Assembly (NCBI GenBank): GCA_009885845.1
Contig: VFJW01000103.1
Location: forward strand, 1-64,000
Reading direction: 5' to 3'
From: Geobacter sp.
Lineage (GTDB): Bacteria > Desulfobacterota > Desulfuromonadia > Geobacterales > Pseudopelobacteraceae
Length of the DNA: 64,000 nucleotides
This document shows positions 1 to 64,000 of this stretch, one piece after another (position 1 is the stretch's first letter; the number at the start of each line of letters is the position of its first letter). The notes below the pieces were generated by a model. The model ran no database searches and had not been told where the DNA came from. It saw only the letters and a list, made by a program, of their open reading frames with translations. The position numbers and the translations under genes are program-made.

Positions 1-39
1 GCGGAGACCGGTATTGTGCTGCGGGAGCTGGGGGTTTGA
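1..39 (+). CDS. 3' end of an upstream gene (partial)
   Basis: Thirteen codons are open from the first base to a TGA at 37-39, reading AETGIVLRELGV. This could be the tail of a gene that lies mostly outside the window. It is too short to assign to a family, and an open frame of this length can occur by chance. Confidence 0.3.
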   Translation, partial: AETGIVLRELGV

Positions 40-59
40 CATTCGATATTCGAATGTCA
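37..59. repeat. perfect 10-3-10 inverted repeat
   Basis: TGACATTCGA (37-46) and TCGAATGTCA (50-59) are exact reverse complements around a TAT loop. The left arm starts on the possible stop codon of the upstream frame. The following sequence is only moderately T-rich, so it may be a weak terminator or part of an intergenic repeat rather than an operator. Confidence 0.5.
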
Positions 60-79
60 AATTTTGGATTTTGGATTTT

Positions 80-142
80 GAATGCTGAATGCTGAATGCT
101 GAATGCTGAATGCTGAATGCTGAATGCTGAATGCTGAATGCT
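80..142 (+). repeat. nine tandem copies of GAATGCT
   Basis: Nine exact, uninterrupted copies of the 7-mer GAATGCT run from 80 to 142, preceded by three imperfect GGATTTT-like units. The array ends about 16 bases before the proposed -35 of metY. A perfect heptamer array is prone to slippage, so copy number may differ between strains. Confidence 0.9.
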
Positions 143-158
143 GATAGCTGATTTGATC

Positions 159-187
159 TTGACTGATTTGCGTGGAAAAAGTATTGT
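159..187 (+). promoter_or_regulatory. sigma-70-type promoter for metY
   Basis: TTGACT at 159-164 and TATTGT at 182-187 are separated by 17 bases. They lie just downstream of the heptamer array and upstream of a strong AGGAGG ribosome site at 215-220. Consensus reading only; no transcript start is known. Confidence 0.5.
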
Positions 188-224
188 CCCGGAGTAAATA
201 TACATCATATTTTCAGGAGGAATT

Positions 225-1511
225 ATGTCAGATACCAATCATTCTTTTGAGACTCTTACCCTTCATGCCGGCCAGACACCTGACCCGACTACTCTCTCGC
301 GAGCCGTCCCTCTGTATCAGACGACCTCTTATGTATTCAAGAGTTCCGAGCATGCCGCCAATCTGTTCGGCCTGAAGGAATTCGGCAATATTTATACCCG
401 GCTGATGAACCCGACGACCGATGTTCTTGAGCAGCGCCTTGCTGCTCTGGACGGCGGTGTTGCCGCGCTGGCGGTTGCTTCGGGGCAGGCGGCGATCACC
501 TATGCGGTGCTTAATATCGCCAAGGCGGGTGACAATATCATTTCTACCAACTACCTCTACGGCGGTACCTATAACCTGTTCCATTATACGCTGCCGAAGC
601 TTGGCATTACGGTGAAGTTTGTCGATACCTCCAATCCGGAAAATGTCCGGAGAGCGATCGACGGCAATACCCGGCTGGTGTACAGCGAGTCGGTCGGTAA
701 TCCGAAAAACAACGTCGATGATTTTGAAGCGATTGCGGCGGTTGCCCATGAGGCCGGACTCCCCTATGTGGTCGATAATACGGTTACCACCCCCTATCTG
801 TTCAAGCCGCTTGAGCATGGCGCCGATATTGTCGTCTATTCGTTGACCAAATTTATCGGCGGCCACGGCACCAGTATTGGCGGCGCGGTTGTCGACGGCG
901 GAAAATTCCCCTGGAACAACGGTAAATTCCCCGAGTTTACCGATCCGGATCCTTCCTATCACGGCCTGAAATACTGGGACGCTCTGGGGAATATCTCGTA
1001 TATCATCAAGATGCGGGTATCCCTGCTTCGTGATATGGGCGCCTGTATCTCGCCGTTCAATTCACACCAGATCATCCTCGGCCTGGAGACCCTCCATGTG
1101 CGGATGGCGCGTCACGTTGAAAATGCCCGTACGGTAGCACGCTGGCTGGAAGCTCAGCCTGACGTTGTCTGGGTTAATTATCCGGGACTCGCCAGTCACA
1201 AGGATTACGCCCGGGCGCTCAGGTATCTTCCGAAAGGGGAGGGGGCCATCATCGGTTTCGGTATCAAGGGGGGAATGGAGGCCGGCAAGAAATTTATCGA
1301 TAATGTCAAGCTGCTGTCGCATCTGGCCAATATCGGTGATGCCAAATCGCTTGTAATCCACCCCGCTTCGACCACTCATCAGCAGTTGAATGCTGAAGAG
1401 CAGATCGCCTCAGGTGTGACCGCCGATTTTATCCGGCTTTCGATCGGGATCGAATGTGTGGACGACATAATTGCCGATATCGAACAGGCTCTGAAGGCGT
1501 CACAGAGCTGA
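225..1511 (+). CDS. metY: O-acetylhomoserine sulfhydrylase (MetY), PLP enzyme
   Basis: This is a Cys/Met-metabolism PLP-dependent enzyme of 428 residues, the usual length for the O-acetylhomoserine aminocarboxypropyltransferase branch. That branch makes homocysteine from O-acetylhomoserine and sulfide in the cytoplasm. The PLP lysine is K209 in [10 protein letters not shown], with the conserved substrate-side motifs YTRLMNPT near residue 57 and SGQAA near residue 87. The ATG at 225 follows a good AGGAGG site. It appears to be transcribed alone from the promoter at 159-187. The family is clear. The split between sulfhydrylase and gamma-synthase rests on length and overall similarity. Confidence 0.93.
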
Positions 1512-1542
1512 GCCGGAACCAGCACAGTGCAAAATTTTTTTA

Positions 1543-1663
1543 ACAGGGATGAAGAGGATAAAAGGGATAACGTCAAGAAATAAAAAACAAAGCCTATTTG
1601 GGTTAAACCACAGAAAGTTTCGTGGTTTTAGGGTGTTATCCCTTTCATCCCTTGTATCCCTGT
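1543..1663. repeat. long imperfect inverted repeat downstream of metY
   Basis: The arms at 1543-1571 and 1635-1663 are about 29 bases each. They start with ACAGGGAT and end with ATCCCTGT and pair imperfectly. A smaller stem, AAACCAC (1605-1611) with GTGGTTT (1622-1628), sits between them. The arms consist of degenerate GGGATAA-like units. This resembles the dispersed intergenic inverted repeats of Geobacter-type genomes and encodes no protein. Confidence 0.7.
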
Positions 1664-1733
1664 AAATTGCTTTTAGTTTTGGTCTGTTGTTTCGATAGAG
1701 CCGGGTAGTTACAAATTAAATCGTATATCCGAC

Positions 1734-1763
1734 GGGCAACCCCTTGTGGTTGCCCATTTTTTT
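1734..1763 (+). terminator. Rho-independent terminator
   Basis: GGGCAACC (1734-1741) pairs perfectly with GGTTGCCC (1748-1755) around a 6-base loop and is followed by ATTTTTTT. It ends the metY region 58 bases before queD. It could in principle be the expression platform of a leader RNA for queD, but I see no preQ1 aptamer in front of it. Confidence 0.75.
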
Positions 1764-1821
1764 GTGTATTATCGTAAGATAGGTTAAATCCACTCATACC
1801 CGCTTAGAGGAGTTGTTCATA

Positions 1822-2190
1822 ATGTTTTTGCTGACGATCCGCACCAGTTTTGCCGCTGCCCATAACTTGAAAAATTATCAGGGTGATTGCGAAAATCTCC
1901 ATGGCCACAACTGGAAAGTCGATGTGGCGGTAACGGCTCGTGAATTGGATACGGCCGGCCTGGGTATTGATTTCAAGGTGTTAAAGCGTGAAGCGTGTGC
2001 GATAGTTAACGAACTTGATCACAAATATCTGAATGACAATCCGGCGTTCCGTGATATTTCGCCGTCGTCGGAGCATATTGCTAAATATCTGTATCAGCGC
2101 ATCTCTGCACGCCTGAATAACGACAATATCACCGTTGATTCCATCACGGTCTGGGAATCAGACAATGCTTCAGCGCGCTATTATGAGTGA
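1822..2190 (+). CDS. queD: 6-carboxytetrahydropterin synthase QueD
   Basis: This is a 122-residue 6-pyruvoyl-tetrahydropterin synthase-family enzyme, at the usual QueD length. It converts dihydroneopterin triphosphate to 6-carboxytetrahydropterin, the second step to the deazaguanine base of queuosine. Zinc-ligand histidines are visible in the early SFAAAHNL motif and in ENLHGHNW, with the catalytic cysteine just before the latter. LDHKYLND is the conserved mid-protein motif. The ATG at 1822 is preferred over an upstream TTG at 1813 because GAGGAG at 1807-1812 is correctly spaced for it. The end overlaps queE by 8 bases, so the two are probably translated together. Confidence 0.93.
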   Translation: MFLLTIRTSFAAAHNLKNYQGDCENLHGHNWKVDVAVTARELDTAGLGIDFKVLKREACAIVNELDHKYLNDNPAFRDISPSSEHIAKYLYQRISARLNNDNITVDSITVWESDNASARYYE

Positions 2191-2932
2191 TCCGGTATAT
2201 ATCAGTGAGCTGTTTTCGTCGATTCAGGGCGAAGGCATGCTGGCGGGGCGCCGGCAGATTTTCGTGCGTCTGATGGAATGCAATCTTGATTGCCGCTATT
2301 GCGACACCGATTTTGAAAAGTCAGATATCTGCCGGCTTGAATCAAAGCCCGGTTCGGGTGAGTTTATTACCTGTCCCCAGCCGGTGTCTCTGCATGCCAT
2401 CTCCTCGATTCTGGAGGAGTGGCGACTGCTGCTGCCGGGGGTGCACCATTCAATCAGTTTTACGGGGGGAGAGCCGCTGCTGTACGCGGATGCTCTTGCA
2501 GAATGGTTTCCGGAAATCAGGAAAATCCTGCCGATTCATCTTGAAACAAACGGTACCATGCACATTGCTCTCCGGAAGGTAAAAGAGTTCGTTGATTTTG
2601 TCAGTATGGATATGAAGCTTCCTTCGACCGCCGGTTGTACGGAACATCTCTGGGATCTGCATGCCCTTTTTCTGCAAGAGGCGTTTGGAAGTAATGTTTC
2701 TGTAAAAATCGTCGTGGGCGAACAAACGACTGCCGGCGAAATTCAGCAGGTATGTGATGTGATAACTTCTGTCGATCTGTCTCTGCCGCTTTTTATACAG
2801 CCGGTGACGCTGCCGGACGGTACTGTCGGCATCAGTGCCGCACACCTTCTGCATCTTCAGGGGCTGGCCTCGTCCCGCCTGTCTGATGTCCGGGTAATAC
2901 CGCAGATGCATAGACTGCTGGGCGCGCTTTGA
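2183..2932 (+). CDS. queE: 7-carboxy-7-deazaguanine synthase QueE (radical SAM)
   Basis: This radical-SAM enzyme of 249 residues makes the deazaguanine ring from 6-carboxytetrahydropterin, directly after QueD in queuosine precursor synthesis. The N-terminus ISELFSSIQGEG is characteristic of QueE. The 4Fe-4S cluster ligands are the CX3CX2C set in CNLDCRYC, and the SAM-binding FTGGEPLL motif follows. The start at ATG 2183 lies inside the end of queD. A TTG start for the next gene overlaps its stop codon. QueC and QueF are not in the window. Confidence 0.93.
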   Translation: MSDPVYISELFSSIQGEGMLAGRRQIFVRLMECNLDCRYCDTDFEKSDICRLESKPGSGEFITCPQPVSLHAISSILEEWRLLLPGVHHSISFTGGEPLLYADALAEWFPEIRKILPIHLETNGTMHIALRKVKEFVDFVSMDMKLPSTAGCTEHLWDLHALFLQEAFGSNVSVKIVVGEQTTAGEIQQVCDVITSVDLSLPLFIQPVTLPDGTVGISAAHLLHLQGLASSRLSDVRVIPQMHRLLGAL

Positions 2933-3306
2933 TAATTAATACGATTACTACCGATTCGGGACTCTGCGTGACGCTGGATGATCAGACCAGTCACTACTTC
3001 GGCGGTTATTTTCATGTTAAAGTCAAGGCCGGGTGCGATATCTCCTTGCTACCGGCCTATTTTGAGCATGCCGCCGAATTCAGCGCTGCCGTGGAAATGT
3101 TGGGAACGAGTGTACGCTTTGAAAAGGTTCTTGAAAAAATGGCGGTTCCCGAATACGAACTGGAATTGGTTCGCAGTCAGTTGATAGAGTCTTTTACAGA
3201 AACAACGAGAGCGTATCTCTCTTCCCCTGATTTTGCTCCCCGCTTTGTCCGCAACGAATATCGTACGTGTTTGAAAACCTCCCGCATGCGCAGTTTCCGG
3301 GAGTAA
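2929..3306 (+). CDS. conserved-looking protein of unknown function in the queuosine/rRNA cluster
   Basis: This 125-residue protein starts at a TTG that overlaps the queE TGA and ends two bases before the GTG proposed for the methyltransferase. That tight packing argues it is a real coupled gene. It is a soluble, mixed-charge protein with no signal peptide, membrane segment or metal motif. The N-terminus has a beta-strand-rich look (VTLDDQTSHYFGGYFHVKVK) and the C-terminal half looks helical. I do not recognise the family. Its position suggests a link to RNA modification, but that is inference only. Confidence 0.7.
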   Translation: MIINTITTDSGLCVTLDDQTSHYFGGYFHVKVKAGCDISLLPAYFEHAAEFSAAVEMLGTSVRFEKVLEKMAVPEYELELVRSQLIESFTETTRAYLSSPDFAPRFVRNEYRTCLKTSRMRSFRE

Positions 3307-3308
3307 AT

Positions 3309-4622
3309 GTGGCGTTACTGTGCGCAACAATTGATACGCTGGCTTTTGGCGGCAACGGTGTCTGCCGGATTGACGGCAAAGTATGTTTCGTGCCCTTCAG
3401 CTGTCCGGGCGATGAAGTCTCCCTGAGAATCACCGCGCAAAAAAAATCGTATTCCACGGCTGCTATAGTCGAAATTATTCAGCCTTCTCCTGTGCGGACC
3501 GTTCCTGTGTGCCCGGTTTTTGGCGAATGTGGCGGCTGTAACTGGCAGCATGTCAGCTATCCTGCCCAACTGGAGCACAAACACGCCATTCTGGCAGAAG
3601 CCCTTTGGCGCGGTGCGCGTGTTCCGGCAGAGCTGATCGGGAATGTTGTGCCCGCAGTGAATCAGTATGGTTATCGGAACCGGCTTCAGTTCAAGGTGTC
3701 TGCTGCCGATGGGACGCTTCGAATCGGCTTTTACCGGCAGGGTTCTCATCAGGTTGTTGATGCAAAGGGCGGATGTCCCATTGCGTCGCCGGTTATCAAT
3801 CAAGTGCTGAACCGGTGCCGGGAAGTACTCCGGTCATATCCTGAAGCGGCATCTGTCTCGCAGCTTGGTATTGATGCCGGTGACAGCGGGGTGGTGGTCA
3901 TTATACATCAAAGCGGAGCGGTCACTTCGCGTTGCAGGGACTATTTAATCGGCCGGAGGGCTGATTTCGGGCCATGTACGGGACTATTCCTTAAAACGGA
4001 CCGGCAGTCGTCCGGTGAAAAGCTATGGGGCTGTTCTGAGCTGACCTATACGATGAACCGGGCGGACTCTGATCAGGAACCGGTGGATCTTGCCTTCCCG
4101 CCCGGTGGATTTGTACAGGTGCACCAACTGCAGAATATGTCCATGCTGTCCGTTATCAGGCACCTCGGGGCTTTTACTGCTTCCGATCATCTTCTGGATC
4201 TGTTTTGCGGCAACGGTAATTTTTCGATTCCCCTGGCTGCCGAAGTTGCTTCAGTCGTCGGAATTGAAGGGAATGAGGATTCAATCCGGGCCGCTCTCGG
4301 TAACAGTGAACGCAACATGGTTGCAAATATTCAGTTTTTTTGTGATAATGTCGCATCCGCTCTGCGTCGCCTCATTGATCAGGGGCGAAGGTTTACGGTC
4401 GTTTTGCTTGATCCGCCCCGCTCCGGTGCCGGAGATGCTGTTGCCGATATTGCTCGTCTGCAGCCGGATAGAATCATCTATGTTTCATGCGATCCTGCAA
4501 CGCTTGCGCGGGATTGCGGATTACTGGCCGGGCACGGTTACCGCGTTGTCCGGTCCGTCCCGATCGACATGTTTCCGCAGACATATCATATTGAAAGCGT
4601 AACATTACTCAGCAAAATTTAA
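3309..4622 (+). CDS. rlmD: 23S rRNA m5U methyltransferase, RlmD/RumA type
   Basis: This SAM-dependent RNA uracil-5-methyltransferase has about 437 residues. It has an N-terminal TRAM RNA-binding domain (LAFGGNGVCRIDGK) and an iron-sulfur cysteine cluster CX5CX2C (CPVFGECGGC) with a further Cys in AKGGCPI. The C-terminal Rossmann methyltransferase has LLDLFCGNGNFSIPLA for SAM binding, the DPPRSG motif and the catalytic cysteine C394 in YVSCDPATLARD. The frame is open further upstream to 3267. GTG 3309 is preferred because it avoids overlapping the previous gene and lies behind a CGGGAG site. The exact target uridine (1939 or 747) cannot be read from sequence. Confidence 0.88.
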   Translation: MALLCATIDTLAFGGNGVCRIDGKVCFVPFSCPGDEVSLRITAQKKSYSTAAIVEIIQPSPVRTVPVCPVFGECGGCNWQHVSYPAQLEHKHAILAEALWRGARVPAELIGNVVPAVNQYGYRNRLQFKVSAADGTLRIGFYRQGSHQVVDAKGGCPIASPVINQVLNRCREVLRSYPEAASVSQLGIDAGDSGVVVIIHQSGAVTSRCRDYLIGRRADFGPCTGLFLKTDRQSSGEKLWGCSELTYTMNRADSDQEPVDLAFPPGGFVQVHQLQNMSMLSVIRHLGAFTASDHLLDLFCGNGNFSIPLAAEVASVVGIEGNEDSIRAALGNSERNMVANIQFFCDNVASALRRLIDQGRRFTVVLLDPPRSGAGDAVADIARLQPDRIIYVSCDPATLARDCGLLAGHGYRVVRSVPIDMFPQTYHIESVTLLSKI

Positions 4623-4637
4623 GTTAAAGGAGTTTTT

Positions 4638-5666
4638 TTGGGTTTTTTCAGCCGCTTGTTTTCAAAGACTCCAGCCGATTTATTGGCAAGGGGCGACAAA
4701 TATATGGAGTCGGACAGTTTTTTCGATGCCCGGACCTGCTATGAGGACGGTTTACAGCTCTGCTCCGGCGAAGACGTTGACGGTTCTCTGAGGGTTATGT
4801 TCTCCGGGAGAATTGATGAGGCCAACCGAAAGCTTGCCGAGCGCAATCTTCACGAAGCCGGGTGTGTCTGGTTACGGGGGGATGTTGACAAGGCTATAGA
4901 TCACCTTGAGCTAGTAAAAACACTGACTTATGATGCGATCTTACGGGAAAAGGCGGATACACTGCTGCTCGAATATTCCCGCTCGAACGATGTGTCGCCC
5001 CCGGGCAGACAACCCTCCGTTTCTTCATGCGCATCTTGTGCCGGTTCTTCCCACAGTGACTCCACTGAGAGTGTGTCTCCGGATGATTCCCTGCCGTCGC
5101 TTGAATATTATGAATTGCTAATCCAGCAACTGCCGGACGGTCAGTATCAGCGATATGCTGTATTAGGAGAGAGTTTTGCATGCGCGTACAACGCTGCCAG
5201 CCGGGATCTTCATCATGAAGCATTATCCGGCTTTGAAAGTTGTATCGGCACTCTGCCGCCGGATATCTATCAGTATGAAACGGGTAAAGTACTCCATCGT
5301 CTCGGGAATGATGATGAGGCGGAACAGCATCTTTGTACAGCAGTTCAGCTGAACCGCGGAAATTCGCTTGCCTGGATGAGCCTGGCGCTGCTGCAGCGGG
5401 AAGGTCTTCGTTTCCAGGATGCTTTGACGACAATCGAGACGATGGTTGCAGAACATATTCAGCCCGAACAGGCGCTGCTGCTACGAGCCGATATATTCGA
5501 AGCGACCGGGGATCACGAAGGCGCCGTTAATCAATATGTTGAGCTGCTGCATACTCCCTATGCACGCGCTGTCGCTGAAAAGTTGCATGGACTTCTTCTT
5601 GAGTGCGGTCGTCAGAATGATGCCGCGGTGATTTTTAAAAAATATCTTACCAAGTCCTGTCATTGA
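4638..5666 (+). CDS. TPR-repeat protein of unknown function
   Basis: This is a 342-residue soluble protein with a TTG start behind AAAGGAG. Helical repeats of tetratricopeptide type occur near residues 14-110 and 195-335, for example GKVLHRLGNDDEAEQHLCTA and MSLALLQREGLRFQDALTTI. A serine-rich low-complexity linker lies around residues 120-150. TPR arrays mediate protein-protein contacts; no catalytic domain is visible. It follows the methyltransferase by 15 bases and is probably in the same transcript. Partner and process are unknown. Confidence 0.8.
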   Translation: MGFFSRLFSKTPADLLARGDKYMESDSFFDARTCYEDGLQLCSGEDVDGSLRVMFSGRIDEANRKLAERNLHEAGCVWLRGDVDKAIDHLELVKTLTYDAILREKADTLLLEYSRSNDVSPPGRQPSVSSCASCAGSSHSDSTESVSPDDSLPSLEYYELLIQQLPDGQYQRYAVLGESFACAYNAASRDLHHEALSGFESCIGTLPPDIYQYETGKVLHRLGNDDEAEQHLCTAVQLNRGNSLAWMSLALLQREGLRFQDALTTIETMVAEHIQPEQALLLRADIFEATGDHEGAVNQYVELLHTPYARAVAEKLHGLLLECGRQNDAAVIFKKYLTKSCH

Positions 5667-5741
5667 TAGCTGCCTGGATATAGATTTTCTGTTTTCATTC
5701 GTTTTTTTATCAGCCAGTACGACTACGATTATGGAGGGGTT

Positions 5742-6017
5742 ATGAACAAATCAGAACTTATTGAACAGTTGGCTCTGAAAAAAGATTTACCGGTCAAGCG
5801 GGCTGAAGAGCTTGTCAATCTGATTTTCTCTTCTATGGGCGAGGCTATGGTGATGGGCGATCGCATTGAAATTCGAGGTCTGGGCAGCTTTGTTATCAAA
5901 GAATACGGAACATATACCGGGCGTAATCCAAAAACAGGAGCGCCGATCAAGGTAAGGCCAAAAAAGCTTCCTTTTTTTAAAGTTGGTAAAGAACTGAAAG
6001 AAATGGTGCTCGGGTAA
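5742..6017 (+). CDS. HU/IHF-family DNA-bending protein, IHF-beta-like
   Basis: This 91-residue histone-like protein matches the family length. The start MNKSELIEQLA, the body GDRIEIRGLGSFVIKEY and the DNA-arm region GRNPKTGAPIKV with the minor-groove-intercalating proline are all present. IEIRGLGSF followed by a YTGRNPKTG arm is closer to IHF-beta than to HU. It bends DNA in the nucleoid and at sigma-54 promoters. An AGGGG ribosome site precedes the ATG. Whether it works as a homodimer or pairs with IHF-alpha is not visible here. Confidence 0.88.
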   Translation: MNKSELIEQLALKKDLPVKRAEELVNLIFSSMGEAMVMGDRIEIRGLGSFVIKEYGTYTGRNPKTGAPIKVRPKKLPFFKVGKELKEMVLG

Positions 6018-6071
6018 TCAATATATGGATATATTTATTTTGCAGGTACAAACAGGTTTGCGGGGAACTTG

Positions 6072-7673
6072 GTGAACAATGTTATTATTGCACTCATCGT
6101 TCTGTGCCTGATTCCGGCCTGGGCCAATGCCAGTCCGGGTCAATCCGGTTCAAGCGGACTTCTCGCGGTTCCTTCCGCAGAGACTCTTGATGCCGGTAAT
6201 ATATGCGTCGGGACCTGGATGTGCTCTGCTCAGAACAGTAGTTTTTCACAAAAGAATTCTTTGATTATGCCCGTTGCAATTACTATGGGAATTGGTACGT
6301 TCTGGGAAGTATATGGAGCGTATCCCAATATTATATTTAATGGCGATGATGATGTGTCAGGCAGAGGTACAATGGACCTGGGAACAAAGCTGCGTTTTCT
6401 CGGCGGGCGTACGTCTGATTTCAAGATGGCTGTTGACCTGCTTTTTCAGCGGCATATCTCTGAAAGCAGAAAAATTGATGGTGCGACTGATACGTCTGCC
6501 AGATTGATAACATCCTATAACAAAAATGATTTCGGCATACATGTTTCCGCCGGTTATTTGCAGCCGGGCGCCGTTTCCGGGTTTAGCCTGGAATCGGAAT
6601 ATATTTTCGGCGGCGGTGTCGAGTACATGATCATGCCGCGCGTAAAGCTGCTCGGTGAAGTTACCGCCGGTACGAATAGGTATTCCATCGAAGATAGAGA
6701 CAAGAGTAACTCCGCGACGCTCCCCTGGATATCGGCAGGTCACAGCCTGGAAGCCTCTGTCGGAGTCCAGTATTTTCTTACTCCCCACCTTACTTTGAAT
6801 GCGTCTGTCGGAAAAGGTTTTGGTGCCAACGATGCTGATTCCAGATTCCTGTTCGGTATTAGTTCCTGCCAGGGAATCGGTACGTATGTCAAGCCGATTC
6901 CGACTGTCGGGCGGCGTGCTGCTGCAAAGGACAAAACCAGGGAAGCGCTGAAACCGTTAAAAATTATTCCGATTTCCAGCCTGCTGCTCAAGCCGTCGGC
7001 CCCTCTTATTGCACCTGTCAGCACACTTGAAGTTGAGGCGGATAATGAGGAAATACTTATAAAGCCGTATGGCCAGATAGCCATCTCCCCGCAGCAGGCT
7101 TCATCCAACCTCACATCACCGGTGATTCCGGTTGAAATCCAGGTGCAACCGAGTAATGAAGAAGTTACTCTGAAAACTGAGGATCGTGAGTCACGGGCCA
7201 TTGAATATACGTTAAAGCGGATTAGCGGTATTACGCAGCTCTACCGGATTGATGTCAAGGCACCTCAGGTTGCTCTTCCTTCGGATGTGATTCCTGAGCG
7301 GCTGATGGTGTACCGGAAATTTTTATTTCCTGACGTTATTTTCGAGTTTAATCAATCGACTCTCTCAAGCGCCGGTAAAAAAATGTTTTCAGAGGTTGCG
7401 GAGAAAATCAGGAAAGATGCCAAGTGGCTCTATGTTAAAATTGACGGACATACCGACAATATTGGTTCCTCTGCGTACAATTTTGAGCTGTCGTTAAAAC
7501 GTGCAATAGAGGCTGCCGGGTATCTTATAAGTCATGAAGGCATTGACCACACAAAAATTTTCATCGAGGGACGCGGGATGTCTGCACCGATAGCTGACAA
7601 CGCTACTGCCGTCGGGCGACGCAGTAATCGTCGCACTGAAATTTTGCTTCTGGTCGCCAAGGAAGTGCAGTGA
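6072..7673 (+). CDS. OmpA-family outer-membrane protein with beta-barrel-like N-terminal region
   Basis: This 533-residue exported protein has the signal peptide VNNVIIALIVLCLIPAWANA with predicted cleavage after ANA. Residues about 25-280 have alternating, glycine-rich strands resembling an outer-membrane barrel. A linker of about 120 residues rich in Pro, Ser and Glu follows. The C-terminal 120 residues are an OmpA peptidoglycan-binding domain: FEFNQSTLSSAG, then KIDGHTDNIGSS, then GRRSNRRTEI. It likely links the outer membrane to the cell wall. GTG 6072 or the adjacent TTG 6069 could start it. The next gene begins one base after the stop. Confidence 0.85.
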   Translation: MNNVIIALIVLCLIPAWANASPGQSGSSGLLAVPSAETLDAGNICVGTWMCSAQNSSFSQKNSLIMPVAITMGIGTFWEVYGAYPNIIFNGDDDVSGRGTMDLGTKLRFLGGRTSDFKMAVDLLFQRHISESRKIDGATDTSARLITSYNKNDFGIHVSAGYLQPGAVSGFSLESEYIFGGGVEYMIMPRVKLLGEVTAGTNRYSIEDRDKSNSATLPWISAGHSLEASVGVQYFLTPHLTLNASVGKGFGANDADSRFLFGISSCQGIGTYVKPIPTVGRRAAAKDKTREALKPLKIIPISSLLLKPSAPLIAPVSTLEVEADNEEILIKPYGQIAISPQQASSNLTSPVIPVEIQVQPSNEEVTLKTEDRESRAIEYTLKRISGITQLYRIDVKAPQVALPSDVIPERLMVYRKFLFPDVIFEFNQSTLSSAGKKMFSEVAEKIRKDAKWLYVKIDGHTDNIGSSAYNFELSLKRAIEAAGYLISHEGIDHTKIFIEGRGMSAPIADNATAVGRRSNRRTEILLLVAKEVQ

Positions 7674-7674
7674 T

Positions 7675-8124
7675 ATGAAATTGCGCGGCTATTTGAATAG
7701 AATTATTACCGGATGTGCAATTCTTCTCTTGCATGGATATGCGCAGGCACGTGAACTGAAGCCTGATGTCGGTACAACCCTGGCTGTGGTTCCGGTTAAA
7801 AACGACACTATCGATCAAAAAGTGTATCGACAGTTTGATCGGCTTGTTCCCGCGTTGAGAAAAATCTCAAAAAATAAAATTGTAAAGCTTGAGTATCGGT
7901 GTTTTGGGGAAATTAACCGGCAGCAGGACGTTGAACGCGCGTATATGCTCGCTGCCAGGATAGGAAAATATTTGCGGGTACAGCATAAACTTGATCTGGA
8001 CCTCTGGATTGCAATCAATATGCTTCCCCCGGCAAAAAAAACTTCGTCCGTACTGACGATGGCTGTTTTTCCTGACAAAATCAGAAAGCTTGACGCGGAA
8101 CTTGTTCAGCCGTCATCGAATTAA
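7675..8124 (+). CDS. small exported protein of unknown function
   Basis: This 149-residue protein has a signal-peptide-like N-terminus (RIITGCAILLLHGYAQA, cleavage near residue 26). The rest is hydrophilic and lysine-rich with no recognised domain. The start lies one base after the OmpA-family stop, so the two are almost certainly co-transcribed, and it may assist that protein in the periplasm. A cysteine within the hydrophobic segment does not sit in a good lipobox. Confidence 0.7.
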   Translation: MKLRGYLNRIITGCAILLLHGYAQARELKPDVGTTLAVVPVKNDTIDQKVYRQFDRLVPALRKISKNKIVKLEYRCFGEINRQQDVERAYMLAARIGKYLRVQHKLDLDLWIAINMLPPAKKTSSVLTMAVFPDKIRKLDAELVQPSSN

Positions 8125-8177
8125 CATCAATTTATGCGTTGCCTGATATCCGGTATACGTGCGCTACGGAGGCAGTT

Positions 8178-8819
8178 ATGAAGCAGAATCTCGTCCTGAT
8201 GTCACTTGTCGCGTTGCTGCTTGCCGGTTGTTCTTCGGTAAAAATACTTCCTGAACTGGTCGCTAACGGTCGCATCAATGCCGCCGATAATTCCCAGACG
8301 ATTACCTATAATGGTATCGAAATGACGGTACGGGTTGATGATACGGGAGTTAATTCATACAACCTTGAAACGGTGGTTATGTCATTTTTCATCAGCATCA
8401 GAAATACCACTGACCGCGAGATTTCTTTCAGCGATGAATCCTATCTACTGGTAGATGAAAGCGGTAAGCAATATTCAGTGCTTACTCCTGAACGTATTCG
8501 TGAAATGCTTAAAAAAGATTCCTATTATCTTGTCCCGTATCCGTATGTAGGTTTTTACTATCTTGAAGACTATGAAAAAGTCAACGCGTACAACCGCTTC
8601 AATTCCTCACTCCCCTATTATTATGAACTGTATCCTCAGGATATTTTTACCCGGGCATTGCAGGCATCAACGGTTATTCCCGGGATGAAAGCTGAAGGGC
8701 TGACCTATTTTAATATAGACCCCGCCGATCATTCGCACTTCAAGCTGCTGGTATTTCGTAAAGGCGCTTCAAAATCTTCTCCCCCGGACTTTTCTTTTCC
8801 CTTTAAAACTGTTAAATAG
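8178..8819 (+). CDS. putative lipoprotein of unknown function
   Basis: This 213-residue protein starts MKQNLVLMSLVALLLAGCSS, a classic lipoprotein signal with lipobox LAGC and lipidated Cys17. The ATG at 8178 is chosen because it gives this signal and has GGAGG at 8168-8172. The mature part is beta-rich (MTVRVDDTGVNSYNLETVVM) with many tyrosines, resembling small immunoglobulin-like periplasmic domains. I cannot name the family. It closes the run of three envelope genes. Confidence 0.78.
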   Translation: MKQNLVLMSLVALLLAGCSSVKILPELVANGRINAADNSQTITYNGIEMTVRVDDTGVNSYNLETVVMSFFISIRNTTDREISFSDESYLLVDESGKQYSVLTPERIREMLKKDSYYLVPYPYVGFYYLEDYEKVNAYNRFNSSLPYYYELYPQDIFTRALQASTVIPGMKAEGLTYFNIDPADHSHFKLLVFRKGASKSSPPDFSFPFKTVK

Positions 8820-8850
8820 TTTCCGACCGGTTAATCAGGTATGAAACAGA

Positions 8851-8884
8851 TGCACCTCTCTTCCCGTTACGGATGAGGGGTGCA
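8851..8884 (+). terminator. weak hairpin after the envelope genes
   Basis: TGCACCTCTC (8851-8860) pairs with GAGGGGTGCA (8875-8884) with one wobble or mismatch. No T-tract follows, so termination here is uncertain. Confidence 0.3.
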
Positions 8885-8908
8885 TTGCTGTAATCAGGGG
8901 ACCCTTGC

Positions 8909-9823
8909 ATGAATGATTATTGTGCCGCTATCGATTTTGGGACAAATACTGCACGGTTACTCATTGCCGGGCGTTCGTTGGCCGGAATTACTCCCGTACG
9001 GGTTGAGCGAGAGATCGTGCGGATCGGTGGTGGCTTTACCGACCGGTACGGCTTGTCTGTTGAGGCGATGGAACGCGGTTTGGCCTGTCTGCAGACATTT
9101 TCGGCTATTATCTCGGATTATGGAATAAAACAGGTTCGGGCGTCAGCAACAAGTGCGGTACGCGATGCTGTTAACGGACCTGAGTTTGTCGACAAAGTTT
9201 TTCAGGATACCGGCTTACGCCTTGTTGTTATCGATGGAAACGAAGAAGCCCGCTTGACGCTCGCGGGTGTGTTGTCCGCCCTTGATTCCGGGTCTGAAGC
9301 GCTTGCAGTGCTTGATGTCGGGGGCGGGAGTACTGAATTTACGGTGTCATCCCGTGGTATTCCTTTGTTTGTTACAAGTATGCCGATCGGAGTAGTTCGA
9401 CTGACGGAAGGTTTTACTTCGACAGAAAGCATGACTGAACGTGTACGGATTGTGATAGACCAGCTTGAGAAAGATTTGTGTTCAGCGGGAATTGCCGTTT
9501 CCGGAGATTTCGAGCTGGTCGGTACGGCCGGTACGGCAACAACGATTGCTGCAATCAAGTTGGAGATGGAGGAGTACGACTACCGTTCGGTGAATAATTC
9601 CACGGTGAGCAGGGAGGAGATCGGCGGGATTTTTCAGCGTCTGTCTCAACTGACTCCGCATGAACGATTGGCGGTCAAAGGGCTTGAAAAAGGACGTGAA
9701 GACCTGATTATTGCCGGTCTGATTATCATTTCCGCCGTTATGGACAGATTCGGCTTCAAGCGGTTAAAGATCAGTGATTTCGGGCTGCTGGAAGGATTGG
9801 CGCTTTCCTGTGGTGAATCGTGA
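8909..9823 (+). CDS. Ppx/GppA-family exopolyphosphatase
   Basis: This 304-residue protein has the ASKHA-fold phosphohydrolase domain pair only, the short Ppx/GppA form without the C-terminal HD domain. Signature pieces are AAIDFGTNTARLLI (phosphate-1 loop), ATSAVRDA, LDVGGGSTEF (phosphate-2 loop) and GTAGTATTIAAI. Members hydrolyse polyphosphate or pppGpp; which one applies here cannot be told. The stop is 51 bases before the malQ start, so the two may be co-transcribed. Confidence 0.88.
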   Translation: MNDYCAAIDFGTNTARLLIAGRSLAGITPVRVEREIVRIGGGFTDRYGLSVEAMERGLACLQTFSAIISDYGIKQVRASATSAVRDAVNGPEFVDKVFQDTGLRLVVIDGNEEARLTLAGVLSALDSGSEALAVLDVGGGSTEFTVSSRGIPLFVTSMPIGVVRLTEGFTSTESMTERVRIVIDQLEKDLCSAGIAVSGDFELVGTAGTATTIAAIKLEMEEYDYRSVNNSTVSREEIGGIFQRLSQLTPHERLAVKGLEKGREDLIIAGLIIISAVMDRFGFKRLKISDFGLLEGLALSCGES

Positions 9824-9874
9824 CTACGGTTCAGCTTTTCGCCGCATCAGATGACAGAGACTTCGGGAGTCGAT

Positions 9875-11359
9875 ATGCTCAATAAGAGGGGTTGCGGTGT
9901 GCTGTTACACCCGACGTCATTGCCGGGACCGGGAGGGATCGGGACGCTCGGCAGGGATGCCCGGCGTTTCATCGATCTGCTGTCATCCATGGGGATGTCG
10001 TATTGGCAGGTTCTTCCACTGACGCCCCCGGCGTGCGGTGACTCTCCCTATTCGGCTTTTTCTGCTTTTGCCGGAAACCCGCTTCTGATTGATCTTGATC
10101 AAATCACTGCCGATGGCGATCTCGCTCCGGTACGCGGGAAAAAGAGTTCCAATGAAACACGTGTGGACTTTGAAGCGGTTTCAAAGAGGAAAATGAAGCT
10201 GCTGCAGTCGGCGGGCACCTCCTTTCTGGCGAATGAGGATGCACAATGCAAGCAGGAATTCTGGCATTTTTGCAACACGACCCCCTGGCTCCATACGTTT
10301 GCACTCTTTATGGCGCTGAAGCATCGATACAAAGGAAAATCGTGGAATGAGTGGCCGGTTGACCTGGCTACTCTGACGCCGGAACAATATGAAGCGGCTT
10401 CTATTGAACTTGGACCTGAGATCGGCATTCAAAAATATATTCAGTGGAAGTTTTTCAGGCAGTGGCGAGAATTGCGAGCATATGCAGCCGACAAAGGAAT
10501 CGCTATTATTGGAGATATCCCTATTTTTGTCGGCTATGATTCTGCGGATGTGTGGAGTCATCGTGATCTGTTTCTTCTCGACTCGAAGGGAATTCCAACT
10601 GCGGTCGCAGGTGTCCCTCCCGATTATTTCAGTGCTACAGGTCAATTGTGGGGAAATCCTTTATATAACTGGGAAGTAATGGGTCAACTGAAGTATGCTT
10701 GGTGGATCGAGCGTTTTCAGTCACTCTTAGACCTTTTTGATATCGTTCGGATTGATCATTTCCGGGGATTTGAAGCTGCCTGGCATGTGCCTGCCGGAGA
10801 AACAACTGCCATTAACGGCTCCTGGGTCAAGGCTCCCGGAGCGATGCTGTTTGATGCACTTGTCGCTGCTCTTGGACCTTTACCGGTCATTGCCGAAGAT
10901 TTGGGGATTATTACGCCGGAGGTCGTCGCCCTCCGTGATCGCTATGATTTCCCCGGAATGAAAATAGTGCAGTTTGCGTTCGATTCCGGCCCGTCCAATT
11001 CATATCTGCCGCATAATTATCAAAAAAATTCTGTTGTCTACTCCGGTACTCATGATAATGATACTACCGTCGGTTGGTATCATTCGCTGACTGCTGCCCA
11101 GCGCAGTCGCGTGATTCAGTATGCCGGAGGTAGAGGCAATGATACGGTGGAGTGCCTTCTGCGCATGATATGTATGTCAGTTGCGGATACGGCAATTATT
11201 CCTCTCCAGGATTTGATCCGACTGGGAAGCGAGGCCCGCATGAATGTTCCCGGCACCGCATTCGGTAACTGGGGATGGAGATTTACCTGGGATACGATAC
11301 CCGGTGATCTTGTCGTTCGGGTTCGAGAGCAGTTGGAATGCTATGGCAGGTGCAATTAA
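9875..11359 (+). CDS. malQ: 4-alpha-glucanotransferase (amylomaltase)
   Basis: This GH77 enzyme of 494 residues transfers alpha-1,4-glucan segments in maltodextrin and glycogen metabolism. Visible family motifs are LHPTSLPGPGGIGTLG at the N-terminus, the nucleophile region FDIVRIDHFRGF, the acid/base region VIAEDLGIITPEV, and SGTHDNDTT with the transition-state Asp. The ATG at 9875 is preferred over an in-frame ATG at 9851 because CGGGAG lies just before it. It follows the exopolyphosphatase closely. Confidence 0.92.
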   Translation: MLNKRGCGVLLHPTSLPGPGGIGTLGRDARRFIDLLSSMGMSYWQVLPLTPPACGDSPYSAFSAFAGNPLLIDLDQITADGDLAPVRGKKSSNETRVDFEAVSKRKMKLLQSAGTSFLANEDAQCKQEFWHFCNTTPWLHTFALFMALKHRYKGKSWNEWPVDLATLTPEQYEAASIELGPEIGIQKYIQWKFFRQWRELRAYAADKGIAIIGDIPIFVGYDSADVWSHRDLFLLDSKGIPTAVAGVPPDYFSATGQLWGNPLYNWEVMGQLKYAWWIERFQSLLDLFDIVRIDHFRGFEAAWHVPAGETTAINGSWVKAPGAMLFDALVAALGPLPVIAEDLGIITPEVVALRDRYDFPGMKIVQFAFDSGPSNSYLPHNYQKNSVVYSGTHDNDTTVGWYHSLTAAQRSRVIQYAGGRGNDTVECLLRMICMSVADTAIIPLQDLIRLGSEARMNVPGTAFGNWGWRFTWDTIPGDLVVRVREQLECYGRCN

Positions 11360-11388
11360 AAAGTCAGCTGACCGTGTCAGTAAATAGC

Positions 11389-11416
11389 TTGACAATTCAG
11401 GCATATTCTCTATACT
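11389..11416 (+). promoter_or_regulatory. sigma-70-type promoter for the yceD-rpmF-fab operon
   Basis: TTGACA at 11389-11394 and TATACT at 11411-11416 are 16 bases apart. They lie 36 bases before the proposed start of the YceD-family gene, after the end of malQ. Near-consensus; it probably drives the fatty-acid synthesis operon. Confidence 0.65.
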
Positions 11417-11452
11417 GACTTGCTTTAAATTTATTGAAGTACTTGTCTGTGG

Positions 11453-12004
11453 ATGGTACCTGTGAAATTTGTCGTAGACCGTATAAAAGATATCCCGATA
11501 GCACTCCATATAGATGAACCGGTTGGTACGTTTCCTCTCCTGGTGGATATGCAGGATGACAGCAGCAGCTGTATTACGGGTAATATTCAAGGGGATGTCA
11601 CAGTTGTCCGTGAATATGAAAATATACGGGTTACCGGCAGGGTGACAGCGCCTCTGGCTCTTTCCTGCTCCCGGTGTCTCGCAGAGTTCACTTCGTTTGT
11701 CGACACCAGCTTCACCATTTTTTTCCGCAAAGAGAGTGCTCTCACCTCTGCAACTGAAGATGAGCTGGAACTCGGTGAAATGGATCTGCTTTCTTCTGCG
11801 TTCTCCGGTGATGAAATTGATCTGACTCACGAAATTGAAGAACAGATTGCAATGGAGATTCCGTTGAAACCGCTCTGTAGTGACGCCTGCAAGGGACTGT
11901 GTCATGAGTGCGGCATCGATTTGAATACCTCCGGTTGTTCATGCAGTAAGGATCCGGTTCGGATTGCATTCAGTGTGCTGAAGGATTTTAAAGTAACCAG
12001 ATAA
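11453..12004 (+). CDS. yceD: YceD / DUF177-family protein
   Basis: This 183-residue protein lies directly upstream of rpmF, the conserved position of the YceD family, which is implicated in 23S rRNA accumulation. It shows the family cysteine motif LSCSRCLAEF and a C-terminal CKGLCHECGIDLN zinc-binding-like set. ATG 11453 is assigned, but GTG 11462 is an equally reasonable start. It is expressed from the promoter 36 bases upstream, together with rpmF and plsX. Confidence 0.85.
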   Translation: MVPVKFVVDRIKDIPIALHIDEPVGTFPLLVDMQDDSSSCITGNIQGDVTVVREYENIRVTGRVTAPLALSCSRCLAEFTSFVDTSFTIFFRKESALTSATEDELELGEMDLLSSAFSGDEIDLTHEIEEQIAMEIPLKPLCSDACKGLCHECGIDLNTSGCSCSKDPVRIAFSVLKDFKVTR

Positions 12005-12051
12005 TTGAGCGGTGGCACGAAAACGTGTAACACCAGAAAAGGAGAATCACC

Positions 12052-12240
12052 ATGGCTGTACCCAAGAAAAAAACATCCAAATCACGCAAGAATATGAGAA
12101 GGGCGCATGACTTTTTAACGACTCCCTCCCTGTCAATCTGTCCTCAGTGCAAAGCTGCAAAGCTGCCGCACCGCACCTGTCTTGCCTGCGGAACGTACAA
12201 GGGTAAAGAGGTTATTGACCTTTCCTCGGCACAAGCCTAG
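12052..12240 (+). CDS. rpmF: 50S ribosomal protein L32
   Basis: This 62-residue protein has the L32 N-terminus [20 protein letters not shown] and the zinc-binding cysteines CPQCKAAK and CLACG spaced as in zinc-containing L32. It is part of the large ribosomal subunit. An AAGGAGA ribosome site precedes the ATG. It lies between yceD and plsX, the usual coupling of a ribosomal gene with lipid synthesis. Confidence 0.97.
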
Positions 12241-12252
12241 AAAGCTGACTCT

Positions 12253-13308
12253 GTGCCGCTTCCGAAACAGATGAGAATTGCTGTTGACGCAATGGGCGGC
12301 GACAATGCGCCTGCCGTTGAAGTTGAAGGTACAGTTGCGGCCTGTCGTGAATTCGGGCTGTCAGTTACGCTTGTCGGTGATCGTGCGCGTTTGGAGGCGG
12401 AACTCGCCAAACACTCTGTCAGCGGACTTGATATTGAAATCTTTCATGCAAGTGAAGTCGTCGGCATGCATGATTCGGCGTCAGATGCTATACGGAAGAA
12501 GCATGACTCATCCGTCCGTCAGGCTTTCGAGCTTGTCAAGGCCGGTAAGGCGTGTGCCGCTCTCAGTGCCGGAAACTCCGGTGCAACCATGGCATCCGGC
12601 ATGTTTGTTCTGAAACGTATCAAGGGGATCGAGCGTCCGGCGATTGCCCAGCTGTTTCCTACCCAGAAAGGGCAGACACTGGTTCTTGATATAGGGGGCA
12701 CGGTTGACTGCAAACCGCTGCATCTCGTCCAGTTCGCCATTATGGGGGAGGTGTATGCCCGTTATGCCATGGGAATACTCTCGCCGAAAGTCGGGCTGTT
12801 GTCGAATGGCGAAGAGGATTCAAAAGGGAATGAGCTGACCAGGGAAACGAACGCCATCTTGCGCCAGACATCTCTTAATTATTGCGGATATATTGAAGGT
12901 CGGGACATTTTTGCCGGCGCGGTTGATGTCGTCGTGTGTGATGGTTTTGTCGGAAATGTTGTACTGAAACTTTCCGAGGGATTACTTGAATCCGCCGGTA
13001 GCATGCTGAAAAAAGAGATTGTCAAGAGCTGGATCTCGAAGATCGGCTACCTGCTTGTGCGCAGTGCAATCAACCGTTTCAGGAAGATTGTCGACTATGC
13101 CGAATACGGTGGTGCTCCGCTGCTTGGAATCAACGGTGTCGGCATGATCTGTCATGGCGGTTCTAATGTCAAAGCGATTAAAAACGCGATTCGATTCGCT
13201 CACGAATACTCAAAAAATGGCGTATCAGAGCATGTTGCCGAGAAATTGTCTGAAAATAATTCGGCTTTTATACGAAGAGAAAGTCAGCTATCCCCCCCAG
13301 TAAAATAA
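12253..13308 (+). CDS. plsX: phosphate acyltransferase PlsX
   Basis: This 351-residue PlsX makes acyl-phosphate from acyl-ACP for the PlsY route of phospholipid synthesis. [14 protein letters not shown] is the diagnostic N-terminal motif and [11 protein letters not shown] lies in the middle. The start is taken at GTG 12253, 12 bases after the rpmF stop. ATG 12271 is the alternative and leaves the conserved motif intact. It heads the lipid part of the operon. Confidence 0.95.
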
Positions 13309-13321
13309 TGGAGATTCAATC

Positions 13322-14305
13322 GTGAATGTCAAAATTTCCGGGACTGGATCTTCTTTGCCCCATAAAATCCTTACCAATGCCGACCTCGAGCAGATGATCG
13401 ATACCAGTGATGAATGGATCAGGACCAGGACCGGTATAACAGAGCGTCGTATTGCCGCCCCGGGCGAATACACTTCCACGTTTGCCGCCGAGGCGGCTCG
13501 TAATGCGCTGGCAATGGCCGGGGTACATCCGGAAGAACTTGATCTGATCATACTGAGCACGGTAACACCGGATTTCCCTTTCCCCTCCACTGCCTGTATT
13601 GTACAGGACATTCTCGGAGCGGTGAATGCCACCGCTTTTGATCTGTCTGCGGCGTGTTCCGGTTTTATCTACGGATTATCAGTCGCAGAAAAATATATTC
13701 GCTCGGGAGCTGCCAAAAAAATTCTTGTTATCGGTTCTGAAACGTTATCCCGTATTGTTGATTGGCAGGACCGGAATACCTGTGTCCTGTTTGGAGACGG
13801 TGCCGGTGCGGTTGTCCTTGAAGCTTCCTCGGAGAGCGATCACTCTCTTCTTTCCACCCACACATTCAGTAACGGTGCCCACTGGAACCTTCTGTACCAG
13901 CCGGGAAGCGGCAGTCGTAATCCTGCGTCCGCCAGCCGTACCATAGATGAGCGGCTTATTTATATTACAATGGAAGGCAATGAAGTTTTCAAGCATGCGG
14001 TGCGCGGCATGGAGGAGGCCGCGATAAAAGCTCTGGATTCAAACGGTCTGGCTCCGGCGGATATTTCTCTCCTGATTCCTCATCAAGCCAATCAGCGTAT
14101 AATTTCCGCGACTGCGAAGAGACTGGAAATTGATCCCCCCCGGTTGTTCACCAATCTCCATCGCTATGGCAACACCTCCTCGGCATCAATTCCGATTGCT
14201 CTTGATGAGGCGAACCGACAGGGTCTCCTGAAACCTGACGGCAAAATTCTGCTGGTAGCTTTCGGCGGTGGTTTTACGTATGGTTCAGCACTTGTTAACT
14301 GGTAG
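13322..14305 (+). CDS. fabH: 3-oxoacyl-ACP synthase III
   Basis: This 327-residue KAS III starts fatty-acid synthesis by condensing acetyl-CoA with malonyl-ACP. The Cys-His-Asn triad is visible: C112 in AACSGF, His in LIPHQANQR and Asn in YGNTSSASIP. The GTG start at 13322 follows GGAG by 8 bases. It sits between plsX and fabD, 13 bases after plsX. Confidence 0.96.
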   Translation: MNVKISGTGSSLPHKILTNADLEQMIDTSDEWIRTRTGITERRIAAPGEYTSTFAAEAARNALAMAGVHPEELDLIILSTVTPDFPFPSTACIVQDILGAVNATAFDLSAACSGFIYGLSVAEKYIRSGAAKKILVIGSETLSRIVDWQDRNTCVLFGDGAGAVVLEASSESDHSLLSTHTFSNGAHWNLLYQPGSGSRNPASASRTIDERLIYITMEGNEVFKHAVRGMEEAAIKALDSNGLAPADISLLIPHQANQRIISATAKRLEIDPPRLFTNLHRYGNTSSASIPIALDEANRQGLLKPDGKILLVAFGGGFTYGSALVNW

Positions 14306-14340
14306 TTGCAGGTATACTCTTACATGAGGCAGGGATAATC

Positions 14341-15267
14341 ATGTCTAAAACAGCTTTTATTTTTCCGGGTCAGGGTTCCCAGTATTCCGGTATGGGCAAG
14401 GAACTGGCAGATACGTTTGCAGTTGCACGTCATCTGTTCGAAGAAGCAGACGATGCTCTCGGCTTTAAATTGTCTGCACTCTGTTTTGCGGGGAGTGATT
14501 CCGACCTCAGGCTTACCGCAAACACACAGCCGGCTATTCTGACAGCAAGTATTGCAATTCTGAAGGTTGCCATGCAGGAAACAGGTCTGAAAGCAGATTA
14601 TCTGGCCGGCCATTCATTGGGTGAATATTCCGCGCTGGTCTGCTCAGGAGCATTCACATTCGCTGATGCAGTCAGAACCGTGCGTGCCCGTGGAACGTAC
14701 ATGCAGGAGGCAGTTCCGGTCGGCAGTGGAACAATGGCGGCAATTCTTGGTGTTGAACGTGATATTCTTGAAGACATTTGCCGGGAAGCCGCTGAAGGCG
14801 AGGTTGTTTCTCCCGCTAATTTTAATTCTCCCGGTCAGATTGTTATTGCCGGTTCCGCTACGGCTGTCGATCGTGCAATTGAAATTGCGAAAGCTCGCGG
14901 TTTCAGAAAAGCCATGCTGCTACCGGTCAGTGCCCCATTTCATTGTGCCTTGATGAAACCTGCTGCGGATCGACTGGCCGTTGTTCTGGATGCCATTACG
15001 TACAGCGATATGAACAATCCTGTTGTCAGCAATGTTGAAGCGACCGCCAACGGTGATAAGGGCAGGGTTCGCGATCTGCTGGTTTCCCAGGTTTGTTCGC
15101 CGGTACTCTGGGAACAATCCGTAGTTGCCATGGCGGCGCTGGAAACAACGCGGTTTATAGAGATCGGGCCGGGCAGGGTTCTGTCCGGATTGGTAAAACG
15201 CATCACAAAAGAAGTAACCACTGAAAATCTGGAAGATCTGGCTACATTGAAATTATTGGCGGCCTGA
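14341..15267 (+). CDS. fabD: malonyl-CoA:ACP transacylase
   Basis: This 308-residue FabD moves malonyl groups from CoA to ACP. FPGQGSQYSGMG opens the protein, the nucleophile S92 is in AGHSLGEYSALV, and the catalytic histidine lies in SAPFHCALM. The ATG at 14341 follows an AGGGATAATC context. Confidence 0.96.
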   Translation: MSKTAFIFPGQGSQYSGMGKELADTFAVARHLFEEADDALGFKLSALCFAGSDSDLRLTANTQPAILTASIAILKVAMQETGLKADYLAGHSLGEYSALVCSGAFTFADAVRTVRARGTYMQEAVPVGSGTMAAILGVERDILEDICREAAEGEVVSPANFNSPGQIVIAGSATAVDRAIEIAKARGFRKAMLLPVSAPFHCALMKPAADRLAVVLDAITYSDMNNPVVSNVEATANGDKGRVRDLLVSQVCSPVLWEQSVVAMAALETTRFIEIGPGRVLSGLVKRITKEVTTENLEDLATLKLLAA

Positions 15268-15349
15268 TTCCGAATTTGCCATCATGCGGGTTAAAGCAGC
15301 CGATGAAACCGCTTTTTTACCACTATATCGAGTTATGTAAGGAGGTATC

Positions 15350-16087
15350 ATGCCGAAAGGAAAAGTTGCAGTCATCACCGGAGCATCGCGAGGCATCGGC
15401 AGAAGTATTGCGCTGGAGCTGGCTGCCAGAGGAGCTGTTATCGTAGCGGTTGATATGGATCAGGTGTCTACTGATGCGGTTGTCGCAGAGTTGCAGGCGA
15501 CCGGAGCGAAGGCGCTGGCGGTAGTCGGTAATGTGACCGTCACTGCAGACGTTGAGCGCATGTTTGAAACGGCTGTCGAGGCATTCGGACGTGTGGATAT
15601 TCTGGTTAACAATGCCGGCATAACACGTGATGGCATGCTGATGCGTATGAAAGATGAAGATTGGGATGCAGTGTTGAGTGTCAACCTTAAAGGTGCTTTC
15701 CTCTGTACCCGTGCCGTTTTCAAGGTCATGAGCAAACAGCGCTCCGGCCGGATTATCAATATTGCTTCAGTCGTCGGCCAGATGGGCAATGCCGGTCAGG
15801 CGAACTACTGTGCAAGCAAGGCCGGACTGATCGGCCTTACCAAGTCGAATGCCCGCGAAATGGCAAAACGAAGCATTACTGTCAACGCTGTCGCCCCCGG
15901 TTTTATTGCTACAGCAATGACGGATGCGCTTTCGGACAAGGTTCGCGCCGAGTTGGCTGCCCAGATACCACTGGAACGGCTGGGGAGTGCCGACGACATT
16001 GCCAATGCGGTTGTTTTTCTGGCTTCGGAGTCTTCCGGATACATAACCGGTCATGTCCTTTCAGTCAATGGCGGTATGTATATGTAG
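15350..16087 (+). CDS. fabG: 3-oxoacyl-ACP reductase
   Basis: This 245-residue short-chain dehydrogenase reduces 3-oxoacyl-ACP with NADPH. The cofactor loop TGASRGIG, the NNAG motif and the YCASK catalytic Tyr/Lys pair are present, and the C-terminus GHVLSVNGGMYM is typical of FabG. A strong AAGGAGG site precedes the ATG. Confidence 0.96.
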   Translation: MPKGKVAVITGASRGIGRSIALELAARGAVIVAVDMDQVSTDAVVAELQATGAKALAVVGNVTVTADVERMFETAVEAFGRVDILVNNAGITRDGMLMRMKDEDWDAVLSVNLKGAFLCTRAVFKVMSKQRSGRIINIASVVGQMGNAGQANYCASKAGLIGLTKSNAREMAKRSITVNAVAPGFIATAMTDALSDKVRAELAAQIPLERLGSADDIANAVVFLASESSGYITGHVLSVNGGMYM

Positions 16088-16231
16088 CCTGAAGATGCCG
16101 GCCGGATTTCTGCGGTACATCGTCAAATTATGGTCAAAATATCGATTGACATTTAAGCATTTCATGCTTAATTAAGCACACAGCATTACACATGAAACCT
16201 GCAAGGGTTTAAAATCAAACGGAGGTGGAAG
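16088..16231 (+). promoter_or_regulatory. acpP upstream region: palindrome beside a possible promoter
   Basis: This 144-base gap between fabG and acpP carries TTGACA at 16146-16151. A perfect 7-3-7 inverted repeat follows: TAAGCAT at 16154-16160 and ATGCTTA at 16164-16170. The repeat lies where the spacer of a sigma-70 promoter would be, with AT-rich sequence at 16169-16176 as a weak -10. It looks like an operator for a repressor controlling acpP separately from the upstream genes. The regulator is unknown. CGGAGGTGG before the acpP ATG is a strong ribosome site. Confidence 0.5.
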
Positions 16232-16465
16232 ATGTCGGATATTGCAAAGCGGGTTAAGGAAATTGTTGCAGAGCAGCTCGGAGTTGAAGAAGCACAGGTG
16301 TTAACGGAATCATCTTTTATGGATGACCTTGGTGCCGATTCTCTCGATACCGTTGAGCTGGTTATGGCTCTGGAGGAAGAATTTGATATTGAAATTCCCG
16401 ATGAAGATGCCGAAAAAATTCAGACCGTGAATGACGCTATCGAATACATCACCGAGCATAGCTGA
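16232..16465 (+). CDS. acpP: acyl carrier protein
   Basis: This 77-residue acidic protein has the phosphopantetheine attachment serine S37 in [11 protein letters not shown]. It carries the growing acyl chain for FabD, FabG, FabH and FabF encoded around it. A possible private promoter lies upstream and a hairpin downstream, consistent with the high expression ACP needs. Confidence 0.97.
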
Positions 16466-16479
16466 TACATTCAACCGGG

Positions 16480-16501
16480 GAGGGGCGAGAGCCCCTCTCT
16501 T
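16480..16501 (+). terminator. hairpin with T-rich tail between acpP and fabF
   Basis: GAGGGGC (16480-16486) pairs perfectly with GCCCCTC (16491-16497) around GAGA, followed by TCTTTTC. The tail is imperfect, so partial termination is likely, letting acpP mRNA exceed fabF mRNA. Confidence 0.65.
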
Positions 16502-16546
16502 TTCATTACACAAATGCCGCATTATCTGCATCTGGAGCATGAAATC

Positions 16547-17779
16547 ATGAGAAGAGTAGTCATTACTGGTGTTGGAACTGTTTCGCCACTTGGATGCGGG
16601 AATGATACAAACTGGAATGCGCTGATTGCCGGTAAGTCAGGCATCGGCCTGATTACCCGTTTCGATACGAGCGATATGCCGGTCAAGATTGCCGGTGAAG
16701 TTCCCGATTTTGATGCGGAACGGTATATTGATAAAAAAGAGATCAAGAAGATGGATCTTTTTATACAGTATGCCCTGGCAGCAGCTCACTACGCAATGGA
16801 AGACTCCGGTCTGGAAATTACTGATGAAAATGCCGAGCGGGTCGGTGTCCTCGTCGGTGCCGGTCTTGGCGGTCTGCCGACTATTGAAAAGTATCATTCG
16901 ATAGTTGTTGAAAGCGGCCCCAAGAAAATTTCACCGTTTTTTATCCCGATGCTGATCATCAATCTGGCCCCCGGCCACATCTCTATCAAGTACGGTGCAA
17001 AAGGTCCGAATCTTTCTTCCGTATCTGCGTGTGCTACCAGTACTCATTCGATAGGTGATGCCTATCACATTATCAAACGTGGCGATGCGGATGCCATGAT
17101 TGCGGGTGGTACCGAGTCGGTCATTACTCCGCTTGGCATTGGCGGATTTGCCGCCATGAAAGCGCTTTCAGACAGAAATGACGATCCGGCAGCTGCGTCG
17201 CGCCCTTTTGATATAAACCGGGATGGTTTTGTTATGGGAGAGGGAGCCGGAATTGTTGTGCTTGAAGAGTATGAATCCGCCCGGGCGCGGGGAGCAAAGA
17301 TATATGCTGAAGTTGTGGGATACGGAATGACGGGAGATGCGTATCATCTGACCTCACCGGCTCCTGGAGGAGAGGGGGGGGCGCGAAGCATGAAAATGGC
17401 ACTTAAAAATGCCGGAGTTTCTCCCGAACAGGTTGCGTATATCAATGCGCACGGTACCTCTACTCCGTTGGGTGATATGTTTGAAACCATGGCGATCAAA
17501 AGTGTTTTTGGTGACCATGCCAAAAAAATGATGGTCTCATCGACAAAATCAATGACCGGACATCTTCTGGGTGCTGCTGGTGGTATAGAAACAGTATATA
17601 CCCTGATGGCAATGGACAGAGGTATTGTTCCGCCGACAATCAATTACACCGATCCGGATCCGGAATGTGATCTTGATTATGTCCCGAATACCGCCCGGGA
17701 AGCAAAACTTGAATATGCCATGAGCAACAACTTCGGTTTTGGCGGTACAAACGCGACACTTCTTTTTAAGAAGCTGTAG
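16547..17779 (+). CDS. fabF: 3-oxoacyl-ACP synthase II
   Basis: This 410-residue KAS II elongates acyl-ACP with malonyl-ACP. The N-terminus [15 protein letters not shown], the active cysteine C162 in [10 protein letters not shown], and the two histidines in [11 protein letters not shown] and [14 protein letters not shown] are all present. The ATG at 16547 is chosen because it starts at the conserved N-terminus. An in-frame ATG at 16514 would add 11 unconserved residues. The end [10 protein letters not shown] is typical. Confidence 0.96.
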
Positions 17780-17791
17780 GCGGAGACGGGT

Positions 17792-18235
17792 ATGATTGTT
17801 ATCGGAAGTGACCATGGAGGCTTACTCCTTAAAACCGCCCTGACCGGGTATCTGGAGCGCAGAGGTGTTGGCGTGACCGACGCGGGAACCAACGGAGATG
17901 CTTCAGTTGATTACCCCGATTTCGGCCGGAAAGTCGCCGAAAGCGTTATTTCGGGTGAGGCGGAAGCGGGTATTCTGATCTGTGGAACCGGGATCGGCAT
18001 GTCGATTGCGGCTAACAAAATCCCCGGTATTCGCGCCGCTCTGGTGACGGATGTGTTTATGGCCCGCATGGCAAAAGAGCATAATAACGCAAATGTGCTG
18101 GTGCTTGGAGGCCGTGTTCTTGATGAACAGAAAGCGTGTGATCTCGTCGGTGCCTGGTTTGATGCGGCGTTCGAAGGCGGCCGGCATCAGGCGCGTCTGG
18201 ACAAGATAACCGCCCTTGAGAAGAAATATTCCTGA
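17792..18235 (+). CDS. rpiB: ribose-5-phosphate isomerase B
   Basis: This 147-residue RpiB/LacAB-family isomerase interconverts ribose 5-phosphate and ribulose 5-phosphate. MIVIGSDHGG at the N-terminus and GILICGTGIGMSIAANK with the catalytic Cys are diagnostic. It lies 12 bases after fabF and just before glyA, as in related genomes. Confidence 0.94.
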   Translation: MIVIGSDHGGLLLKTALTGYLERRGVGVTDAGTNGDASVDYPDFGRKVAESVISGEAEAGILICGTGIGMSIAANKIPGIRAALVTDVFMARMAKEHNNANVLVLGGRVLDEQKACDLVGAWFDAAFEGGRHQARLDKITALEKKYS

Positions 18236-18267
18236 CGAAAAGTAAATGGAAACATACGCTCCCACAG

Positions 18268-18295
18268 GCGGGACCTGCTACGGCATGTGTCCCGT
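18268..18295 (+). terminator. hairpin between rpiB and glyA
   Basis: GCGGGAC (18268-18274) can pair with GTCCCGT (18289-18295) around a 14-base loop, followed by TTGCTGTTTT. It may be a weak terminator of the fab-rpiB transcript or a leader structure for glyA. I recognise no riboswitch consensus. Confidence 0.35.
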
Positions 18296-18340
18296 TTGCT
18301 GTTTTAATGTGAAACATGAAGAAATATTTGAGGAGAACCC

Positions 18341-19588
18341 ATGACTGCCCTTTCCCAATTTGATCCCCAGGTAGCTGAAGCTATTCGTCGTGAAACCGAG
18401 CGCCAGGAATATAATCTTGAATTGATCGCTTCTGAAAATTTTGTTTCTGAAGCGGTCCTGGAAGCGCAAGGGTCAATTATGACCAACAAATACGCTGAAG
18501 GGTATCCCGGCAAGCGTTATTACGGCGGCTGCGAGCACGTTGACGTCGTTGAACAGCTTGCTATTGACCGGGCGAAAGAACTTTTTGGCGCAGAACACGC
18601 CAACGTACAACCGCATTCCGGTTCCCAGGCAAACATGGCGGTCTATTTTGCCGCCTGCAAGCCGGGAGACACAATTCTTGGGATGAATCTTTCGCATGGC
18701 GGGCATCTCACTCATGGCAGTCCGGTTAATTTTTCAGGACGTTTCTATACGATTGTTCCCTACGGAGTGTCGCCCGAAACTGAAACAATTGACTATGCCG
18801 AGGTTGAACGTCTGGCTCTTGAGCATAAACCTGCAATGATAGTAGTCGGAGCCAGTGCGTATCCGCGAACCCTTGATTTCCCGGCTTTCCGTGCGATAGC
18901 TGATAAAGTCGGGGCGAAAGTCATGGTCGATATGGCTCATATTGCCGGTCTGGTTGCTGCCGGCGTGCATCCCAGTCCGGTTCCCTATGCCGAGTTTGTG
19001 ACGACGACGACCCATAAAACGCTGCGTGGCCCTCGCGGCGGCATGATCCTCTGCCGGGAGGAATTCGCCAAGTCGATAAATTCCCAGATTTTCCCCGGTA
19101 TTCAGGGAGGACCGCTTATGCATGTTATCGCTGCCAAGGCGGTGGCATTTAAAGAGGCACTGCAGCCTGGATTCAAAGCCTATCAGCAACAGATTGTCAA
19201 TAACGCCCGGGCTCTTTCTGCAGCCCTTATACAGCGTGGGTTTAAGCTGACGAGCGGCGGAACTGATAACCACCTTATGTTGATTAATTTTTCAGGTACC
19301 GAGATAACCGGTAAAGCTGCAGAAGAAGCTCTCGACAAGGCAGGTATCACGGTCAATAAAAACACCGTACCGTTTGAAACCCGTTCTCCGTTCGTTACCT
19401 CCGGAATCCGGATCGGAACGCCGGCCTGTACATCTCATGGTTTGAAAGAAGCTGAAATGGATCAGGTTGCCGGCTATATTGCCGATGCGGTGGCGAATAT
19501 CGGCAATGACGCGAAGCTGGCAGCGATAAAGGGGCAGGTAAATTCTATGATGAAGAAATTTCCACTCTACGTCGACAGGCTTGCCTAA
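18341..19588 (+). CDS. glyA: serine hydroxymethyltransferase
   Basis: This 415-residue PLP enzyme converts serine and tetrahydrofolate to glycine and methylene-tetrahydrofolate. It has the family N-terminal motif [12 protein letters not shown], the PLP lysine in [14 protein letters not shown], and [15 protein letters not shown]. It is preceded by GAGGAG. A strong terminator follows 23 bases after the stop. Confidence 0.97.
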
Positions 19589-19611
19589 TAGTAAAAAATC
19601 ACGTAGTAACG

Positions 19612-19645
19612 AGACCCACCGGACATGTTCCGGCGGGTCTTTTTT
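19612..19645 (+). terminator. strong Rho-independent terminator after glyA
   Basis: AGACCCACCGGA (19612-19623) pairs with TCCGGCGGGTCT (19629-19640), nearly perfect over 12 bases with a 5-base loop, and runs straight into TTTTTT. It ends the fab-rpiB-glyA block. Confidence 0.9.
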
Positions 19646-19685
19646 ATGAATGTGAAAACAGCTTATGTGGCAGGAGAAATAACGT

Positions 19686-21050
19686 ATGCCGGAAACAGGC
19701 TCCATTACAACCGAACAATTGCGTACGTGGGATAAACGCCACGTCTGGCATCCGTTTACCCAGATGCAGGAATGGCAACGCGACGAGCAGATCATTATCG
19801 TAAAAGGGGAGGGGTGCTGGTTGATCGATACCGATGGCAATCGCTACCTCGATGGCGTGGCTTCCATGTGGACAAACGTTCACGGCCACTGCCGCCGGGA
19901 GCTGAATGATGCTCTGAAGGAGCAGGTTGACCGCCTTGAACACTCGACATTGCTGGGTCTTGCCAGTGAACAGAGTATCATTCTTGCGGCACGCCTGGCT
20001 CAAATTACACCTCTGGGGCTGGATCGGTTTTTCTACTCGGATAACGGTTCAACGGCCATGGAAGTTGCCGTCAAGATGGCATATCAGTATCAGGTTCATG
20101 CCGGGCATCCGGAACGGAGCCGGTTTATTACATTCCGGCACGCCTATCATGGTGATACCCTCGGTGCGGTGAGTGTCGGAGGAATCGGCATTTATCACAC
20201 AACATTCAAGCCGCTCATGTTTGAGACGCTTCAATCTCCATCCCCTTACTGCTACCGGTGTGAGCTCGGCTGCAGCAGAGCCTCCTGCAACATGGAGTGT
20301 ATTACCGCTCTCGAAGAGTTGATGACACAAAATGCCGGTCTTGTCGCCGGGCTTGTGATCGAGCCGCTTGTTCAAGGGGCCGGCGGGATGATTGTACAGC
20401 CGGCAGGTTTTTTAAAGCGGGTACGTGATCTGTGCGACCGCTATGATATATTGATGATTGTTGACGAAGTTGCGACCGGATTCGGCAGAACCGGCACCAT
20501 GTTCGCCTGCCAGCATGAGGGTGTCGTGCCTGATATCATGGCTATTTCGAAGGGAATAGCTGCCGGATATCTGCCTCTGGCGGCGACCGTTACGGTTGAC
20601 AAAGTCTACTCGGCATTTTTAGGTTCTTATTCAGAATTGAAAACATTTTTTCATGGCCATACTTTTACCGGGAATCCGTTAGCCTGTGCCGTCGCTCTGA
20701 AAAGTCTGGAACTCTTTCAAAAAGACAATCTGCTGGCAGAACTACAGCCAAAAATTGCACATCTGAAGCAGCGTCTTAATCATTTCAAAGCACTGCCGCA
20801 TGTTGGCGATGTTCGGCAGTGTGGTCTGGCTGCCGGCATTGAACTGGTTGAAAACAAGGAAAGTGCTGCAGCGTATCCATGGGAGGAGAGGGTCGGTATC
20901 AGAGTTTGTCTTGAAGCGCGTGCGCGGGGAGTATTCTCCCGTCCTTTGGGAAATACGATCGTTATTTTCCCGCCGCTGGTTATCTCGAATGACGAGCTTG
21001 ATTTTCTTTTGGATGTATTACATGAATCAATACGGGTTGTTACGGAATGA
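19686..21050 (+). CDS. bioA: adenosylmethionine-8-amino-7-oxononanoate aminotransferase
   Basis: This 454-residue class-III aminotransferase of the BioA type makes 7,8-diaminononanoate in biotin synthesis. WHPFTQMQEW at the N-terminus is diagnostic of BioA, and the PLP lysine is in AISKGIAAGYLPL. VDEVATGFGRTG binds the cofactor. A CysX-rich stretch near residues 180-205 (CYRCELGCSRASC) is a notable insert. No other bio genes are nearby; the next gene is a regulator. Confidence 0.92.
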   Translation: MPETGSITTEQLRTWDKRHVWHPFTQMQEWQRDEQIIIVKGEGCWLIDTDGNRYLDGVASMWTNVHGHCRRELNDALKEQVDRLEHSTLLGLASEQSIILAARLAQITPLGLDRFFYSDNGSTAMEVAVKMAYQYQVHAGHPERSRFITFRHAYHGDTLGAVSVGGIGIYHTTFKPLMFETLQSPSPYCYRCELGCSRASCNMECITALEELMTQNAGLVAGLVIEPLVQGAGGMIVQPAGFLKRVRDLCDRYDILMIVDEVATGFGRTGTMFACQHEGVVPDIMAISKGIAAGYLPLAATVTVDKVYSAFLGSYSELKTFFHGHTFTGNPLACAVALKSLELFQKDNLLAELQPKIAHLKQRLNHFKALPHVGDVRQCGLAAGIELVENKESAAAYPWEERVGIRVCLEARARGVFSRPLGNTIVIFPPLVISNDELDFLLDVLHESIRVVTE

Positions 21051-21071
21051 CTGGCTGTTCGGGGATAGTTC

Positions 21072-22451
21072 ATGAATGATATAATAAAAATCCTGGTGAT
21101 TGATGATGATGACTCGGGACGCGAAGCACTCACCATGCTATTGTGTTCTGCGGGGTATGAAGTCAGTTCTGCAGCAACCGGTAAGAGTGCGCTGAATCTG
21201 ATCGACCAGGAACAGTATCAGGTGGTTGTCTCCGATCTGTTTCTCCCCGATATAAGCGGACTTGATATTCTGCAGAATGTACAGAAAATCTCGCCCTCTA
21301 CCGAAGTTATTGTCGTGACCGGTCACGCTTCGGCGCAAACAGCCGTCAGGGCGATGAAAGAGGGTGCATTTGATTATATCACCAAGCCGATTGATTTCGA
21401 CGAACTGAAAATAGTTGTGTTAAATGCCCTGGAGAAACAGAATCTGAAGTCGGAAAATATATATCTTCGCAGGCAGCTCCAGGGGCGTTTTGAATTCAAT
21501 AATATTATCGGCAGCTCTCCGGCAATGAACCTCGTGTTTGAACGCATGAATCGTATTGTAAAAACCGACTCGGCTATTCTGGTCAGTGGCGAATCAGGCA
21601 CCGGTAAAGAGCTGGTAGCCAAGGCACTTCACTATAACGGTTCCCGCAAGGAACGCCCGTTTGTTGCGGTAAACTGCAGTGCCATTCCGGAATTGTTGCT
21701 TGAAAGCGAACTTTTTGGTCACGTTCGGGGTGCGTTTACCGGAGCTGTCAAGGATAAACCGGGGAAATTCGAGACTGCCAATCATGGCACCATTTTTCTT
21801 GATGAAATAGGCACACTCCCGCTTCACCTGCAGGCGAAATTACTGCGGGTTCTTCAGGAGCATGAAGTAGAACGTGTTGGTTCCAACAAAACGATTAAAC
21901 TGCATGTCAGAGTTATTTCCGCTACCAACGCTGACCTTGAAAGCATGGTGCAGCGGGGTGAATTCCGGGAAGATCTGTATTACCGCTTGAACGTCATCCC
22001 TCTGCACCTCCCCCCGCTGCGTGAACGTCAACAGGATATTATACATCTGACCGCGTTTTTTCTTGAAAAACAGTGTCGTTTGATGGGGCGAGCGCCATGT
22101 ACCATCAGCAGTCAGGCTCTTGAGGTATTGGAATCGTATTGCTGGCCGGGAAATGTGCGGGAGCTGGAAAATCTGATTGAAAGAATGATCGTTTTAACTG
22201 ATGCCTCTGTTATAACACTCGATGATGTGCCGAGCAAAATCGTTGGTGAAAAACCGTCCGGAGACGCGGTTCATATTGCCATGCCGAGCGCGGGGCTGGA
22301 CCTGGATGCGACGGTCTCCCGCATCGAACGCTCACTAATATCTCAGGCGCTGGTTTCTGCAGGTGGGGTCAAGGCAAAGGCGGCGGCTCTGTTGGGGATT
22401 AACCGGACAACTCTGGTTGAAAAGATACGAAGGATAAAAATGGACGAATGA
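21072..22451 (+). CDS. NtrC-family sigma-54-dependent response regulator
   Basis: This 459-residue activator has three domains. The receiver (1-120) has the phosphoacceptor D55 in VVSDLFLPD. The AAA+ domain (about 145-375) has GESGTGKELVA as Walker A and GAFTGA for sigma-54 contact. A Fis-type helix-turn-helix (about 415-459, AAALLGINRTTLVEKIRR) follows. It will activate sigma-54 promoters when phosphorylated. No cognate histidine kinase lies beside it, so it is an orphan and its signal is unknown. It starts 21 bases after bioA. Confidence 0.93.
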   Translation: MNDIIKILVIDDDDSGREALTMLLCSAGYEVSSAATGKSALNLIDQEQYQVVVSDLFLPDISGLDILQNVQKISPSTEVIVVTGHASAQTAVRAMKEGAFDYITKPIDFDELKIVVLNALEKQNLKSENIYLRRQLQGRFEFNNIIGSSPAMNLVFERMNRIVKTDSAILVSGESGTGKELVAKALHYNGSRKERPFVAVNCSAIPELLLESELFGHVRGAFTGAVKDKPGKFETANHGTIFLDEIGTLPLHLQAKLLRVLQEHEVERVGSNKTIKLHVRVISATNADLESMVQRGEFREDLYYRLNVIPLHLPPLRERQQDIIHLTAFFLEKQCRLMGRAPCTISSQALEVLESYCWPGNVRELENLIERMIVLTDASVITLDDVPSKIVGEKPSGDAVHIAMPSAGLDLDATVSRIERSLISQALVSAGGVKAKAAALLGINRTTLVEKIRRIKMDE

Positions 22452-22455
22452 AAAA

Positions 22456-22893
22456 TCAGAAATCGTTTTGAAGTCTCCGCGGAGAGAATCGTACCGCAAT
22501 AATCCTGATACAGGCGAGTGACAGAACCAGAGCAATAACCATGGCAACGCCCTGCCAATCCATGTCCCGATACCAGAACGCCATGACTTCGGTCAGAACG
22601 GTCACCATCACCGTATCTATAATGTAGGTGACCTTCACCCTCCCTTCAGTGAAATAGGCGAGAGCCGTCCTCAAAACCTCAACCACGGCAAGTACGGTCA
22701 GCATGTCCACCAGTATCGACTTGAACGCAGTATGATAATCGCCGTTCAGAACCAGTCGCAGGTCATACAGTGTACAACCGATACCGGCCAGTATTGCCAG
22801 CATGATCACGACAATCAGAAATGACAGCAGGACACGCGCCGAACTTTCGAAAAACCGGGTAATTTTCAGATCTATTGTTTCTTCTCTCCACAT
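22456..22893 (-). CDS. PsiE-like membrane protein
   Basis: This 145-residue inner-membrane protein has four hydrophobic segments: VLLSFLIVVIMLAILAGIG, MLTVLAVVEVLRTALAYF, IDTVMVTVLTEVMAFWY and VAMVIALVLSLACIRIIAV. The layout and the VLRTALAYF motif resemble the phosphate-starvation-inducible PsiE family. The start MWREETIDLK at 22893 has a GGAGAG site. It is the second gene of a leftward pair beside phoB, which fits a phosphate-stress role. The molecular function of PsiE is not known. It converges on the sigma-54 regulator with 4 bases between stops. Confidence 0.75.
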   Translation of the reverse strand: MWREETIDLKITRFFESSARVLLSFLIVVIMLAILAGIGCTLYDLRLVLNGDYHTAFKSILVDMLTVLAVVEVLRTALAYFTEGRVKVTYIIDTVMVTVLTEVMAFWYRDMDWQGVAMVIALVLSLACIRIIAVRFSPRRLQNDF

Positions 22894-22904
22894 CTGCTCT
22901 CTCC

Positions 22905-23099
22905 TTATCCCTGGTTCCAGCACAACCCCGCTGCTATCGTGCTGCTAATGACAACTCCATTCATGTCCGGCAGATTCATCGGCTTGTGACAGGCACCGCA
23001 GGTGGTACCGTCCTGCAGTTTTGCCCAGAGCACCAGGTTTTCCGAGTCGCACCAGTCGCAACACCAGAAGTAATAGTCTTCGTTCATCCTTATTTTCAT
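22905..23099 (-). CDS. small zinc-ribbon-like protein
   Basis: This 64-residue protein starts MKIRMNEDYYFWCCDWCDS at an ATG with GGAGGAAAC before it. Two cysteine pairs, CDWC region and CGAC, lie about 22 residues apart and suggest a zinc ribbon. No DNA-binding or enzyme domain can be claimed. It is 11 bases upstream of the PsiE-like gene, so the two form a unit divergent from phoB. Confidence 0.7.
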   Translation of the reverse strand: MKIRMNEDYYFWCCDWCDSENLVLWAKLQDGTTCGACHKPMNLPDMNGVVISSTIAAGLCWNQG

Positions 23100-23309
23100 C
23101 GTTGTTTCCTCCCTCTGTTTTTCCTCAGTATATACAACCAGTATTACAATCACGTGAAGGTTAGATAAAATCTTTGTGAATTTTTAGTAAGTTACAAATT
23201 GATTTCTGCGGATTTTCGGCAGACAATAATTTGGCTAACGAACTATTCTGTTAATAAGGGCTTGACTCACACTCCGTCCGGATGCAAATTCTACAAAATC
23301 TTTATCTGC

Positions 23310-23343
23310 CTGTAACGTACCTGTAACAATTGTATGGTATTTA
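23310..23343 (+). promoter_or_regulatory. Pho box and -10 for phoB
   Basis: CTGTAAC occurs at 23310-23316 and again at 23321-23327, an exact 11-base period as in PhoB-binding Pho boxes. TATTTA at 23338-23343 lies 10 bases downstream, where a -10 is expected when PhoB replaces the -35. A weaker unit, CTTTATC, sits one turn upstream at 23300. This predicts autoregulation of phoB-phoR by phosphate starvation. Confidence 0.8.
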
Positions 23344-23386
23344 CGTAGTGCGTATATTGAATGTGAACCAAGAGCAGGAGCATGAC

Positions 23387-24070
23387 ATGAAGAAAGTGCT
23401 GATTATCGAAGATGAAAAAGACCTGGCGGAACTACTGGCTTTCAATCTTGAGAAGGAAGGGTACGCCGCAACCTGCGTTCATGACGGCAAGCAGGGGTTG
23501 GAGAGGGCCGGTGCCGATCTGCCTGATCTGATCCTGCTGGATCTGATGCTGCCCGGGCTGCTGGGTACTGAAGTCTGCAAGGCGCTACGCAAGGACCCGC
23601 GTACCACCCGGATCCCGATTATCATGATAACGGCAAAAGGTGACGAAATTGATCGCGTCGTCGGATTTGAAGTCGGAGCCGACGATTACATTGTGAAACC
23701 GTTCTCCATGCGTGAGGTTGCTCTGCGGGTCAAGGCGGTCATGAGGCGCACGGAGCCTGATGCACAGGCTCCGTTGCCGGAACTGTTTTCTGTCGGAGAT
23801 ATCGTCATCGACAAACAGCGTCATACGGTGACCAGTGCCGGCTTCGATATTGAGCTGACCAGCACCGAATTCAAACTGCTGCTCCATCTGGCGGAGAACA
23901 AGGGTCGTGTGCACAGCCGTGAACAGTTGCTGCAGCGGGTCTGGGGCTACAATAATGCCGGTGACACCAGAACCGTTGATACTCATGTTACCCGTTTGCG
24001 CGGCAAACTGGGACTGCCTGGTGATATCATCAAGACCGTCCGTGGTTTCGGCTACAAGTTCGAGGAGTAA
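23387..24070 (+). CDS. phoB: phosphate-regulon response regulator PhoB
   Basis: This OmpR-family regulator has 227 residues. The receiver has acidic residues IIEDE and phosphoacceptor D52 in LILLDLMLPG, and the C-terminal winged helix contains LTSTEFKLLLHL and GDTRTVDTHVTRLRGKL. The PhoB assignment rests on the adjacent phoR kinase and pst transport genes plus Pho boxes. The ATG at 23387 with CAGGAG is preferred over an upstream in-frame TTG or GTG. phoR starts 3 bases after its stop. Confidence 0.93.
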   Translation: MKKVLIIEDEKDLAELLAFNLEKEGYAATCVHDGKQGLERAGADLPDLILLDLMLPGLLGTEVCKALRKDPRTTRIPIIMITAKGDEIDRVVGFEVGADDYIVKPFSMREVALRVKAVMRRTEPDAQAPLPELFSVGDIVIDKQRHTVTSAGFDIELTSTEFKLLLHLAENKGRVHSREQLLQRVWGYNNAGDTRTVDTHVTRLRGKLGLPGDIIKTVRGFGYKFEE

Positions 24071-24073
24071 CTC

Positions 24074-25831
24074 ATGGGATTCCGAACCAAACTGGTACTT
24101 TCCTATATCTTCCTGATCTTGCTGATCACCGGAAGTTTCTATCTCTACTTCAGCCATTCCCTGCAGCAGGGGATGATCGATGAGAGTCGGGTCAATCTGG
24201 CCAGCCAGACACAGATGGCCCGTCTGCTGGTTATGAGAAGTAAACAGATAACGTCACCGCAGCAGCTTTCCGAATCGATCGGAACTGTCATCAAGGCCCG
24301 CGTCACGCTAATCGCCCCGAACGGCACGGTTATCGGTGATTCGGACATCGGACAGGCACGCCTGGCACAGGTGGAGAATCATCTGCAGCGCCCGGAGGTA
24401 CAGGAGGCACTTAAGGGTGGTACCGGAAGTTCCCTGCGTTATTCGGATACGATACAGACCTCGATGCTGTATTCGGCGGCGACGTACGGCGGCGGGCGTG
24501 TTGATGGAATTGTTCGCCTGGCCCTGCCGCTGGAATACCTTACTTCCGCCCGAAGCAGTCTGCATGGTCTGGTGGGGGGAGCAGCAGCAGTAACGTTGCT
24601 GATCGCGCTCCTGTTCAGCTACGCCCTCTCCAATGTAACATCAAAACCGCTGCGGGACATGGCCGATGCCGCCGCCCGCATCGGCTACGGTGGCAGTAAA
24701 ACCAGAATCCCGGTAACCTCCCGGGACGAGATCGGGATGCTGGCAACGGTGCTGAATGATATGTCGGATCGAATCGAGGATCAGGTGCAGCGTCTTTCCA
24801 CAGAAAAACAGCGACTGGATACCATTCTGCGTAGTATGGGTGAGGGGGTTATGGTGACAACTCCCGATGGAGTCATAACCCTTGTTAATCCCGCCTTCCG
24901 CACACTCTTTTCGATTACCGGCGACGTTGAAGGGAAGCAGCTGGTAGAGATCTCACGCCACCCTGACCTGCTGGAGGCATTCAAGGACCTTGGCAAAGCG
25001 GATATACACGAGCTGGTACGGGAAATTTCCATTCAGCCTGATGATATGACCCTCCTGACGCATTGGGTCCCATTGAATGTTGACGGCTTCCGACAGGGGA
25101 TCGTCGCGGTTTTCCACGACATCAGCGATCTTAAGAAGGCGGAAAACATGCGCCGGGATTTTGTTGCCAATGTTTCTCATGAACTCCGGACCCCGGTAAC
25201 GATAATCAAAGGCTATGCCGAGACTCTGCTGGATGGCACTCTGGAATCTGACCCGGCCCGGGCAAAACGTTTTATTGAGATCATTTCCAGCCACTCGGAA
25301 CGCCTGACCAATCTGATAAACGATATTCTGACGCTGTCGAGTCTTGAAACAAAAGAGGCTCTGATCGAACTCAACCCTCTGGATGTGTCGGGAACGATTG
25401 CCAAGGCCTGTATGCTGCTCCAGGAACGGGCTGTTCAAAAAAGCATCCCGATACTCAATGAATCAACGGGAGGGGCGCTGCCTCGCGTGATGGCCGATCA
25501 GGGGAGGCTCGAACAGGTCGTTGTCAACCTCCTGGAGAACGCTATCAAGTACACTTCCGCTGGCGGTACCGTCCGTCTGTTTGCGGAGGATGCGGGAGAT
25601 TTTGTCAGGATATCGGTCGCGGATAGTGGCATCGGCATTCCCTTCAAGGATCTGCCGCGGATTTTCGAGCGTTTTTACCGGGTTGATGAAGCAAGGACCC
25701 GCGAACAGGGTGGGACCGGACTGGGATTGGCGATTGTAAAACATATTGTACAGCTTCATGGCGGGGTTGTTTCTGTTACAAGCGAGCCGGGCCAGGGATC
25801 GGTGTTCTCATTCACACTAAAAAAAGCGTGA
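24074..25831 (+). CDS. phoR: phosphate-regulon sensor histidine kinase PhoR
   Basis: This 585-residue kinase has a membrane segment at about 7-27, a periplasmic region of about 130 residues, a second membrane segment near 165-185, HAMP (about 185-240), PAS (about 250-350), HisKA with the phospho-His in FVANVSHELRTPVTI, and HATPase with NLLENAIKYT, DSGIGIP and GGTGLGLAIV. It phosphorylates PhoB when phosphate is low. It is longer than the enterobacterial form because it has a real extracytoplasmic domain, as in many Gram-positive and delta-group PhoR proteins. Confidence 0.93.
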   Translation: MGFRTKLVLSYIFLILLITGSFYLYFSHSLQQGMIDESRVNLASQTQMARLLVMRSKQITSPQQLSESIGTVIKARVTLIAPNGTVIGDSDIGQARLAQVENHLQRPEVQEALKGGTGSSLRYSDTIQTSMLYSAATYGGGRVDGIVRLALPLEYLTSARSSLHGLVGGAAAVTLLIALLFSYALSNVTSKPLRDMADAAARIGYGGSKTRIPVTSRDEIGMLATVLNDMSDRIEDQVQRLSTEKQRLDTILRSMGEGVMVTTPDGVITLVNPAFRTLFSITGDVEGKQLVEISRHPDLLEAFKDLGKADIHELVREISIQPDDMTLLTHWVPLNVDGFRQGIVAVFHDISDLKKAENMRRDFVANVSHELRTPVTIIKGYAETLLDGTLESDPARAKRFIEIISSHSERLTNLINDILTLSSLETKEALIELNPLDVSGTIAKACMLLQERAVQKSIPILNESTGGALPRVMADQGRLEQVVVNLLENAIKYTSAGGTVRLFAEDAGDFVRISVADSGIGIPFKDLPRIFERFYRVDEARTREQGGTGLGLAIVKHIVQLHGGVVSVTSEPGQGSVFSFTLKKA

Positions 25832-25880
25832 TAACTTCGTTGACGCACTTGATCCTGTTTACCAGGCCCAAAGAGCATAG

Positions 25881-25936
25881 ATTTAACCAACCTTTATCCT
25901 TTCTGTAACACCACTGTAACAGTAGTCTGCTATGGT
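25881..25936 (+). promoter_or_regulatory. Pho box and -10 for pstS
   Basis: CTGTAAC at 25903-25909 and 25914-25920 repeat with an 11-base period. Weaker units at 25892 (CTTTATC) and 25881 (ATTTAAC) keep the same phase. TATGGT at 25931-25936 sits exactly 10 bases after the last unit, matching the arrangement before phoB. It predicts PhoB-dependent expression of the pst operon. Confidence 0.82.
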
Positions 25937-25977
25937 ACACATACATCTGTAACAAAACTCAAAGGAGGAAATATTAC

Positions 25978-26943
25978 ATGTTAAAAAAATCAATTCTGAC
26001 CGCTGCCCTGCTGGCGGTCACCGTCGTAGCGGCTCACGCAGAAAAGGTGACAGTAGACGCTAAAATCAAGAACTACACCCCCGCCGCCGGAGTGGCCGGC
26101 AACCTCGGCAGTATCGGTTCCGACAGTCTCAACAACCTGATGACCTACTGGGCTGAAGGATTCAAGAAAAAATACCCTAACGTCAACATCCAGATCGAAG
26201 GTAAAGGTTCCAGCACTGCACCTCCTGCCCTGATCGCCGGTACTGCCCAACTTGGCCCCATGTCCCGCGAAATGAAGGGTTCAGAGATCGAGGAGTTTGA
26301 AAAGAAATACGGCTACAAACCGACCAGAATCGGTGTGGCGCTCGATTCACTGGCGGTGTTTGTCAACAAGGACAATCCGATCAAGAGCCTGTCACTTGAC
26401 AAGGTTGATGCCATCTTCTCCAAAACCCATAAACGGGGCGGCGCTGATGTCACCACCTGGGGACAACTGGGTGTAACCGGCAAACTTGCGGCCATGCCGA
26501 TCAGCATCTACGGCCGTAACTCCGCTTCCGGCACCTACGGGTATTTCAAGGAGCACGCCTTGAGTAAAGGCGATTTCAAGAACACGGTCAAGGAACAGCC
26601 CGGCTCCGCTTCCGTTGTGGAAGGTGTTGCCAAGGATATCGGCGCCATTGGCTACTCAGGAATCGGCTACGCAACATCAGGTGTACGTGCGGTACCGCTT
26701 TCCGCCAAAGAAGGGGGCAAAGTTGCCGAAGCCACTTACGCAAACGTCCTGAACGGATCGTACCCTATGAGCCGCGTACTCTATATCTATGTTGCCAAGA
26801 AGCCGGGCCAGCCGTTGCCCAAAGTGGTTGAAGAGTTCCTTCGCTATGCGCTCTCAAAGGAAGGTCAGGAAGTCGTCATAAAAGATGGCTACGATCCGCT
26901 GACCGCCAAACTGGTTGAAGATCAGTTGAAAGCATTGAAGTAG
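25978..26943 (+). CDS. pstS: phosphate-binding protein PstS
   Basis: This 321-residue periplasmic binding protein delivers phosphate to PstCA. It has the signal peptide MLKKSILTAALLAVTVVAAHA. Phosphate-contact motifs are IGSDSLNNLM, EGKGSSTAPPALI and GRNSASGTYGYF. It is preceded by AAAGGAGG and the Pho box. Its stop codon lies within the first arm of the repeat cluster that fills the gap to pstC. Confidence 0.95.
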   Translation: MLKKSILTAALLAVTVVAAHAEKVTVDAKIKNYTPAAGVAGNLGSIGSDSLNNLMTYWAEGFKKKYPNVNIQIEGKGSSTAPPALIAGTAQLGPMSREMKGSEIEEFEKKYGYKPTRIGVALDSLAVFVNKDNPIKSLSLDKVDAIFSKTHKRGGADVTTWGQLGVTGKLAAMPISIYGRNSASGTYGYFKEHALSKGDFKNTVKEQPGSASVVEGVAKDIGAIGYSGIGYATSGVRAVPLSAKEGGKVAEATYANVLNGSYPMSRVLYIYVAKKPGQPLPKVVEEFLRYALSKEGQEVVIKDGYDPLTAKLVEDQLKALK

Positions 26944-27089
26944 GGGCGCTGCTTGCCGCGCCCCAGTTGTTAAAAACGCGCCCCAGTTGTTAAAAACGGG
27001 CACCCCTTGCCGCGCCCCAGTTGTTAAAAACGGGCACCCCTTGCCGCGCCCCAGTTGTTAAAAACGGGCGCAGCAAGCGGCGCCCCTAC
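26940..27089 (+). repeat. four-copy tandem repeat inside an inverted repeat, pstS-pstC gap
   Basis: The core CGCCCCAGTTGTTAAAAACG occurs exactly at 26959, 26979, 27013 and 27047, with spacings of 20, 34 and 34 bases. The array is bounded by arms at 26940-26956 and 27070-27089 (GTAGGGGCGC type), which are nearly perfect reverse complements. The left arm overlaps the pstS stop. In RNA this would form long stems that could stabilise the pstS message or reduce read-through to pstC. Confidence 0.9.
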
Positions 27090-27109
27090 CATCCGGACTG
27101 TGACTATCC

Positions 27110-29338
27110 ATGGCTCAATTTTTTATCGATAAATCCCGCCGCAATGACCGGATTGCCGAAGTTCTGATTCGTATCGGCGGAGTTCTGGTTATTGTTTCGG
27201 TGGTCTGGATCCTGGTAATGATCTCCCGGGTTGCTCTGCCGCTGTTCTACCCCGCTTCTGCCCGGATTGCCGCAACCTTCCGATTGCCGGCGGCCATTTC
27301 GGCCGGCAGGGTTCTTGCGGTCGGAGCGGAAGAGAATCAGAAGGGGGCCTTCATTCTTGATGAAAGCGGCACCTTCCATTTTCTGAAGGTTGCCGACGGT
27401 TCACTCTCCGCCAGCATCAGGGTGCCCTCCACACCGACGGGAGCCGCTCGGATTGTTTCAGCGGAATATATTGGAAAGTCGGCCTATAACCTGCTCTGGG
27501 ATACAGGAGCGATCACTTCAGTCACCGTTGCGCTTGCTTCTGTCAAAGACCCTGACGGCACTGTTTCTCTCACCCATGAGGTCACCGCCCAGGAAGAGCT
27601 TTCTTTTGCAGCCTCAAACGGAATAGTACAGTCATTTGCCCGTCCGATAGAGGGTAAGGGAGCGGTGCGGATCGACCGTCTGGCAGGCGATCGTCTACGA
27701 ATAAATCATCAGCTGATCGAAAAAGACCTGCTCGGCAATGAAAAGCGGAGCGATACCGGCGCCGAGATCACCGATCCGCTGCCCGGCCGCATCTCTGCTC
27801 TCGCTGTCGATTCGAAGGGACATTATCTGTACCTCGGCACCGATACCGGTTGGCTGCAGCGGTGGGATATCTCTGAACCGGGCCAGAACCGTCTCCTGGA
27901 CAGCCTGCCCGCTTCAGAAGAACATAAAGCCATTACTTCTCTGACGCTGGTGCTGGGTGATGTGTCTATTGCGGTCGGAGATGCGGGGGGCAGGCTGACG
28001 ACCTGGTTTCCGGTCAAGGTGGCCGGCAGCGGTGATGACCGTCGCCTGACACGCATTCATACTCTCCGCTCCACTATCGGTCCGGTATCCCGCATCATAT
28101 CATCTCCGCGTGACAAAACCCTGTTCACGCTTGATGCCGGTGAAATCCATGTCGATCACATGACCTCCGAGCGCAACCTGCTGACGATCAAACCGGCAGT
28201 ACCGGCCACCCATGTCGCCCTTTCGCCCAAGGGAAACACCCTTTCAGCACTTGATAATAATGGTGGCGTAACAATCTGGAAGATGGACATTCCGCACCCG
28301 GAGATTTCGTTCGGCACCCTGTTCGGCAAGGTCTGGTACGAAGGGTATGACCGGCCGGAATATGCCTGGCAGTCTTCCGCCGCCAATGATGACTTCGAAC
28401 CGAAATTGAGCCTTGTGCCGCTGGTGTTCGGCACAATCAAGGCGACACTGTTCGCTATGCTTTTTGCCGTGCCGCTCGCGTTGCTGGCCGCTCTCTATAC
28501 CAGCCAGTTCATGTCGCCGAAGTTGAAAGGGCGCGTCAAACCGGTAGTGGAAATCATGGCTGCAATTCCCTCGGTGGTGATCGGTTTTCTGGCAGGACTC
28601 TGGCTGGCTCCGCTGATCGATAAAAGCGTTTTGACGGTGTTTTTGAGTATCGTCATTGTGCCGCTGATGCTTCTGTTCACCATCTTCTTCTGGAAGCGGA
28701 TCAGGACAGCCTCACTTCTGCAGAAAGTCACCCGGGGCCACGAATTCATCGCCATGATCCCGGTGGTGATTCTCGGCATTTACTGTGCTTTTCTGCTCAG
28801 CGGACTGGCAGAGATACACCTGTTTGCCGGTGACTTCAAACAATGGCTTTTCAGCACGCTGGGAGTCCGTTATGACCAGCGCAACAGTATCATAATCGCC
28901 ATCGCACTCGGCTTTGCCGTAATTCCGATCATCTTTACCATTGCCGAAGATGCCATCTCCAATGTGCCGCGCAACCTGACTGCCGCATCTCTTGCCCTTG
29001 GAGCAAGCCGCTGGCAGACCGCCTGGCGGGTGGTGCTCCCCTCGGCACTGCCGGGTGTTTTTTCAGCGGTCATGATCGGCTTCGGCCGTGCCATTGGTGA
29101 GACGATGATCGTGCTGATGGCAACGGGAAATACCCCTATCATGAGTTGGAGCCTCTTTAACGGACTGCGTTCCCTGTCGGCCAACATTGCGGTCGAGATA
29201 CCTGAAGCGCCGCTTGACGGTTCTCTCTACCGGGTACTGTTCCTGTCAGCTGTGCTGTTGTTCATCTTCACATTTATCATCAATTCCGGCGCAGAAGGTC
29301 TGCGCCAGCGGTTCCGTAAAAAATACGGACGGTATTAA
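27110..29338 (+). CDS. pstC: phosphate ABC permease PstC, long form with beta-propeller-like domain
   Basis: At 742 residues this is more than twice the size of enterobacterial PstC. A membrane segment at about 20-45 is followed by about 380 residues of WD40-like repeats (ISALAVDSKGHYLYLGTDTG, THVALSPKGNTLSALDNNGG). The permease domain, about residues 440-742, has six hydrophobic segments and the ABC-contact loop LGASRWQTAWRVVLP. It pairs with PstA and PstB to import phosphate. Long PstC forms are known in other proteobacteria; the role of the extra domain is unclear. Confidence 0.92.
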   Translation: MAQFFIDKSRRNDRIAEVLIRIGGVLVIVSVVWILVMISRVALPLFYPASARIAATFRLPAAISAGRVLAVGAEENQKGAFILDESGTFHFLKVADGSLSASIRVPSTPTGAARIVSAEYIGKSAYNLLWDTGAITSVTVALASVKDPDGTVSLTHEVTAQEELSFAASNGIVQSFARPIEGKGAVRIDRLAGDRLRINHQLIEKDLLGNEKRSDTGAEITDPLPGRISALAVDSKGHYLYLGTDTGWLQRWDISEPGQNRLLDSLPASEEHKAITSLTLVLGDVSIAVGDAGGRLTTWFPVKVAGSGDDRRLTRIHTLRSTIGPVSRIISSPRDKTLFTLDAGEIHVDHMTSERNLLTIKPAVPATHVALSPKGNTLSALDNNGGVTIWKMDIPHPEISFGTLFGKVWYEGYDRPEYAWQSSAANDDFEPKLSLVPLVFGTIKATLFAMLFAVPLALLAALYTSQFMSPKLKGRVKPVVEIMAAIPSVVIGFLAGLWLAPLIDKSVLTVFLSIVIVPLMLLFTIFFWKRIRTASLLQKVTRGHEFIAMIPVVILGIYCAFLLSGLAEIHLFAGDFKQWLFSTLGVRYDQRNSIIIAIALGFAVIPIIFTIAEDAISNVPRNLTAASLALGASRWQTAWRVVLPSALPGVFSAVMIGFGRAIGETMIVLMATGNTPIMSWSLFNGLRSLSANIAVEIPEAPLDGSLYRVLFLSAVLLFIFTFIINSGAEGLRQRFRKKYGRY

Positions 29339-29359
29339 TGCCATGAGCAAAATTGGAAT

Positions 29360-29498
29360 AACACAGAGACACAGCCAAAAGTAGGCGCCTCTAGGCGAGA
29401 ACACAGAGAGAACCAAAATCAAATGCTTTACGTTTTTGGTTTAAACCATAAGTACTTTATTCTTTGACTTTCTCTGTGTCCTCTGCGCCTCCGTGTTT
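29360..29498. repeat. CACAGAG-type inverted repeat, pstC-pstA gap
   Basis: The left part at 29360-29412 (AACACAGAGACACAG and GAACACAGAGAGAA) pairs with the right arm at 29463-29498 (TTTCTCTGTGTCCTCTG and onward to CCGTGTTT). The right arm closely matches that of the element between pstA and pstB, so both belong to one dispersed family. Confidence 0.85.
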
Positions 29499-29531
29499 CA
29501 ATGATTTTCAAGCTTGAAAGGCTTATTTAAG

Positions 29532-31127
29532 ATGAAGATATTCTGGAAAACAGGTGAACCCTATGTGCTGGCCACCGGAGCCGCCCTGGCGATCATACTG
29601 GTCTTGAGTCTTACGCTGGTCGGAACCGTCATGACCAACGGACTCGGTTATTTCTGGCCGCGGGCACTTGTCCAGTTCGAACTGAAGGATGGTTCCCGTG
29701 CGCTCGGGCAGATTACGCAGCAGGAGAAAAACCCGATCAGCGGCGAACGGCGACTGCAGCTTAAAGTCGGCAACCGTGATGTATTCGGCCAGGATTTCCG
29801 CTGGATCGACGAGAAGGAAATCGTTTCCCGCACGACACCGGTTGACGCGGTATTGCTTGAGCGTCGCGAGCATGGCAACTATTTCGGCATGCTTCAGGGA
29901 GTTACGGCTGAGGGGATGTCACTGTCAGGCGGATCGCCGTATGAGAAACTGCATCAGGCCCGATCAGTGGTAGCGGGTAAGCTGGATGACACCCGAACAA
30001 TAAAAAAGCAGATGTCAAGCCTGAATACAACTGTTGAGGGCCTCAGGCTGAAACTGCAGAAGCTTGAATACCGCGGGAAGGAAAAGAACTCCTCTGAAAT
30101 TATTGAGTTAACCGCTCTCCGGGAAAAAACCATGGCGGAGTTTTCCCTTCTGAACGAGAAGGCCACTGCTACACAAACAGAAATCGGCCGTATTACCGCT
30201 CAATTCACCGATTCTGCCGGCGGCGGCAAGGATATCTCCCTGTTGGAAATTATTGCCCTGCAGCGCCCCAACAGCATGTCGTTCTTCGCCAAGTGCGGAG
30301 CGTATCTTGAACGTGTCCGAGAACTGCTGCTGGATGACCCACGGGAATCAAATACCGAAGGGGGGCTCTTCCCGGCTATCTTCGGTACGGTCATGATGGT
30401 ACTGCTGATGAGTGTGTTCTCGCTTCCATTCGGAGTCGTTGCCGCTATCTATCTGCGGGAATATGCCCGGGACGGTCTGATGACCCGTATGGTCCGGATT
30501 GCCGTCAACAATCTGGCCGGTGTTCCCTCCATCGTCTACGGCGTTTTCGGTCTCGGTTTTTTCGTCTACGGTATCGGCGGCAGCATAGACAGCATCTTCT
30601 TTCCGGAGAGGTTGCCGACTCCGACCTTCGGTACCGGCGGCATCCTCTGGTCGAGCCTGACCCTGGCGCTCCTGACGGTGCCGGTGGTGATTGTCGCTAC
30701 TGAGGAATCACTTGCCTCGATTCCGAAAGGGATCCGCGAGGGGTCACTGGCGCTGGGTGCCACTAAATTTCAGACACTGACAAAGATTCTGCTCCCTATG
30801 GCCACCCCGGGCATCATGACCGGCCTGATCCTCTCCATGGCACGGGCTGCGGGCGAAGTAGCGCCACTCATGATTGTCGGTGTGGTCAAGCTGGCACCGA
30901 CACTCCCTTTTGACACGATTTACCCCTATTTCCATATGGACCGGAAATTCATGCACCTGGGCTTTCATATCTATGATGTCGGGTTTCAGTCCCCCAACGT
31001 GGAAGCTGCCAAACCGATGGTCTTTGTCACCACCATGCTGCTGCTGGCGATCGTCATTTTTGCCAGCAGTGCGGCCATTTACCTGCGCAACCGGATGCGG
31101 GGCAAATATACGACGTCGACGTTTTAA
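29532..31127 (+). CDS. pstA: phosphate ABC permease PstA, long form with coiled-coil insert
   Basis: This protein of about 531 residues is much longer than the usual 280-300. A first membrane segment (about 15-35) is followed by about 250 extra residues, including a charged beta-rich part and a coiled coil near residues 145-215 (KQMSSLNTTVEGLRLKLQKL). The permease domain (about 275-531) follows, with LGATKFQTLTKILLPMATPG as the PstB-contact loop. ATG 29532 is preferred over a TTG at 29514, since it begins the conserved KIFWKTGEP. It matches the long PstC as a co-evolved pair. Confidence 0.92.
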   Translation: MKIFWKTGEPYVLATGAALAIILVLSLTLVGTVMTNGLGYFWPRALVQFELKDGSRALGQITQQEKNPISGERRLQLKVGNRDVFGQDFRWIDEKEIVSRTTPVDAVLLERREHGNYFGMLQGVTAEGMSLSGGSPYEKLHQARSVVAGKLDDTRTIKKQMSSLNTTVEGLRLKLQKLEYRGKEKNSSEIIELTALREKTMAEFSLLNEKATATQTEIGRITAQFTDSAGGGKDISLLEIIALQRPNSMSFFAKCGAYLERVRELLLDDPRESNTEGGLFPAIFGTVMMVLLMSVFSLPFGVVAAIYLREYARDGLMTRMVRIAVNNLAGVPSIVYGVFGLGFFVYGIGGSIDSIFFPERLPTPTFGTGGILWSSLTLALLTVPVVIVATEESLASIPKGIREGSLALGATKFQTLTKILLPMATPGIMTGLILSMARAAGEVAPLMIVGVVKLAPTLPFDTIYPYFHMDRKFMHLGFHIYDVGFQSPNVEAAKPMVFVTTMLLLAIVIFASSAAIYLRNRMRGKYTTSTF

Positions 31128-31143
31128 ACCGAAACAACTACTG

Positions 31144-31281
31144 AAACACAGAGACACTGAGGACACGGAGAACACCAAGATTTTGAATAATACAAAAAGC
31201 ATGATTACGGTTCATTTTGTTTTTATTTTACTCCTGACTTCAGCTTTTGACTTTCTCTGTGCTCTCTGTGCCTCAGTGTTT
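31144..31281. repeat. CACAGAG-type inverted repeat, pstA-pstB gap
   Basis: The left arm at 31144-31176 begins AAACACAGAGACACTGAGG. The right arm at 31246-31281 begins TTTGACTTTCTCTGTG and ends CTCAGTGTTT. The arms are near-complementary with about 70 bases between them. Same family as the element at 29360-29498. Confidence 0.87.
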
Positions 31282-31318
31282 AGCTGTTTAGATTTCACGA
31301 ATAACTAAGGGAAAATAT

Positions 31319-32089
31319 ATGGAACAAACAGGAACTGCCCCCATTCTCTCCGTCTCCGGCCTTAACCTCCACTATGGTCAGGCGCATGCCCTGAAAAATG
31401 TCACTCTTGACATGGCCCGCCATCAGGTGACCGCGTTTATCGGACCATCAGGGTGTGGCAAGTCAACTCTGCTGCGCTGTTTCAACCGGATGAACGATCT
31501 GGTGGAGAGCGCCCGTGTTGACGGGAGTATCCGTTTTAACGGCGCCGAGGTCAATGAGTCCTCCACCGATGTTATCGCTCTGCGCCGGCGGATCGGCATG
31601 GTTTTCCAGCAGTCCAATCCTTTCCCCAAGTCGATCTATGAAAACATTGTCTACGGTCTGCGAATTGCCGGCGTCAATGACAAGACAACACTGGATGAAG
31701 CGGTTGAGCGCAGCCTGAAGAGCGCTGCCATCTGGAATGAAGTCAAAGACCGACTGAATGATTCCGCTCTGGGGCTCTCGGGTGGCCAGGCGCAGCGAAT
31801 CTGTATCGCCCGTGCTATTGCGGTCAATCCGGAGATAATTCTGATGGACGAACCCTGTTCGGCCCTTGATCCGATTTCAACACTCAAAATAGAAGAGTTG
31901 ATAGAAGAGCTGAAAAGCAAGTATACTATCGTCATCGTCACTCATAACATGCAGCAGGCGGCACGCGTGTCCGACGTGACGGCATTCTTTTATCTCGGAG
32001 AGTTGATTGAAGCCGGGGGGACCCGCAAGATATTTACCAACCCGGAGAAGAAACAGACGGAAGATTATATCACCGGAAGGTTCGGCTGA
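31319..32089 (+). CDS. pstB: phosphate ABC transporter ATPase PstB
   Basis: This 256-residue ATPase powers phosphate import. It has Walker [10 protein letters not shown], the Q-loop VFQQSNPFP, signature LSGGQAQR, Walker [13 protein letters not shown] and the H-loop [20 protein letters not shown]-like FNRMNDLV and the PstB-type [11 protein letters not shown] confirm the subfamily. It also takes part in PhoR signalling in model systems. Confidence 0.96.
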
Positions 32090-32126
32090 TACAATGTGTG
32101 AGAAAACAGTTAATGCCCGACATGAC

Positions 32127-32218
32127 TCACGCAACGCCGCAGCGACGCAACGAAAATCTTTTAAACAAATCTTTAAATTCTTGTTTTTATAACGTTGCGT
32201 CGTCGCGTCGTTGCGTGA
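32127..32218. repeat. CGCAACG-type inverted repeat, pstB-phoU gap
   Basis: The left arm at 32127-32152 (TCACGCAACGCCGCAGCGAC...) and the right arm at 32193-32218 (...GTCGCGTCGTTGCGTGA) are nearly perfect 26-base reverse complements around 40 AT-rich bases. A different family from the other pst-gap repeats. Confidence 0.88.
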
Positions 32219-32259
32219 AATAATTTTTTTGGTCTGGTTATACGGATGAGGAGATACTT

Positions 32260-32931
32260 ATGATTCACGAACATATCAGTAGAGCGTATGACAATGAGTT
32301 GAATGAACTGCGGCAGAGTATTCTGATTATGGGTGGCAAGGTGGAGTTGATGATTGCCAACTCGGTCAAGTCGCTTGTTGATAGGGATACGCCGCTGGCC
32401 GAACGGACTATTGCGCTGGATCATGAGGTCAATGCCGCCGAAGTAGCTATTGACGAGCGTTGTCTGGAGCTGCTGGCACTGCGTCAGCCGGCCGCACGGG
32501 ATCTGCGCTTCATCACAATCGCTCTCAAGATTGTAACCGATCTGGAGCGAATCGGAGATCAGTGTGCCAACATCGCCAAGCGTACCCGCGAACTGAATGA
32601 AGAACCGCCTCTTAAGCCTTATATCGATATCCCTCGTATGGCTCATTGGGCTGAGGTGATGGTCAAGGAGGCTCTGGATGCTTTTGTCCGCGGCGATGCC
32701 GATCTTGCCGTCAAGGTCTGTAAGGATGACAGCTTCGTCGATGACCTGAACATCCAGATTCAGAGGGAGCTTCTAACCTATATGATAGAAGACCCGACGA
32801 CGATCTCGCGTGCCATGAAACTCAACTATATTTCAAAATCTCTGGAGCGGGTTGCTGACCACGCCACTAACGTTGCAGAAATGGTCATTTTTATGGTCAA
32901 AGGGAAGGATATCCGTCACACAATAGCCTAA
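32260..32931 (+). CDS. phoU: phosphate-signalling regulator PhoU
   Basis: This 223-residue all-helical protein has two PhoU domains with the metal-binding motifs (E/D)xxxD, seen in LVDRDTPLAERTIALDHEVN and KIVTDLERIGDQCANIA in the first half and LERVADHATNVAEMVIF in the second. It dampens PhoR-PhoB signalling when Pst is active. A GAGGAG ribosome site precedes the ATG. It ends the operon, with the bidirectional terminator about 90 bases further on. Confidence 0.95.
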   Translation: MIHEHISRAYDNELNELRQSILIMGGKVELMIANSVKSLVDRDTPLAERTIALDHEVNAAEVAIDERCLELLALRQPAARDLRFITIALKIVTDLERIGDQCANIAKRTRELNEEPPLKPYIDIPRMAHWAEVMVKEALDAFVRGDADLAVKVCKDDSFVDDLNIQIQRELLTYMIEDPTTISRAMKLNYISKSLERVADHATNVAEMVIFMVKGKDIRHTIA

Positions 32932-33014
32932 AGAGTGGCAAGGGGAGGGTGAATCCCGGTTCTGATGTACCTCGCAGGAACGTGATTGTCGAGACAGCTG
33001 CTGTACGGAATAAA

Positions 33015-33048
33015 TAAAAAAGGTGCCATTTACTGGCACCTTTTTTTT
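33015..33048. terminator. bidirectional terminator between phoU and tRNA-Asp
   Basis: GGTGCCA (33022-33028) and TGGCACC (33034-33040) form a perfect stem. It is flanked by an A-run on the left and eight Ts on the right, so it can stop both the phoU transcript and the leftward tRNA transcript. Confidence 0.9.
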
Positions 33049-33049
33049 G

Positions 33050-33126
33050 TGGCGGGGTTGACGGGGCTCGAACCCGCGACTTCCAGCGTGACAGGCTGGC
33101 ACTCTAACCAACTGAGCTACAACCCC
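33050..33126 (-). tRNA. tRNA-Asp (GTC)
   Basis: On the minus strand the cloverleaf is complete. The acceptor stem is GGGGTTG with CAACCCC, the D-arm is GCTCAGTTGGTTAGAG, and the anticodon stem CCAGC/GCTGG holds the loop CTGTCAC with anticodon GTC. The T-arm contains GTTCGAGC, and CCA is encoded at the 3' end. The anticodon GTC reads Asp codons. Confidence 0.96.
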
Positions 33127-33211
33127 GTGGGTAATGGATAAATTAACTCTAAATAAATGCCATAATATGTAGTGCTTTGTCAAGTAACTTGAGTAAAAAC
33201 AGTAAAAAAGA

Positions 33212-35449
33212 TTATGCGCATTCCGAATATCCACACGCATGGCAGACTGAGCAGCCCCCTTCATGTTCGACAATACCTCCGCACTCAGGGCAGGCTCCTC
33301 GTTCATGACGGGTAGACTCGTTTTCGATATCAAATCCGCTGTCAACCAGGTGATTCTGAATTGCTTTACCAACTGCATCGGCGCAGGAAAGGACGCGGTT
33401 GTCACCGAAGCCGGATGGGCAGTGACAGGAGATCCCCTGAAGCTGTTTCACTACTTGGCGAGCCTGAACACCGCTGCGCCAGGCAAGTGATACCATGCGA
33501 CCGATAGCTTCACTCTGTGAGGCTGCGCATCCTCCGGCTTTTCCCATTGTGGTGAAAAGCTCAAACAAGCCGTTTTTATCTTCGTTAATCGTAATGTAAA
33601 GCGGGCCGCATCCGGTCTGCATCTGATGCGTACATCCTTTCAGCGCCTTCGGGCGATCCCGTTTAACCGCTTTTTTCTCTTCTTCGACCGGAGTGGCGGC
33701 AACTGCTGCCTGTTCTTCTTTTTTTCCGGTCGAGAGGACCTGTTCGTCCCTGGAGCCATCCCGATATATGGTAACGCCTTTACAGCCGGTTTCGTACGCG
33801 AGCATGTACACTTTTTCCACATCCTCAATTGTGGCGGAATGTGAAAAATTGACCGTTTTTGAAACGGCATTGTCGGTGTAGAGCTGGAAAGCGGACTGCA
33901 TCTGAATGTGATATTCAGGAGAAATTTCGTGAGAGGTTACAAACACATTGCGGATATCGGCCGGAATTTCGGTGATATCCGCTACGGTTCCATGTTCGGC
34001 TATCTTTTTCATCAGTTCTTCCGAGTAGAAACCACGCTCCTTTGCTATTTTTTCGAAAATAGGGTTGACCTCTATCAGAACGTTCTTGTCCATGACGGTG
34101 CGAATGTAGGAAACGGCAAAAAGCGGCTCTACACCGGAGGATGCGTTGGCAATGATCGAAATGGTCCCCGTTGGAGCAATCGTTGTGACAGTTGCGTTCC
34201 GTTGCGGAGCGGCTCCTTTTTTGTCAAATATCGAACCTTTGAAATTGGGGAACGAGCCACGTTTTTTGCCCAGCTCCTGTGATGCCAGATGCCCTTCATC
34301 ATTGATGAATTTCATAATCTTCTTCCCGAGCTTCACCGCTTCTTCAGAGCAGTAGGGAATGCCGAGAAGAATCAGCATGTCGGCCCATCCCATGACACCC
34401 AGACCGATTTTACGATTAGCGTGTGTCATGTCATGAATCTGCTGAAGCGGGTAGTTGTTTGCTTCAATTACGTTATCAAGAAAGTGGACGGCGTTGTGAA
34501 TCGTTTCCCTCAGTTTTTTCCACTCTACCGTACCGTCTTTTATAAAAACTCCCAGATTGATAGAGCCAAGGTTGCAGGATTCATAGGGAAGCAGCGGTTG
34601 TTCACCGCAGGGATTGGTAGACTCAATCTCGCCGACCAGCGGTGTCGGGTTGTCGCGATTCAGGCGATCGAGAAAAATAATTCCCGGCTCACCATTTTCC
34701 CATGCCTGCTTGACGATGCGCTGGAATACCTTTCGGGCGTTATGGCTACCGCAGACCTTTTTATCACGGGGATTGATAAGATTGTAATCTTCGTCCCGTT
34801 CGACGGCCTGCATGAATTTTTCGGTAAGACCGACTGATATGTTGAAATTGTTGAGCTGTTTCTGATCGGCCTTGCACATGATAAAATCAAGCACGTTAGG
34901 ATGATCGACCCGCAAAATTGCCATATTTGCCCCGCGTCTGGTTCCCCCCTGCTTTATTGTTTCCGTGGCGACGTCAAATACGCGCATAAATGAGAGTGGG
35001 CCGCTGGAAATGCCAGTGGTGGTGCTGACGACGTCGTTGGCTGGCCTCAGACGGGAAAATGAAAACCCGGTACCTCCGCCCGATTTGTGAATCAGTGCGG
35101 TATATTTAACGGCATCGAAAATTTCTTCCATGGAATCGCCGACCGGCAGAACAAAGCAGGCAGAAAGCTGTCCCAGTGGACGACCTGCATTCATCAGCGT
35201 GGGAGAGTTAGGAAGAAACTCAAAGGTGGTCATCATGCGATAAAAGGTGTCGGATAAACTCTTTGTATCCGCTTTTTTGTCAAACGTTTTGTCGGCAGCC
35301 GCAATTGTGTCTGCGACACGACGAAACATGTCTGCCGGAGTTTCAAGAGCCTTGCCGGCTTCATCCCGGCGCAGATAGCGTTTTTCCAGTACAGTGGCAG
35401 CATTTTTTGTCAATCCGGGGATGGTGTCGGGCGAGGTGCTTTTTTTCAT
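33212..35449 (-). CDS. nrdJ: adenosylcobalamin-dependent ribonucleotide reductase (class II)
   Basis: This 745-residue class II reductase makes deoxyribonucleotides with B12, independent of oxygen. Visible motifs are SGGGTGFSFSRLRPANDVVS, the active-site STNPCGEQPLLPYESCNLGSINL region (split by the radical-site cysteine), and the C-terminal CPECGGIVEHEGGCSVCHACG redox/zinc cysteines. The ATG at 35449 with GGAG is preferred. The frame is open upstream but would run through the operator. Two NrdR-type boxes lie in the promoter. Confidence 0.95.
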   Translation of the reverse strand: MKKSTSPDTIPGLTKNAATVLEKRYLRRDEAGKALETPADMFRRVADTIAAADKTFDKKADTKSLSDTFYRMMTTFEFLPNSPTLMNAGRPLGQLSACFVLPVGDSMEEIFDAVKYTALIHKSGGGTGFSFSRLRPANDVVSTTTGISSGPLSFMRVFDVATETIKQGGTRRGANMAILRVDHPNVLDFIMCKADQKQLNNFNISVGLTEKFMQAVERDEDYNLINPRDKKVCGSHNARKVFQRIVKQAWENGEPGIIFLDRLNRDNPTPLVGEIESTNPCGEQPLLPYESCNLGSINLGVFIKDGTVEWKKLRETIHNAVHFLDNVIEANNYPLQQIHDMTHANRKIGLGVMGWADMLILLGIPYCSEEAVKLGKKIMKFINDEGHLASQELGKKRGSFPNFKGSIFDKKGAAPQRNATVTTIAPTGTISIIANASSGVEPLFAVSYIRTVMDKNVLIEVNPIFEKIAKERGFYSEELMKKIAEHGTVADITEIPADIRNVFVTSHEISPEYHIQMQSAFQLYTDNAVSKTVNFSHSATIEDVEKVYMLAYETGCKGVTIYRDGSRDEQVLSTGKKEEQAAVAATPVEEEKKAVKRDRPKALKGCTHQMQTGCGPLYITINEDKNGLFELFTTMGKAGGCAASQSEAIGRMVSLAWRSGVQARQVVKQLQGISCHCPSGFGDNRVLSCADAVGKAIQNHLVDSGFDIENESTRHERGACPECGGIVEHEGGCSVCHACGYSECA

Positions 35450-35524
35450 GATTATACTCCTTGCGTGGCATATAAAATGATGATTCTGAATGAATTGAAT
35501 AGAGTTCGGCCGAAAACGGTAAAC

Positions 35525-35579
35525 CACAATATTTTGTGGAAGGTGCTGAAATAAACCACAACATGTATGTGGTGTCAAT
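35525..35579 (-). promoter_or_regulatory. nrdJ promoter with two NrdR-type boxes
   Basis: CCACAATATTTTGTGG (35525-35540) and CCACAACATGTATGTGG (35557-35573) are palindromic and separated by 16 bases, about three helical turns centre to centre, as in tandem NrdR boxes. On the minus strand TTGACA (35579-35574) and TTTATT (35556-35551) form a promoter with a 17-base spacer that coincides with the upstream box. NrdR binding would therefore block RNA polymerase. nrdR is not in the window. Confidence 0.8.
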
Positions 35580-35733
35580 AGTTATAATGTAAAAAAATAT
35601 AATATCTTGAAACGACTTGAAATACTTGAATACCTGATCCTTTCATGTGATTCTTAATTAAAAAATAACATTGAATTTACAGTTTTTGTGAATCATGGTA
35701 ATGATTCAGTATCTGGTTGTAAGGAGTTCCTGA

Positions 35734-36810
35734 GTGAAAACTTTTTTTACCATCTGTCTTTTGTTCTGCATGACAACAATCTCGTTTGCCGCAGAACCAG
35801 CCACAACGGTGTATGACGGAGCGGTGTTGACCGAAGATGTCACCTGGAGTGGTTCAATTCTTATTAATGGATCAGTGGTGGTGGCTCCTCAGGCAACCTT
35901 GCGTATTGACCCGGGAACGGTCGTTCGTTTTGCAGCGTCTGCTGCTCAAGGGCATCCAAATCTGGTTATTCAGGGCCGTCTTAATGCCGCAGGAAGTGCC
36001 GAAAGGCCTGTTGTGTTGACTTCTGACCGATCAAAGCCGGTGCGTGGCTCCTGGGGCGGCATCGTTTTTCTCTCGACAGAAAAACGCAATGTACTCGAAC
36101 AGTGTCGCATTGAGTTCGCTGAAATCGCGATCGATGTCCGTTTTTCCACCGTTGCCCTGAAGGCGGTTACCATTATGCAGGCCCGGACTGCGTTGCTTTC
36201 CCATGACGGAATTGTACAAATGACCGGCAGTACGGTTTTGGATTCGGATACCGGCATTGAACTGTATGACAGTGAATTTGACGGCAGGGATACAACTGTT
36301 GATTCCTGCCAGCGTGGCGCGGTATTGTATAAATCTATGGTTGCGCTTTCTTCATTTACTTTCATGAATAATCAGCAGACCGGACTTGTATTGGATGAAT
36401 GTCGAATGAAAATTTCCGGCGGGTATTTTTCCGGTAATACCGTTGGCGTACGAATCAAAGGTGGAGAAGGGCAGATTACGATGACCCGTTTTTTGCGTAA
36501 TAAACAGACAGCGCTCCATCTTTCCAGATCGCGAATCAAAATTACGCGGTGCCTGTTTGCCGAAAACCTTCAGGAAGCACTGCGCATTGAAGATGGCCGG
36601 GCACTTGTATTGAATAATGCATTCATTTCAAATGGTGGCTTTAATCTTTTCAATGCCGGACGCGAAGTTGTCAGTGCACACCAGAACTGGTGGGGGACAA
36701 AAGATGCGTTGCTCATCAGACAAAAAATATCTGATGAGTCTCAAGATAAAAATACCGGGACCGTTCTCATTTTCCCCTGGCTGAATGAAAAGCCCCCGTT
36801 GATGCCATAA
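35734..36810 (+). CDS. exported right-handed beta-helix protein
   Basis: This 358-residue protein starts at a GTG after AAGGAG. The signal peptide KTFFTICLLFCMTTISFAA is cleaved near residue 20. The mature chain is a run of about 22-residue units with hydrophobic alternation (VQMTGSTVLDSDTGIELYDS, GQITMTRFLRNKQTALHLSR), the parallel beta-helix pattern of periplasmic copper-binding or pectate-lyase-like folds. QNWWGTKD near the end is a frequent motif in such proteins. No active site can be named. It stands 14 bases before the aminotransferase. Confidence 0.8.
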   Translation: MKTFFTICLLFCMTTISFAAEPATTVYDGAVLTEDVTWSGSILINGSVVVAPQATLRIDPGTVVRFAASAAQGHPNLVIQGRLNAAGSAERPVVLTSDRSKPVRGSWGGIVFLSTEKRNVLEQCRIEFAEIAIDVRFSTVALKAVTIMQARTALLSHDGIVQMTGSTVLDSDTGIELYDSEFDGRDTTVDSCQRGAVLYKSMVALSSFTFMNNQQTGLVLDECRMKISGGYFSGNTVGVRIKGGEGQITMTRFLRNKQTALHLSRSRIKITRCLFAENLQEALRIEDGRALVLNNAFISNGGFNLFNAGREVVSAHQNWWGTKDALLIRQKISDESQDKNTGTVLIFPWLNEKPPLMP

Positions 36811-36824
36811 ATTAAGGAATCTCT

Positions 36825-37976
36825 GTGTATCTTGATAATGCTGCTACTTCATACCCCAAGCCTGAGAGAGTGTACGAAGCCGTTCTTCATGCAATGCGCG
36901 AAGTCGGCGCTTCTCCCGGCCGGGGTGGATATCGCCGGTCTCTGGAAGCGGGGCGCATTCTGTTTCAGGCGCGTGAAGCCGTCGCGACTTTTTTTTCTGT
37001 TTCTGACTCTGCCCGGATTATTTTTACGCACAATGCCACCAGTGCACTAAACCTTGCCCTACAGGGCACCCTGGTTGCCGGCAACCATGTTATTACCACT
37101 TCCATGGAACATAATTCGCTGTTACGCCCGCTGTATGCGCTTCGAAACAGCGGCATAGAACTGTCTATAATACCGGCCGGTTCTGACGGGATGATTTCTG
37201 TTGATGATATTCGTGCTGCAGTGCGGGTAAATACACGAATGATCGCCGTCAGCCATGTTTCAAATGTCTGCGGAGCAATCCAGCCGATTCGACAGTTAGC
37301 CGGTCTCTGCCGCGAAGCCGGAGTACTGTTTTTGGTTGATGCGGCTCAGTCAGCCGGATATTTGCCAATTGACGCACCCGGGATCGGTATTGACCTGTTG
37401 GCAGTTCCCGGTCATAAAGGGCTGCTTGGCCCGTTCGGAACGGGACTGTTGTATGTAGCACCTCACGTGCCGCTCACACCGGTGATTCAGGGAGGAACCG
37501 GAAGTCATTCAACGGCTGAGGAACAGCCGCAGGTCATGCCTGACAGTTTTGAGGCCGGTACACACAATCTCCCCGGAATTGCCGGATTGCTGGCCGGCAT
37601 AGACTTTATCCGTGATCAGGGACTTTCAACCATATTTCAACGTGAACATGTTCTGCTTACGCAGGCGGAGCTGTTACTGAGAGCTATTCCCGGTGTTACG
37701 ATCTACGGCCCGGAGGATCCTTCCGCCCGTTGTTCAGTGCTCTCGTTTACCGTTTCCGGTGTTGATTCATCGCTGCTGGCTGCGGAGCTTGATCATGGTT
37801 TTGCTGTTTCCGTCCGGGCCGGGCTGCATTGTGCGCCACTGGCTCACCGTACACTGGGAACATTGCCGGGCGGAACCGTACGATTGAGCCCCGGGTGGTC
37901 AACTTCTTGCGAAGAGATTGCTTTCTTTTCTGATGCCGTTGTACAATGCGTCGATAAAATTCGAAAATCAGCATAA
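36825..37976 (+). CDS. class-V aminotransferase, cysteine-desulfurase family
   Basis: This 383-residue PLP enzyme begins MYLDNAATSYPKPE at a GTG start. It has the PLP lysine in AVPGHKGLLGPFGTGLLY and a candidate sulfur-carrying cysteine in RAGLHCAPLAHRTLG. This is the cysteine-desulfurase subgroup related to SufS/Csd rather than IscS. It could supply sulfur for selenium, tRNA or cluster chemistry, but no isc or suf partners are adjacent. It lies downstream of the beta-helix gene, probably by chance co-transcription. Confidence 0.88.
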   Translation: MYLDNAATSYPKPERVYEAVLHAMREVGASPGRGGYRRSLEAGRILFQAREAVATFFSVSDSARIIFTHNATSALNLALQGTLVAGNHVITTSMEHNSLLRPLYALRNSGIELSIIPAGSDGMISVDDIRAAVRVNTRMIAVSHVSNVCGAIQPIRQLAGLCREAGVLFLVDAAQSAGYLPIDAPGIGIDLLAVPGHKGLLGPFGTGLLYVAPHVPLTPVIQGGTGSHSTAEEQPQVMPDSFEAGTHNLPGIAGLLAGIDFIRDQGLSTIFQREHVLLTQAELLLRAIPGVTIYGPEDPSARCSVLSFTVSGVDSSLLAAELDHGFAVSVRAGLHCAPLAHRTLGTLPGGTVRLSPGWSTSCEEIAFFSDAVVQCVDKIRKSA

Positions 37977-38000
37977 AAATACCCCTCTAGGAGTTCCGAA

Positions 38001-38264
38001 ATGAAATGGTTGTCAGCATTGTTTCTGATTCTCTGTACATGCGCCGCCTGCTCTCTTCCACCTGAAAAACCGTTTACTAAAGAGCAGCTTTACAAGACCG
38101 GTATTTATACCTACTTCACTGTTGAGGACTCACCGGAAAGCGTGCTTTCAGCGATTAACAAAGACGGTGAGGTGGTGCTTAATGCCAAATACCGGAATCG
38201 GGACGTCTGGATCAAGCTGCTTGGCAAGCTTGAGGGTATAACCGTTCAGATTATTGAAAAATAA
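38001..38264 (+). CDS. small putative lipoprotein
   Basis: This 87-residue protein has the N-terminus MKWLSALFLILCTCAACSLP, a short signal with lipobox-like TCAAC or LCTC. The remainder is a small domain ending in VWIKLLGKLEGITVQIIEK. A TAGGAG site precedes the ATG. Function unknown. Lipidation is likely but the exact cysteine is ambiguous. Confidence 0.65.
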   Translation: MKWLSALFLILCTCAACSLPPEKPFTKEQLYKTGIYTYFTVEDSPESVLSAINKDGEVVLNAKYRNRDVWIKLLGKLEGITVQIIEK

Positions 38265-38315
38265 ATTTCCTGTACCGGCTCCCTGCCGGAATCCTGCACA
38301 ATCAGAAAGGAATTC

Positions 38316-39632
38316 ATGAAGAACTTCATCCTCGATACGAACGTATTACTGCACGATCCTCAGTCGCTGTTCAAGTTTGAGGACAACAACATAATAATTC
38401 CGATTACCGTTATCGAAGAGGTTGATCGCTTCAAGAAGGATATGAACGAGACCGGACGAAATGCACGGATGGTGTCTCGGATTCTTGATGCAATGCGTGA
38501 AAAAGGTTCTCTTGCATCGGGCGTTGCCATGCCGGGCGGCGGAACGCTGCGGATTGAGATGTTTGCTGAAAAATACTTTAAAAATCTGCCGGTTGATCTG
38601 CGTGTGGACAACGGCGATAACCGGATTATTGCCGTTGCGCAGGATGTTCGTGATCGATTCCCTGACGCTGTAACTATTTTTGTGACCAAAGACTCCAATT
38701 TGCGGATCAAGTCTGATGTTATCGGATTGATAGCCGAAGATTATGAGAATGACAAAGTAGATATTCAGGATCTGTATTCCGGCACCCGATCGATTGAGGT
38801 GTCGCCGGAGGCTGTTGATCGATTCTATGGTCAGGGGTGGCTTGAAGTCCCGGCTGAGTTGGCACCAAATGAGTTCATCACGATTGTTGACAGTGCAAAC
38901 CCGAATCATTCTGCCATCTGTCGCAACGATCCCGCGAACTCCCGTATTGTTCCTGTCCGTAAGGTGCCGAAAGAAGGTATCTGGAGCCTCTTTCCACGTA
39001 ACCGGGAGCAATCTTTTGCCCTTGATGTGCTGATGGATGACAGCATCAAGCTGGTAACTCTGGTGGGCAAGGCGGGAACCGGCAAAACCCTTCTCGCAAT
39101 CGCCGCCGGTCTGCACAAAACTGCTGAGGAAAATATCTATAATCGCCTGCTGGTTTCACGCCCTGTCTTTCCAATGGGGAAAGACCTTGGTTTCCTGCCG
39201 GGTGACATTGAAGAAAAACTGACCCCCTGGATGCAGCCGATTTTTGATAATGTCGAGCTGCTGATTTCCGGGCACGAGTCTGAAAAACGTCACAGCAAAG
39301 GATACAAGGAGCTGATGGCAATGGGACTTCTTGATATTGAACCTCTGACCTATATACGTGGGCGCTCTATTCCGAATCAGTATCTGATAGTTGATGAAGC
39401 CCAGAACCTGACTCCCCACGAGATCAAGACTATTGTCACCAGAGTCGGTGAAGGAACCAAGATCGTCCTGACCGGTGACCCGTACCAGATTGATAATCCG
39501 TATGTCGATTCCTCAAGCAACGGCCTGACCTACCTCGTTGAAAAATTCAAGGGGCAGCGGATTGCGGCCCACGTAACGCTGACTAAAGGTGAACGCTCTG
39601 AATTAGCCGAGTTGGCGGCGAATTTGTTGTAA
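38316..39632 (+). CDS. PIN-domain / PhoH-type ATPase
   Basis: This 438-residue protein fuses an N-terminal PIN RNase domain (about 1-140; acidic residues in ILDTNVLLHDP, IEEVDRFKKD and TKDSNLR) to a PhoH-like ATPase (about 225-438) with Walker A VGKAGTGKT near residue 250 and Walker B YLIVDEAQNLTPHE. PIN-PhoH proteins are proposed RNA helicase-nucleases. Despite the PhoH name there is no Pho box in front of it here. Confidence 0.92.
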   Translation: MKNFILDTNVLLHDPQSLFKFEDNNIIIPITVIEEVDRFKKDMNETGRNARMVSRILDAMREKGSLASGVAMPGGGTLRIEMFAEKYFKNLPVDLRVDNGDNRIIAVAQDVRDRFPDAVTIFVTKDSNLRIKSDVIGLIAEDYENDKVDIQDLYSGTRSIEVSPEAVDRFYGQGWLEVPAELAPNEFITIVDSANPNHSAICRNDPANSRIVPVRKVPKEGIWSLFPRNREQSFALDVLMDDSIKLVTLVGKAGTGKTLLAIAAGLHKTAEENIYNRLLVSRPVFPMGKDLGFLPGDIEEKLTPWMQPIFDNVELLISGHESEKRHSKGYKELMAMGLLDIEPLTYIRGRSIPNQYLIVDEAQNLTPHEIKTIVTRVGEGTKIVLTGDPYQIDNPYVDSSSNGLTYLVEKFKGQRIAAHVTLTKGERSELAELAANLL

Positions 39633-39637
39633 AAGTC

Positions 39638-40660
39638 ATGATTTTACTCTCTATCGAAACATCCTGTGATGAAACGGCCGCCGCCGTAGTGCGTGACGGC
39701 CGTGAAATCCTTTCCTCTGTCATTTCTTCCCAGGTTGACATTCATGCCGCGTACGGCGGCGTTGTTCCGGAAATTGCTTCACGAAAGCACATGGAATCAT
39801 TGGCACCGGTGATCAGCCAGGCGCTTCAGGATGCTGCTGTCGGTATGGAAGCTGTTGAAGGGGTCGTTGTTACTCGCGGGCCCGGTTTGTCCGGAGCTCT
39901 TCTGGTCGGGTTTTCAGCTGCCAAGGCCATTGCCGTTGCTCGAAAAATCCCCTTTGTCGGTGTGCATCATATAGAAGGTCATCTGTTCGCGCCTTTTCTG
40001 GAACAACCGGTTGATTTTCCCTTTCTGGCACTGGTCGTTTCCGGTGGTCACACGCATCTCTACCATGTCGAAGGGTTTGGTCACTACACAACCCTTGGCA
40101 GAACTATTGATGACGCCGCCGGTGAAGCCTATGACAAATGCGCTAAAATTCTGGGGATGCCGTATCCCGGCGGGCATTTGATTGACCTGATGGCCCAGAG
40201 GGGCAACCCGGATGCGATTCGTTTACCAAGGCCGCTGCTTCGTGATGGCACACTTAACTTCAGTTTCAGTGGATTGAAGACTGCGGTACTGCAACTGAAT
40301 ATGAAGAGTCCTGTTTCAATTCCGGGTCAGGATGCCGATGACCTCTGTGCTTCTTTTCAGGAAGCGGTCTGTCATGTCCTCGCAGCAAAAACAGAGGCTG
40401 CCATCAGGCAGACCGGTGCTGCCCGTCTGGTGGTTGCCGGCGGGGTCGCCTGTAACAGCGGACTGCGCCTGCGTATGAAGGAGCTCTGCCAGCAACTTGG
40501 TGTTGAACTCTCAATTCCGCATCCTTCTCTGTGCGGTGACAACGCGGCCATGCTGGCGGTCCCCGGAGACTATTATCTTTCGCATGATATCGTTTCGCCA
40601 ATGACGCTGGATGTTACCGCAAACTGGGATATGGATAGGATTACGGAGTCATCTCTTTGA
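39638..40660 (+). CDS. tsaD: tRNA N6-threonylcarbamoyladenosine transferase TsaD
   Basis: This 340-residue ASKHA-fold protein transfers the threonylcarbamoyl group to A37 of ANN-decoding tRNAs. The start MILLSIETSCDETAAAVV is diagnostic, and metal-binding histidines appear in VGVHHIEGHLFAPF. GGVACNSGLR is near the C-terminus. It lies 5 bases after the PIN-PhoH gene. Its last codons overlap the rsmA start (TTGA). Confidence 0.96.
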   Translation: MILLSIETSCDETAAAVVRDGREILSSVISSQVDIHAAYGGVVPEIASRKHMESLAPVISQALQDAAVGMEAVEGVVVTRGPGLSGALLVGFSAAKAIAVARKIPFVGVHHIEGHLFAPFLEQPVDFPFLALVVSGGHTHLYHVEGFGHYTTLGRTIDDAAGEAYDKCAKILGMPYPGGHLIDLMAQRGNPDAIRLPRPLLRDGTLNFSFSGLKTAVLQLNMKSPVSIPGQDADDLCASFQEAVCHVLAAKTEAAIRQTGAARLVVAGGVACNSGLRLRMKELCQQLGVELSIPHPSLCGDNAAMLAVPGDYYLSHDIVSPMTLDVTANWDMDRITESSL

Positions 40661-41484
40661 GTGCCGCCCGCCGCCCTTTAAAATCACTTGGTCAGAACTT
40701 TCTGGTTGATGGAAATGTCATTGCCAGAATTATTCAGGCTGCCGATATCCAGCCGGATCAGCCCGTTCTTGAGATAGGACCGGGGCGGGGCGCTCTGACT
40801 GGGCATCTTGCCGGGCGTGCCGGGCGAATGATACTGATTGAGTTTGACCACGCGCTGGCCGCATGGCACCAGGATCAGCTTAAAGACAATCAACGGGTGA
40901 AGGTTATTGACGCAGATGTACTGAAGGTTGATCTTGCTGAAATTTTTTCAGAAACTCCTCGAAAATGGAATGTGGTTGCCAACCTTCCCTATAATATTTC
41001 TACCGAGGTTCTGTTCCGGCTGTATGATGTTCACGATAAGCTGGCGCGGATGACCCTGATGCTTCAAAAAGAGGTCGGAGACCGTCTGGCCGCCCCTCCT
41101 GACTGCTCCGCGTATGGTGTGACCACCGTATTGCTTGGACTCTGGTTTGACATCAGTCGCGTTTTTGTCGTGCATCCCGGTTCTTTCCATCCAAGCCCGA
41201 AAGTGGACTCAGTTGTATTGAATTTCATTCCGCTTTCAGAGCCTCGGGCTGATGTCGGTGATGAAAATGTGTTCCGGAGTGTCGTAAAGAGTGCCTTTTC
41301 CATGCGCCGCAAGACTCTCGCCAACTGTCTTAAATCCGCTGAATTCTCCAAGCAGGTTGACTGCGGGGAGCTGTTGGAGACCTGTCGGATTGATGGTCGC
41401 AGGAGAGGAGAAACGCTTTCTCTCGAAGAGTTTGCCGCTCTGTCGCGTCTCTTGACACAATACTTGCGCAAGGTGGCGACATGA
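40657..41484 (+). CDS. rsmA: 16S rRNA dimethyladenosine transferase RsmA (KsgA)
   Basis: This 275-residue SAM enzyme dimethylates two adenines in helix 45 of 16S rRNA. It has KSLGQNFLVD at the N-terminus, the SAM motif LEIGPGRGALTGHLAGR and the catalytic NLPYNIST. The TTG start overlaps the tsaD stop by four bases, and its own stop overlaps the rmuC ATG. The whole tsaD-rsmA-rmuC-tsaC/yciO run is therefore translationally linked. Confidence 0.95.
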   Translation: MSAARRPLKSLGQNFLVDGNVIARIIQAADIQPDQPVLEIGPGRGALTGHLAGRAGRMILIEFDHALAAWHQDQLKDNQRVKVIDADVLKVDLAEIFSETPRKWNVVANLPYNISTEVLFRLYDVHDKLARMTLMLQKEVGDRLAAPPDCSAYGVTTVLLGLWFDISRVFVVHPGSFHPSPKVDSVVLNFIPLSEPRADVGDENVFRSVVKSAFSMRRKTLANCLKSAEFSKQVDCGELLETCRIDGRRRGETLSLEEFAALSRLLTQYLRKVAT

Positions 41485-42872
41485 CGGATGTAATTGGATT
41501 CACAACTGTTCTGCTTCTTCTCGGCTGTTTTGGACTTCTCGCCGCGCTGTATGTGAGAAGTCGGCGCGACGCGGGTGAATCCGCAGATGTACAGAATAAA
41601 ATTGATGGACTTGAAAAACTGCTGGAACGTCATGAGCGTCTGCTGCGGGAAGAGCTGGTTCGCAGTCGTGAGGAAGCTCATGCCGGATCCCGCCGTACGC
41701 GGGAAGAGATGACCGGCAGCATAACCGTACTGGGCGATTCTCTGTCAAAGCGGATGAGCGACATTGCCGGTCTGCAGAAAAACCAGCTTGAACTGTTTGC
41801 CGGCCAGTTGAAAGAACTGACTTCGAGTAATGAAGAGCGGCTTGATAAATTACGTGAAGGGGTTGATTCCCGTCTTAAGCTGATTCAGGAAGACAATGCC
41901 CTCAAGCTCGAACAGATGCGGGCTACTGTCGATGAAAAACTGCACGATACCCTTGAAAAGCGTCTGGGTGAATCATTCAAGCTGGTCAGTGAACGCCTCG
42001 AGCTCGTGCAGCGTGGTCTCGGTGAAATGCAGTCACTTGCTAACGGGGTTGGCGATCTGAAAAAGGTGCTGACAAATGTCAAGACGCGGGGAACATTTGG
42101 AGAAATTCAGCTCGCGAGTCTGCTTGAACAGATTCTGGCGCCCGGACAGTACGAATCAAATGTTGAAACCAGACACGGGAGCGGCCAGCGGGTTGAATTC
42201 GCCCTGAAACTGCCTGGGCGCGATGGTTCAACGGACGGCATGGTCTGGTTGCCTCTGGATGCTAAGTTCCCTCAGGAGGATTACCTGCGGCTGGTGGATG
42301 CTCAGGAAGCCGCCGATGTCACCGCAGCTGCTGATGCCCGAAAACAGCTTGATCGTTCTGTGCGGGAGATGGCGAAAACTATCCGCGACAAATATCTGGA
42401 CCCTCCCCATACAACAGATTTCGGGGTCATGTTTCTGCCGACAGAAGGCCTGTATGCCGAAGTGTTGCGCCTGCCGGGGCTGTTTGAAGTATTGCAGCGT
42501 GATTTCAAGGTTATGGTCGCCGGTCCGACTACGCTGGCAGCGCTTCTTAACAGTCTTCAGATGGGTTTCCGGACGCTTGCTATTGAAAAACGTTCTGCCG
42601 AAGTCTGGAATCTGCTCGGGGCGGTGCGCACGGAATTTTCGAAATTCGGAGTAATTCTTGATAAAACCAGAAAAAAACTGGTGGAAGCGGGAAATCATAT
42701 TGATCTGGCTGCTACCCGAACCAGAGCCATCGAGCGGAAACTGCGTGATGTACAGGATATCCCGCATCGGGAATCAGACGTAATTCTGGAAGAAGATTCC
42801 GAGGGTGACGAGAGCTCTGAATCTATGGATGAGATTCTGGATGTGGTTGAACCGCGCGTGATGCTGCCATGA
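41481..42872 (+). CDS. rmuC: DNA recombination protein RmuC
   Basis: This 463-residue protein has an N-terminal membrane segment (FTTVLLLLGCFGLLAALYV), a long coiled coil (about 35-195) and a RmuC nuclease-like domain (about 205-400) with TRGTFGEIQLASLLEQILAP, WLPLDAKFP and FLPTEGLYAE. RmuC limits rearrangements between inverted repeats in model bacteria. Coding overlaps both neighbours by four bases (ATGA). Confidence 0.94.
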   Translation: MTDVIGFTTVLLLLGCFGLLAALYVRSRRDAGESADVQNKIDGLEKLLERHERLLREELVRSREEAHAGSRRTREEMTGSITVLGDSLSKRMSDIAGLQKNQLELFAGQLKELTSSNEERLDKLREGVDSRLKLIQEDNALKLEQMRATVDEKLHDTLEKRLGESFKLVSERLELVQRGLGEMQSLANGVGDLKKVLTNVKTRGTFGEIQLASLLEQILAPGQYESNVETRHGSGQRVEFALKLPGRDGSTDGMVWLPLDAKFPQEDYLRLVDAQEAADVTAAADARKQLDRSVREMAKTIRDKYLDPPHTTDFGVMFLPTEGLYAEVLRLPGLFEVLQRDFKVMVAGPTTLAALLNSLQMGFRTLAIEKRSAEVWNLLGAVRTEFSKFGVILDKTRKKLVEAGNHIDLAATRTRAIERKLRDVQDIPHRESDVILEEDSEGDESSESMDEILDVVEPRVMLP

Positions 42873-43477
42873 TACTGGAAATCAACCCCGATTATCCGCA
42901 GCCTCACCAGATCTCACGGGTTGCAGGAAGCCTGAAAGATGGCCGGGTAATCGCGTATCCGACCGATACGACGTATGGCATCGGCTGCTCGATTTTCAGC
43001 AAAAAAAGTATCGAACGTATTTATCTGATGAAGCAGCGGGACAGGCGCAAGCCGTTTTCGATTATCTGCTCGTCACTTTCTGAAATATCACGCTATGCAC
43101 AGGTGAGTAACTCAGCTTTTAAAATAATCAAACGTCTTTTGCCGGGACCATACACGTTTGTTTTTGAAGCGACGCGTGAAGTTCCGGACCTTCTTCTGAC
43201 ACGACAAAAAACGGTCGGGATCCGAATTCCCGACAACAGAATATGCATAGATCTGGTGACTGAGCTGGGAAATCCGATTATAACAACCAGCGCAAATCTT
43301 TCTGGAGAAGAGCCGGAGGGGGATCCACGCACTATTGCAGAAACATTTGGTTCCCAGCTCGACTATGTCATTGACGGTGGTATTCTGACAACGGATGTCA
43401 GTTCAGTAGTGAGTCTTATCGGTGCAACTCCTGAGGTTTTGCGGGTGGGGCTTGGTGATATCTCGTGGTGTAACTAG
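42869..43477 (+). CDS. TsaC/YciO (Sua5-YrdC) family protein
   Basis: This 202-residue YrdC-fold protein has the core GRVIAYPTDTTYGIGCSI and KPFSIICSSLSEISRYA, the binding surface for threonine, ATP and RNA. TsaC makes threonylcarbamoyl-AMP used by TsaD, whose gene is three positions upstream. Length and the start ILEINPDYPQP look more like the YciO branch, whose activity is less certain. A four-base overlap with rmuC couples translation. Confidence 0.88.
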   Translation: MILEINPDYPQPHQISRVAGSLKDGRVIAYPTDTTYGIGCSIFSKKSIERIYLMKQRDRRKPFSIICSSLSEISRYAQVSNSAFKIIKRLLPGPYTFVFEATREVPDLLLTRQKTVGIRIPDNRICIDLVTELGNPIITTSANLSGEEPEGDPRTIAETFGSQLDYVIDGGILTTDVSSVVSLIGATPEVLRVGLGDISWCN

Positions 43478-43485
43478 GGGGATCC

Positions 43486-43851
43486 GTGCGCAAACAAACT
43501 GTCAGAAATGGCATGCGCCTGGTCATGGCGGCGTTAATTCTGATTATCATAGCCAGCTTTTATCATGCACAATTGTCCGACCTGTTCTCTTTGACTCCTT
43601 CAGGAGAAAGCAGAATCTACCGTCTCGGCATCTTCTGGGCTGCTGCAATAGGTGGGTATGGCGTTGTCTTAACCGCTTTTGGTCTTGTGCTGTCGCCACT
43701 GAAAAATGTTTCTCCGGTTCGTCTTCTGCCAATTTTTCTATCTGTTTCCGTGTTGATTTTTCTTTTCTTTTTTCTGCTTTCCTCATCGATTGACTCTCCT
43801 CCCGGCGATGAACAGAGGCGGGTACGTCCGGGTGAGACGATTACCATTTGA
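43486..43851 (+). CDS. small integral membrane protein of unknown function
   Basis: This 121-residue protein has a GTG start 8 bases after the previous stop. Three hydrophobic segments are visible: LVMAALILIIIASFY, LGIFWAAAIGGYGVVLTAFG and FLSVSVLIFLFFFLLSSS. It ends in a charged tail. No family is recognised. It probably belongs to the same transcript as its neighbours. Confidence 0.7.
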   Translation: MRKQTVRNGMRLVMAALILIIIASFYHAQLSDLFSLTPSGESRIYRLGIFWAAAIGGYGVVLTAFGLVLSPLKNVSPVRLLPIFLSVSVLIFLFFFLLSSSIDSPPGDEQRRVRPGETITI

Positions 43852-43883
43852 CATTCGAGTAACGAATCATTACGAGGATTTCC

Positions 43884-45269
43884 ATGACGAATTCTAACAC
43901 ACCTGATGTGTTGCTGACCGATTCTCCCGAAAAGTCGCGCGGTCTGAAAGGGCAGGTTTTTTCGATATTCCGGTTAATCTATTCGATTGCTTCCAATTTT
44001 TCCTACCACCAGGCTCCCTTGCGCGCCGCTGCTCTTACGTTTACCACGGTTTTGTCGCTTGTTCCGTTTCTGGCGATCGCGTTCTCTGTGCTCAAGGGAC
44101 TCGGTGCCCAGAATGCGCTTGAGCCGATTCTGCAACAGCTTGCCGGTGATTCAGAGGAAACGATTTCCCGGCTGATCGCCTATGTTAACAACACTAATAT
44201 GAAGTCGGTAGGGGCGATTGGTCTTTTAATGCTGATTGTAACTGTCGTTTCTCTGATGGGAAGTATAGAGGAGGCTTTCAATGCAGTCTGGGGTGTGCGT
44301 GAAACCCGTTCGCTGCAGCGGCGTTTCAGTGATTACCTGAGTGTCGTTGTTGTCGGGCCGATCCTTCTCATTGCAGCAACCAGTATGACCTCCTCCCTGC
44401 AGAGTCAATGGTTGCTGCAATGGTTGATCCAGAACACCTATCTCGGTGAAGCAATCTTGATGCTGTTTCGTTTGCTGCCGTATCTCAGCGTCTGGATCGC
44501 CATGATTTTTCTGTATATTTTCATACCGAATACCCGGGTCCGTTTTTCTTCTGCCGTTACGGGAGGGATTATAGCCGGCACCGCCTGGCAGATGGCGCAG
44601 TGGGGCTACTTTCACTTTCAAGTGGGTGTTGCAAACTACAATGCAATATACGGCACACTTGCCGCCCTTCCCGTTTTTCTTGTCTGGATATACACAAGCT
44701 GGCTCATCGTTCTCTTTGGACTTGAAATTGTGTTTGCTCATCAGCACCGCGATCATGGTTATTCCGGAGGCAGCACATTTCGTTTGACTCCCACGGCTCA
44801 CGAAGAACTTGCCGTGGCTTTGCTGGTGCAGGTGAATCTCTGTTTTCAAGAGGGCCGGGTACCTCCGACGGCCCATCTTATGGCTGATGAACTGAATGTG
44901 CCGCTTATTCCGCTCGAGGTTGTTTTCGATGAGATGTTGCAACTGGGGTATCTGGTTACGACTTCCGGAAACGAGCCTGGCTGGGTGCCGGCTCGTGACC
45001 CGTCGGAAGTCCTGGTGAGCGATGTTCTCGGAGCGTTGCGTGGCGTATCATCTCGACAGGTAACATCTCCGGTACTTCAGCTGGCCGAAGACATTATACA
45101 GCAGGGGTGGGACGGCAGCAGGGATCGTCTTGACGGAGTGACTGTGCGCGATCTGCTGAAGAAATCAGTAACTCCAATTCCAAATAAAAGCGCTATCATC
45201 GTTGGCTCGTCCTCGGCACCTCAACGTACTGATCAGTACGCCTCTGCGCCTCAGTCCTCGCCGCCTTGA
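43884..45269 (+). CDS. YihY/BrkB-family inner-membrane protein with repeat-derived C-terminus
   Basis: This 461-residue protein has the YihY/BrkB core (about 30-290) with six membrane segments and motifs such as YHQAPLRAAALTFTTVLSLVP and AVWGVRETRS. A cytoplasmic winged-helix-like domain (about 300-425) follows. The family is of unsettled function, once thought to be RNase BN. The last 31 residues, from P431 on, are encoded by an inverted-repeat element (45174-45292) and are low-complexity (SSSAPQRTDQYASAPQSSPP), so the original stop was probably lost. Confidence 0.88.
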   Translation: MTNSNTPDVLLTDSPEKSRGLKGQVFSIFRLIYSIASNFSYHQAPLRAAALTFTTVLSLVPFLAIAFSVLKGLGAQNALEPILQQLAGDSEETISRLIAYVNNTNMKSVGAIGLLMLIVTVVSLMGSIEEAFNAVWGVRETRSLQRRFSDYLSVVVVGPILLIAATSMTSSLQSQWLLQWLIQNTYLGEAILMLFRLLPYLSVWIAMIFLYIFIPNTRVRFSSAVTGGIIAGTAWQMAQWGYFHFQVGVANYNAIYGTLAALPVFLVWIYTSWLIVLFGLEIVFAHQHRDHGYSGGSTFRLTPTAHEELAVALLVQVNLCFQEGRVPPTAHLMADELNVPLIPLEVVFDEMLQLGYLVTTSGNEPGWVPARDPSEVLVSDVLGALRGVSSRQVTSPVLQLAEDIIQQGWDGSRDRLDGVTVRDLLKKSVTPIPNKSAIIVGSSSAPQRTDQYASAPQSSPP

Positions 45270-45292
45270 TTTCATCTTTGATTTGGAATTGG
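45174..45292. repeat. 119-base inverted-repeat element at the end of the YihY-like gene
   Basis: Terminal arms CCAATTCCAAAT (45174-45185) and ATTTGGAATTGG (45281-45292) are exact reverse complements. A central perfect palindrome CGTACTGATCAGTACG lies at 45225-45240, flanked by further complementary GAGG/CCTC-rich blocks. The layout is MITE-like, without coding capacity of its own. The YihY-like stop codon at 45267-45269 is inside it. Confidence 0.85.
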
Positions 45293-45332
45293 TATATACG
45301 CAAGAATTTATGCCAGCACTAACGGAGATGCA

Positions 45333-48029
45333 ATGATAGACAAAAGTTTTCTGTCCGGCATGTCCGGAGAAGGGTTTGATTCCCTTTACCGCCAGTGGCA
45401 GTATTCCGCTGATTCAGTGCCGGAAGAATGGCGGCGCTTCTTATCAGGTTTTGAACTTGGGCTGGATAGTGCCTTCAGCACTAACGATTGCTTTGACGAG
45501 CATGCGGCACTAAAACTGTCAGGCGTTCAGTCTCTTATCTATCGCTACCGGTCCCTTGGTCATCTTCTGGCATGTACCGACCCTCTCTCCCCCTGCCGGT
45601 TGTCTCATCCACTGCTTGAACTTTCCAACTTCGGACTTGATGACGGTGATCTTGATACCATCTTTGCGTGTCGTCGTTTTTTGAAGCCGCGCGCTTCTCT
45701 CCGTGAAGTTCTGGATGCCATGCGGGAGACGTATTGTCGGGAAACCGGTGTTGAATTCATGCATATTCAGGATCCTGATGAACGGCAGTGGCTGATCGAC
45801 CGTATGGAGTCGTGCCGCAATCGCCCCGTTTTTTCGACTGCCGAAAAATTGCATATTCTGGAAAAACTTCATCAGGCTGCTCTGTTTGAGCAATTCATGC
45901 ATCGCAGATTCGTCGGACAGAAGCGTTTTTCGCTTGAAGGGGGAGAAATTCTTATTCCGGTTCTGGATCGGATTGTTCATGGTTGTGCGGAAGCGGGAAT
46001 AAGCGATGTCGTAATGGGGATGTCTCACCGTGGGAGATTAAATGTTCTGGCGCATATTCTGCGTAAACCGTATGAAACTCTTTTTGCAGAATTTAAAGAG
46101 AATATATCACTCGGTTTTTTGGGCGATGGTGATGTGAAATATCACAAGGGGCATTCATGTGATATTGACCTGAACGGTCATCGGGTACATGTGACTATAG
46201 CTGCGAATCCGAGCCATCTTGAAGCGGTAAATGCGGTAGTTGAGGGTAAATGTCGGGCAAGACAGGATCGATTTGGTGCCGAGGGTGCCGGCAAGGTACT
46301 TCCGGTACTGATCCACGGAGATGCAGCTTTTGCAGGACAGGGGAGCATAATGGAGGTTCTCAACATGTCGCAGCTTGATGGCTACGGCACCGGCGGAACA
46401 ATTCATGTAGTGCTTAATAATCAGATCGGTTTTACGACGCTTCCTAAAGACTCCCGTTCCACCTGTTATGCCACCGATGTTGCCAAAATGCTTTCCTGCC
46501 CGATTTTTCATATTCAGGGAGAAGCTCCCGAGTCTGCACTGCACGCCGTTGATCTTGCCATGGAATATCGCCGGACATTTTGTCGGGATGTTGTTATTGA
46601 ACTGATCTGTTATCGCCGTCACGGCCATAATGAAGGCGATGAACCGGCGTTCACCCAGCCGAAAATGTATCGGCAGATTGCTGCCCGTCCCCCGGTCAGC
46701 AGGATCTATGAGGCTCTTCTGGCAGAAGAAGCGATAGCAACGCCGGAAACGTTGGAACTGCTTGAACGGCACGTCAACGAAACATTGGAATCTTCTTTCA
46801 GCAAACCTCCGGTAATTGATCCTGCCGGTTTTTCTGACCGGTGGAGCGCCATCAGCTCTGAATACAGCGCTAAACCGGTCGAGACCGCTGTGTCAGTTGA
46901 AAAACTGGTAACACTTGCCCGGCGCTTGGCTGTTCTCCCTTCCGGTTTTATGCCGCATGCAAAAATCGGCACGTTGATTCAAAAACGTTTTGAGTCGGTA
47001 CTGAAAGGGGAGGGGATCGATTGGGGGAACGCCGAAACACTTGCCTATGCGACTCTGCTCGACCAGGGATATTCCGTCCGGATATCCGGACAGGATTCAA
47101 GGCGTGGAACCTTTAATCATCGACATTGCGTCCTTATAGACAGTACTACCGAGCAGAATTATATGCCTCTGGAAACAGTCGTTCGCGATGGTGCCCGTTT
47201 TCAGGCATGGAACAGCTCCCTTTCCGAGTTCGGCGTTCTTGGCTTTGAATATGGCTATTCATTGGAATTGCCTCTCTGTCTCACGTTGTGGGAAGCCCAG
47301 TTTGGTGATTTTGCCAATGGGGCACAGGTTGTTATTGATCAGTTTATTGCGAGTGGAGAAACAAAATGGGATCGTGCCAGCGGGTTGGTAATGCTGCTTC
47401 CTCATGGGTATGAAGGACAGGGAGCCGAACATTCCAGTGCCCGAATTGAACGCTATTTGCAACTGTGCGCGTCAGACAATATGGTTGTGGCCTGTCCATC
47501 GACACCCGCGCAGATGTTCCATCTGCTCCGGCGCCAGATGCTGCAGTCATTTCGAAAACCATTGATCGTATTCACTCCCAAGAGCCTGCTTCGTCATCCG
47601 GTCTGCAGTTCTACAACCGCCGAATTCTGTGATGGCTCTTTCCAGGCATGTCTTATCCCCTCAGGCGGTTTTTCTGCAGCTCGGCAGGTTCTTTTCTGTA
47701 GCGGGAAAATATATTTTGAACTGGAAGAAGAGCGTATTCGTCTGCATAAGGACGATACGGTCATCGTTCGGATTGAACAGCTCTATCCTCTGGATAGAGC
47801 TGCCTTACAGAGTGTCATTGATCAGTGCGGTTCAGAGTGCCGACTGTATTGGGTTCAGGAGGAGCCGGAAAATATGGGCGCCTGGCACTATATGGATCGG
47901 CATTTCAGGGAGATGTCCGCTCTCGTCGGCTATATCGGTCGTCCGGCAGATTCCTGTCCGGCTGTCGGGTCGCATCATATTCATGCCGAACAGCAGGCGG
48001 AAATTTTAAGCAGGGTATTTTTGGAATGA
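45333..48029 (+). CDS. sucA: 2-oxoglutarate dehydrogenase E1 component
   Basis: This 898-residue thiamine-diphosphate enzyme decarboxylates 2-oxoglutarate in the TCA cycle. The N-terminus FDSLYRQWQYSADSVPEEWR and MSHRGRLNVLAHIL are typical, and the cofactor motif runs from GDAAFAGQGSIMEVL to VVLNNQIGFTT. HGYEGQGAEHSSARIERYLQ is in the C-terminal transketolase-like part. The E2 gene sucB, normally next, is absent: the defence island begins within 500 bases of the stop. Confidence 0.95.
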   Translation: MIDKSFLSGMSGEGFDSLYRQWQYSADSVPEEWRRFLSGFELGLDSAFSTNDCFDEHAALKLSGVQSLIYRYRSLGHLLACTDPLSPCRLSHPLLELSNFGLDDGDLDTIFACRRFLKPRASLREVLDAMRETYCRETGVEFMHIQDPDERQWLIDRMESCRNRPVFSTAEKLHILEKLHQAALFEQFMHRRFVGQKRFSLEGGEILIPVLDRIVHGCAEAGISDVVMGMSHRGRLNVLAHILRKPYETLFAEFKENISLGFLGDGDVKYHKGHSCDIDLNGHRVHVTIAANPSHLEAVNAVVEGKCRARQDRFGAEGAGKVLPVLIHGDAAFAGQGSIMEVLNMSQLDGYGTGGTIHVVLNNQIGFTTLPKDSRSTCYATDVAKMLSCPIFHIQGEAPESALHAVDLAMEYRRTFCRDVVIELICYRRHGHNEGDEPAFTQPKMYRQIAARPPVSRIYEALLAEEAIATPETLELLERHVNETLESSFSKPPVIDPAGFSDRWSAISSEYSAKPVETAVSVEKLVTLARRLAVLPSGFMPHAKIGTLIQKRFESVLKGEGIDWGNAETLAYATLLDQGYSVRISGQDSRRGTFNHRHCVLIDSTTEQNYMPLETVVRDGARFQAWNSSLSEFGVLGFEYGYSLELPLCLTLWEAQFGDFANGAQVVIDQFIASGETKWDRASGLVMLLPHGYEGQGAEHSSARIERYLQLCASDNMVVACPSTPAQMFHLLRRQMLQSFRKPLIVFTPKSLLRHPVCSSTTAEFCDGSFQACLIPSGGFSAARQVLFCSGKIYFELEEERIRLHKDDTVIVRIEQLYPLDRAALQSVIDQCGSECRLYWVQEEPENMGAWHYMDRHFREMSALVGYIGRPADSCPAVGSHHIHAEQQAEILSRVFLE

Positions 48030-48516
48030 GATAGGGAAGCCTGGTTTTACTGACCTGATACCGGGTAAGAGAACAGACACATCGGAGACACGTATTAATG
48101 GAAGGTAGATTGTAAATAGTCGGCCTTTCCTTCTAGAAGATTATTTTGATGGGATTCGTTGACAGGCGGGAGGTGCCGGAGTAATGTGAAACACTTTTTA
48201 TGACCGGAGTAGAACCAATCTCCCGTTACGGCGATTTTATAATTCCCTCTCCATGAGGGAGAGGGCTAGGGTGAGGGGGGAAATGCATGATTTGTTGTAC
48301 TTTTTCTCCCCCTCATCCGCCCTTCGGCCACCTTCTCCCTCAGGGAGAAGGAACGAGCGGGAGATCAGTGCTAATCAGATTTTATGATATGAATTGGGGA
48401 TGATACGGATGGGAAAATCTGACAATAATAATAGCCGCTGAACCGGAAAGGATGCTGGTTGAGCGGTCGTTTTGTTTCATCGCAACAGAAATTAGACCTA
48501 GGGATTTAATCCAAGA
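48030..48516. other. 487-base gap at the left edge of the defence island
   Basis: No gene is visible. The gap contains the cruciform-like repeat at 48245-48351 and otherwise AT-balanced unique sequence. No integrase, tRNA or clear attachment site is seen here. Confidence 0.7.
48245..48351. repeat. paired-hairpin (cruciform-like) repeat at the island's left flank
   Basis: The left half holds CCCTCTCC-ATGAG-GGAGAGGG (48245-48265) followed by CTAGGGTGAGGGGG. The right half holds CTCCCCCTCATCC and CCTTCTCCCTCAGGGAGAAGG (48331-48351). The halves are mutually complementary and each also folds on itself. This is the CCCTCTCCC-type intergenic repeat seen widely in proteobacteria. Confidence 0.88.
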
Positions 48517-51315
48517 ATGAAATCCGAACATCACACCCGAAAAGAAATAATCGACAAGCAACTCCTGACAGCCGGGTGGAATGTCGCCGACCGCTCGCAG
48601 GTGATCGAGGAATTCGATATCTCGGTCGATTTACCTGAAGGGATACATGAGCCTCTAACACCCTATCAAGGCCACCAGTTCAGTGATTACGTTTTATTGG
48701 GCAAGGATGCCAAGCCGCTCGCTGTTGTAGAAGCAAAGAATACCGGCAAAGATGCCGCTGTAGGCCGCGAACAGGCCAAACAATACTGCTTCAACATTCA
48801 CAAGCAAATGGGTGGCGAGCTCCCTTTTTGCTTCTACACCAATGGGCTGGAAACTTACTTCTGGGATCTGGACAACTACCCACCCCGCAAAGTCGTGGGT
48901 TTTCCGACCCGCGATGATCTTGAGCGTTTTCAATATATCCGCCGTAACCGTAAACCTCTTACTCAAGAGCTGATTAATACGAATATCGCAGGCCGTGACT
49001 ACCAGATTCGCGCCATTCGTGCCGTGTTGGAAGCAATCGAACAAAAGAAACGCGACTTTCTGCTGGTAATGGCTACCGGCACCGGAAAAACCCGTACCTG
49101 CATTGCTATGGTAGATGCCCTTATGCGGGCAGCCCATGTGGAGAAAGTTCTTTTTCTTGTAGATCGTATCGCGCTCAGAGAACAGGCTTTGTCTGCCTTC
49201 AAAGAGTATCTTCCCAACGAACCACGCTGGCCCAATGTGGGTGAAAATCTCATCGCCAAGGACCGTCGCATTTATGTGGCCACCTATCCCACCATGCTCA
49301 ATGTTATTCGGGATGAGACACAACAGCTCTCGCCACACTTCTTTGACTTGATCGTCATTGATGAAAGTCATCGTTCCATCTACAACACCTACGGTGAAAT
49401 CCTCGACTATTTTAAGACCATCACCCTGGGACTCACGGCTACGCCAACCGACATCATTGACCACAACACTTTTCAGATCTTCCATTGCGAAGATGGTTTG
49501 CCGACCTTCGCCTATACCTACGAAGAAGCGGTCAACAACGTGCCTCCCTTCCTCAGCAGTTTTCAGGTAATGAAGATTCAGACCAAGTTCCAGATGGAGG
49601 GCATAAGCAAACGCACCATCTCACTGGAAGATCAGAAGAAGCTTTTGTTGGAAGGCAAGGAAATCGAAGAGATTAACTTCGAAGGGTCGCAACTTGAAAA
49701 GCAGGTCATCAACAAGGGGACCAACACCCTGATCGTCAGGGAGTACATGGAAGAATGCATCAAAGATCATAACGGTGTGCTCCCCGGCAAAACCATCTTT
49801 TTCTGTTCCACCAAGGCCCATGCCCGGCGCATGGAAGAGATCTTCGACAAGCTCTACCCCCAGTACAACGGGGAGCTGGCTAAGGTGATGGTATCAGACG
49901 ACCCACGAGTCTACGGCAAAGGCGGCCTGCTCGATCAGTTCACCAACAACGATATGCCACGAATCGCTCTCAGTGTGGATATGCTCGATACCGGCATAGA
50001 CATACGCGAAATCGTCAATCTCGTCTTTGCCAAGCCGGTCTACTCCTACACGAAGTTTTGGCAGATGATCGGCCGCGGCACCCGCCTTTTGGAAGCCGCC
50101 AAGGTCAAACCATGGTGCACCGAAAAAGATGTGTTTCTGATTCTGGATTGCTGGGACAACTTTGAATACTTCAAGCTCCAACCCAAGGGCAAAGAGCTGA
50201 AACCGCAACTCCCTTTGCCCGTGCGTCTGGTCGGACTACGCCTCGATAAGATCGAAAAGGCGCTAGACAGCGGTCACAGCGATATTGCCGAGCGCGAAAT
50301 CGTCAAGCTGCGCAAACAAATCGCTGAACTGCCGCAATGTTCCGTGGTGATTATAGAAGCAGCGACCTCTCTTCACCGTCTTGAGGAAGAAAACTTCTGG
50401 ATCACCCTCAGCCATCAGAAGCTGGAGTTTCTGCGCATCGAAATCAAGCCGCTGTTCCGTACCGTGTCCGAAGCAGACTTTAAAGCCATGCGATTCGAGC
50501 GCGATCTGCTGGAATTCTCACTTGCTCGCCTGAATGAAAACAAGGAACAGGCCGAAACCTTGAAAGATGGCATTGTCGAGCAGATCAGTGAACTACCGCT
50601 CAGCGTCAATTTTGTTAAAACTGAAGAGTCGCTGATCCGTGCAGCTCAAACCAACCACTACTGGTCCAAGGTGGATGAAGATGCTCTGGACGAACTGACT
50701 GCCAAACTTGGCCCCTTGATGAAGTTCCGTGAACAAAATACTACCGGCACCGGGCCAATGCACCTTAATCTGGTCGATACCCTGCACAATAAGGAAATGG
50801 TTGAATTCGGCCCGCAGCATGAAGCCGTCAGCATCAGTCGCTACCGGGAGATGGTCGAGGCGCTGATTACCGAGTTGACCGAGCACAATCCAATTCTGCA
50901 AAAGATCAAAAACGGGCAGGATGTCAACCCGATTGAGGCCAACGAGCTGGCAGACATGCTGCACTCTGAACATCCGCACATCACCGAGGACCTGCTTCGC
51001 CAAGCCTACAAAAACCGCAAAGCCCGCTTCATCCAGTTTATCCGCCATATTCTTGGCATCGAGATCCTGAAAAGCTTCCCGGAAACCGTGTCCGAAGCCT
51101 TCGAGCAGTTCATCCAGCAGCACACCAACCTCAGCAGCCGCCAACTGGAATTTCTGAACCTACTGAAGAATTTCCTTATTGAGCGAGAAAAGGTTGAAAA
51201 GAGAGACCTGATCAATGCACCTTTCACGGTAATACATCCGCAAGGCATTCGTGGCGTCTTCAGCCCTGACGAAATAGACGAAATCCTGCTTCTTACTGAA
51301 AGACTGGCAGCCTAA
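48517..51315 (+). CDS. hsdR: type I restriction endonuclease subunit R
   Basis: This 932-residue HsdR cleaves unmodified DNA after translocation. The N-terminal PD-(D/E)XK nuclease has D57 in FSDYVLLG and E72-A-K74 in VVEAKNT. The SF2 helicase core (about 165-560) has Walker A MATGTGKTRTC, DEAH-box IDESHRS (about 281) and GLTATPT. The C-terminal helical region binds the methylase. It is complete and in frame. It lies 37 bases upstream of hsdM. Size and motif order suggest an EcoEI-like (type IB) group; that subtype is inference. Confidence 0.94.
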   Translation: MKSEHHTRKEIIDKQLLTAGWNVADRSQVIEEFDISVDLPEGIHEPLTPYQGHQFSDYVLLGKDAKPLAVVEAKNTGKDAAVGREQAKQYCFNIHKQMGGELPFCFYTNGLETYFWDLDNYPPRKVVGFPTRDDLERFQYIRRNRKPLTQELINTNIAGRDYQIRAIRAVLEAIEQKKRDFLLVMATGTGKTRTCIAMVDALMRAAHVEKVLFLVDRIALREQALSAFKEYLPNEPRWPNVGENLIAKDRRIYVATYPTMLNVIRDETQQLSPHFFDLIVIDESHRSIYNTYGEILDYFKTITLGLTATPTDIIDHNTFQIFHCEDGLPTFAYTYEEAVNNVPPFLSSFQVMKIQTKFQMEGISKRTISLEDQKKLLLEGKEIEEINFEGSQLEKQVINKGTNTLIVREYMEECIKDHNGVLPGKTIFFCSTKAHARRMEEIFDKLYPQYNGELAKVMVSDDPRVYGKGGLLDQFTNNDMPRIALSVDMLDTGIDIREIVNLVFAKPVYSYTKFWQMIGRGTRLLEAAKVKPWCTEKDVFLILDCWDNFEYFKLQPKGKELKPQLPLPVRLVGLRLDKIEKALDSGHSDIAEREIVKLRKQIAELPQCSVVIIEAATSLHRLEEENFWITLSHQKLEFLRIEIKPLFRTVSEADFKAMRFERDLLEFSLARLNENKEQAETLKDGIVEQISELPLSVNFVKTEESLIRAAQTNHYWSKVDEDALDELTAKLGPLMKFREQNTTGTGPMHLNLVDTLHNKEMVEFGPQHEAVSISRYREMVEALITELTEHNPILQKIKNGQDVNPIEANELADMLHSEHPHITEDLLRQAYKNRKARFIQFIRHILGIEILKSFPETVSEAFEQFIQQHTNLSSRQLEFLNLLKNFLIEREKVEKRDLINAPFTVIHPQGIRGVFSPDEIDEILLLTERLAA

Positions 51316-51352
51316 ACACCATCACAAACACATAAACCAAGGAACCCAACCC

Positions 51353-53011
51353 ATGCTGCAAAATAACTCAGAACTAAAATCCAAAATCAACCAGCTTTGG
51401 GACAAATTCTGGAGCGGCGGCATTTCCAATCCGCTCACCGCCATCGAACAGATTACCTACCTGCTATTCATGAAGCGTTTAGACTCGCAGGATCAAGAAA
51501 AACAGGCTGGTGCTGAGTTTGCTGGAGACAGTTACACCTCTAAATTCAGCGGCACCTGGATTCCGCCGGAATACCGTGACAAAGAAGATTCTGACAACTA
51601 TGCCATTGAAAGGCGCACTTTGCGCTGGAGCGAATTCAAGCGGATGCAGGCCGAAGAGATGTTGCAGCATGTGCAAGGTAAAGTCTTTCCCTTCCTCAAG
51701 GACATGAATGGCTCAGAGTCCAACTTTACCCATCACATGAAGAACGCAGTGTTCATCATCCCCAAGCCAGCTCTGCTGGTGGAGGCGGTCAAGACCATCG
51801 ATGAAATCTTCGACATTATGGAAAAGGACTCACGGGAAAACGGTCAGGCCTTTCAGGATATCCAGGGAGATGTCTACGAGATGTTGCTGTCGGAGATCGC
51901 CTCAGCCGGTAAGAACGGTCAGTTCCGCACTCCGCGTCACATAATCAAGTTGATGGCCGAACTGGTGCAGCCGCAACTTGGTCACCGCATCGCTGACCCG
52001 GCCTGCGGCACCGGCGGTTTTTTGTTGGGGGCTTATCAATACATTGTCACCCAGTTGGCGATCAAAGCCGGAACCAAGGATCTACAGCCAGACGAAGATG
52101 GCTTTGTTCGTACTTCGGTAGCAGCGAGCCTGACAGGAAAAGCCCAGGACATCCTGCAAAATACTCTGCGCGGTTATGACATTGACAGCACCATGGTGCG
52201 ACTGGGGTTGATGAACTTGATGATGCACGGCATTAACGAACCGCAGATCGATTATAAGGACACCTTGAGCAAGAGTTTCACCGAAGAGGCTGAGTACAAC
52301 ATCATCATGGCCAACCCGCCCTTTACCGGCAGCATCGACAAAGGGGACATCAACGAAAACCTGTCTCTGGGCACCACCAAAACCGAGCTGCTCTTTGTGG
52401 AGAATATCTACCGCCTTCTGAGAACAGGGGGCACCGCTTGCGTGATTGTGCCGCAAGGAGTGTTATTTGGCTCCGGAAGCGCCTTCAAAAACCTGCGCCA
52501 GCTGCTGGTGGACCGCTGCGACCTGAAAGCCGTCATCACCATGCCGAGCGGCGTGTTCAAACCCTATGCTGGTGTCAGCACCGCTATTTTGCTTTTTACT
52601 AAGGTCTGGGGACCGAAAGACAAGGTCAGCAAGCCAGCAACCGAGCAGGTTTGGTTTTACGAGATGACTGCTGATGGATATTCGCTGGATGACAAGCGGA
52701 GCAAACTGGATGGCTATGGTGACCTATTGGATATTGTCGCCAGATTCCATGTTCGTAACCCGGAAACCGATACCGACCGTACCCAGAAATGCTTTGTGGT
52801 GCCCCGCGCCGAGATTGAAGTCGAAGGGTATGACCTGAGTTTGAGCCGTTACAAGGTGGATGTGTTTGAGGAAGTGGTGTATGAGAGCCCGGCGCTAATT
52901 CTGGGAAAGTTGCTCAAAGCCGAAGTTGGTGACGCCGGGGATGAGGCGTTGGCTGGCGTGCAGAGCGGGATTGTACGGGAGTTGCTGGAGTTGCGGGGGA
53001 TGATTGGATGA
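51353..53011 (+). CDS. hsdM: type I restriction-modification methyltransferase subunit M
   Basis: This 552-residue N6-adenine methyltransferase has an N-terminal helical domain (KSKINQLWDKFWSGGISNPL), SAM motif I in IADPACGTGGFLLGAY (about residue 215) and catalytic NPPF (about 321, IIMANPPFTGS). It protects self DNA and forms the core of the restriction complex with HsdS. The last codon overlaps the hsdS start by four bases (ATGA), so M and S are coupled. Confidence 0.95.
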   Translation: MLQNNSELKSKINQLWDKFWSGGISNPLTAIEQITYLLFMKRLDSQDQEKQAGAEFAGDSYTSKFSGTWIPPEYRDKEDSDNYAIERRTLRWSEFKRMQAEEMLQHVQGKVFPFLKDMNGSESNFTHHMKNAVFIIPKPALLVEAVKTIDEIFDIMEKDSRENGQAFQDIQGDVYEMLLSEIASAGKNGQFRTPRHIIKLMAELVQPQLGHRIADPACGTGGFLLGAYQYIVTQLAIKAGTKDLQPDEDGFVRTSVAASLTGKAQDILQNTLRGYDIDSTMVRLGLMNLMMHGINEPQIDYKDTLSKSFTEEAEYNIIMANPPFTGSIDKGDINENLSLGTTKTELLFVENIYRLLRTGGTACVIVPQGVLFGSGSAFKNLRQLLVDRCDLKAVITMPSGVFKPYAGVSTAILLFTKVWGPKDKVSKPATEQVWFYEMTADGYSLDDKRSKLDGYGDLLDIVARFHVRNPETDTDRTQKCFVVPRAEIEVEGYDLSLSRYKVDVFEEVVYESPALILGKLLKAEVGDAGDEALAGVQSGIVRELLELRGMIG

Positions 53012-54285
53012 GGCACGATAAACTCTCTGAGCTCTTGGATATCTCAATGGGGCGGACACCTTCAAGAAATGAATCAAAGTATTGGGGCGAAGGACATAAG
53101 TGGGTCTCCATTCGGGATCTAAACTCGAAAATCATAACGGAGACAAAAGAGCAGATCACGGACCTCGCCATCGAAGAGGCGCGATGCAAGGTGGTTCCCA
53201 GAGGCACCTTACTTTTTAGCTTCAAATTAACCATTGGCAAAATGGCTTTTGCCGGGTGCGATCTATTCACAAATGAAGCAATTGCTGCCTTTCCCATTAA
53301 AGACAAGAGAAAACTCAATTCAGAATATCTTTACTACGCATTGCTGTCCACTAAGTTTGCTGGCTCAAACCAGGCAGCAATGGGCAAAACGCTAAATTCT
53401 AAATCGCTGGCTGATATAGAAATCCCCCTTCCACCCCTCGACGACCAAATCCGAATTGCTCATCTGCTCGGCAAAGTGGAAGGGCTGATTGCCCAACGCA
53501 AAGAGAACCTGCAACAACTTGATGAACTGCTCAAAAGCGTTTTTCTGGAGATGTTTGGTAATCCCGCATTCAATCCTTATCATTGGGATGACGGAACTTT
53601 CAAAGATGCAATTGAATACATTGGTGATATCGGGTCAAACGGAAGTAATGCTGTTGTCGCAAAAAATCTTCAAATGTCAGACGAAGAAGATTACGCCTTA
53701 ATGGTAAGAACAGTAAATCTAAATGCCAATGATTTTACTGATAATATTAAATACGTTTCAAAAAAGACTTATGATTTCTTCAAAAAATCCAAGGTTTTTG
53801 GTGGTGAGCTAATTATGAACAAGATCGGTAGCGCCGGTCTTTTTTGGATTATGCCAAATTTAAACAGACCAGTATCTCTTGGTCTAAATCAGCTTTTAAT
53901 TAGGATAAAAAAAGAAATCCCCATAGCTTTTATATACCACTTTTATTCAACTCAATTCGGTAAAATTAAAATTGCAAATAGCATCAGAGGGGCTGCAACC
54001 AAATCTATCACAAAGACTGCTGTGAAAGAGCTGCCCTTACTGTTCCCTCCTAAAGACCTCCAAAACCAATTCGCTACAATCGTCGAAAAAGTCGAATCCC
54101 TCAAATCCCACTACCAGCAGAGCCTCACCGAACTGGAAAATCTCTATGGCGTGTTGAGTCAGAAGGCGTTCAAGGGGCAGTTGGACTTGGCGATGGTACC
54201 GTTTGAAGAAGAAGTCCACATAACACACAAAACTAAAATCATCGAAGCTTCGGCAGAGGCTGAGAAGTTTAGGTACGCAATATGA
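53008..54285 (+). CDS. hsdS: type I specificity subunit S
   Basis: This 425-residue HsdS has two target-recognition domains. The first, about 1-150, has WVSIRDLNSK and KSLADIEIPLPPLDDQ before the first conserved helix (about 150-180). The second, about 185-360, is AT-rich in DNA terms and ends in KSITKTAVKELPLLFPP before the second helix (QNQFATIVEKVESLKSHYQQ). It sets the bipartite DNA target. The second domain differs in base composition from the rest of the gene, a sign of domain exchange. Its stop overlaps the next start. Confidence 0.93.
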   Translation: MRHDKLSELLDISMGRTPSRNESKYWGEGHKWVSIRDLNSKIITETKEQITDLAIEEARCKVVPRGTLLFSFKLTIGKMAFAGCDLFTNEAIAAFPIKDKRKLNSEYLYYALLSTKFAGSNQAAMGKTLNSKSLADIEIPLPPLDDQIRIAHLLGKVEGLIAQRKENLQQLDELLKSVFLEMFGNPAFNPYHWDDGTFKDAIEYIGDIGSNGSNAVVAKNLQMSDEEDYALMVRTVNLNANDFTDNIKYVSKKTYDFFKKSKVFGGELIMNKIGSAGLFWIMPNLNRPVSLGLNQLLIRIKKEIPIAFIYHFYSTQFGKIKIANSIRGAATKSITKTAVKELPLLFPPKDLQNQFATIVEKVESLKSHYQQSLTELENLYGVLSQKAFKGQLDLAMVPFEEEVHITHKTKIIEASAEAEKFRYAI

Positions 54286-56471
54286 ACAAGCTCAAAGTAA
54301 GCCTTAATAACTGCTACGGCATCCAATCTTTGGATCACGAATTCGATTTCGACTCATCTAGACAAAGGACCAAGGCCTATGCCGTCTATGCGCCAAATGG
54401 TCTGATGAAGACTTCTTTCTCAAGGACTTTTGAAGCACTTGCCAAAGGAGATGTACCAAAAGAAGAGCGTTACAACCGAATCTCAACACATACGGTTGAG
54501 GCTGATGGTAACGCTATCTTAAAAGAGACTGTCTATGTCCTCAAGTCGGAAATCGACATTAGCTCTGACAGTCCCGCTATCACAAACATCCTTGTCAATC
54601 CTGAGAACAAGGCCAGATATGATGAACTTCTTGTTGATCTCGACAAGCTGAAAAATAAACTCATCGGTTCCCTTCAGAAGTCATCAAAAGTCAAAAAAAC
54701 CGATGTCGAAAAATCAGTCCTCCACGACTGGGATGATACAGATTTCCCCGCCTGCATTGGAACAATCAACACAACCACTATTGAAGACGATTTGAGCCCT
54801 TATGAATACGCGACCATTTTTGACCCCAAAGCCATCGAAGTTCTAAGAAGTCAGGAATTCATATCAAAGGCGAGCGAATTCAACGAACGCTACCAGGAAC
54901 TTTTCAATCAGGCAGGAACGATTTACCAAAAGGGTGTCTTCAATCCCGCGAAGGCAGATACGTCGTTTACAACACTGGACAAGCAAGGGTTTTTTGCCGG
55001 CGGCCATCGCGTCCATCTGCGAGGCGAGTCAGATTCCATCGATAAAGCAACACTGGATCTGAAACTTCAAGCGATCCATGCCAAAATCGATGGCGATGAG
55101 GAACTCAAGAAACTACGCGACAGCCTAGCCAAAAACGCCCAAGCTCAGGCACTGACTGATCTCATTGAGAGCCTTTCATCGACACATGTTGAATTTCTTT
55201 TGGAGAAGCTCAAACCAGCGAATCAGGCTCAGTTTCGAAAAGATCTTTGGACCTACTGCATCCAGAACAACACGGATGCGACGGCTTACCTGGAGTCGCA
55301 TGCCGCAAGCAAAGACGAAATCGAGCGCATTGAAGCGGATGCCGCTCAGGCCGCACCCAGATGGACCAAAGCTGTCGAGCTTTTCAATGACCGCTTCATG
55401 GATATGCCCTTTACACTCACTGTAGCCAATCAGGCACAGGCGGTACTAGGCAAAGATAAAGCCAAACTTAAGTTTACTTTCAAAGATGGCACCGATACGG
55501 TCGAATGGTCACGATCTGAAATCAAAACCCTCAGCCAAGGCGAAAAAAGAGCCCTCTACATTCTCAATTTCATTTTTGAAGTAGAAGCCCGAAAGTTGGC
55601 CAACCAAGAGACTCTTTTCATCATTGATGATGTTGCTGATTCCTTCGACTATAAGAACAAGCATGCCATTGTCCAATATTTGGATGACCTTAGCAAAATC
55701 GGAAATTTCCACCAGGTCATTCTGACCCACAATTTCGACTTCTTCAGGACGCTCGCCAACAACTTTGTCCACCGCGACAGATGTCTCATGGCCAACCGAA
55801 ACGGTGGCGCCATCACACTCGAAAAAGCAGAGGGAATCAAGAACTACTTCATCGGAAAATGGAAAAGTAATGTCGACAGCGATGATTGCATTCTTTGCGC
55901 CACCATCCCATTCACCCGTAACCTGATTGAATACACAAAAGGCGAGACAGATTCTGATTATCTGAAGCTCACCAGCCTGCTGCACTGGAAAGACGACACA
56001 GATCAAATCACAGTTGGGAACTATTTTGGTATTTACAACCGACTCTTCGGGACAAGCTACAGCACTGGCGATACACGCCCCGTGAAGGGCTTGCTCTTCG
56101 ACAAGGCAAATGAAATCTGCGCTCACACCACGCATGACGGCTTGATTCTGGAAGACAAGGTTCTGCTGTCCATGGCGATACGCCTGCAAGCTGAGGTCTT
56201 CTTAACCAACGCACTTCGTCGCATCAAGGGCGATGAAAACTACTGGTGCCAATCCAAGAAACAGTTTCGCAGTCTTATGAAAGAATATTCATCCTTAGCT
56301 CCATCAGCACCCGAGATGGGCACCCTGGGAAAGATCAGTATCACGGTCAGCTCGAACATCCACCTCAACTCGTTTATGTATGAGCCGATTCTTGACCTGA
56401 CAATTGACCACCTCATCTACCTTTACAATGAAGTCTGCGGCCTGAATACGGGATCTGCCGGTGCCAGCTAA
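54282..56471 (+). CDS. AAA ATPase of PrrC/RloC (AAA_13) type, candidate restriction-linked effector
   Basis: This 729-residue ABC-like ATPase has a Walker A position A37-P-N-G-L-M-K43-T44 in VYAPNGLMKTSFSRTF, which lacks the usual glycine before Lys. A helical middle follows, then the signature LSQGEKRALYIL (about 417), Walker B LFIIDDVADSFD (about 445) and the H-loop H483 in ILTHNF. The C-terminal 230 residues have no domain I recognise; they contain a CILC pair (C536, C539) and HLNSFMYEPILD. The family includes tRNA anticodon nucleases tied to type I systems. Here the ATG overlaps the hsdS stop, so it is made with HsdS. An RNase role is unproven. Confidence 0.8.
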   Translation: MNKLKVSLNNCYGIQSLDHEFDFDSSRQRTKAYAVYAPNGLMKTSFSRTFEALAKGDVPKEERYNRISTHTVEADGNAILKETVYVLKSEIDISSDSPAITNILVNPENKARYDELLVDLDKLKNKLIGSLQKSSKVKKTDVEKSVLHDWDDTDFPACIGTINTTTIEDDLSPYEYATIFDPKAIEVLRSQEFISKASEFNERYQELFNQAGTIYQKGVFNPAKADTSFTTLDKQGFFAGGHRVHLRGESDSIDKATLDLKLQAIHAKIDGDEELKKLRDSLAKNAQAQALTDLIESLSSTHVEFLLEKLKPANQAQFRKDLWTYCIQNNTDATAYLESHAASKDEIERIEADAAQAAPRWTKAVELFNDRFMDMPFTLTVANQAQAVLGKDKAKLKFTFKDGTDTVEWSRSEIKTLSQGEKRALYILNFIFEVEARKLANQETLFIIDDVADSFDYKNKHAIVQYLDDLSKIGNFHQVILTHNFDFFRTLANNFVHRDRCLMANRNGGAITLEKAEGIKNYFIGKWKSNVDSDDCILCATIPFTRNLIEYTKGETDSDYLKLTSLLHWKDDTDQITVGNYFGIYNRLFGTSYSTGDTRPVKGLLFDKANEICAHTTHDGLILEDKVLLSMAIRLQAEVFLTNALRRIKGDENYWCQSKKQFRSLMKEYSSLAPSAPEMGTLGKISITVSSNIHLNSFMYEPILDLTIDHLIYLYNEVCGLNTGSAGAS

Positions 56472-56541
56472 GGTGATTAGGATCCCTGCTTAGCTTAGCC
56501 AGTTATTTATAGAAAAACGCATCATCCGTGAGGTATGAATA

Positions 56542-58008
56542 ATGACCGTAGATCGTTCAAACGACTATTATCTGGGAGTTCTGCAGGAACTGCGCAAGCT
56601 GCCTGCTGAAACCGAATGGTTCGAATACAAGCATAACAACGACAATCCGGAAGAGATCGGCGAATACCTTTCCGCTTTGGCAAACTCAGCCGCATTTACC
56701 GGCAAGACGAATGCCTATCTGGTGTGGGGAGTTGATAACCTGACCCATGAAATCATTGGCACCACTTTCCGCCCCACTCTCTACAAAATAGGGAACGAAG
56801 AGCTGGAAAGCTGGCTGCTGCGCCAGCTTGCGCCCAAGATCAATTTTCGTTTCCACGAAATAGTGGCTGGAGAATGTACGGTCGTTCTTCTGGAGATCGG
56901 CGCGGCGTTCCGCCATCCGGTACAGTTCAGGAATACAGAATACATCCGGGTTGGCTCTTACAAAAAGAAGCTCAAGGATTTTCCGGAAAAAGAGCGGGAG
57001 TTGTGGAGGATTTTTGACCTAATGCCTTTTGAACGTGGCATAGCAGCTGAACATGTTCCCAGCGACGAGGTATTCAGATTGCTCGATTACCCCGCTTATT
57101 TTGATCTGCTGGAATTACCTTTGCCGGATGGAAGGGCTGCTATCCTGAACGCTTTGAAAGAAGACTGTCTTCTCCAGCCTTGTGCATCGGGGATTTGGGA
57201 CATAACCAACCTTGGCGCAGTTCTGTTCGCAAAAAAGCTTGATGATTTTCCCGGCCTGAAGCGCAAGGCCGTCCGGGTTGTTCATTACAAAGGCAAAGGC
57301 AGGGTTGAAACTCTTCGTGAGCAGATCAGCAACAAAGGCTATGTAAGCGGCTTTGAAGGGTTGATAGCCTTTATTATGGCTCTGGTCCCGGCAAACGAAA
57401 TCATCGAGCAGGCTTTACGTAAATCAGTTCCCATGTTTCCTGAGCTTGCTGTCCGGGAGCTGGTTGCCAATGCTCTAATCCACCAGGATTTTTTTGTATC
57501 TGGTTCTGGGCCAATGGTGGAAATCTTCGATGACCGGATTGAGATTACCAACCCGGGGGAACCCTTGGTTGATACGCAAAGGTTTGTTGATACGCCGCCA
57601 AAATCACGCAATGAGACCTTGGCTTCACTGATGCGCCGTTTTAGAATATGCGAGGAACGTGGCAGCGGCATCGATAAGGTCATTTCACAGATTGAACTTT
57701 TTCAGCTCCCCGCACCTCTTTTTGAAGTCCCAACAGGTTTTACACGGACTGTCCTCTTTGCACATAAGCCCCTTAATAATATGGACAAGGTTGATCGGGT
57801 GCGGGCCTGCTATCTGCATGCCTGCCTGAAATGGGTTATGCGTGAACAGCTGACTAACTCATCTCTACGGGAGCGCTTTGGGGTTGACGAGAAGAATAAG
57901 GCAGCAGTTTCTCGCTACATCAGAGAAGCTGTGGAGGATGCTATGATCAAGCCGCTTGATGACACCGCCGCTCGAAAAATGATGAAGTATGTTCCATTTT
58001 GGGCCTGA
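56542..58008 (+). CDS. AlbA_2 (Schlafen-type) / HATPase-like regulator
   Basis: This 488-residue protein has an N-terminal AlbA_2 putative nucleic-acid-binding domain (about 15-140; TEWFEYKHNNDNPEEIGEYL and YIRVGSYKKKLKD). The C-terminal GHKL-type ATP-binding region (about 290-400) has VRELVANALIHQDF and CEERGSGIDKVI. A winged-helix-like end follows. Such genes are common in type I restriction loci and are often labelled transcriptional regulators. It follows the AAA gene by 70 bases and may be in the same transcript or have its own promoter. Its role in defence is inference. Confidence 0.85.
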   Translation: MTVDRSNDYYLGVLQELRKLPAETEWFEYKHNNDNPEEIGEYLSALANSAAFTGKTNAYLVWGVDNLTHEIIGTTFRPTLYKIGNEELESWLLRQLAPKINFRFHEIVAGECTVVLLEIGAAFRHPVQFRNTEYIRVGSYKKKLKDFPEKERELWRIFDLMPFERGIAAEHVPSDEVFRLLDYPAYFDLLELPLPDGRAAILNALKEDCLLQPCASGIWDITNLGAVLFAKKLDDFPGLKRKAVRVVHYKGKGRVETLREQISNKGYVSGFEGLIAFIMALVPANEIIEQALRKSVPMFPELAVRELVANALIHQDFFVSGSGPMVEIFDDRIEITNPGEPLVDTQRFVDTPPKSRNETLASLMRRFRICEERGSGIDKVISQIELFQLPAPLFEVPTGFTRTVLFAHKPLNNMDKVDRVRACYLHACLKWVMREQLTNSSLRERFGVDEKNKAAVSRYIREAVEDAMIKPLDDTAARKMMKYVPFWA

Positions 58009-58140
58009 TTTTGATTGATGGGTAATTGATAGATATGGCTTTTTATTGATGCATAGACAGCCAATTGTTCATGTTTTCAATATGTTGTCAGTAAGAGTTT
58101 GATTGATAGTTGTTTGATGGATGATTGATTATGAGCCGGT
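58009..58140. repeat. low-complexity TTGATTGAT-type sequence at the island's right edge
   Basis: Short, imperfect units such as TTGATTGATGG, ATTGATAG and TGATGGATGATTGATT recur through 58009-58130 on the plus strand. They supply the degenerate C-terminal codons (NQSSIKQLSIKLL) of the truncated metallopeptidase gene. No protein is encoded on the plus strand here. Confidence 0.6.
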
Positions 58141-58460
58141 AGTTGGGGGTATGCATCCCCCCGATATATGAACAGCGCACCGCGACCGTATTCCTGTCGC
58201 CGGGTTGGCCCTGTATCCAGCTTGTTCCAGACCTTCAGCACCCATTCCGCCCTGCTCATGACAAACGACCTGATCTCTTTGAGCTGAGTCCGCATCGGCA
58301 CCCGTACCGATACTGACCTGTCGGGGCGAACCGTTATGCCAAGAGTTCTGCGGCGTGAACGGCACCAACCGTAGGCAATGGTCATGCCTGCCCACTCGAC
58401 AGAATCTTGCCTGGTCTCATCGCCTGTTTCTTTGATGCGGGGCCTGCTCTTCGGGATCAT
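58077..58460 (-). pseudogene. truncated YgjP/DUF45-type metallopeptidase
   Basis: The minus strand reads SRRRTLGITVRPDRSVSVRVP, then EIRSFVMSRAEWVLKVWNKL, then GALFIYRGDAYP, matching the N-terminal half of the YgjP-like (M48-related, DUF45) family. The chain then runs into low-complexity codons and stops. The zinc site HExxH, expected further on, is missing in all frames downstream. The start is uncertain; 58460 is the best ATG but lacks a clear ribosome site. Such peptidases commonly accompany type I restriction genes, so this is probably a decayed island gene. Confidence 0.65.
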
Positions 58461-58540
58461 GCCGACATTATGGCGACGGGCGTACCGTCTGTGCAAGCCC
58501 GAACTTACTGCAATTCCCATACAACCGCCCGCAACCCGCA

Positions 58541-58707
58541 TTTATGGTGATTTATGCAAAGAAATCCTGAACAGAGAGTTTTCGGAATAAGATTAGGATG
58601 GACGGTTTTACGATTCAACAAGTACGTCGAGTCTGCATATAATAACCGTTCAGCATAAAAATAAGCTTGCATTCCTGACATCAGCATGGTAGGTAGAAAC
58701 ACAATTT
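58541..58707. other. unassigned sequence between the remnant and rimP leader
   Basis: I see no gene, tRNA or clear repeat. The core-genome rimP operon promoter is expected in this interval, but no convincing -35/-10 pair stands out. Confidence 0.4.
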
Positions 58708-58722
58708 ATGTTCACTCAGTAC

Positions 58723-58749
58723 GTGAGCTCGCAAGGCTCACTTTTTTTT
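58723..58749 (+). terminator. hairpin plus T8 in the rimP leader
   Basis: GTGAGC (58723-58728) pairs perfectly with GCTCAC (58736-58741) around TCGCAAG and runs into eight Ts, ending 18 bases before the rimP ATG. It is either a terminator insulating the operon from the island or an attenuator in the rimP leader, a known arrangement in other proteobacteria. Confidence 0.8.
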
Positions 58750-58767
58750 GTCCAATCGGGTAAGGTT

Positions 58768-59253
58768 ATGGCCACGCAAAAAGAAGATACATGTACCGTT
58801 GTCAGCAGTATTGCACTGCCAATACTTGAATCTATGGGTCTTGAGCTGGTTGATATTGAGTTTGGAAGAGTCGGTCCGGATGCCGTGCTGCGCCTGTTTA
58901 TTGACAAAGAGGGCGGTGTGATGCTTGACGACTGTGCCGGGCTCAGTCGAGAGTTGTCAATGATCCTTGATGTTGAGGATGTTATTGCCTGTAACTATAC
59001 CCTGGAAGTTTCGTCACCGGGTCTTGATCGTCCGCTTAAAAAGCAGGCTGATTATGACCGCTTTGCCGGGCGACTTATTAAAGTCCGTACCTATCAGCCT
59101 TTCCTGGATGATAGCGGCAATAAACGTAAGACTTTTCTTGGAAAACTTGAAGGACTTGTCGGTGGTATTGTCAAAATGACCCTTTCTGAAGGGCAGACCG
59201 CCTCCATCCCGATAGAGCGTGTTGCCAAAGCTAATCTTGAATTCGAACTTTGA
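58768..59253 (+). CDS. rimP: ribosome maturation factor RimP
   Basis: This 161-residue RimP is needed for 30S subunit maturation. Typical motifs are LGLELVDIEF near residue 25 (MGLELVDIEFGR), DDCAGLSREL and VSSPGLDRPL. The ATG at 58768 is chosen because it follows GTAAGG and lies beyond the hairpin-T8. An open frame from 58708 would run through that hairpin. It is the first gene of the rimP-nusA-infB operon. Confidence 0.95.
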   Translation: MATQKEDTCTVVSSIALPILESMGLELVDIEFGRVGPDAVLRLFIDKEGGVMLDDCAGLSRELSMILDVEDVIACNYTLEVSSPGLDRPLKKQADYDRFAGRLIKVRTYQPFLDDSGNKRKTFLGKLEGLVGGIVKMTLSEGQTASIPIERVAKANLEFEL

Positions 59254-59291
59254 TCTGAAATACCCATATATGCCAGCAAGGAGAAGTAATC

Positions 59292-60449
59292 GTGGATACA
59301 ACTATTAATCTCAAACATGCAATTGACCAACTGGTAAAAGAAAAAGGCATTGATCGTCAGGTAGTTCTTGAAGCCATGGAACAAGCGGTTTTGACGGCTG
59401 CCAATAAAAAATATCGCAATACCCGCGAACTTGAGGCTCATTACAATCACGAAACCGGTGAGGTTGAACTTTTTGAATTTGTCACGGTTGTGGAAGAGGT
59501 AGAGGATTCCTATAAAGAAATCGGACTGGATGAAGCTCACGAGATAGATCCTGAGGCCGAAATTGGCGATTCACTTGGTGAAAAGCTTGATGCCAGTGGC
59601 TTCAGTCGTATTGCCGCCCAGACAGCAAAGCAGGTCATTATCCAGAAAGTTCGCGATGCCGAGCGTGAAACAATTTATAATGAGTATCGGGATCGTGTCT
59701 GGGAAGTTATTACCGGAATGGTGAGGCGCTTTGAAAAAGGAGAGCTGCTCATTGACCTGGGGCGTGCCGAGGCTGTTCTGCCTGCCAAGGAACAGATGCC
59801 GCGTGAGGTATATCGTCCCGGAGATCGTATCCGTGCGATCATTACCGATATCCGCATGACCACTAAAGGCCCCCAGATTATGCTTTCCCGCACTCATCCC
59901 AGCATGCTTGCCAAGTTGTTTGAAGCTGAAGTGCCTGAAATTGCGGAAGGCATCGTTGAAATCAATGCCATTGTACGTGATGCCGGCAGCCGTGCCAAAA
60001 TTGCAGTTTCTTCAAATGATCGTGATGTTGATCCGGTCGGTGCCTGTGTCGGTATGCGCGGCTCCCGTGTACAAAATGTTGTTTCAGAGCTTCGTGGAGA
60101 AAAAATCGATATTATTCCATGGTCCGAGGATATAGCCCGTTTTGCCTGTAATGCTCTCTCTCCGGCACAGGTCTCTAAAGTGTTTGTTGACGAGGAAAAA
60201 CGTGCTCTTGAAATCATCGTAGCAGATGATCAGCTCTCGCTTGCTATCGGGAAGCGTGGACAGAATGTAAGCCTTGCGGCTCGTCTGACCGGATGCCGGA
60301 TCGATATCAAGAGCGAGTCAAAAGTTGCCGAGCCACAACAGACACAGGAATTTTCCTCTTTCGATGGCACTGACGCTGACGAAGAGCCCGTTCAGGATCA
60401 GGAAGCCGCTGCCGACACTGATAATAGTACAGAAACGGTAGCCGAGTAA
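59292..60449 (+). CDS. nusA: transcription factor NusA
   Basis: This 385-residue NusA has an N-terminal RNA-polymerase-binding domain (1-130), S1 domain (about 135-200, [20 protein letters not shown]) and two KH domains (about 205-345, [12 protein letters not shown] and [13 protein letters not shown]). An acidic tail replaces the C-terminal repeats of the enterobacterial form. It modulates pausing and termination. A GTG start follows AAGGAG. Confidence 0.96.
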
Positions 60450-60457
60450 TACGGAAT

Positions 60458-61060
60458 ATGACCCACAAAGGGAGAGCAGAAACTCCGCAACGAAGTTGCC
60501 TTGGGTGCAGGACAAGCAAAGACAAGAACCTGCTGATCCGGTTTGTCCAGACGCCTGAAATGGAAATTCTCCCTGATCTGGAGAGTCGACTTCCCGGCAG
60601 AGGTGCTTACACCTGTATTGATAAACGTTGTCTGGCTGCAGCAATTGATCTGCGGCAATTCAGACGCTCATTCAAGCATGATGTGTCAGTTATGCCGAAA
60701 GAGAAGTTTATTGAATATATCCGTCAGCAATTACACGGCCGCATTATCGGACTGATCGGTCTGGCTAACAAAGCCGGGTTGGTAACCGGTGGCGGTTCCA
60801 TGGTAATTGATGTGTTGCGTGGCAGGAATAAGCCGGGACTTGTTATCGTTGCTACAGATGTTTCCGAGGCTATCGGTGGGAAAATAATTCATGCTGCGGT
60901 GACACATCACGTTCAACATCGAACTGTCGTAACAAAAGATGATTTCGGAGCAATTTTGGGTAAAGCGCCAAGAAGCGCGATTGCCGTGGCATCAGGCGGT
61001 TTTGTGGTGCAGTTGATAAAGGCTATTGAAAGATACAGAAACTTCCTGGGGGAGGTATAA
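60458..61060 (+). CDS. YlxR (DUF448) - L7Ae-like (YlxQ) fusion protein
   Basis: This 200-residue protein joins a YlxR domain (about 8-85; [19 protein letters not shown] and GRGAYTC) to an L7Ae/L30e-type RNA-binding domain (about 95-195; [16 protein letters not shown] and [11 protein letters not shown]). In Bacillus these are two separate genes, ylxR and ylxQ, at the same place between nusA and infB. Both are predicted RNA-binding proteins linked to translation. It starts 8 bases after nusA and ends 5 bases before infB. Confidence 0.92.
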
Positions 61061-61065
61061 AGAAT

Positions 61066-63783
61066 ATGGGTAAAATCAGTGTGGGTAGCTTGGCAAAAAC
61101 GTTGGGCGTAGAGCCTAAGGATGCTATTGCCAGACTCAAAGAAATTGGTGTTGACGCAAAAACGGCTACATCGCAGGTCGATGAGGGTGTCGTAGCGCGC
61201 TTGACAGCCCCCCAGCCGAAAGACACCGGTTCAAACGAGGTTCGGGTCGCATCCAATGTCATTCGCCGCAGGGCCAAAGTCGTTCCGGTTGATGAAATTA
61301 CCGAAACAGGTGTTGTCGCGGTAGTGCAGCCTGATCAAACATCTGTAACTCTGCTTTCTGAAGGGGCTCCGACTGCAGCACTACCTGCTGCAACAGCCGG
61401 TAGTTCGAAAGATATTTCCAATGTCGCTGCTGATGATGTGACAGTTATTGAGCAACGGGTTCCTGGAGAAACGGCAAAACCAGGGCCTAATCAGGCCAGA
61501 ATTCTTGGCATGGTAGAGATTCACGGGGTTACTAATCGTGCCACCCGTGTTGTAACAAAAGAAACTCCCGTAACGCCTCGCACCGCTCCCCAGCGCCCCG
61601 CTCAGGATCCGGCACAACAGCGAAGGCCGGCACCGCCTGCCGGGGCAGATCAGAGAAGGCCCGCCCCGGGAGCCGATACACGGCGTCCTGTAGCCGGATA
61701 TGAACAAAAACGTCCTGTTTCGACGGTACCGTCTGCCCCCGCGACTGAACTTGACCGCTCGCGCATGAAACAGGTTCAGCTTGCTCCTGCCGCGCTTCCC
61801 GGTGGTGACAATCGGCGTGGTGGAAGAAAAGAAGGCCCTGGTTACGGAGATGCCGGCAAAGGTGCCAAGAAGGGTGCTCCACCAGCCAAGAAGAAGGAAC
61901 AGCCACGCAAGAATGAAATTATTGAAAAACGCGAGCGTGCTTTTGATCCGGCGTATAAGGGTCCAAAGAAACGCGGTGGCAAAGCGCAGGTTTCAAATGC
62001 CAATAAAACTGAAATCACTGTGCCGAAAGCGATCAAGCGAATCATAAAAATATCGGAAAGCATTTCGGTCGGAGAACTTGCAAAACGTCTCGGCATCAAA
62101 GCAAACGACCTCATAAAATCCCTGATGAAGATGGGTATGATGGTTACCATCAATCATGCCCTTGATTTCGATACCGCAGTTATTCTGGCATCCGAGTATG
62201 AATATGAGGTTGAAAACGTAGCGGTTGACCTTGATGAAATTCTCGAATCAACGGTTGATGCACCGGAAACCCTCGTAACAAGGCCCCCGGTCGTTACAAT
62301 CATGGGTCATGTCGATCATGGTAAGACGTCTCTGCTTGATGCTATCCGTGAAGCCAACGTTATAGCGGGAGAGGCCGGTGGAATCACTCAGCATATCGGT
62401 GCGTACGACGTCGAATTGAACGGCCGTAAAATAACCTTTCTCGATACTCCCGGTCATGAAGCGTTTACCGCCATGCGTGCCCGAGGCGCCAAAGTCACCG
62501 ACATCGTTGTTCTCGTTGTGGCTGCTGATGACGGCGTTATGCCGCAGACCAAAGAAGCTATCAATCACTCAAAAGCTGCTGAAGTACCTATCATCGTTGC
62601 TATCAACAAAATTGACAAGCCGGGTGCAAAACCTGAGAAGGTCAAGCAGGAATTGACAGAACAGGGCATTGTTTCTTCGGAATGGGGTGGAGACGTCACG
62701 ATGGTGGAAGTCTCAGCCAAACAACGCCTGAATCTGGAAGGTCTGCTCGAAATGATTCTGCTGCAGGCCGATCTGATGGAGTTAACGGCAAATCCGAACA
62801 AGCTGGCCAAAGGAACCGTTGTCGAAGGAAAGCTCGACAAGGGTCGCGGTCCGGTTGCCACCGTTCTGGTGCAGGAAGGAACACTGAGGACCGGTGACTA
62901 TTGTGTAGTCGGCGTTCATTCCGGGCGTGTCAGGGCGATGCAGAACGATCGTGGCGAAAAGATTACCGAAGCTGGCCCTTCCATGCCGGTTGAGCTGGTT
63001 GGTCTGTCCGGCGTGCCGAATGCGGGTGATATCTTTGTTTCCATGAAGGACGAGAAACAGGCCAAGGAAATTGCCACGCTGCGTCAGATCAAAATGCGTG
63101 AAGTCGAGTTTGCCAAGCATACCAAACTGTCACTGGACGATCTCTATAAGCGGATTCAGAGCGGCGAAGTCAAAGATCTCAACGTTGTTGTCAAAGGCGA
63201 TGTTCAGGGCTCTGTTGAAGCCGTCAGCGAAACTTTGCGGAAGCTTTCAACCGATGCTGTCCGTTTGAACGTTATTCACTCTGCTGTCGGTGCGATCACC
63301 GAAACTGACGTTAATCTTGCTGCGGCGTCGAATGCCGTCATTATCGGCTTTAATGTCCGCCCTGAAGTCAAGGCGCAGGGTCATGCCGAGCGTGAAGGGG
63401 TCGATATCAGGCTCTACAGCATTATTTATGATGCAGTTGAAGATGTAAAAAAAGCTATGGAAGGGTTGCTGGATCCGACCTTTAAAGAAAAATTCCTTGG
63501 TCGCGTTGAGATCAGGGACGTATTTACTGTGCCTAAATTCGGTAATGTTGCCGGATGCTATGTTACTGACGGAAAGATGGTCCGTAACGCCCAGGTCCGC
63601 CTGTTGCGGGATAACGTGGTTGTCTACGAAGGTAAAATGTCATCGCTGCGTCGCTTCAAGGACGATGTCAAAGACGTAGCGACCGGCTACGAATGTGGTA
63701 TCGGACTTGAAAACTATAATGACATCAAACTTGGTGACATTATCGAAGCGTTCGAGATGGAAAAAATTGCCACCAAACTCTAA
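61066..63783 (+). CDS. infB: translation initiation factor IF-2
   Basis: This 905-residue IF-2 guides initiator tRNA to the ribosome. It has an N-terminal IF2_N domain (about 1-50), a long Pro/Ala/Lys-rich linker (about 170-310), a second IF2_N domain (about 325-375), and the GTPase with G1 [10 protein letters not shown] at about 413, DTPGHEAF (G3) and NKIDKP (G4). The C-terminal domains follow. AGGTATAAAG precedes the ATG. It is complete. Confidence 0.97.
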
Positions 63784-63788
63784 CGGAC

Positions 63789-63841
63789 AGGTTAAGGTTA
63801 AGGTTAAGGGTATTACTTAACCTTGGTCTCGACCTCAACCT
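63789..63841. repeat. GGTTAAG-type inverted repeat between infB and rbfA
   Basis: AGGTTAAGGTTAAGGTTAAG (63789 on) holds three hexamer units and pairs partly with CTTAACCTTGG and GACCTCAACCT at 63816-63841. It occupies almost the whole infB-rbfA gap. Another family of short dispersed inverted repeat. Confidence 0.8.
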
Positions 63842-63853
63842 GGGGTATTATCT

Positions 63854-64000
63854 ATGCACAAGCGTTCGGAAAAAGTAGCTGAAACTATTCAGGAAATAAT
63901 CTGTACGATCCTTTCCCGGGGTCTTAACGATCCTCGCATCGGTTTTGTCACCATTACCGGCGTAGAGGTAACAGATGATCTGAGTCTGGCGCGCATTTTT
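63854..64000 (+). CDS. rbfA: ribosome-binding factor A, N-terminal part
   Basis: The first 49 codons are visible before the window ends. MHKRSEKVAETIQEIICTIL and DPRIGFVTITGVEVTDDLS are typical of the RbfA KH-like domain. It aids late 16S rRNA processing and cold adaptation, and follows infB as in most bacteria. Confidence 0.9.
   Translation, partial: MHKRSEKVAETIQEIICTILSRGLNDPRIGFVTITGVEVTDDLSLARIF

Follow-up and report, generated by a model that had tools for sequence, protein, structure and literature searches.

A reading frame that ends inside a repeat

How does the gene for a YihY/BrkB protein of a Geobacter species come to take its last codons from a near-palindromic repeat, and where did that gene end before? 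The question was raised by a window of 64,000 nucleotides (positions 1 to 64,000 of contig VFJW01000103.1, assembly GCA_009885845.1), belonging to a genome of 179 contigs and 3.27 Mb that represents one strain. Within it the reading frame 43884-45269 encodes 461 amino acids, runs into the repeat and meets its stop there. Our analysis leads us to conclude, with a probability of roughly 0.93, that a MITE-like element inserted by transposition at a TNA site (here TAA), five nucleotides ahead of the point where brkB originally stopped, adding a tail of 31 residues. The features of the locus are as follows.

43884-45171, forward strand: YihY/BrkB gene as far as it is native, 429 codons plus one base of codon 430 (orthologues end about there)
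45169-45171, forward strand: left copy of the target-site duplication, TAA, which lay within GTA-ACG before the insertion (from empty sites and the family rule)
45172-45294, forward strand: MITE-like element copy, 123 bp (from dispersed copies and conserved ends)
45172-45190, forward strand: left terminal inverted repeat, matching the right arm at 16 of 19 positions
45174-45269, forward strand: element-encoded tail, residues 431-461, with the TGA stop at 45267-45269 (from the frame and copy comparison)
45225-45240, no strand: central palindrome, perfect, 16 nt, at the hairpin apex
45276-45294, reverse strand: right terminal inverted repeat, matching the left arm at 16 of 19 positions
45295-45297, forward strand: right target-site duplication, damaged, TAT for TAA (from empty sites)
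45298-45303, forward strand: ACG codon and stop of the original gene, now stranded, the stop changed from TAA to CAA; the old GAATTT comes next (compared by eye with two empty sites)
45333-48029, forward strand: downstream sucA-like gene, starting 38 nt past the element

The initial annotation had proposed from the sequence that a MITE-like element supplies the last 31 residues and the stop codon. The frame and the native stop of relatives bear this out: residues 1-429 are native, whereas the element contributes residues 431-461 and the TGA. The tail is Ser/Pro/Gln-rich, as it had been described, with 7 Ser, 6 Pro and 3 Gln among its 31 residues. The protein has a BrkB domain by Pfam (residues 42-289, E 8.7e-57); an AlphaFold2 model had a mean pLDDT of 46.6, too low for interpretation. 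A weak Rrf2-like match, below the Pfam cut-off, covers residues 309-426 (window 44808-45161); this stretch aligns in orthologues and is an odd partner for a membrane protein. Fourteen named records encode a relative of the BrkB protein, mostly MAGs of Geobacter, Geobacteraceae and Desulfuromonadaceae. The downstream gene, which we take to be sucA (2-oxoglutarate dehydrogenase E1), adjoins brkB in 23 of 29 orthologous loci; in the remaining 6 it was not seen in the stretch of flank retrieved.

The repeat is a member of a dispersed family with fixed ends

A BLAST search with 45160-45300 against the own genome returned 64 pieces, of which 16 are near-full copies and many others are incomplete or represent longer variants; nine other copies match at E below 1e-30, beyond chance. 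Matches to the element occur in 65 of 76 genomes of the family (E up to 0.001), and the consensus matches 88 of 141 genomes of the order (E up to 1e-8), so that the repeat is dispersed both at home and across the order.

For the analysis of ends and duplications we took 111 distinct near-full copies from 180 loci. The columns at the ends are conserved, with TWCCAATTYCAAATCAAAG at one end and its inverse at the other. At the exact TWCCAATTYCAAATCAAAG offset the three bases flanking the element on the left match those on the right in 62 of the 111 copies, against a mean of 26 and a maximum of 39 in 2000 shuffles of the flank pairs, and longer flank matches are nearly absent. The matching triplets are TAA (31), TTA (23), TCA (4), TGA (2) and single others. 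From the identity of the flanking triplets at the conserved end offset we infer a 3-bp TNA duplication around a near-palindromic element of 123 bp, a length found exactly in 113 of 171 copies and in most copies of a relative assembled as one contig of 5.1 Mb (G126). The element is short and without a transposase gene, has terminal inverted repeats and a duplication of fixed length, and is represented by dispersed copies and by empty sites; it behaves as a MITE.

This end offset and the TNA rule place the window element at 45172-45294, with its first base the second base of codon 430. The earlier boundaries, 45174-45292 with entry at codon 431, are adjusted accordingly, while the observation that the frame enters the repeat and stops inside it stands. 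The arms, previously called exact, are exact over 12 nt and 94% complementary over 17 nt. The central palindrome CGTACTGATCAGTACG is perfect in the window, as had been noticed, yet it is no hallmark of the family, being found in 8 of 171 copies.

3-bp TNA targets are known from IS5-type transposons (IS1031/ISL2 groups), and the element shares this feature; we treat the kinship as a lead and assign no membership. An autonomous element with matching ends was not found at IS distance in 37 fetched loci, apart from one 463-bp end pairing in which one end is weak. Among the sites listed for 12 relatives, two of which (G126 and G101) are assembled as one contig, no inverted end pairs were read by eye at up to 1-2 mismatches, beyond which more diverged ends escape the search; the exceptions were neighbouring element copies only, such as two in G031:C49. 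A search for PF01609 transposases covered three genomes and gave one match in the own genome, at a locus without the element's ends, none in G101 and 23 in G126, where the multicopy elements have ends that differ from those of the MITE.

Empty sites place the insertion just upstream of the original stop

The 3' end of brkB could be read in 29 orthologous loci. All 29 have their own stop and none has the tail seen in the window; the stops are equivalent to residues 428-441, 26 of them to 428-433 and the other 3 within 11 residues. The comparison of C-termini in relatives, which the initial annotation had pointed to, thus recovers the original gene end, GTA ACG TAA GAATTT. Two empty sites read GTA ACG TAA GATATA (G013) and GTG ACG TAA GAATTTATCC (G024), and the occupied site in the window reads G-TAA-(element)-TATACGCAAGAATTTATGCC.

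To the right of the element the old TAACG-TAA-GAATTT persists, altered by an added T and by a T-to-C substitution; ACG-CAA-GAATTT is what remains of the original ACG-TAA-GAATTT. Because this flank keeps the old sequence, we infer that the target was the TAA within GTA-ACG and that the original stop, 5 nt further on, was stranded by the insertion. The duplication looked for around the element is present in damaged form, and by itself the window copy is insufficient proof of a duplication, the 3-bp TNA rule being that of the family. Taken together, the repeat search, the C-terminal comparison and the flanks all favour the initial annotation, whose observation is confirmed and whose interpretation is supported.

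On this reading the element inserted at the TAA inside GTA-ACG and missed the stop itself. Having landed there rather than on the stop, it is entered by the frame, which stays open for 31 codons as far as the TGA at 45267. This is the common stop of the family: in the window's frame the first stop follows after 31 codons in 97 of 171 copies, and 25 of 171 have no stop. The predicted product is the 461-residue protein with its Ser/Pro/Gln-rich tail, and the old stop has been left behind as drifting DNA. Mobilisation was presumably in trans, by a transposase, and the tail is probably near-neutral, since it follows the last predicted domain.

The same gene has been hit in a second genome (G014). 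There a copy sits exactly on the stop, TAA-(TTCCAATT...AATTGGTA)-TAA-GAACTT, and its duplication recreates the stop codon. Among 44 brkB locus records, with some genomes represented twice, only the window (L061) and G014 (L063, L201) bear the element. The two copies are 79.8% identical, which ranks the G014 copy 150th of 170 for the window copy; the closest relatives of the G014 copy are two other copies in G014, and those of the window copy are in G044 and G045. Given this identity and rank, we regard the two insertions as separate events 5 nt apart.

The refuting case named by the initial annotation, such a tail with no flanking arms, did not occur among the tail-only protein matches that were checked, 36 of the 39 listed. 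Of these, 34 coincide with a listed copy of the element or with its end repeat, and two further ones (G055:C50, G007:C282) overlap element places found in the order-wide search.

Alternative explanations

The element has inserted twice, separately, in one short gap, and in the window it ends 38 nt ahead of the next gene; this raises the possibility that the hairpin is kept for an action on the brkB-sucA transcript (processing, stability or attenuation), the tail being a by-product. The RNA fold of the window element is strong (z = -4.7, with none of 200 shuffles equally stable), and such palindromy is expected of MITEs anyway. A consensus scan gave no terminator-like site, Rfam gave no match up to E 1, and among the 44 records scanned the element is present at this position in only the two genomes named above; a promoter scan found nothing. 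We consider a transcript-level role unlikely on this evidence.

That the tail itself has acquired a function and is maintained by selection seems to us very improbable. The frame is intact and a same-frame tail has arisen in a second protein, but the 31-codon length follows from the element, and the tail is present in the brkB of one genome only, so that selection is unmeasurable. Hardly credible at all is a single stop-codon insertion inherited by both the window and G014, with the frame opened by a later 5-nt deletion in the window: the two copies do share gene and orientation and lie 5 nt apart, but their divergence and rank, with each nearest to other copies, led us to set it aside, and the ACG-CAA in the window's right flank fits insertion upstream of the stop.

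A second fusion

The fusion at the end of brkB has a counterpart elsewhere in the family. By the gene caller, two of 171 copies form long C-terminal fusions, the window copy and one in an alpha/beta hydrolase (L147, in G055), where the same-frame tail is PITNQSAIFVGSSSAPQRTICTPSSPKSSPP. Homology to the hydrolase in 8 relatives ends at residues 298-300, and their own stops fall at about 300-320 with unrelated last residues; as natural ends vary among relatives, the original hydrolase stop in G055 remains unreconstructed. Separately, a response-regulator/histidine-kinase protein (L233:315-2033) has its stop within an element copy, which adds about 9 residues. Where a frame begins within a copy or shortly ahead of one and continues into a gene (as in L128, L140, L156, L172, L247), we took it for a start-codon artefact of the caller.

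A share of copies lies on stop codons

The exact landing of the G014 copy on a stop codon bears on where copies of the family lie. Empty sites were reconstructed, and genes were predicted by a hexamer model; its training set comprised about 404 kb, a caller trained on the window alone having been too insensitive. The copies were the best-ranked among the matches listed, a non-random sample. Of 164 flank-independent copies, 90 are flanked by the same triplet on both sides. We kept the 87 whose TNA duplication is perfect and dropped the remaining 77. The brkB pair had been merged as one cluster whose representative was dropped for its imperfect duplication, so that the G014 copy stands outside the counts that follow.

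Of these 87 clean copies, 31 lie exactly on a called stop (27 TAA, 4 TGA), 42 elsewhere between genes and 14 in called coding sequence. A local null, in which any TNA site of the same intergenic gap may be hit, predicts 17.9 on stops, and a null restricted to the same middle-base class predicts 21.1; under either, 31 was reached in about 1 of 20,000 simulations. The first copy set had 24 on stops against 16.1 expected (P 0.00065; class-matched 18.8, P 0.0075), and the later set had 7 where 1.7 were expected (P 0.00015; 2.3 under the class-matched null, P 0.0012).

Our first reading of these counts was strong targeting of stop codons. We rejected it because the local null shrank the excess, to 1.5-1.7-fold, and because offsets 5 to 8, with insertions at 2/11, 2/8, 5/11 and 1/8 sites, are similar to the stop itself (24/86 at offset 0). 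The excess is modest and could be explained by selection against other sites; avoidance of promoters and coding DNA could produce it. That the family prefers to land on stop codons, where the duplication rebuilds the stop, with near misses repeatedly making same-frame tails, is a proposal that we put forward tentatively and somewhat doubt. If it were true, a TNA target that includes TAA and TGA would make the end of a gene a self-repairing landing site. The share on stop codons suggests a simple means by which a bacterial MITE could spread cheaply where genes are densely packed. Judged by titles and abstract openings, the papers listed in our literature searches contained no case of stop-codon landing by a TNA-target MITE.

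Relation to known systems

C-terminal tails made by MITEs are already published, and the brkB fusion is a well-documented further case. According to the passages available of PMC5896051, an in-frame QMITE2 at the 3' end of enhC in Coxiella burnetii Dugway supplies the C-terminal 33 residues, much as the window element supplies a C-terminus; the element family is different, however, and the stop lies just downstream of QMITE2 rather than inside it. The same passages note an unexplained preference of Coxiella MITEs for 3' ends, on which the share of copies on stop codons could bear. Another such case is the amidase ECA3499 of Erwinia carotovora, where, in the passages of PMC2759123 at hand, the 127-bp MITE-like repeat RU-1/ERIC eliminates the normal stop and adds about 34 residues past the conserved domain, ending at a stop within the repeat. 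As in the window, a repeat removes the stop and supplies both tail and internal stop; family and host differ, and those passages rebuild no empty site. MITEAba12, in the portion consulted of PMC6382973, makes 9-bp duplications and a truncating gene fusion.

Rickettsia palindromic elements resemble the window element in being palindromic repeats of similar size that become protein. In the part of PMC10969869 that we used, nearly half of those first reported are translational fusions within genes, whereas long C-terminal tails come from 2 of 171 copies here; frequent in-frame insertion of that type was not found among the clean copies, with 14 of 87 in called coding sequence. The same part describes Chunjie, a MITE that, like ours, resides in a Geobacter (G. 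uraniireducens), in an operon and between genes; its described size of 178-235 bp compares with 123 bp here. Multicopy sequences of Geobacter metallireducens and G. bemidjiensis, relatives of our host, lie between and within genes and, like the window element, are in some cases palindromic (excerpts of PMC2700814 and PMC2996986); the element family of the window may or may not be one of them. The more original part of our analysis is the share of copies on stop codons. The locus itself offers an unusually clean record of a mobile repeat becoming protein, with empty sites, an exact target, a stranded stop, a neighbouring insertion and a second fusion.

Variants within the family

Several copies depart from the 123-bp form. 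Two records (L023 and L022; G000:C7:3105-3307) show an element copy near the centre of which a GGGAGAGGG-type hairpin repeat appears to be nested, and L025 has a similar hairpin inside a partial copy. In L017, L019, L020, L021 and L027 the element is longer, about 200 bp, with an extra common middle segment around TAACGCACTATCCTG and its complement; this variant is perhaps a second subfamily. The single-contig genome G101 contains many copies with near-identical ends, which suggests a recent burst, and the two copies in G031:C49 (15549-16327), about 550 bp apart, could act as a composite unit.
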